Source: a virus. Taken from it: a stretch of DNA of 23,789 nucleotides. A program made the position numbers and the translations under genes. The notes under the pieces were generated by a model. It saw nothing but the letters and a program-made list of their open reading frames with translations. It was not told the origin of the DNA and made no database searches. Below, one piece after another: positions 1 to 23,789 of this stretch. Position 1 is the stretch's first letter. Each line of letters begins with the position of its first letter. Where the stretch lies: positions 1-23,789 of IMG/VR virus record IMGVR_UViG_3300031825_000069. One strand, written 5' to 3'.

Positions 1-1735
1 GTGCCGCCGGATCGCGTGGACGGGTGCGGAGTTGCGCAATCTTCCCGTCCAGGATCTCGATCCCGGCCTTCAGGTTCGCTATCTTGAGCGCCTGCCCGGC
101 CTCGCTCACCATGCTGCCCCCGGCGTGTACCACCGGCCCCAGGAGCGCGGCAGCGCCTACCCCTTCATCGAGCGGGCGCCCCGTCACGGCATTGGTGGCC
201 GCCTGCGATCCCGCGCCGCCCGCCGCCTCTCCCCCGATCCGTCCTGGGTTAAAGTGCTTCATCAGGAAACTGACGGCCGGGCCCGCCTCCTCGGTCGCAT
301 GGGTCAGCCAGGCCTTACCCAGTTGGGTCAGGGCAAAGCCTTTCTCTCCAGCCTCTCCCACCACCCCCGCCGCACGCAGGATGCCGTAATCCTGCACGAA
401 GGCCCGTTCCAGTTGGGTCGGGTCGTTCGGGTCCGGATGCTGGAGCGCGTGGTACACCGATGGCGAGAGCTGCGCGCCCATATCGATCACGCGGGCGTAC
501 GGCTTCACCGCATCGACCACCGCGCCGGCCGCCGAAGGCTGCTTGCGGGTAGGGAGCTCCATGAGCGCGCCCGGATCGCTGGGGTCGCTGGGATCAATCG
601 GGACGCGCGCAAGACGAGAACGGAACTCCGCGGCGTCCCGCTCCTTCGCCAGTTTCTCGTTGCCGCGAATCTCGGCGTCAGTGGGGAAGCGCTGTTCTCC
701 CGGCCGCGGGCCGAGCTGCATGACGCGCTGGTTTTCCGGCAGGGGCCGATGGTCATCCCAGACCGTTACCACTGTTCCGCGATCTCCCGGGCCACCCGAT
801 ACCGACACCTTGCGCGGGTACGTGCGCGAGCGCGCCAGTTCCGCGGCCTGGGGCGTCAGCACCGGCGGATTGGCCTTCACAAAAGCCTTCTCGGCCGGCG
901 TGGGCAGGTGGAACGGGACGCCGGCCTCGTCGCCCATCGTGAGCCGCGGGGAGCGGTTCGTGATGTAGGCTCCGCGCTGTACGTACGGCTTCCCCGTGGA
1001 CTTGCCGGGCGCCATCATGCGGGTCAGTTCGCCGCGGACCTTCGCCACCACCGAGGCCGCGGGCCGCTCCACGCGCTCCGTGAACGCGAGCGCTTGCGCC
1101 TTCGGGTCCTGGATGCTGCCGATGCCGGCAGCGCGGGCACGGTCCGCCATCACTCGCGCGGAAAGCACCGGATCTCGGGCGATCTCCAGCGCGCGGGCCT
1201 TCCCGTACTGCCGCTCCAGGTCCGAGCCGACCCCGCCGCCGAAGTAGAATTGGAACATGCCGTGCGACTTGCCGCCGTCGCCCACCGCGTTCGGGTTGGC
1301 GCCACTCTCGCGCAGCGCGTTGTGGCTCCAGGCGAACGCGCCGATGCCCTTCTTCTGGAACTCGGCATTCACCTGATTGAACCGTTCATTGCCCAGGCGC
1401 GCGCGCGCTTCCGTCACGGGATCTGGCCCGTAGGTCTGGCCGTGCTTTGCCGCTTCCGTAGCCGGCAGCCGGGGCGGGATCTTCACCCCGGGCGCCGCGG
1501 GAGGCGTGTAGTCCCCGCCGCTCTGCTGCAGGCGCTGGAGATCCAGCCGGGCGAGGTCCTCCGGTGAGGGTGCCGCCGCGGTTTGCGCCACGTCGCCGAC
1601 CAGCTCCGTGAGGCGCGGCTTTTGCGCGGGGTTGGCCCGGGGCGCTGGGGGAGGCGTGTAGGCGCCCCCCGTATTCTTCAGCCGCTTCAGGTCGAGCTGC
1701 GCGAGTTCTTCGGGGGTAAGGGTAGCTCCTGCCAC
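1..1735 (-). CDS. Virion-associated lytic transglycosylase (internal/ejection protein), 3' end outside window
   Basis: The frame is open from a GTG at 1735 to the left edge, giving 578 residues with no stop. The GTG is chosen because AGGAGG sits 6 nt upstream, just after the stop of the preceding gene. Residues about 137-165 contain HNALRESGANPNAVGD followed by GGKSHGMFQF, which matches the SLT/lysozyme-like lytic transglycosylase signature; Glu143 is the likely catalytic acid. Such enzymes travel in the virion and cut peptidoglycan glycan strands during DNA ejection, in the manner of T7 gp16. The N-terminus holds two copies of a short motif (residues 6-32 and 56-82) ending in YTPPxAP. The rest is long, partly Pro/Ala-rich, and not recognised. 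Its place at the end of the internal-virion-protein genes supports an ejection role. The enzyme class is fairly sure. The exact role is inferred. Confidence 0.8.
   Translation of the reverse strand, partial: MAGATLTPEELAQLDLKRLKNTGGAYTPPPAPRANPAQKPRLTELVGDVAQTAAAPSPEDLARLDLQRLQQSGGDYTPPAAPGVKIPPRLPATEAAKHGQTYGPDPVTEARARLGNERFNQVNAEFQKKGIGAFAWSHNALRESGANPNAVGDGGKSHGMFQFYFGGGVGSDLERQYGKARALEIARDPVLSARVMADRARAAGIGSIQDPKAQALAFTERVERPAASVVAKVRGELTRMMAPGKSTGKPYVQRGAYITNRSPRLTMGDEAGVPFHLPTPAEKAFVKANPPVLTPQAAELARSRTYPRKVSVSGGPGDRGTVVTVWDDHRPLPENQRVMQLGPRPGEQRFPTDAEIRGNEKLAKERDAAEFRSRLARVPIDPSDPSDPGALMELPTRKQPSAAGAVVDAVKPYARVIDMGAQLSPSVYHALQHPDPNDPTQLERAFVQDYGILRAAGVVGEAGEKGFALTQLGKAWLTHATEEAGPAVSFLMKHFNPGRIGGEAAGGAGSQAATNAVTGRPLDEGVGAAALLGPVVHAGGSMVSEAGQALKIANLKAGIEILDGKIAQLRTRPRDPAA
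1490..1720 (-). repeat. Duplicated N-terminal motif in the lytic transglycosylase
   Basis: Two copies of a roughly 27-residue motif lie at 1640-1720 (residues 6-32) and 1490-1570 (residues 56-82). Their shared pattern is (T/S)PE(E/D)LA-LDL-RL, then GG-YTPP-AP. Both form a short helix-like stretch followed by a proline-rich tail, within an otherwise low-complexity N-terminus. This looks like a repeated short linear binding motif, perhaps for loading the enzyme into the head; that role is inference. Confidence 0.7.
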
Positions 1736-1744
1736 GTAGACCTC

Positions 1745-3253
1745 CTATTGCGGGCCGAAGCGCGCGGCCGTCAGCTTTCGCACTTGATCCTCTGCGGTTC
1801 CGGCTGCCCGCAGGCTGTTGGCGTACCGCTGGCGGTCAGTCAACTGCGCTCCACCGCCGGGTTTTCCGGCTGCCTGCGCCCCGCCGCTCGTGGTCTGCTG
1901 GAGCTGCTTTTCCAGGGCCTGGATGTCGCCCTCGATCTCGTTGATCCGGCCGCTGTATTTAGACTTCTCATCATCATCGCTGGAGGCAAGAATGCCGATG
2001 TCCAGCTTGTCGATCATCCCCCGCGCGGAGCGGATCTGCGAGCGAATAAGTTCCGCGTTCGCCTTCTGTCCCGGCGACAACCGGTAGGACTGCCCCATGC
2101 GGGTGATGTTGTTTCGGTCGGCGCCCTGCGCTTCCGTGGCCCGGTTGTGACGTCCGGCTTCCGCTTCGGTCGCCTGGTTGCGCCGCTGCGTTTCTCCGAA
2201 GATCAGCTTCGACAGCCCGTAGCGGTCCCGGCCGAGGTTCAGGTTCCCCAGCCCCAGTTCCCGCCGCAGCCCCAGGCTATCGGCGCCCTGCTTCACCCGT
2301 GCGTCGCCCTGCTCCATCGCGGCCATGCCCGGCGTACGGACTTGCCCCAGTTGGTTATTGAACTGGTCCGCGGTCACCGGCGCCACGCTCTCCACCCGCC
2401 GGCCGGCCGCCCGGAGGTAGTCCTGCCGTGCCTGGGTCGCCGTAGCGGTCGCCTGGGCATAGTCCCCGGTCGCGTTGAAGGTGCGGTCGAAGGCGTCGGT
2501 ATACTGCTTGCCGGCGCCTGCCTCTATCGCGTTATCGCTCCGGCTCTGGCGGTCGGCCTCCCCGCGGGCCACGATGGCGGCTTGCTTCTGCGCGTCGCGC
2601 TCCAGCGATTGTTTATGGTTCACCTCGTCCACGGTGGGGTTATTCTGCCGGGCCGCATCCAGCAGGCTCGGTAGGGAGAACCCGACACTCATTCCCGCCC
2701 CGTTGGCGCGCATCGAGCTACGCGCGTTCGGGTCCGCCCCGCGCGCGGCGGCATCCAGCACGGGCGCAAACTGTCCCGGCCGGGTGCTCCGACCCGCCTC
2801 CAGATTGTAGAGGCCCACCCGCGCGTTCCGCTGCGCCACCTCGTCGGCTCGCTTCTGCTCCATTTCCTGTGCGGTCGGCCCCTTCACCAGATCCGCCAGG
2901 GAGAACTGCTGCGGACGCCACGGCCCCATGTCTCCGGGTCCCGGCGCAATACCCGGCTGGCTCTCCGGCCCAAGGGTCGCTTTTCCGGAGGCGATCCCCA
3001 ACTGCGCCTCAGTGATCGCTTTCGCGTCCTGCGGGTGCAGCTCCTTGAGCGGGTTGAGCAGGCCGACCTGCATGTTCTGCTGTCCAAGCAACTCGGCTTT
3101 CCGATCACGCTCATACCGATAGCGCTGCTCCTCGGCCTGCGTTGCGCGCTCGTGCGCCAACTGCTCCGCCGCGTTCCGAGTATTGAGGTAGCTTGTGCCA
3201 CCCTGCAGTACCGCCCCGAGCAGTCCGCCAAGAATCCCTCCTGAACGTGCCAT
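1745..3253 (-). CDS. Putative internal virion (ejection) protein
   Basis: This encodes 502 residues; the ATG has GGGAG about 8 nt upstream. The N-terminus (residues 4-20) is a glycine-rich amphipathic/hydrophobic stretch (GGILGGLLGAVLQGG), followed by a charged Q/E/R-rich helical region to about residue 60. Residues about 355-382 contain a short-period repeat (RRNQATEAEAGRHN, then RATEAQGADRNN). Residues 395-452 look like a coiled coil. I recognise no enzymatic motif. Such composition, and the position between the fibre region and the virion transglycosylase, is typical of podovirus internal core or ejection proteins, which form a DNA-delivery conduit across the envelope. The function is inferred from context; a structural coiled-coil protein of another kind is possible. 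Confidence 0.65.
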   Translation of the reverse strand: MARSGGILGGLLGAVLQGGTSYLNTRNAAEQLAHERATQAEEQRYRYERDRKAELLGQQNMQVGLLNPLKELHPQDAKAITEAQLGIASGKATLGPESQPGIAPGPGDMGPWRPQQFSLADLVKGPTAQEMEQKRADEVAQRNARVGLYNLEAGRSTRPGQFAPVLDAAARGADPNARSSMRANGAGMSVGFSLPSLLDAARQNNPTVDEVNHKQSLERDAQKQAAIVARGEADRQSRSDNAIEAGAGKQYTDAFDRTFNATGDYAQATATATQARQDYLRAAGRRVESVAPVTADQFNNQLGQVRTPGMAAMEQGDARVKQGADSLGLRRELGLGNLNLGRDRYGLSKLIFGETQRRNQATEAEAGRHNRATEAQGADRNNITRMGQSYRLSPGQKANAELIRSQIRSARGMIDKLDIGILASSDDDEKSKYSGRINEIEGDIQALEKQLQQTTSGGAQAAGKPGGGAQLTDRQRYANSLRAAGTAEDQVRKLTAARFGPQ

Positions 3254-3264
3254 GTGCTGCTCCC

Positions 3265-4041
3265 TTACTTGACGCGTGGCCGGGCAAGAGCTGCCCCGCC
3301 GAGTCCGGCAATTCCACTTACCAGGCCGTTGATGTCAAACTGATTCGCCTGGTCTAGCTGCTGCTGCTGCAAGCGGAAATTGGTGATACTGTCCGCCACG
3401 CTCGACGCCTGCTGCGAGGAGCGCCCCTGTAGTCCCATCAGGAGATCCCGAAGGAGCGCCTGGCTCTGCTGCTGCCGCTGCTGCTCAGCGTCGTACAGGC
3501 TGCCGATCGCGCCGGCTCGCGCGGCCCCGAACTGGCTGCCGATCGCGCCGGAGACCGCACCACCGTAACTGCTGTCATCAATGCCGCGCCCCGCTTGGTC
3601 CGCCACCGCGGCCCCCTGCGCCTGGCGCTCCATCGAGTTGTAGGCGTCCATCCGCGGCGCCAGGAACGCGGCGCGCCCCTCCGGTGAAAAGTGGTCCGTG
3701 TTCGCCTGGTTGATGAGCTGGTTGATGGAGTCCCACATCGGGCCTTGCGCGGCATAGGCGTTCGACAACCCGAGTTGCATCATCCGCTTGCGCGTGCCGG
3801 CGGCTCCGGACCCTTTGCCGCCGTACATCAGCGGCGGCGCCGGGTCTCCGGTCTGTGCGGTTGCGGCACTGGCCGGCGCTGCCGGTGCTGCCGTCGTGGG
3901 CGCCGTGGTCATCGGCGAGCTGTGCAGCATCCCGCCGCCCGGCACCCCCGCGCCGCCTGGCTTCGGCGCCGCCCCAGGCCCCAGCGTGCGCTGTGCCATC
4001 ATTCCCGCTAGCTGCCCCCGAACCCCGTATGGTGAAGTCAT
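3265..4041 (-). CDS. Putative internal virion protein, Gly/Pro/Ala-rich N-terminus
   Basis: This encodes 258 residues; an AAAAGGGGG Shine-Dalgarno stands just before the ATG. Residues 20-75 are low-complexity Gly/Pro/Ala/Thr. Residues about 85-240 are helical and Gln-rich (for example YDAEQQRQQQSQALLRDLL). The last 20 residues are Gly/Ala-rich and hydrophobic (INGLVSGIAGLGGAALA), resembling the amphipathic ends of ejection proteins. The gene ends 11 nt before the larger internal-virion candidate and was probably co-transcribed with it. I recognise no family. The role is assigned only by composition and position. Confidence 0.6.
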   Translation of the reverse strand: MTSPYGVRGQLAGMMAQRTLGPGAAPKPGGAGVPGGGMLHSSPMTTAPTTAAPAAPASAATAQTGDPAPPLMYGGKGSGAAGTRKRMMQLGLSNAYAAQGPMWDSINQLINQANTDHFSPEGRAAFLAPRMDAYNSMERQAQGAAVADQAGRGIDDSSYGGAVSGAIGSQFGAARAGAIGSLYDAEQQRQQQSQALLRDLLMGLQGRSSQQASSVADSITNFRLQQQQLDQANQFDINGLVSGIAGLGGAALARPRVK

Positions 4042-4064
4042 CGCGCCCCCTTTTCACATCGGCC

Positions 4065-4535
4065 CTATTCGGCCCACGCTCCGAACCATTGCGCCTGCAC
4101 AGCCGCACGGTTTAACTGTCCGTTAGCAGCGTCTCGCAGCTCCACACTGTCGCCGGCATGGAACTCGGCCCGGTTTCCCGGGTCTCCATTCCAGGCGCGA
4201 TCAGTGCCCACGCCTGCCGCTGCTATCCCGGTAGGCGCCCCGTTTATGTAGACCTCCACGCGGTAGAGGCCGCGGACAGCTACGCTGCGCTGTGTTGCGT
4301 AAGAAAGGCCTGTTACGTAGCCTCCCCATGGCGCTACCCACGGAGCACCGGGGAGTTTTCCGCCCTCGCGCGGCATCGGCTGCGCTATCGTGGAGCGGTT
4401 AACGTTGGGCCGGTTCCATCCAGTAACCACAAAGGTGGCGGGGACTGCTGCCGCCGGGGCGCTCCGCAGTGGGCGCGCCCATGCCACTACCCCCAGCGTC
4501 AAAACGAGCATCCAACCTGCAAACTGCTTATTCAT
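4065..4535 (-). CDS. Exported protein carrying a copy of the tail-fibre tip domain
   Basis: This encodes 156 residues; GGGAGA lies about 8 nt before the ATG. Residues 1-20 look like a signal peptide: Lys3, then a hydrophobic core (FAGWMLVLTLGVVAWA), followed by an Ala/Pro-rich stretch with possible cleavage around residues 28-33. Residues about 38-156 match the C-terminal domain of the tail fibre encoded just upstream (4555-6396, residues 490-613). Shared features include GWxRxNV, GYVxGxSxAT, Y(R/K)VE(V/I)YING, GVGTDR-W, AGDS and AVQAQ-FG-W. The gene starts 20 nt after the fibre stop. The similarity is read directly from the two proteins. A role as a surface-displayed or secreted receptor blocker (superinfection exclusion) is inference; a second fibre-tip subunit assembled in the virion is the alternative, though a signal peptide would be odd for that. 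Confidence 0.75.
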   Translation of the reverse strand: MNKQFAGWMLVLTLGVVAWARPLRSAPAAAVPATFVVTGWNRPNVNRSTIAQPMPREGGKLPGAPWVAPWGGYVTGLSYATQRSVAVRGLYRVEVYINGAPTGIAAAGVGTDRAWNGDPGNRAEFHAGDSVELRDAANGQLNRAAVQAQWFGAWAE

Positions 4536-4554
4536 CTTTGGTTCTCCCGGTTAC

Positions 4555-6396
4555 TTAATCGGACCAGAACCCGAATAGTTGCGCCTGAACTGCTCGGCTG
4601 TTGAGCGCGCCGCTGCGGTAGTCGTAGAGATCGATGGAATCGCCCGCCGCGAAGGCCACAAAGCCCGAGGCAGTGCCGTCATTCCAACCACGATCAGTAC
4701 CCACACCGCTGGCAATAAGACCCGAGGCCACACCGTTGATGTAGATTTCGACTTTGTAGGTGCCACCCACGGAAAGCCCGTCGTCGGTGGCCCAGGAGAC
4801 GCCCGATACGTAACCGTTGCGGATCGGTACCACTGGGGCGGGGATGTTGTTGCCGCCGGCCCCAATGCGCGCCATCTTGCCCCCGGTAGTGCCTACGGTG
4901 CTCACGTTGGCCCGGCTCCATCCGCTCATGCAGAAGTCCCGGTATCGCCACTGCAGCGCCGATCCGTCATAGGTCAGGCTCTTGCCGGCGTTGGACGGGA
5001 AGGACGGGACAGTCTTCCCGTTGATCTTCGCCACCGTGGCCGCCGCCGTGGTGCCCGAGAGGTCGCCTCCCAGCGCATGGGTTGAGCTGGTGGTGAGCGC
5101 TCCGTGCTGCGCGTCGGTAATCGCCCCCGTTAATTCGCTGAATGCCGCCTGTGCCCATGCCGGCTCGTCGGCGCCCATCTTGAGCACGTAGTTAGCGGTT
5201 CCCTTGGCAAGCCGACTCCAGACCGGGGAAGCCCCCTGGGCCGTGATGATGTCCCCGCGAATAGGGGAAGCCGCTGCGGTGTCTGGGTGGGTGGCGGAGA
5301 GCAAATTGTGATTACTGCTGGTGGAGGCGGTCTCCGTGGCTCCCATGCCGCACTGCACCCAACTGCTGCCGTTCGAGCGGAACAGTGTCCCGCCGTCGTC
5401 GTCCGTCGCCAGGTAAAGCGTGCCGTCAGGCACGGTGTTCGCTGCAGGCCGAGAAGCGGTCAAGCCGGCCTGAATCACACGCGTACCGGGCGCTTCGAAC
5501 GCAGCAGCCGCGGAACCGGAAGCCGCCACGATATGCCCGGCTGTCAGCCCGGAGAACGTCAGCTCGGAGAACGCTACGCTACCCCATGCCGGCTCGTTCG
5601 CCCCCATCTTAAGGATAGTGTTCGCGCTGCCCTTCGCCAGCCGGCTCCACGTTGGGGAGGCGCCCTGCGCGGTGATGAGGTCCCCGCGGGTCGCGCTGGC
5701 CGCCGTCGTGTCCCCGTGCCGTGCCGAGAGCAGGTTGTGGGCGTCCGCGCTCCAGGCGATGTCCGTGCCGTCGCTCCGGAGCACCTGCCCGTTGCTGCCA
5801 ATCGTCAGCCGTGCCCAGGTAGGTGAGGCCCCTTGCCCGGTGATGATCGATCCTCGCGCCACCGCCGCGGCCGTCGCGTCACTGTGTCGCGCCGAAAGCA
5901 ACGCGTGCGTGTCCGTGCTCCAGGCGATATCGGTGCCATCGCTCCGGAGCACCGTTCCGGAGGCCCCGATGGTGAGCTTCGCCCATACCGGAGATGACCC
6001 TTGGCCGGTTACCAGCGCCCCCCGGCTGCAGCTCGCCGCTGTCGTATCGGTGTGGGTGGCCGAGAGGAACAGATGCCCCACTGCCGAGGCCGCCTGAAAG
6101 GCAAAGCTGGTTGCTCCGGTCGCCGTGAGCACGTGGCCCGTGGTAAGGCCCGTCTCCGTGTGGTCCGCACCGGTGAGCTGGTGTCCGCGGCCCGTCAGGT
6201 CGGTATAGGCTACGGTGTGACTGTCGCTGCCGTTGTGCCGGTGCCCGTCTACCGCATCAAAGGCGATTCCGGATTCGTCGCCCAGTCCCGGCGGCTGCAG
6301 CGGTCGTACCGGCGTGGTGCTGTGCGGCTGCACTGGCACAGGCCCCTGAGTGCGCTGCGCCTGCGGGCCTTTCCCGGGAGTGCCGCCGAATCTCAT
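4555..6396 (-). CDS. Tail fibre / receptor-binding protein with tandem repeats
   Basis: This encodes 613 residues; the ATG overlaps the hub gene's stop as ATGA, suggesting translational coupling. A longer upstream extension of the frame is rejected because it runs through the hub gene. Residues 1-107 include a Pro/Gln-rich linker (residues 10-35) and a His/Thr-rich segment. Residues 108-275 are three contiguous 56-residue repeats; a fourth lies at 363-418 after an insert that contains DGTLYLATDDDGGTLF, a short fibre motif. Residues 490-613 form a distinct C-terminal tip domain, probably the receptor-binding head. Repeats of this type, with SDGTDIAW, are common in phage fibres. Receptor specificity cannot be read from the sequence. 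Confidence 0.82.
   Translation of the reverse strand: MRFGGTPGKGPQAQRTQGPVPVQPHSTTPVRPLQPPGLGDESGIAFDAVDGHRHNGSDSHTVAYTDLTGRGHQLTGADHTETGLTTGHVLTATGATSFAFQAASAVGHLFLSATHTDTTAASCSRGALVTGQGSSPVWAKLTIGASGTVLRSDGTDIAWSTDTHALLSARHSDATAAAVARGSIITGQGASPTWARLTIGSNGQVLRSDGTDIAWSADAHNLLSARHGDTTAASATRGDLITAQGASPTWSRLAKGSANTILKMGANEPAWGSVAFSELTFSGLTAGHIVAASGSAAAAFEAPGTRVIQAGLTASRPAANTVPDGTLYLATDDDGGTLFRSNGSSWVQCGMGATETASTSSNHNLLSATHPDTAAASPIRGDIITAQGASPVWSRLAKGTANYVLKMGADEPAWAQAAFSELTGAITDAQHGALTTSSTHALGGDLSGTTAAATVAKINGKTVPSFPSNAGKSLTYDGSALQWRYRDFCMSGWSRANVSTVGTTGGKMARIGAGGNNIPAPVVPIRNGYVSGVSWATDDGLSVGGTYKVEIYINGVASGLIASGVGTDRGWNDGTASGFVAFAAGDSIDLYDYRSGALNSRAVQAQLFGFWSD
5143..6075 (-). repeat. Four 56-residue repeats in the tail fibre
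   Basis: Repeat units lie at 5908-6075, 5740-5907, 5572-5739 and 5143-5310, each 168 bp long. The first three are contiguous, and a 261-bp insert separates the third from the fourth. Each unit starts with His and the pattern LLSA-H-DTTAA, then RG-(I/L)-TGQGASP-W-RL. Units 1-2 end with VLRSDGTDIAW and units 3-4 with a variant containing LKMGANEPAW, so the units form two sub-families. This is a fibre shaft that could gain or lose units by recombination. Confidence 0.85.
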
Positions 6397-8789
6397 CGCG
6401 TGTAAACTCCCAGCCGCGCGCTGCGGCACTTCATCGCCACTGATTGCGAGCCGGAGAGCTTCAGCCCCCCGAAGCGCCCCCGGATCGCGGCCCCGCAGCG
6501 CGCGATCTTGGAGACGTAGCCCGAGGAAGCGGACCCCAGCGCCAGGGAGAAGGTGGTGCCGCTCGCCGCGCCGTCCAGGATCGGGGTAGCAGTCACGGTC
6601 TGGCTCGCCGCCGCGTCGAAGTCCGCGCCCACGAACACCCACTCGAAAGTTGAACCCGGTCCAGCGTCTAGCGCCTTCCCCTGCCAGTACCACGCCACCG
6701 CGGAGCCGTCGTCGGTCAGCAGCGCCGCGTCCGCCGTGCTCCGGTGCAGGTAGTGCACCTTGCCCGTGGCCGGATCTCCGCCGATGAGCTGGCCGGCGTC
6801 ACCGCCGCCCCGCTTCAGCGTGCAGAAGCAGGAGAAGCCCCAGTTCGCGTACTGGGTCCAGCCGCGCCGCATACTGTCAAAGCCCGGCTGTAGGGCGCCG
6901 CGGGTCGTCAGGTCAAAGACCAGCGCCTCGCTGTTCGCGGTCCCTCCGGACGGCGTGTAGGACACGTGCAACCGCGCGCGCTCGTCCAGGCCGAACGCCA
7001 CGTCCGGCCGATAGGCGAGCGGGATGCGCCGGAGCACGCTATCCACCGGCTCGGAGACCACCCACGTTTCGAAGAGGCCCGGCTGGCTCCGGTTCGGCGC
7101 CAGCACGCGGACGCCATCGGACGCAAGGAAGAGAATGAGTCGATCGTACACCGCCACCGCTTCCCGGGCGTCAAGCCCCACGTCGGCGCGCTTGTAGAAC
7201 GTGTAATCCGCCCACCCCGAGCCTTCCAGCGTGTAGATAGCTCGGTCGCAGAACACCAGGAGCTGCCCGTCGAACTCCACCAGCCGCCGGATGTGGTCCC
7301 GGCTGGAGATGTCCAACCAGCCGGGCGCGTTCGGGTCGGTCGGCTCGCGATCCCCCCCGAACTCCTCCGGATAGCCCAGTCTCGAGAGATAGAGCCGCCA
7401 CGGATACCAGGTATCGGCGCTGCCGTTCCCGTCCGTGTCGATGTAGGCATGCCCCGCCACGAGGCGGCTATTCGCCACCGCGTAGGTCTTGGCGATGGGT
7501 GGGGCAATCTTCGCCGACACCAGCTCCGGAGCGTTGTCGATGGCGATCTGATCTTCCCCGAGGGTATCCACGAAGGTGAGCGTGCCGGCGCCGGTGTTCG
7601 TGATGGTCTGCACCAGGCGAGGCCGGGCAAACTCGCCGTCCTTCCGGCTCCGGTAGACCAGCACGCGGGTGATATTGGTAGTGTCCGCGTCGCCCGCTAC
7701 GTTGACCGTTACGCCGAGCGCCGCGTCATCCGCCGGAACGTCGATCTCCGCGGCCACGGAAGGGTTACTCTCCCGCACGATCACGTCTTGCCCGTGGCTG
7801 CTCTCGGTCTCCGCGTAGGTCGCGTAATAGCTGTAGTGGTCGGGCACCAACGGCCCTTCCAGGCGCGCCTCGTCAAAGTAGAGCGCCAGGCTGTAGCTGT
7901 TGCCGCTGCCCTTCTCCACGAACTTGATACCGAGGCCCGTGGAGGCCGTGCGGCTGGCCGGCGGAATGCGGTCTAACGGGACCCTGATCCGTACCCAGGT
8001 CTCCTTTTCGCGCGCCGTGAAGGTCGGGAAGAGTGAGAAATCGAGCGTGCCGCTGTTGTCCTTCACGCCCACCTGGTAGACCATTCCCACCTTCTCGCTG
8101 TAGACCCAGAGCGAGAGGAACAATCCTTTGCTCAGGTCTACCGTCGCCCCGCTGCTCCAGACCCGCGAGACGGAGCTGCCCACCGCCCCGCTGCCGGAGG
8201 CCGTGAGCTTCATGCAGTTGGTGCCCTCCCGCATCAGCGTGGCGTTGTTGGTGGCTGCCAGGGCGCTCCCGGAGACAGTCCAGGCGCCGCCGGAGGTGTT
8301 GCTATCGAAGGTTTCCAGCAGGGTACTGGAAAGCGCCACGGTGGGCGTAGCTGGAGCGGAGAGCAGCGTCACCGCGGCCCAGCTTGGAGCCGGCTTGCGA
8401 CGCCGCACGGCATCCACGCCGTTACCCGCGTACACGCGTTCTTTCCAGCCGAGGAAGTCCATCGGCGCGCCACCGGTCAGGCCGGTCACTACACTGGAGA
8501 ACGAGCCGGCGCCGTCGTCTTCATAGATGGCGGTATTCGCCTGCATCAGGAAGATGCCGTTCGCCCCGCTGCGGCCGTAGTAACGGTGCAGCCCGCGCAC
8601 TTTGTTAGCGGTCGGTGCCGTGCCGTTGTAGGCCACCCGCCCCAGCCGCTTCGTGAGGGTCTCGTCCTCGAAATCGACGTTCTGCGCGTCGCTGGCCTGG
8701 TCGTCGCCGATCTCCGTCGGGTCCTGGTCTCGCACCAGGCCGCCCCCGAACCGCCGGAAGAGGATCTCGGTTGCGCCGTAGAGTCCCAT
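6393..8789 (-). CDS. Tail hub / nozzle-like protein (P22 gp10 or T7 gp12-like role)
   Basis: This encodes 798 residues from an ATG shortly after the preceding stop. The N-terminus, FGGGLVRDQDPTEIGDDQASD followed by AQNVDF and KRLG (residues 14-50), is the typical opening of podovirus tail hub or DNA-stabilisation proteins. The body has propeller-like beta repeats with phrases such as VYAGNGVDAV, RLVEFDGQLLVFCDRAIYTL and YDRLILFLASDGVRVL. Residues about 150-320 look like an inserted jelly-roll or carbohydrate-binding domain (ETFDSNTSGGAW, then YFDEARLEG). It is the largest gene in the window and lies between the adaptors and the fibre, where the hub gene is expected. The role is inferred from the N-terminal signature, size and position; enzymatic activity is not indicated. 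Confidence 0.7.
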   Translation of the reverse strand: MGLYGATEILFRRFGGGLVRDQDPTEIGDDQASDAQNVDFEDETLTKRLGRVAYNGTAPTANKVRGLHRYYGRSGANGIFLMQANTAIYEDDGAGSFSSVVTGLTGGAPMDFLGWKERVYAGNGVDAVRRRKPAPSWAAVTLLSAPATPTVALSSTLLETFDSNTSGGAWTVSGSALAATNNATLMREGTNCMKLTASGSGAVGSSVSRVWSSGATVDLSKGLFLSLWVYSEKVGMVYQVGVKDNSGTLDFSLFPTFTAREKETWVRIRVPLDRIPPASRTASTGLGIKFVEKGSGNSYSLALYFDEARLEGPLVPDHYSYYATYAETESSHGQDVIVRESNPSVAAEIDVPADDAALGVTVNVAGDADTTNITRVLVYRSRKDGEFARPRLVQTITNTGAGTLTFVDTLGEDQIAIDNAPELVSAKIAPPIAKTYAVANSRLVAGHAYIDTDGNGSADTWYPWRLYLSRLGYPEEFGGDREPTDPNAPGWLDISSRDHIRRLVEFDGQLLVFCDRAIYTLEGSGWADYTFYKRADVGLDAREAVAVYDRLILFLASDGVRVLAPNRSQPGLFETWVVSEPVDSVLRRIPLAYRPDVAFGLDERARLHVSYTPSGGTANSEALVFDLTTRGALQPGFDSMRRGWTQYANWGFSCFCTLKRGGGDAGQLIGGDPATGKVHYLHRSTADAALLTDDGSAVAWYWQGKALDAGPGSTFEWVFVGADFDAAASQTVTATPILDGAASGTTFSLALGSASSGYVSKIARCGAAIRGRFGGLKLSGSQSVAMKCRSARLGVYTR

Positions 8790-8791
8790 AG

Positions 8792-9475
8792 TTACCCCGC
8801 CGTCCAGTCGTATTGCTCCAGCGCGCCGTCCCAGTCGCCCAGGCTGTTGTAGTTAACGGCCATCCCCCAGGCGAGATTGCCCGCCAGCACGCCCGCGCCG
8901 AGGCTCTGATCGGCGCCCTGCTGCACGCCGTTCCAATAGATCCGCGCCACGTCCCCGGAAGTAATCTCCAATTCCAGGGTGTCACCGGCCTGATAGTTCA
9001 CGAAGTCCAGGCTCAGGTCCAGCAGGTTCGTGGTGGACGCGGCCACGCGCTTGTACAGCAGTAGATGCTGCGAGCTGATCCCGGTAACGTCCACCAGGAA
9101 CCCCACGTGGTTGTCATGGTCCGCGTAGCGCCCCAGCACGTAAAACGGCGCGTTGGCCGAAGGCGTCTTCACCGTGATCTTGGCGCGCCCGTTGGCCCCC
9201 AGGCCGGTGACGTACGCCACCGTCAACCCGCCGGCCAGGGTGGTGAGCGTGGCTGCGTTGGAGCGGATGGCCCACCCGAACTCCAGGCCGGGGCTATAGG
9301 TCGTCTGCTGATCGGGCACCAGCCACGTCTTTGTGCCATCGCTGGACACACCGAGGAGATCGTGACCGGAAGCCGTGTCCGCCCGGTTGAACGTGTCCCG
9401 AAAGGTCCCGGCCGCTCCGGGAGTAGCCGCCGCGGCGCCGGCCGGGAAGCGAATGCGGAACAACGGCATGGGCAT
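8792..9475 (-). CDS. LamG/ConA-like virion protein
   Basis: This encodes 227 residues. The start at 9475 is chosen because GGAGG lies 8 nt upstream, immediately after the preceding stop; a longer frame overlaps that gene. Residues about 24-225 form a beta-sandwich pattern with TFRDTFNRADTA, ITVKTPS, YVLGRYADHDNHVGF, GDTLELEI and IYWNGVQQG. This is typical of phage concanavalin/LamG-like domains that begin with DxFNRAD. Such domains bind glycans or decorate capsids and fibres. The gene ends 2 nt before the hub gene. No catalytic residues are evident. Confidence 0.7.
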   Translation of the reverse strand: MPMPLFRIRFPAGAAAATPGAAGTFRDTFNRADTASGHDLLGVSSDGTKTWLVPDQQTTYSPGLEFGWAIRSNAATLTTLAGGLTVAYVTGLGANGRAKITVKTPSANAPFYVLGRYADHDNHVGFLVDVTGISSQHLLLYKRVAASTTNLLDLSLDFVNYQAGDTLELEITSGDVARIYWNGVQQGADQSLGAGVLAGNLAWGMAVNYNSLGDWDGALEQYDWTAG

Positions 9476-9480
9476 AGCGG

Positions 9481-10284
9481 TTACCTCCAGCGAGTGGGAA
9501 TCCCGGGCGTGCGCTGCCAGCCTCGGCCGAAGTCCGTAGCAATCGTCGCCTGGATCACCGCCCCCAGCGTTTGCATCGCGGACCGCGGCGCCCAGCAGCC
9601 CCAGGGGTCGGCGGTAGCTAGCCGTAGTTCCCACGGCGCCGGGGCGCGGGTGTAGAGCCGGGTGAGTTGGATCGCGCCAGCGAAGGGCTGGGAACCGGAG
9701 GTGCGCGCGCCGACGTTGAGCGTATCTAACCCAGCGTCCAAGGTCTTGCTGGTGCTGGATGTCCCTACTAGCACGCCGTCTACCCATAGCTCGTGAGCTG
9801 TGGCGCTACGGCTCACAAAGGCAAAGACGTGGGGGCAGCCATCCGCTAACGTGGTATGAGCCGCGATAATCAGATTGACGCCACCATAGAACACCCGGGT
9901 CCCTACGGTCGGGGCGTTATCATACGGCAAGAGGAAGAACCGGTTTGCGGAAGTATCCCCCTGATTGATGGCAAACGCGGTATGAGTGTTGGTGTATGAG
10001 GTGGCACTAGCCATCAGGATCACCGTCCACTGGGACCGGGACGACATTAGCGACGCCGGCACTGCTCCGAATGCGGTAACTCCGTTAGTGCCGTTGTAGG
10101 TCTGCTCCGGGCCGACCATCCCGCTCGTCCAGGAGACGCCGCTGGTATTCGTTCCTCGGTATCGGCCCACCAGGTCACGGGGGTTCCCTCCCCGCTCCCA
10201 TAGGGGCAAGTCGAAAGCCAGTCCCCGCGCGAGCGGATGCCGCGGTTGCAGGACCGGCCGCCGCGGCTTCACAGGCAGCCGCAT
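9481..10284 (-). CDS. LamG-domain virion protein
   Basis: This encodes 267 residues; the ATG overlaps the preceding stop as TAATG. Residues 1-35 are basic and proline-rich with a HPLARGLAFDLPLWE motif, common at the N-terminus of phage LamG proteins. Residues about 40-225 show the LamG strand pattern: FGAVPASLMSSRSQWTVILM, HVFAFVSRSATAHELWVDG, LNVGARTSG, FAGAIQLTRLYTRAPAPWE. Likely a glycan-binding or decorative protein on the virion. The coding sequence looks richer in A+T than its neighbours, which could reflect recent acquisition; I have not computed this. Confidence 0.72.
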   Translation of the reverse strand: MRLPVKPRRPVLQPRHPLARGLAFDLPLWERGGNPRDLVGRYRGTNTSGVSWTSGMVGPEQTYNGTNGVTAFGAVPASLMSSRSQWTVILMASATSYTNTHTAFAINQGDTSANRFFLLPYDNAPTVGTRVFYGGVNLIIAAHTTLADGCPHVFAFVSRSATAHELWVDGVLVGTSSTSKTLDAGLDTLNVGARTSGSQPFAGAIQLTRLYTRAPAPWELRLATADPWGCWAPRSAMQTLGAVIQATIATDFGRGWQRTPGIPTRWR

Positions 10285-10745
10285 TACTGAATCTCCGGCT
10301 CATAGTACTGGTAGCTCACGCGGTGGTCGCCCGCCGTGGAGCTAATCGCGTTTGAGGTGTTGTTCTTGATCGCGATCCCCCAGGACAGACCCAGCGCCCC
10401 CAGCGGCGCCGTGTCGAAGACCCCGTAAAACGCCTTCGCGGTGGTGGCGGTCACGACAATGGTCCCGAGAAGCGGTGCGTTCTCGATGGTGATCGCCGCG
10501 TCACTTGCTCCCGCGTTGTCGTCGGCGATGGCGCCATCCCCCCGAATCAGGTAAACCTCGTAGAGTTGCCCGGCGGTTGGCGCACTGCCGCCGCTGGTGA
10601 GCTTCACGAAGATCAGCGCCGCCGGCCGCTCCGTGGTGTTAGAGAGCAGCGTAGCTTGCCGGGCCGCTGCGCTCGCCAGGCTGGCCAGGGTGATGGTGAA
10701 GACGGCGACGGCATCGTTCAGCGCTTGCCGAATCTCGTTAGGCAC
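10284..10745 (-). CDS. Small beta-rich virion protein
   Basis: This encodes 153 residues starting at GTG 10745, inside the last codons of the preceding gene (8-nt overlap). The start is set by GGGAGG 5-6 nt upstream. Residues 15-35 (TITLASLASAAARQATLL) and 42-70 (AALIFVKLTSGG, LYEVYLIRG) follow a pattern I know from small structural proteins of tailed phages, with alternating beta strands and a YYEP end. The exact role is unknown. Position among decoration and tail-linked proteins suggests a minor head or tail component. Confidence 0.65.
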   Translation of the reverse strand: MPNEIRQALNDAVAVFTITLASLASAAARQATLLSNTTERPAALIFVKLTSGGSAPTAGQLYEVYLIRGDGAIADDNAGASDAAITIENAPLLGTIVVTATTAKAFYGVFDTAPLGALGLSWGIAIKNNTSNAISSTAGDHRVSYQYYEPEIQ

Positions 10746-11232
10746 GGGACACCTCCCACGCGGAGGCGAAGTCTTCCGCTGCAATCGCGTTCGGCATGAA
10801 CGGCGCCCCCACAAACGCGCGCCCCACCCGCGGCGCCGTGATCTGTTGCATACGGCTGATCACCGCTTCCGCCGCCGCTTCCACCGCGTCGAGGTGCGCC
10901 GGCTCGATCCCCGGATAGCCGTTGAGCGCCGCCCGGAACGCGGCGAAGTCATCCAATGAGAGTTGCGTGGGTTCGCCGAAGTACGGCAGGCTGATCCCCG
11001 GCATCGCTTCCGTCACGGCGTTGAGGAACGTGCGCCCGGCCGTCAAGCCTAGCGCTTTCAGCACCGCGCCGCCACGCAGCTTCACGCCGACCTTGGTCTC
11101 CGTCACGGACAGGCGCGGCTCGTGCAGCAGCGCAAAGCCTTGATCGAGCGTCTTCCCGGCGTAACCCACGCCTTCCGGGTCGTCGCGCAGCTCGGCCACC
11201 AAGAGCGCGAAATGTTCTGGTTCCAGGGGCAT
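10738..11232 (-). CDS. Conserved phage protein of the head-tail region, unknown function
   Basis: This encodes 164 residues from ATG 11232, 5 nt after the preceding stop. No strong Shine-Dalgarno is visible, so translation may depend on coupling. The longer frame begins deep inside the upstream gene and is rejected. The opening, EHFALLVAELRDDPEGVGYAG, resembles an N-terminal motif (x-L-x-DP-x-GxGYAG) of small phage proteins near the connector genes. The rest is helical and alanine-rich. I do not recognise a function. Confidence 0.6.
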   Translation of the reverse strand: MPLEPEHFALLVAELRDDPEGVGYAGKTLDQGFALLHEPRLSVTETKVGVKLRGGAVLKALGLTAGRTFLNAVTEAMPGISLPYFGEPTQLSLDDFAAFRAALNGYPGIEPAHLDAVEAAAEAVISRMQQITAPRVGRAFVGAPFMPNAIAAEDFASAWEVSRA

Positions 11233-11237
11233 GCTCG

Positions 11238-11987
11238 TTAGTCCCGGCTCACGCCAATACGGATCGTAAACACCTCGCTCGCCGCCGGCGTCCGGGTGCC
11301 GCGCTCCACCAGCACGCAGTACAGGTCCTTGCTTCCGGTCAGGCACTTGAACGGCACCGGGTTGTGTGAGAGCACGCGATAAATGCAGTTGAGCGTGGTC
11401 GTCAACGGGGTGTTGTCCAGGTCCAGGAAGCCCAGCAGGCGCTTCGCCTCCGCGTCGGAAGGCGCCCAGGCCGCGTTGTCGGCGATGCCGGCGGGCGCGG
11501 TGTCGAACAGCCACAACTCCAGGTTGGCCGCGGTCCCCGGCGGTACGCTGTGGATCACCGTTACCGACGAGATCATGCCGGAGCCGCCGTTGACCCGCGC
11601 CGCGCCGGTGATGGTCATGACCCCGGAGCCGCCCACGTCCCCGATCACGTCCCCCGCCGCGTACTGTGAGGTGTCCGCCGGCCGGGTAATCGTCACGTCG
11701 ATCACGTCCGTGATGCCCCCCGCGATCACCTGAAGCTGCCCGTATTCGTTCAGGAGCGCATTCACCCGGTCGCCATTGGAGACGGCCGTAGGCAGCGCGG
11801 TCGCCAGGCCGGTCACCGCCTTGCCGCCGACCTTTACCGGGCTGCCGGTGTCCACCGCATCATGGGCCGCGTCGCCTTCCGTAGCGATCAGCATTTCCAG
11901 CGCCCCGGGGAACTCGTCGCTGTTCCCGTGCTGGAGGGTGACGGAGGGTCCCCGCGCGTTGCCGTGGCTCGTCGTCTTCGTAGGCAT
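11238..11987 (-). CDS. Beta-rich phage structural protein
   Basis: This encodes 249 residues with AGGAG upstream of the ATG. Residues about 93-245 contain a recurring phage virion domain: VTITRPADTSQYAAGDVIGD, ITGAARVNGGSGMISSV, NLELWLFDTAP and DNAAWAPSDAEA, then VPFKC and LYCVLVERGTRTPAASEVF. I know this pattern from unnamed structural proteins near head genes of many tailed phages. Residues 1-90 are variable. It is likely a capsid-associated or fibre-like decoration. No enzymatic motif is present. Confidence 0.65.
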   Translation of the reverse strand: MPTKTTSHGNARGPSVTLQHGNSDEFPGALEMLIATEGDAAHDAVDTGSPVKVGGKAVTGLATALPTAVSNGDRVNALLNEYGQLQVIAGGITDVIDVTITRPADTSQYAAGDVIGDVGGSGVMTITGAARVNGGSGMISSVTVIHSVPPGTAANLELWLFDTAPAGIADNAAWAPSDAEAKRLLGFLDLDNTPLTTTLNCIYRVLSHNPVPFKCLTGSKDLYCVLVERGTRTPAASEVFTIRIGVSRD

Positions 11988-11998
11988 CGTCTCTGCTC

Positions 11999-12700
11999 CT
12001 AGTCCCAGCCGCCGTCCGTATAGATCACCCGCCGGCTGTTGCTGCGGGTGCTGTCCTCCACCGAGTCCGCGTAATCCGTCAGCGCCTTCTCCCAGCGCCC
12101 ATCCCAGAGCGCCAGGGGCGCGTCGCGCCGTCCCCGGGATAGCTCCGTCTCCGCCAGCGCCAGGCAGATCCCCGGAATGAGGAACCGCTCCTCGTGTGCC
12201 TGCAGGGGCAGAGTGTCTGCCGCGGCCGTCACGGCTGCCGGAGAAGTCCGGCAGGCCACCTTCAGGCCCCCGGTGCGCGCGGTTTCGGCGCGCGGGTGGA
12301 GTACCAGGCTCACCATCGCGTCTGCGGCACTGCCCCGCTGCAGGTAGTAGTAAGCGGGCACGCCGGCCGGCTGGTTCTCCAGCGCGCCGTAGCAGGCCCG
12401 CAGCTCCTCTTCCTGCGCGTACTCCGGCTCCGTCTCAAACACCCCGTCGCCGTCCGCGTCTACCCGCACCGTCCCATCCAGCACCCGCAGCACGCGGCTG
12501 GAGAGCGCCACCGCGGCCGTCGTCGGTAGATCGAGGGTGAACTCCTCGCGGAACCCGCCGCCCACCTGGGCCAGCTCCTGGAGCAGCTCGTTCACCCGGT
12601 CCAAAAACAAAGGCACCGAAAGTAGAGCATCCTCTACCTCCGGTGCCAGCCCATACCGCCGGCACGCGCGTTTCCGCACCGTCTCCCAGGTCGTCGGCAT
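11999..12700 (-). CDS. Head-tail adaptor-like protein, paralogue B
   Basis: This encodes 233 residues; GGAG lies 8 nt before the ATG, overlapping the end of the preceding gene. Residues 10-45 (RKRACRRYGL, then FLDRVNELLQELA) and about 170-205 (FLIPGICLALAETELSRGRR, then DAPLALWDGRWEKAL) are helical and align with the same parts of the gene immediately upstream. The pattern fits small podovirus adaptors that form a ring under the portal (P22 gp4 or T7 gp11-like). Codons 18-37 contain a terminator-like hairpin and U-tract (12601-12647) with unusual codon choice. Assignment as an adaptor is inferred from position and helical pattern. Confidence 0.62.
   Translation of the reverse strand: MPTTWETVRKRACRRYGLAPEVEDALLSVPLFLDRVNELLQELAQVGGGFREEFTLDLPTTAAVALSSRVLRVLDGTVRVDADGDGVFETEPEYAQEEELRACYGALENQPAGVPAYYYLQRGSAADAMVSLVLHPRAETARTGGLKVACRTSPAAVTAAADTLPLQAHEERFLIPGICLALAETELSRGRRDAPLALWDGRWEKALTDYADSVEDSTRSNSRRVIYTDGGWD
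12601..12647 (-). terminator. Intragenic terminator-like hairpin with U-tract
   Basis: On the minus strand, GGCACCG at 12647-12641 pairs with CGGTGCC at 12618-12612. Inside these arms, GAG/UUU pairs (two of the three are G-U) and GTAGAG pairs with CTCTAC. This gives a 16-bp stem with a GATG loop, followed directly by TTTGTTTTTGG (12611-12601). It is a full intrinsic-terminator layout, but it lies within codons 18-33 of an intact adaptor gene. Its effect on transcription is not known from the sequence. Confidence 0.65.
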
Positions 12701-12703
12701 GAC

Positions 12704-13672
12704 TTACTCCAGGCGCTTCGAAAGCGGGCCGAGCTTGGCCTGTCGCCGCTCCATCGCATCATCCAGGGGCGACGCCCCCACCTGCGCCGTGCGGGGCGCC
12801 TCGCGGGTCCCGCGCCGGATGGTCTCGAATAGCTCCAGCGCCTTATCTGCCGCCTGCCCCTGCCAGTACTCTACCGGTGCATCCTGGCGCCCGCGCGAGC
12901 GGTCCAGTTCCGCCATCCCCCAGCAGATCGCGGGAATGAGGCGGTCATGCTCCGAGGCGTCCAGCGCCGGCCGGTCGGAGTCCGCGGTGAGTTCCGCTGG
13001 ATACACCCACGCCCCATAGATCAGGTTGTGGAGGTTCCAGGTCACCGTAGCGTTGTCCAGGTGCGTCGCGGCCGTGGTCGCGCTGTGTCCCCGCTGCACG
13101 GTCACCAGCAGGGACGCTACCGAGATCACTAGCATCTTCTCGCTATCGATCACCAGCACCATGCCCCGGTTGATGCCCGTCGCCGAGGCCACCGTGAGCA
13201 CCGTCTCCGTCGCGTTCAGCGCTTCGGTGATGGTGGTCCCGGCCCCCGCCGTGCTCGTGCTCGGCGCCGGAGACAGCTCGATAATCCGGCTCTGGTCGTT
13301 CTCGGACCCTGCTCGCATCCAGTAGGCGGAAGGCGTGCCGTTCGCGAGCGCCTGTAGTGCGCCCCGTTCACTCACCAGGCTCGGGTACAGCCGCAGCGGC
13401 AGGGGCGCAAACGCGCTCGCCGCCGTCTGCAGGACCACCGTCTTGGGGTCAATCTCGATCACCCGAGCGTTGCCGGCGTACGCGGATTGCCCCACCACCA
13501 GCGGGGTGTAGAGGTCCGGCAGGTAGTAGCACATCGAGACGCCCGCAAACCAGCGGTGCTTCTCGTTGATGAGGTCATTGAGCACCGGGTTGGTAAAGAG
13601 CGAGTCTTCCCCGGTGCTCCGGTCCAGACCGTAGCGCCCCTTGGCGACAATCCGCAGCGTTGACAGGTCCAT
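12704..13672 (-). CDS. Head-tail adaptor-like protein, paralogue A
   Basis: This encodes 322 residues with GGAGGG 9 nt before the ATG. Residues 8-40 (VAKGRYGLDR, then FTNPVLNDLINEKHRWF) and about 240-285 (RLIPAICWGMAELDRSRGRQ, then DAPVEYWQGQAADKALELFE) match the downstream paralogue. A beta-rich insert at about 50-230 is longer here than in the paralogue and includes a segment typical of phage proteins (ALNATETVLTVASATGINRG, then MLVISV). A structural role at the portal-tail interface is inferred. Confidence 0.62.
   Translation of the reverse strand: MDLSTLRIVAKGRYGLDRSTGEDSLFTNPVLNDLINEKHRWFAGVSMCYYLPDLYTPLVVGQSAYAGNARVIEIDPKTVVLQTAASAFAPLPLRLYPSLVSERGALQALANGTPSAYWMRAGSENDQSRIIELSPAPSTSTAGAGTTITEALNATETVLTVASATGINRGMVLVIDSEKMLVISVASLLVTVQRGHSATTAATHLDNATVTWNLHNLIYGAWVYPAELTADSDRPALDASEHDRLIPAICWGMAELDRSRGRQDAPVEYWQGQAADKALELFETIRRGTREAPRTAQVGASPLDDAMERRQAKLGPLSKRLE
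13580..13619 (-). other. Intragenic hairpin in adaptor paralogue A
   Basis: On the minus strand GAGCACCGGG (13619-13610) pairs perfectly with CCCGGTGCTC (13589-13580). A small inner AAGA/TCTT stem lies in the 20-nt loop. There is no U-tract. The 5' arm starts 53 nt after the A of the ATG, the same offset as the hairpin in paralogue B, and both arms share GCACCGG and CGGTGC. Confidence 0.55.
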
Positions 13673-13678
13673 GACGCC

Positions 13679-14146
13679 TTACCCTCCGGCCAGCAGCACC
13701 TTAATGAGGGCAGGCTTCGTGGCGTTCGCCGGGACCACCAGCCCGCGATTGTTGACCAGCTCGCGGAGGTCGGCCGGCTCCAGCGCTTCCAGGTCCGCTT
13801 CCGTCATGGCCAGCGGCTCTAGCTTGCGGGTAGCCTCGGCAGCGCCCCGGGCTTTGACCGCTTCGATCAGTTCCGCCAGCGTGCCGTACTGCTGCCCGTC
13901 TTCATCGCGGAAGGCTTGCGGCGCCACCGGCTGCAGGGAGACTTCCCCTGCGAACGGCACGGCTTCCACGGTGCAGACCGGCAGGCCGTTATCGCTCACC
14001 GTGTAATGCGCCACGGCCCGATACGCCGGACCCATCGGCAGGATTTTCTCCTCGCCGGCCGCCAGTTCGAACCAACTGGAGTCGTACATCCAGCGCTTGG
14101 GCTGTCCATCCGTCGCCCGCACTACGAAAAGCTGTTCGTCGCTCAT
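13679..14146 (-). CDS. Head-completion region protein with C-terminal HeH/SAP-like motif
   Basis: This encodes 155 residues; GGAGG lies 5 nt before the ATG. Residues 1-75 look beta-rich (QLFVVRATDGQPKRWMYDSS). Residues about 113-152 (MTEADLEALEPADLRELVNN, then RGLVVPANATKPALIKVLL) resemble a HeH/SAP-type helix-extended-loop-helix motif, which in other proteins binds nucleic acid and in phages often ends small head-region proteins. Direct DNA binding here is inference. The gene ends 6 nt before adaptor paralogue A. Confidence 0.6.
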   Translation of the reverse strand: MSDEQLFVVRATDGQPKRWMYDSSWFELAAGEEKILPMGPAYRAVAHYTVSDNGLPVCTVEAVPFAGEVSLQPVAPQAFRDEDGQQYGTLAELIEAVKARGAAEATRKLEPLAMTEADLEALEPADLRELVNNRGLVVPANATKPALIKVLLAGG

Positions 14147-14158
14147 CAGAACCTCCAG

Positions 14159-14176
14159 TGTCTGCCACGGCAGACA
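14159..14176 (-). other. Short intergenic hairpin upstream of a ribosome-binding site
   Basis: TGTCTGC and GCAGACA form a perfect stem around a 4-nt loop (8 bp of inverted repeat counting the inner pair), just 5' of the GGAGG of the next gene. No U-tract follows. It may insulate the ribosome-binding site or mark an RNA-processing point. Confidence 0.45.
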
Positions 14177-14182
14177 TTTGCG

Positions 14183-14719
14183 TCACCGCCCGGCGGTCGC
14201 CGGCAAAAAGTGTTTCACTCCGCGCGGCGCCGCTTTACCGCCGCCCTCTACCGCCATCCGATAGGCGTCTTCCACCTCGGCAGCATCCCAGCGGCCCCAG
14301 CCTTCCCGCTCGCCGGCCACGGCCCGCGCGTAGAACTTGGCGCCCTCTTCCACCTGGCGGTCTAGCGCCGCGTCTTCGGCCCGCTCCAGCGCTTCGTTGT
14401 GCCGCGCCGCCACGTCCACCGAGAGTTCCCCGCCGCGGGCCTGCACCAGCGACGCCACAATCAGTTCCCACGGCACCGCGCCGCGGAACGGTCGGCCCGC
14501 GTCATCCTGGCAGTCGCAGAGAGGGACCCAGCCGCCCATATCGAGCGACGGCCCCCACACCTGGAACACCTGCCGGCGCAGGTCCAGGCCGATAATCAGG
14601 TTCGGGTCCACGGAGCGCACCCGGGTAGTGCCCCGCGCCGCTTCCGGGTGGCGCGTGTCCAACCAGGAGGGAAGCATCCGCCCCTGGTTTTTCGGACGCG
14701 TGAGGGTTCCCGTGCTCAC
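14183..14719 (-). CDS. Unknown phage protein, head region
   Basis: From GTG 14719, which overlaps the preceding stop as GTGA, this encodes 178 residues. An ATG at 14677 preceded by AGGGGCGG would give 164 residues and is a good alternative because the GTG lacks a clear Shine-Dalgarno. The longer frame to 15148 is rejected because it reads through the preceding gene. Residues about 35-75 carry IIGLDLRRQVFQVWGP and GGWVPLCDCQDDAG; residues 95-155 are charged and helical. I do not recognise a family. Confidence 0.62.
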   Translation of the reverse strand: MSTGTLTRPKNQGRMLPSWLDTRHPEAARGTTRVRSVDPNLIIGLDLRRQVFQVWGPSLDMGGWVPLCDCQDDAGRPFRGAVPWELIVASLVQARGGELSVDVAARHNEALERAEDAALDRQVEEGAKFYARAVAGEREGWGRWDAAEVEDAYRMAVEGGGKAAPRGVKHFLPATAGR

Positions 14720-15132
14720 TGCGGGAACTCGATGTAGGCCACGCAGATCTCCACGTCGCCGGCCGTAATAGCCGTGAAGTCGGAGCCGCCGGTGATCGTC
14801 ACGGTCACCGTCTTGGCCGTCTCGTGGTAGCGCACGCCGGAAGGCACGCCCACGTCTACGCCGGCCGGCGCCGCGGTGAACACGCTCGGCGTCCCCGTGG
14901 TGTAGCGGTCCACGTCGGTCCCGTCCCCCACCTGGATCGTGGCCGTGGTGTCGCCGATACACGCCGCGAACACCCGCACCTGCGTTCCCAGCACGTAGGC
15001 CCCCGCCGGGAGCGTTCCCGGGCAGGCAATGGTGCCCGTGGTGCTCCCGCCATCCGTCATCGCCGCCCGCGTGAACCGGTAACGGAGATAGTTGAGGCGT
15101 GGTGTCTCTAGCGATCTCGCTTTTCTCGGCAT
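14716..15132 (-). CDS. Beta-rich protein, possible capsid decoration
   Basis: This encodes 138 residues with GGGAGGGA ahead of the ATG. The first 25 residues are basic (MPRKARSLETPRLNYLRYRF). The rest is Thr/Val/Ala-rich with alternating strands (VLGTQVRVFAACIG, TVTVTITGGSDFTAITAGDV), like small beta-barrel decoration or fibre-base proteins. It is the first gene after the intrinsic terminator at 15148-15180, so it depends on read-through or a nearby promoter I cannot see. Confidence 0.6.
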   Translation of the reverse strand: MPRKARSLETPRLNYLRYRFTRAAMTDGGSTTGTIACPGTLPAGAYVLGTQVRVFAACIGDTTATIQVGDGTDVDRYTTGTPSVFTAAPAGVDVGVPSGVRYHETAKTVTVTITGGSDFTAITAGDVEICVAYIEFPQ

Positions 15133-15147
15133 CCCGAATCCCTCCCA

Positions 15148-15180
15148 TGAAAAAGGCCGCCCCGTTTTCCGGAGCGACCT
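15148..15180 (-). terminator. Intrinsic terminator after the gene following the capsid protein
   Basis: On the minus strand AGGTCGCTCCG (15180-15170) pairs with CGGGGCGGCCT (15164-15154). All 11 positions pair, two as G-U pairs that exist only in minus-strand RNA. The loop is GAAAA, and a run of five T (15154-15150) overlaps the last stem base. It begins 24 nt after the stop at 15204. The strand asymmetry and U-run make this a convincing minus-strand terminator or attenuator. Confidence 0.82.
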
Positions 15181-15203
15181 CTCAGCGCGTGCTCTGCAGT
15201 GCC

Positions 15204-16022
15204 TTACGGCAGGATCGGCAGCGTCTCGCCCAGGAGGCCGAGGCTCATCCGATTCAGGATCGTGGCGTTGGCGATGTCCGTGTCATGCAGCAGGCGCCCG
15301 CCGCAGATCACGGTGTCGCCGGCATCAAACGTGAAGGTCGTCGCGCCCAGCACGGCCCCATTCACCGAGAACGTCACCACCCCGGTGAGCGCCACCTCGA
15401 TTCGGAGCTTCTTGCGCTCGCCGTCCGCCCAGGTAATCCCCGTAGAGGTGCTCGTCGGCGTGCCGCTGTCGTTCAGGTCGGTGTACGTCCGGATCAACCC
15501 CAGCGCGGCCACCACCCCCAGGAACGCGTAATCCACGTAGTCCGTGAAGGTCGCCGTGAACGCCTCGTACTTCCGGACGTAGATCCCGAAGAAATCCGTC
15601 CCCGTGATGTCCGTCAGGGTAATGTCCGACTCGTAGTAGAACGCGTGCGTGCCGATGGTGAACGCGTAGGCGCTGTATTGGTCGCCGCTGTCGCCCCAGA
15701 CCCACTGCAGCGCCTCGTTGTTCACCAGGTCGCAGGAGATATCCAGACCGGTCGCCGCCCCCACGGGCATGATCGTCTGCGCCGTCTCCTGGTACAGCGA
15801 CATCACGGCGCCGCTGGCAAACGACAGCGTATCCACCTCGCCCGCGTTCGCCGCCGCCGCACCGCCCAGGCGCTTCTGTACGCTCACCGGGCCGCCGAGG
15901 CCGTGGTACCACATCGACTTGGGCGCGCGGATCTGCGGCCCCATCGTCATCTTTTCCGGCCCGCGGCCATCCAACGGATACTTCCCCGCCGCCGAGTCGT
16001 AACCCACTAACTGCTTGTCCAT
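15204..16022 (-). CDS. Beta-rich virion protein downstream of the capsid gene
   Basis: This encodes 272 residues with AGGAG 7 nt before the ATG. Residues 60-260 alternate beta strands (TLSFASGAVMSLYQETAQTI, FFGIYVRKYEAFTATFTDYV, KLRIEVALTGVVTFSVNGAV), similar to a LamG or jelly-roll fold with a short GxxxFSVNGxxxG turn. It sits between the major capsid gene and a terminator, so it shares the highest-expression segment; an abundant decoration or head-fibre protein is likely. No family is recognised. Confidence 0.62.
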   Translation of the reverse strand: MDKQLVGYDSAAGKYPLDGRGPEKMTMGPQIRAPKSMWYHGLGGPVSVQKRLGGAAAANAGEVDTLSFASGAVMSLYQETAQTIMPVGAATGLDISCDLVNNEALQWVWGDSGDQYSAYAFTIGTHAFYYESDITLTDITGTDFFGIYVRKYEAFTATFTDYVDYAFLGVVAALGLIRTYTDLNDSGTPTSTSTGITWADGERKKLRIEVALTGVVTFSVNGAVLGATTFTFDAGDTVICGGRLLHDTDIANATILNRMSLGLLGETLPILP

Positions 16023-16038
16023 CTGGGTGCTCCTGCCC

Positions 16039-16080
16039 CCGAGAAGGGCTGCCTCCGTCTCCGGAAACCGCCCCTCTCGG
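16039..16080 (-). other. Hairpin after the major capsid gene
   Basis: On the minus strand CCGAGAGGGGC (16080-16070) pairs with GCCCTTCTCGG (16049-16039), 11 positions with one G-U pair. A short inner stem TCCG/CGGA closes a GAGA (GNRA-type) loop. No U-tract follows; the AGGAG of the next gene comes about 5 nt later. It is more likely an mRNA-stabilising or partial-attenuation element than a full terminator. Confidence 0.55.
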
Positions 16081-16098
16081 CGACATGTGGTCGGCCGC

Positions 16099-17340
16099 TT
16101 ACGCGGTGTGGGAGATGTCCTGCAGGCTGGTGTGGTTGTTGCAGGCGCGGGCGCCGAGGTTGCGCCAGGTGCGAAGCCAGGCTTCCACCTCGTCTTTGCG
16201 GTCCGTGTAGCGCCACATCCGGCCGTCGTTGTCGGCGAATTCCACGTCCTGCTGCACGGCCAGGAAGAGGTCCTCTTCGCACACGAAGTCCACCCGGTTG
16301 GGGATGCAGAAGCGGTCCCAGAACCACGGAATGGTCCCGTCGGGCGTGGTCCAGGAAACCCCTTTGTACCCGCCGTCCAGTTCCTTGAGCTTCATGTCGT
16401 ACGTGCGGTCGGCGCGGAGATAAGCCGACGCCCGGCGCTGGATCTCCAGCGGACTGTAGCAGGCGCTCGGAGCCTTGCCGCCGCCGTTCAGGCTGCCTTC
16501 CATCGCCGCCTGATCCATCAGGTCGGGCGACCACGCGCGCAGCGTGCCGCTGTTCCCCAGGATGTTCGCCTGTAGGCTCGGATAGGTGTTCCGAGAGAGG
16601 CCCTGGAAGGTCGCGCGGTACGTGGTGGAGTCGATGATGCCCCGGAGGCCCATCATCACCTTGTCCCGCGGGTCCGTGCCCTGGGTAACGGAGCGGAACA
16701 GGTAATCTCCCGCCACGAAGCCCGCACTGGTCGGCACCGTCGCGGTCGCGGTCGTCGGAATGGCGCTGATCGTCTTGTGGTCCGCCGCCACCGTGCCGGT
16801 CGTCTTGCTGGCCCAGCTCTGGACGGCCATTCCCTTGCGGAGATTGCGCGCGCCGTTCTGCCCCACGGTCGGCTGATCCTTCAGGGTGAGGGTCGAGCCG
16901 CTGTAGGCGCTCACCTCAGCCAGCGCTCCGTAACCATCACCGAAGAGGCCGCTGATCGCGAGGTCCTCTTCGAGCTGGCTCCGGATGCCGTTCAGCTCCG
17001 TCTTCACGGCGTCCGCGAAGGCGCCCACGTCGGTGGACGCCGCGTCCATCACCTGCGCGGAGAGCCGGGCCACGTAGTAGTGATACTTCATGGCCAGGGT
17101 CATGTTGACCGTGGAGGTATTGCCGGCGGTCGGCAGGGTTTCCCCTTCACCGATGGCGCCGCCGCCCTGCGGCAGCGCGTCCTGCGCGCCGAAGATGAAC
17201 TGCCGCCCGCGGAAGCGCTCCTTCTTGGTGACCTTCTCCAACCGCTTGAACAACGGTCGCTTCTCGTTTACCCACTTCGGCAGCCCCGGGAGATACACGT
17301 TCTTCGTGAGGCTGTCCAGCGTCGTCAAATTGCTCGACAT
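16099..17340 (-). CDS. Major capsid protein
   Basis: This encodes 413 residues; AAGGGA lies about 6 nt before the ATG. The N-terminal NVYLPGLPKWVNEKRPLFKR and IGEGETLPTAGN (residues about 14-75), then MKYHYYVARLSAQVMDAAS (about 84-103) and a long helix with ELNGIRSQLEEDLAISGLFG (about 115-135), fit HK97-fold major capsid proteins in which an E-loop is followed by a spine helix. Later KVMMGLRGIID and TPDGTIPWFWDRFCIPNRVD are consistent. It follows the scaffold-like gene directly and is flanked by hairpins, as expected for the most abundant virion protein. Confidence 0.82.
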   Translation of the reverse strand: MSSNLTTLDSLTKNVYLPGLPKWVNEKRPLFKRLEKVTKKERFRGRQFIFGAQDALPQGGGAIGEGETLPTAGNTSTVNMTLAMKYHYYVARLSAQVMDAASTDVGAFADAVKTELNGIRSQLEEDLAISGLFGDGYGALAEVSAYSGSTLTLKDQPTVGQNGARNLRKGMAVQSWASKTTGTVAADHKTISAIPTTATATVPTSAGFVAGDYLFRSVTQGTDPRDKVMMGLRGIIDSTTYRATFQGLSRNTYPSLQANILGNSGTLRAWSPDLMDQAAMEGSLNGGGKAPSACYSPLEIQRRASAYLRADRTYDMKLKELDGGYKGVSWTTPDGTIPWFWDRFCIPNRVDFVCEEDLFLAVQQDVEFADNDGRMWRYTDRKDEVEAWLRTWRNLGARACNNHTSLQDISHTA

Positions 17341-17387
17341 ACTATCCCTTGTCCCTCTCCCGGGCCAATCCCGGAACTCACCCGCCG

Positions 17388-18332
17388 TTAAGCGAGCGAA
17401 GCAGATACATGGCTTTCCAGCAGCTCCTGCTGCTTGGTAGCCGAAAGGTTGTGGAAGTCCACCGTCTTGACCGGAGCCGGCGCGTTCCCGCCGCCCAGCA
17501 CCGGCACGGCCGCGTCAGCCTGCTTGTTCGTGGCGTACTTCGCCACCTCGGCCCGCGTGATCCCCTGGATGGCGCCGCGAAGTTCCGTGGCGAGCTGGCC
17601 CAACTGCTCCGCGTTCGGCTGCACGCCGTACCGGCCTTCGTACGTGTTGAGCAGCGCGTCGCGGAGCACGGGATTACCGAACTCCGGGAACTCGGTGGAC
17701 AGGTGCGCTAGGTCCGTGGTCCACCGGGCCGTCAGTTGCGCCTGCTCCGCTTCCTGCCGCGCCTGCTGGTATTGCTCCTGCTGCGCGGCCATGAACTGTT
17801 CCTGGCGGTACGTGCCCAGGAGAGAACGGCGCTCGGCCGGCGTGCACTCATCCAGGTCCAGCCCTTCGGTAGCGGCCCACTCCGCGAAGGCGTCCGCTTC
17901 CGTCGCCGGCTGCTGGAGCTGCTGCCCGGACTGCACGGCCGCAATCCGCTCGGAGAACTGTTCGGGCGTGATACCCAGCGCCGCCAACTGCTGCACCGAT
18001 GCCGCCCAACCGCCCACCGGCTCCAGCTCCGCTAATCGGGCCTGGAGCGCGGCCACATCGACCTCTGCCGGCGGATCGACCTCGGCCGCCGTCTCAACGT
18101 CCGCGGCGCCCGGCTCAGCATCCGCAGCCGCGGGAGCGTCAGCCGACGCATTCAGTGGCGCGTTCTGCTCAATCCAGGTGCCCCAGTCCGTAACCTCGGC
18201 AGGTTCGCCACCGGCCACGTCCGTTACGGTGTCCGTGGCTCCTTCGTCGGCGCCGTCGCCGCCATCGCCCGTAATCCCCAACACCAGAGCGCCAAAGAGC
18301 GCCATCATCATCAACCCGAAAAGCGTAAACAT
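17388..18332 (-). CDS. Scaffold-like capsid assembly protein with N-terminal hydrophobic segment
   Basis: This encodes 314 residues; GAGG lies about 7 nt before the ATG. Residues 20-110 are acidic and Ala/Pro-rich; residues about 165-240 are a Gln/Ala/Glu-rich helix or coiled coil (RQEQFMAAQQEQYQQARQEA). The C-terminus carries PVKTVDFHNLSATKQQELLE. Position between portal and capsid and acidic-helical composition fit a scaffolding protein. The unusual part is residues 1-20 (MFTLFGLMMMALFGALVLGI), which look like a membrane segment rather than the usual soluble start. Confidence 0.65.
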   Translation of the reverse strand: MFTLFGLMMMALFGALVLGITGDGGDGADEGATDTVTDVAGGEPAEVTDWGTWIEQNAPLNASADAPAAADAEPGAADVETAAEVDPPAEVDVAALQARLAELEPVGGWAASVQQLAALGITPEQFSERIAAVQSGQQLQQPATEADAFAEWAATEGLDLDECTPAERRSLLGTYRQEQFMAAQQEQYQQARQEAEQAQLTARWTTDLAHLSTEFPEFGNPVLRDALLNTYEGRYGVQPNAEQLGQLATELRGAIQGITRAEVAKYATNKQADAAVPVLGGGNAPAPVKTVDFHNLSATKQQELLESHVSASLA

Positions 18333-18347
18333 CCCGTGTCCTCAGTA

Positions 18348-18379
18348 AGACAGGGCGCCCCACGTGGGGCGCCCTGTCT
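18348..18379 (-). other. 32-bp perfect palindrome between portal and scaffold genes
   Basis: AGACAGGGCGCCCC, ACGT, GGGGCGCCCTGTCT forms a perfect 32-bp palindrome: arms of 14 bp with the self-complementary ACGT at the centre. It starts 25 nt after the portal stop and ends 16 nt before the scaffold start. No true U-tract follows on the minus strand (TCTTACTG). As RNA it would form a 14-bp stem with a 4-nt loop; as DNA it could be a symmetric binding site. Confidence 0.7.
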
Positions 18380-18403
18380 GCTTGCTGCCGTGCTATCCGG
18401 AAC

Positions 18404-20380
18404 CTATCGCGCGGGTGTCCCTGGCCGCATCAAGTGCTTGGCAAGTTCCACCTGCGCCTTCTGGTCGGCCAATCCGCGCTCATGCTCGCGTTGGGCCTCG
18501 GCGTTCTGCGCTTCGGCTTCCTGCGCCGCCTGTTGGGCTTGCTGCTGGGCCATCTGCCCCTCTTGCTGCTGCCCGGCCGCTTCCGTCGTCGCCGCGGCTT
18601 GCTGCGCCTGTTGGGCCTGGGCCTGTTGGGCTTGCTGCTGCTGGATCTGCGGGAGTTCCCGCTCCACGATCTCCGCCAACCAACCCAAACCGACCTCGTG
18701 AAGCATCTGCAGCAGGATCGGCCCCATCGGACCCGCCACCATATCCATCAAGCCCATCCCGAGCCATTCGGAAAGCTGCTGTTGCCGGATGGCGTCGTTG
18801 TCCTCCACGCCTTCCGCCAGCTCGACAATCACCTCTAACGGCCCAATCTCGTCTCCGCTGATCGTCGCCGTCGTTTGCTTGTTCGCCTTGCCGGGAACCG
18901 ACATCATCCGCGGCTCGCGGTAGCGCTCGGCCAGCACGGTGAGCACGTGTTTAGCGAAGTCTTCCAGCCCCACCTTCCCCAGTAGGGCCGGCGAGTTCAT
19001 CCGGGTATTGTCCGCCTGCTGGAGTAGCTGAATCGCGGACGCCGCCGAGACCCCGGTAGGTACCCCGCCCTCGGACACTTCCTGCTGCCCCGCCAGGTGC
19101 CGCATCTCCTCGCGCTGCTGGTCGGAATACTGGACGATCCACTGCGGGATCGAGGGAGGCGACACGGCTTGCGGCGGGGTCGAGTTCGCCGCGTACTCAA
19201 TCACCTCATCGGGCGCGCTCGTGATGGACTTCGGGTCGATCTTCGAACCCTTGTCCACCAGCCACTTCGGCCCGCGGTGCAGGCGGATCATTTCCGCCAT
19301 GTTGCCCAGGCCCCGGTTCAGCTCCCGCTGCGGAGAGATGCACCCCTCGATCAGACCCATCGGCCAGAGGCGTTTAGGGAGGTGGCGATAGCCGAGCATC
19401 TTCACCGGCAGCGGGTTCTTCAGCCCGAGGAACGGCAGCGGCAGCGCGTCTCGCTGGAACAACACCCGGTCGCCGGCCACGATGACCATGCGCCCCTGCG
19501 GGTACTCCCGGCACGGCTTTTCGTACAGCGTCTTGGCCGTGGCTTGCCCCTCGCCGTCCGGCGCCGATCCTGCGGCCCCGGATGATTCCGCTCCCGGCAC
19601 CAGGCTGCTGAAAACGTTTTCCGTGTCGCCCGTCTCGGCTTCCACGCCGGCACCCGCTTCCCCGAAGACGGACCGGAACCAGGACAACGGCCGCTTCCGG
19701 GCCACGATGCACCAGGAGATATCGCGCCAGTTCTCACACGGCTCGGGGAACACGTCAAACGGCGTGAGCACCTCCGTGCACAACTGCCCCACGGGCGCAT
19801 ACTGGCCGGTCACCTTGCCGGTCGCCAGGTCCGGCACCGGGATCTTGGCCATCCGGCTCGGGTCCCAGTAGAGATGCAGGAAGCCACAGCCGAGGAGAAT
19901 CCGCGTCACGTTCGCCTCGTGCTCCAGCAGTTCCATATCCTCGCCGTGCCACCAGCCGTGCAGCGCCTGGGTGCCCTTCTGCGCGCGGGCCTGGTCCTCC
20001 GGGTCGTCGGAGTCGTCCGGCCGCGCCCGCGGAAGCTGCCGGGCTCGAGAAAGTTTCGACGCCGCCACGTCCACGAGGCCCGGGATCTGGTTGTACACCG
20101 GCAGCACCCGCCAACTCGGAATGCGGGTCGGTTTAACCAGCTTCTTCTGCCGGTCATCCCAGGAGCGCCACTGCTCGCCGGCCATGAACGCCAGACAGGT
20201 GGCCCAGGTCTCCAGGAGCAGCACCTTGGACTCTCGGGAGTAGCGGTAGCGCTTCTGCACGAGATCCAGCAGCGGGTTGCTGCCGGTGTCCAGGTAGCCG
20301 TTCAGCTCCGCTTCGGCCGTAGCTCGCTCCCGCGCGTTGATCGGGTGGTCGGCGCCCGCACTCGCTCCGGGCATGGTCAT
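18404..20380 (-). CDS. Portal protein
   Basis: This encodes 658 residues; the ATG overlaps the preceding stop as ATGA. Residues about 55-110 (LAFMAGEQWRSWDDRQKKLV, then LPVYNQIPGLVDVAASKL), about 160-215 (NVTRILLGCGFLHLYWDPSR, later LTPFDVFPEPC) and about 335-400 (GLIEGCISPQRELNRGLGNM, then GPKWLVDKGS) follow the podovirus (P22-like) portal pattern, with ring-forming and clip regions in that order. Residues 578-650 are an extreme Gln/Ala-rich helix, resembling the long C-terminal barrel of P22-type portals. It forms the dodecameric channel for packaging and ejection and binds the terminase. Length is normal for this type. Confidence 0.86.
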   Translation of the reverse strand: MTMPGASAGADHPINARERATAEAELNGYLDTGSNPLLDLVQKRYRYSRESKVLLLETWATCLAFMAGEQWRSWDDRQKKLVKPTRIPSWRVLPVYNQIPGLVDVAASKLSRARQLPRARPDDSDDPEDQARAQKGTQALHGWWHGEDMELLEHEANVTRILLGCGFLHLYWDPSRMAKIPVPDLATGKVTGQYAPVGQLCTEVLTPFDVFPEPCENWRDISWCIVARKRPLSWFRSVFGEAGAGVEAETGDTENVFSSLVPGAESSGAAGSAPDGEGQATAKTLYEKPCREYPQGRMVIVAGDRVLFQRDALPLPFLGLKNPLPVKMLGYRHLPKRLWPMGLIEGCISPQRELNRGLGNMAEMIRLHRGPKWLVDKGSKIDPKSITSAPDEVIEYAANSTPPQAVSPPSIPQWIVQYSDQQREEMRHLAGQQEVSEGGVPTGVSAASAIQLLQQADNTRMNSPALLGKVGLEDFAKHVLTVLAERYREPRMMSVPGKANKQTTATISGDEIGPLEVIVELAEGVEDNDAIRQQQLSEWLGMGLMDMVAGPMGPILLQMLHEVGLGWLAEIVERELPQIQQQQAQQAQAQQAQQAAATTEAAGQQQEGQMAQQQAQQAAQEAEAQNAEAQREHERGLADQKAQVELAKHLMRPGTPAR

Positions 20381-20661
20381 GGTCCGTACTCCCGCTCGCG
20401 CTCAATTTCGAATTCCGCCGCGTCCCCGTACTGCCGCAGCGGCACCAGCGGCGCCGGGTTCACCTCCACGCCGGCCCGCAGCAGGATCGCCTGCCGCTCC
20501 CGGGCATACTCGGCTTCGCGCTCCCGGGTGGCCTGGCGCTCTTCGGTGGCCTGCGCTCGGTCCGCGGCGCGCTCCTCGCGGACGGCCGCGCGCTCCTGCT
20601 GGTGTGCCCGCTCCCGCCAGAGCCACGCCGCGAGCACCGCCAGGGTCACGAATTCCGCCAC
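20377..20661 (-). CDS. Small membrane/coiled-coil protein in the packaging module
   Basis: From GTG 20661, 1 nt after the preceding stop, this encodes 94 residues. A longer ATG frame is rejected because it overlaps the whole preceding gene. Residues 2-15 are hydrophobic (AEFVTLAVLAAWLW), and residues 16-60 are a highly charged Arg/Glu helix, probably a coiled coil. The end (VNPAPLVPLRQYGDAAEFEI) looks more ordered. The layout (N-terminal anchor plus coiled coil) resembles an inner-membrane spanin in miniature but there is no partner gene here. Function unknown. It is translationally coupled to the portal gene. Confidence 0.6.
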   Translation of the reverse strand: MAEFVTLAVLAAWLWRERAHQQERAAVREERAADRAQATEERQATREREAEYARERQAILLRAGVEVNPAPLVPLRQYGDAAEFEIEREREYGP

Positions 20662-20662
20662 G

Positions 20663-20872
20663 TTACTCGTTCCGCGCGATGGCCGCGTTAGCCCAGAATA
20701 CACACTCTTCCAGCGCGGTAATGGCGAGGGATTGCTCCCGGGACGCCGGCGTGAGTTGCGCGATCTCTTCCGCAAACTCGCGGGCATAAGCTCGGAGTTT
20801 TCCGTACTTCTCCGGCTGCCCCTCTTTCGGGGCGTGATAGGTGAAACGCTTTCCAATCTCTTCCGGTGTCAT
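20663..20872 (-). CDS. acb2: Acb2/Tad1-family cyclic-nucleotide sponge (anti-CBASS type)
   Basis: This encodes 69 residues, the normal size for the family; GAGGGAG lies just before the ATG, which overlaps the terminase stop as ATGA. The sequence shows the Acb2/Tad1 helical-hairpin signature: RFTYH-P (residues 9-15), then SREQSLAITALEE (44-56) and WANAAIARNE (60-69). Known members form small oligomers that bind cyclic di- and trinucleotides (or the Thoeris signal in the Tad1 branch) and so stop CBASS effectors from being activated in the cytoplasm. Family membership is read from sequence memory; ligand specificity cannot be read here. The packaging-module position means late-type co-expression with terminase and portal, so carry-over or basal expression would be needed to act early. 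Confidence 0.83.
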   Translation of the reverse strand: MTPEEIGKRFTYHAPKEGQPEKYGKLRAYAREFAEEIAQLTPASREQSLAITALEECVFWANAAIARNE

Positions 20873-22377
20873 ATGATCTCCCTCGTTGTCCCGCTCGCGG
20901 CTTCCAGTTCCTGTTTCCAGTGCTCGGCCACCGCGGAATACGCTTGATCAGTCGGCGCCGGCAGCGGGTCGGGTAACTCATTGACCAGGTAGCGCGTGCA
21001 GTCCATTAAGTGGTCATTGCGCGTGATCGGCGCGTCAGGGATGGCCGTCTCCATCGCCGCCGGCCCTTCGCGCTCGCGCTTTCGGGTCCACCGCTCGCAC
21101 TCCCACTGCCACCACGTCAGGCCCCGGCAGACGAGCAGCTTTCGGCACTGGAGATACCGCTTCACGCGGTAGGCCATCGGGTCGCCCTTCAGGCACCGGC
21201 GAGGCTGGAACCACGTAGCGCCCAGCAGCTCCGCCGCCGCCTGGTATTCGTCCATATCGGACGGCAGCTCTTTCTCGCTGCCTCCCTGGCGCGTCTTCGA
21301 AAAGCCGGCCGAGTCTCCTATCACGTCGTATTCCGGCTTGCCGAACGCCTGCCAGAGCGCGTGTAGGACGCCCATCCGCCGCGGGATCGGCTCCTCTTTG
21401 GCGTAGTGCTCGGCGTAGAGCGTGATGCAGCCCTTGGGGTCCACCGCGGCGAAAAGATGCGCCCCGACCTTCCAACCCGGGTCGATGATCAGGTAGTGCC
21501 GCAGCGCCCGGTCTGGGATGTAGTCATCCACCAGATGGAGGCGCGGATCGAACTCGGAGAGCACGCGGCCACCCAGCCGGGCAAAGGCCCCGACGGAGCG
21601 CACGAGGCGTTCATCTTCGGACAGGTTACCGAAAAGCTCATCCAGCACGCGCTCTTCCAGATGCGGGTTCGAGTAGCTGAACAACTGGTGGGTGTCGTAC
21701 CCGCAGTCTTTCTTGCCGCGGCCTTCCCACAGCTCTTCGAGCCAGCCCTTACCCAGCAGCGAGAGCACCGGCGTGGCGGTGATCATCCAACTGCCGTCAT
21801 AGTCCGCGAGGCGCATCTGACACGAGGTCCAGATGCGCTTATCGTCCGGCTCCTCGTCCATCCAGACGAAGTGTACGGCGTCGCTCTCGAACTTCAGCAA
21901 CCCCTGGTCGTACGACTTGAAGACGACGACCGAGCCGTTCGCCAGGGTGAGCACGCGGGCGCCGGGCGCGTACGCCTTCTCCCACTCGCCGCCCCGCAGC
22001 GCCTCTTTCGGCACCCATTTCCGCAGCTCTTCCAACTGCTTGTGCGGCAGATCGCTGGAGCCGGGCAGGTCCTGGCTGCACGCCCAGACCTTAATCGGGG
22101 GACGGGGCAGCCGGTAGTCCTTCGGCTTGTAGGGATGCTCGCCCAGCAGCCGGTAAACGGTCTCCGCGGCGCCCACCACGGTCTTACCGCCGCGGTTCCC
22201 GCCCAGCACCAGGTTGCCCCGCTTCGTGCTGGAGAGGACCGGCGCCTGCTGCTCCTGCGCCCGGAAGTACTTGATGCCGCCTTCAGCTCTCCGGCGTGCC
22301 AGTTCCTCCAGGAGCCGGATCTCCTCCAGCCGTGCCTGTCTTTCCGCGAAGCTGCCGGGCGCGCTCTTCAAGCTCAT
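20869..22377 (-). CDS. terL: Terminase large subunit
   Basis: This encodes 502 residues. GAGGGG lies 10 nt before the ATG; the N-terminal 31 residues overlap the end of the small-subunit gene by 95 nt. The ATPase domain shows Walker A GGNRGGKT (59-66), Walker B VHFVWMDEEP (168-177, Asp174 and Glu175/176) and the coupling motif ITATP (199-203). The RNase H-like nuclease shows LIIDPGWK (Asp299), IGDSAG (Asp355) and NDHLMDCTRYL (Asp455/Asp459). It powers DNA translocation into the prohead and cuts the concatemer. All key residues are present, so it should be functional. Confidence 0.93.
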   Translation of the reverse strand: MSLKSAPGSFAERQARLEEIRLLEELARRRAEGGIKYFRAQEQQAPVLSSTKRGNLVLGGNRGGKTVVGAAETVYRLLGEHPYKPKDYRLPRPPIKVWACSQDLPGSSDLPHKQLEELRKWVPKEALRGGEWEKAYAPGARVLTLANGSVVVFKSYDQGLLKFESDAVHFVWMDEEPDDKRIWTSCQMRLADYDGSWMITATPVLSLLGKGWLEELWEGRGKKDCGYDTHQLFSYSNPHLEERVLDELFGNLSEDERLVRSVGAFARLGGRVLSEFDPRLHLVDDYIPDRALRHYLIIDPGWKVGAHLFAAVDPKGCITLYAEHYAKEEPIPRRMGVLHALWQAFGKPEYDVIGDSAGFSKTRQGGSEKELPSDMDEYQAAAELLGATWFQPRRCLKGDPMAYRVKRYLQCRKLLVCRGLTWWQWECERWTRKREREGPAAMETAIPDAPITRNDHLMDCTRYLVNELPDPLPAPTDQAYSAVAEHWKQELEAASGTTREII

Positions 22378-23086
22378 CGTCGGTCATCCCCTCGTAGGGC
22401 GAAACGACCTTCAGCCGGCCCTCGGTCTTATCCGTGAACAGGCCGTGGTAGCGTCCAAGCTGCCCGAGTGCCGCCTGCTGGTCCACGAGTTTGAACTTCG
22501 GCCCCGTCTCGGTCCAGCCCAGTTCGGTGAGGAGGTGCAGCTTCCCGAGGTCTTCCGCTTTCGCCAGGTTCAGGCGCCACGGCACCTGCGGCTCTGGCTT
22601 CCAGCGGTCCCCGCACACCGCGCAAATCAGTTCCGGCGACACTCGCCCCGACTTCGGGTCGGTCACACTCACCTTAACGAGCACCTGGCCGGCATCCGGG
22701 CGGTCCACCGCGCACACCGGGCACGGGTCACCCTCTCGATAGGTGTCCGCGGCCGGCGCGTCGCTCGGCGGGAGCACGTCGATGAAATCTTCCACCGTGG
22801 CCCGCGCGTGGTCACCGAGCCGGGCTATCACCTCGTCCGCGCTCATCGCGCTGGCCTTCAGGCGGTCCTGGATGTACGCCCACACGTCCGGATCGTTGCA
22901 CAGCCGGTAACCCTCGTTAGCGGGTCCGGCGTACCCTGCCATGCGCGCCGCCTTCGTCTTGCAGCCGTTGGCCTTCCCCAGGTAGTAATCCACGAACAAG
23001 CGACGCTTCAGCGGTAGGCGCTCGTACAGGCTCTTGTCTGGCGTCGGCTTGACCGTCCGCACGCGCTTTGCCTTGGGGAGTTCCAT
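22283..23086 (-). CDS. terS: Terminase small subunit with zinc-ribbon-like insert
   Basis: This encodes 267 residues, longer than usual for the family. Residues 24-75 (LPLKRRLFVDYYLGKANGCK, then AARMAGY) are the DNA-binding helix-turn-helix start of the Terminase_2 type. Residues 175-217 (AKAEDLGKLHLLTELGW, then AALGQLGRYHGLF) are the oligomerisation core. Between them, C122-x2-C125 and C155-x2-C158 form a zinc-ribbon-like pair, rare in small terminases. The subunit recognises phage DNA and hands it to the large subunit, whose gene overlaps its 3' end. No strong Shine-Dalgarno is seen at the ATG. Confidence 0.82.
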   Translation of the reverse strand: MELPKAKRVRTVKPTPDKSLYERLPLKRRLFVDYYLGKANGCKTKAARMAGYAGPANEGYRLCNDPDVWAYIQDRLKASAMSADEVIARLGDHARATVEDFIDVLPPSDAPAADTYREGDPCPVCAVDRPDAGQVLVKVSVTDPKSGRVSPELICAVCGDRWKPEPQVPWRLNLAKAEDLGKLHLLTELGWTETGPKFKLVDQQAALGQLGRYHGLFTDKTEGRLKVVSPYEGMTDDELEERARQLRGKTGTAGGDPAPGGTGTPES

Positions 23087-23090
23087 CGGA

Positions 23091-23315
23091 TTATTCGCCC
23101 GGAGTCACCAGCGGGGTGGCCGCGGCCGGCTCGTTGCCCCGCTTCCGCAGCGTGCCGAAAAGATCGTAGATGTCCCCGTCCAGGCGGATGCCGCGCGCAC
23201 TGACCGGAACCGCGTCTCCGCTCGCTTTCGCGGCGAGGATGGCCTGCCACACGCTGGCCAACGGCGCCAGCTTCTTAGAGCGGCCCAGCAGGTAAAGGAT
23301 CAACACATCAGTCAT
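23091..23315 (-). CDS. Small unknown phage protein before the terminase genes
   Basis: This encodes 74 residues from an ATG with GGAAG and GAGAACG upstream; it starts 7 nt after the preceding stop and ends 4 nt before the small-terminase start. Residues 1-10 are hydrophobic; the middle reads ASVWQAILAAKASGDAVPVS, then IRLDGDIYDLFGTLRKRGN. I recognise no family. Tight spacing and a compatible ribosome-binding region support it as a gene. Confidence 0.55.
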   Translation of the reverse strand: MTDVLILYLLGRSKKLAPLASVWQAILAAKASGDAVPVSARGIRLDGDIYDLFGTLRKRGNEPAAATPLVTPGE

Positions 23316-23322
23316 TTCGTTC

Positions 23323-23631
23323 TCACTTCCAGTGCGCTATGCACCACATCACTAACTCGCGAATCCAGGGCACCGACCCCAACGCCGCCAGCGTCACAGC
23401 GCAGACCGCGGTCTTTGGCGCGTGGAGCGTGGCCCGCAGCGTCCGCCGGGTCATCGCGTAGGTGATGATCTGCCCGGTCGGCGGGGGCACCAACGAAACG
23501 CCGAGGGTGATGCGGCACCAACTCCGCAGCGGCGGCACCAGCGTCTCTAGCGGTTCGCCTTCCTCGCCCTCCAGCGGCGGCGCGTCTCGCTTCAAGCGCC
23601 GGCTAGCGAAGTGGTGAATAGCATCGAGCAT
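23323..23631 (-). CDS. Small putative membrane-associated protein
   Basis: This encodes 102 residues; only a weak ribosome-binding region (GCGAGAACC) precedes the ATG. Residues 74-98 (TAVCAVTLAALGSVPWIREL, then VMWCIA) are hydrophobic and could cross or lie in a membrane; a second mild hydrophobic patch is at 40-50. The C-terminus ends AHWK. I do not recognise it; a holin is possible from size and hydrophobicity, but there is no supporting lysis gene here. It is the first gene after the tandem hairpins. Confidence 0.5.
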   Translation of the reverse strand: MLDAIHHFASRRLKRDAPPLEGEEGEPLETLVPPLRSWCRITLGVSLVPPPTGQIITYAMTRRTLRATLHAPKTAVCAVTLAALGSVPWIRELVMWCIAHWK

Positions 23632-23670
23632 GGCAGGTTCTCGCCGCTACCAGGCGGGCCGTAAAGCACG

Positions 23671-23708
23671 CGCGGCCCGCTTCCGGAGCGAAGTGGAAGC
23701 GGGCCGCG
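23671..23708 (-). terminator. Strong GC-rich hairpin upstream of the first gene
   Basis: CGCGGCCCGCTTCC (23671-23684) and GGAAGCGGGCCGCG (23695-23708) form a perfect 14-bp stem with a 10-nt loop. There is only a weak following T-run on the minus strand (CGTGCTTTAC). Together with the hairpin at 23743-23780 it probably separates the upstream transcript from the packaging operon. Terminator function is inferred. Confidence 0.55.
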
Positions 23709-23742
23709 GTTGGATGGACACAGGCACGGGACACAGAAACGC

Positions 23743-23780
23743 GAAATGCGCCCCGTAGCCGAAGCAACGAGACGCATTTC
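23743..23780 (-). terminator. Hairpin with UUCG tetraloop at the right edge
   Basis: On the minus strand the arms GAAATGCG and CGCATTTC extend inward to a C(UUCG)G tetraloop, giving a stem of 17 positions with one U-U mismatch. Two G-U pairs form on the minus strand where the plus-strand copy has C-A mismatches, so the structure favours minus-strand RNA. It is followed by GCGTTTCTGTG, a weak U-rich tail. Probably a terminator for the gene to the right of the window. Confidence 0.6.
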
Positions 23781-23789
23781 AAGTTCTAG

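Follow-up and report, generated by a model that had tools for sequence, protein, structure and literature searches.

A candidate receptor blocker formed from a predicted signal peptide and a copy of the tail-fibre tip in a short-tailed environmental phage

The window, meaning the whole 23.8-kb virus record that was analyzed, encodes a P22-like portal protein, a small and a large terminase and a major head protein, and belongs to a short-tailed phage whose sole source is environmental DNA. Almost all of its genes are carried on the minus strand, in the order terminase, portal, scaffold-position protein, head protein and a tail or head-completion run that includes a laminin-G-type lectin. This run is followed by a large tail protein (6393–8789), the tail fibre P0002 (613 aa; 4555–6396, minus strand), the 156-aa protein P0001 (4065–4535, minus strand) and three further genes with products of 258, 502 and at least 578 aa, which resemble the P22 ejection proteins in size and position. 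A lysozyme-like motif was spotted by eye in the longest of these products. No sigma-70-type promoter was found near P0001 or the fibre gene.

P0001 starts 19 nt behind the fibre stop codon. Its placement right after the fibre, as given in an earlier sequence-only reading of this DNA, is confirmed at the coordinates above. The gap (4536–4554, minus strand) contains GGGAG 8–9 nt upstream of the ATG, providing the gene with its own ribosome-binding site, and an in-frame stop lies six codons before the ATG, which makes the N-terminus of the protein independent of the choice of start. The protein is organized as a predicted signal peptide, a linker and a tip domain. The tip domain (residues 35–156; 4068–4433, minus strand) is a paralogue of the last domain of the fibre (residues 488–613; 4558–4935, minus strand), with 59 identities over 126 positions (47%), 100 bits and an E-value of 1e-29 in the pairwise alignment; an independent search of the record returned the same match at 7.7e-29. 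All four motifs that had been quoted for the shared domain (GYVxGxSxAT, YxVExYINGxxxG, GVGTDRxW and AVQAQxFGxW) were recovered, and in an all-against-all comparison of open reading frames P0001 and the fibre formed the strongest non-overlapping paralogue pair within the window. The match begins at F35, behind the leader and linker, and coincides with the start of the fibre's last domain, which is the junction expected if a signal peptide and a short linker had been joined to a tip domain. Outside the tip domain P0001 has nothing significant in common with the fibre: residues 488–613 are the only fibre segment it matches, and the conserved N-terminal part of the fibre, presumably its virion anchor, is missing. 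The fibre shaft itself contains three 168-nt repeats (5197–5364, 5626–5793 and 5794–5961), 62–72% identical to the reference copy, and their number could alter fibre length.

The N-terminus of P0001 was evaluated with a home-made scorer, distinct from SignalP, that was trained on a set of 26 familiar signal peptides from E. coli. Residues 1–20 (4476–4535, minus strand; MNKQFAGWMLVLTLGVVAWA^RPL) combine a brief basic stretch at the beginning with a hydrophobic core and an AxA cleavage motif, and reach a score of 15.8 with predicted cleavage after A20 (AWA^RPL). This value lies within the leave-one-out range of the genuine E. coli signal peptides (11.6–29.4), in agreement with the signal-peptide-like N-terminus proposed earlier; the best other gene of the window scores 5.4, and only 0.03–0.07% of shuffles match the P0001 score. 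By hydrophobic peak in the first 40 residues, P0001 ranks second among the window genes, a peak that 1.3% of its own shuffles match. Two arginines, R21 and R24 (+1 and +4), directly follow the predicted cut, and positive charges at these positions would disfavour export. P0001 is devoid of cysteine, and hence of a lipobox, so a lipoprotein reading was rejected and no lipid anchor is expected.

The two tip domains are 55% identical in DNA, show indels and keep the reading frame, and their divergence amounts to a dN of 0.52 and a dS of 1.66 (dN/dS of about 0.3). They are evidently old copies, shaped by purifying selection for at least part of their path. At conserved residues, the same codon is used 29 times, compared with 30.5 times expected from codon usage; since this agreement is at chance level, the P0001 tip is not a recent duplicate of the present fibre. 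P0001 also has the lowest third-position G+C among the window genes (0.66), and it matches the codon usage of the other genes poorly, although its frame does so better than the remaining five. Together, these properties suggest a separate origin or weak adaptation.

The viral collection held one close relative, IMGVR_UViG_3300031825_000072 (L003, L004), which shares 88–92% DNA identity with the window over long stretches. Collinearity is lost at 3983–6035 (minus strand), a block that takes in everything after roughly residue 120 of the fibre, all of P0001 and the opening codons of the gene that follows. In the sibling fibre, the first 159 residues are kept at 81% identity and are followed by a different tip, and no copy of P0001 is present in that record. 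Its slot is occupied by P0004 (L003, 11812–12252, minus strand; 146 aa), which is encoded on the strand opposite to the fibre; among the six frames, its own gives the best codon fit. On the same home-made scorer P0004 reaches 12.4, with a cut at AYA^DPG. It resembles neither P0001 nor the sibling's own fibre, and database searches, protein family libraries included, returned no relative. The pairing of a fibre with a copy of its tip, which the sequence-only reading had proposed looking for in related phages, was not found in the sibling, which combines another tip with an unrelated signal-peptide gene. It follows from the exchange of this block that the fibre tip is replaced in concert with a predicted exported protein, which need not copy the tip; on this comparison, the slot behind the fibre is a site for exported proteins in this phage group. 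The end of P0004 overlaps the stop codon of the sibling fibre. A second non-collinear block, at 8790–11236 of the window, contains the gene of the laminin-G (concanavalin-like lectin) protein at 9481–10284, which makes a second exchangeable surface-binding module possible.

Beyond this record, viral contigs scanned at the protein, profile and DNA-pattern level yielded only the two copies of the tip family described above, and tblastn searches of genome contigs, phages and plasmids found no relatives of the tip. Searches with P0001 against Pfam, PHROGs, NCBIfam, PADLOC, PDB chains and phage records returned no hit, which leaves a single genome as the basis for the arrangement. Weak phage matches of the fibre tip (E 0.3–4) were rejected, since they were partial and their targets were large structural or tail proteins or one short open reading frame of a tail region. 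AlphaFold models were unreliable (pLDDT 35 and 47), and fold searches gave nothing at E < 0.1. With regard to the host, a terminase profile detected no prophage in genome contigs and no tRNAs were found; distant relatives of the phage infect Actinobacteria as well as Vibrio.

Two known arrangements place a second copy of tip sequence beside a fibre or tip gene. In phages Mu and P1, silent tip copies are stored in the invertible G segment, together with a recombinase. P0001 is likewise a second tip-domain copy next to a fibre gene, but differs in being a complete gene in the same orientation as the fibre, with its own start and signal peptide; only short, imperfect inverted-repeat pairs were detected around the tip segment, none of which brackets it, and an invertible cassette was thus rejected. 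The Bordetella phage mtd system, in which a diversity-generating retroelement has a repeat of the tip's C-terminal sequence alongside, also resembles the present locus in that this repeat adjoins the tip gene. A diversity-generating repeat was rejected on the basis of the low DNA identity of the two copies, their indels and their conserved frame, and no reverse transcriptase was recognized among the window genes.

A closer parallel in function is provided by small exported proteins that shield phage receptors. In T5, Llp is encoded immediately downstream of the receptor-binding protein pb5, and purified pb5 added to cells blocks infection by itself (PMC9586334), indicating that the principle of an adhesin acting as a blocker is sound. 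BF23, a close relative of T5 with another receptor-binding protein, has an Llp without homology to that of T5, which fulfils this role for BF23's own receptor (PMC4728585). Truncated R-pyocin fibres are reported to be sufficient for binding to target cells (PMC6363177). P0001 shares with the Llp proteins of T5 and BF23 (beside oad (pb5) and hrs, respectively) its small size, predicted export and position directly behind the gene of a receptor-binding protein, which we infer the fibre P0002 to be. The likeness extends to exchange: the blocker and the receptor-binding protein are replaced together between close relatives in both groups, and the T5 and BF23 blockers lack homology to one another, as do P0001 and P0004. 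In contrast, Llp, a lipoprotein with no sequence relationship to its receptor-binding protein, works on the receptor from the periplasmic side, whereas P0001 is a cysteine-free copy of the fibre tip. The Cor lipoproteins of T1 and phi80, which like the proposed P0001 are small exported exclusion proteins directed at the phage's receptor, differ from it in the same respects, as they have no fibre domain and P0001 has neither a lipobox nor a sequence match to them. Of the traits that characterize Llp and Cor, P0001 thus has a predicted signal peptide and the adjacency to a presumed receptor-binding gene, and lacks the lipobox and sequence similarity.

Anatomically, P0001 would be a stand-alone form of the fibre's C-terminal tip, equipped for export. 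We tentatively assign it a function in receptor blocking, exerted during infection or upon release at lysis, with a confidence just short of even; this function is favoured because the sibling swaps its tip and a signal-peptide gene as one block, as T5 and BF23 do. We infer this function from the tip-only homology, the signal score, purifying selection and the block exchange with the fibre tip. The wider formulation, that this is a phage exclusion factor made from the phage's own adhesin, consisting of a signal peptide and a tip domain and swapped with the fibre tip upon a change of host range, is proposed more cautiously, at rather less than even chances. P0001 would be produced late, together with the fibre; a cleavable signal peptide would take it across the inner membrane, releasing residues 21–156, and the mature protein would sit on the tip's receptor, either nascent in the envelope or, after lysis, on debris and neighbouring cells. 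Receptor occupancy would then reduce superinfection and the number of progeny lost to dead cells. P0001 would in this way perform the job that Llp has in T5, using the adhesin's own domain rather than an unrelated lipoprotein. Of the earlier proposal of receptor-masking exclusion, the anatomy holds and the function is the best supported, given the sibling swap and the T5 and BF23 parallel, while receptor binding by the fibre tip and by its copy, export and arrival at the surface are putative. The accompanying remark that no named system has this design needs to be narrowed, because receptor blocking has a named precedent in Llp; a blocker built from the adhesin appears new, and literature searches that covered subscription papers in part gave no precedent for a secreted fibre-tip copy.

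Several considerations weigh against receptor blocking or would restrict its form. In a Gram-negative host, a signal peptide reaches only the periplasm and the outer membrane would still have to be crossed, so that P0001, confined to the periplasm until lysis, would act either on newly made receptor or, once set free, on that of debris and neighbouring cells; secretion from a Gram-positive host would be direct. At 47% identity its specificity may differ from that of the fibre, folding of the tip may depend on the trimeric fibre shaft, and the sibling's signal-peptide protein is not a tip copy, which is a point against a blocker made from the tip. The history of the two tips also bears on two other explanations. 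P0001 might carry the tip of another phage lineage and shut out competitors that use it, instead of preventing re-infection by the phage itself, in keeping with the chance-level codon agreement, which excludes a recent duplicate, and with a third-position G+C that is the lowest of the window (0.66); an old duplication followed by drift would look identical, however, and no competitor with a P0001-type tip was found in the collections searched, so we regard this as unlikely. That the tip and P0001 block is wholly different between close relatives, and hence exchanged often, is what would be seen if P0001 were a tip displaced by exchange and retained accidentally or as a reserve for recombination, its hydrophobic leader being coincidental. 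Such a leftover seems very improbable, considering the intact frame with its own ribosome-binding site, a signal score above 99.9% of shuffles, the dN/dS of about 0.3 between the tips and the absence from the flanks of inverted repeats typical of a switching cassette.

Gene order and the contents of the sibling slot bear on two further possibilities. P0001 lies among virion genes, just ahead of the P22-ejection-like block (258, 502 and at least 578 aa), and two-protein fibres exist, as in the T5-like LtfA/LtfB pair (PMC4728585). It could therefore be an accessory virion part, a second tip subunit whose hydrophobic N-terminus is buried in the fibre or tail structure; this appears improbable for a protein that lacks the conserved N-terminal part of the fibre, has no copy in the sibling record and has an N-terminus scored as a signal peptide that ends in an AxA cut. 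Alternatively, P0001 may be an exported adhesin or moron that changes the surface of the infected cell for a purpose such as aggregation or attachment rather than for phage blocking. Morons typically have low third-position G+C and are exchanged freely, and in the sibling the slot is taken by an unrelated gene for a predicted exported protein, encoded on the other strand; we nonetheless give this account only a small probability, as it leaves unexplained both why the domain is specifically that of the fibre tip and why P0001 is located behind the fibre in the same orientation.

If receptor blocking by P0001 holds, a blocker made from the tip would fit its receptor from the outset and could change along with the fibre, whereas T5-type blockers, being unrelated to the adhesin, must each evolve a fit to a new receptor. 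Exclusion genes would then be predictable in uncultured phages as signal-peptide proteins that share a domain with the tip of a neighbouring fibre.

Two other genes of the window also begin with hydrophobic sequence. The scaffold-position protein (17388–18332, minus strand) opens with the strongly hydrophobic MFTLFGLMMMALFGALVLGITG and is negative on the signal-peptide scorer; it is possibly a membrane-associated scaffold, or its true start lies further downstream. In the interval between terminase and portal, a small open reading frame (20380–20664, minus strand) encodes a hydrophobic N-terminus and, behind it, an extended charged segment of helix-like character. It resembles an inner-membrane spanin, in a position unusual for one, and its match in PHROGs is a weak one to a head-tail connector (E 0.12).
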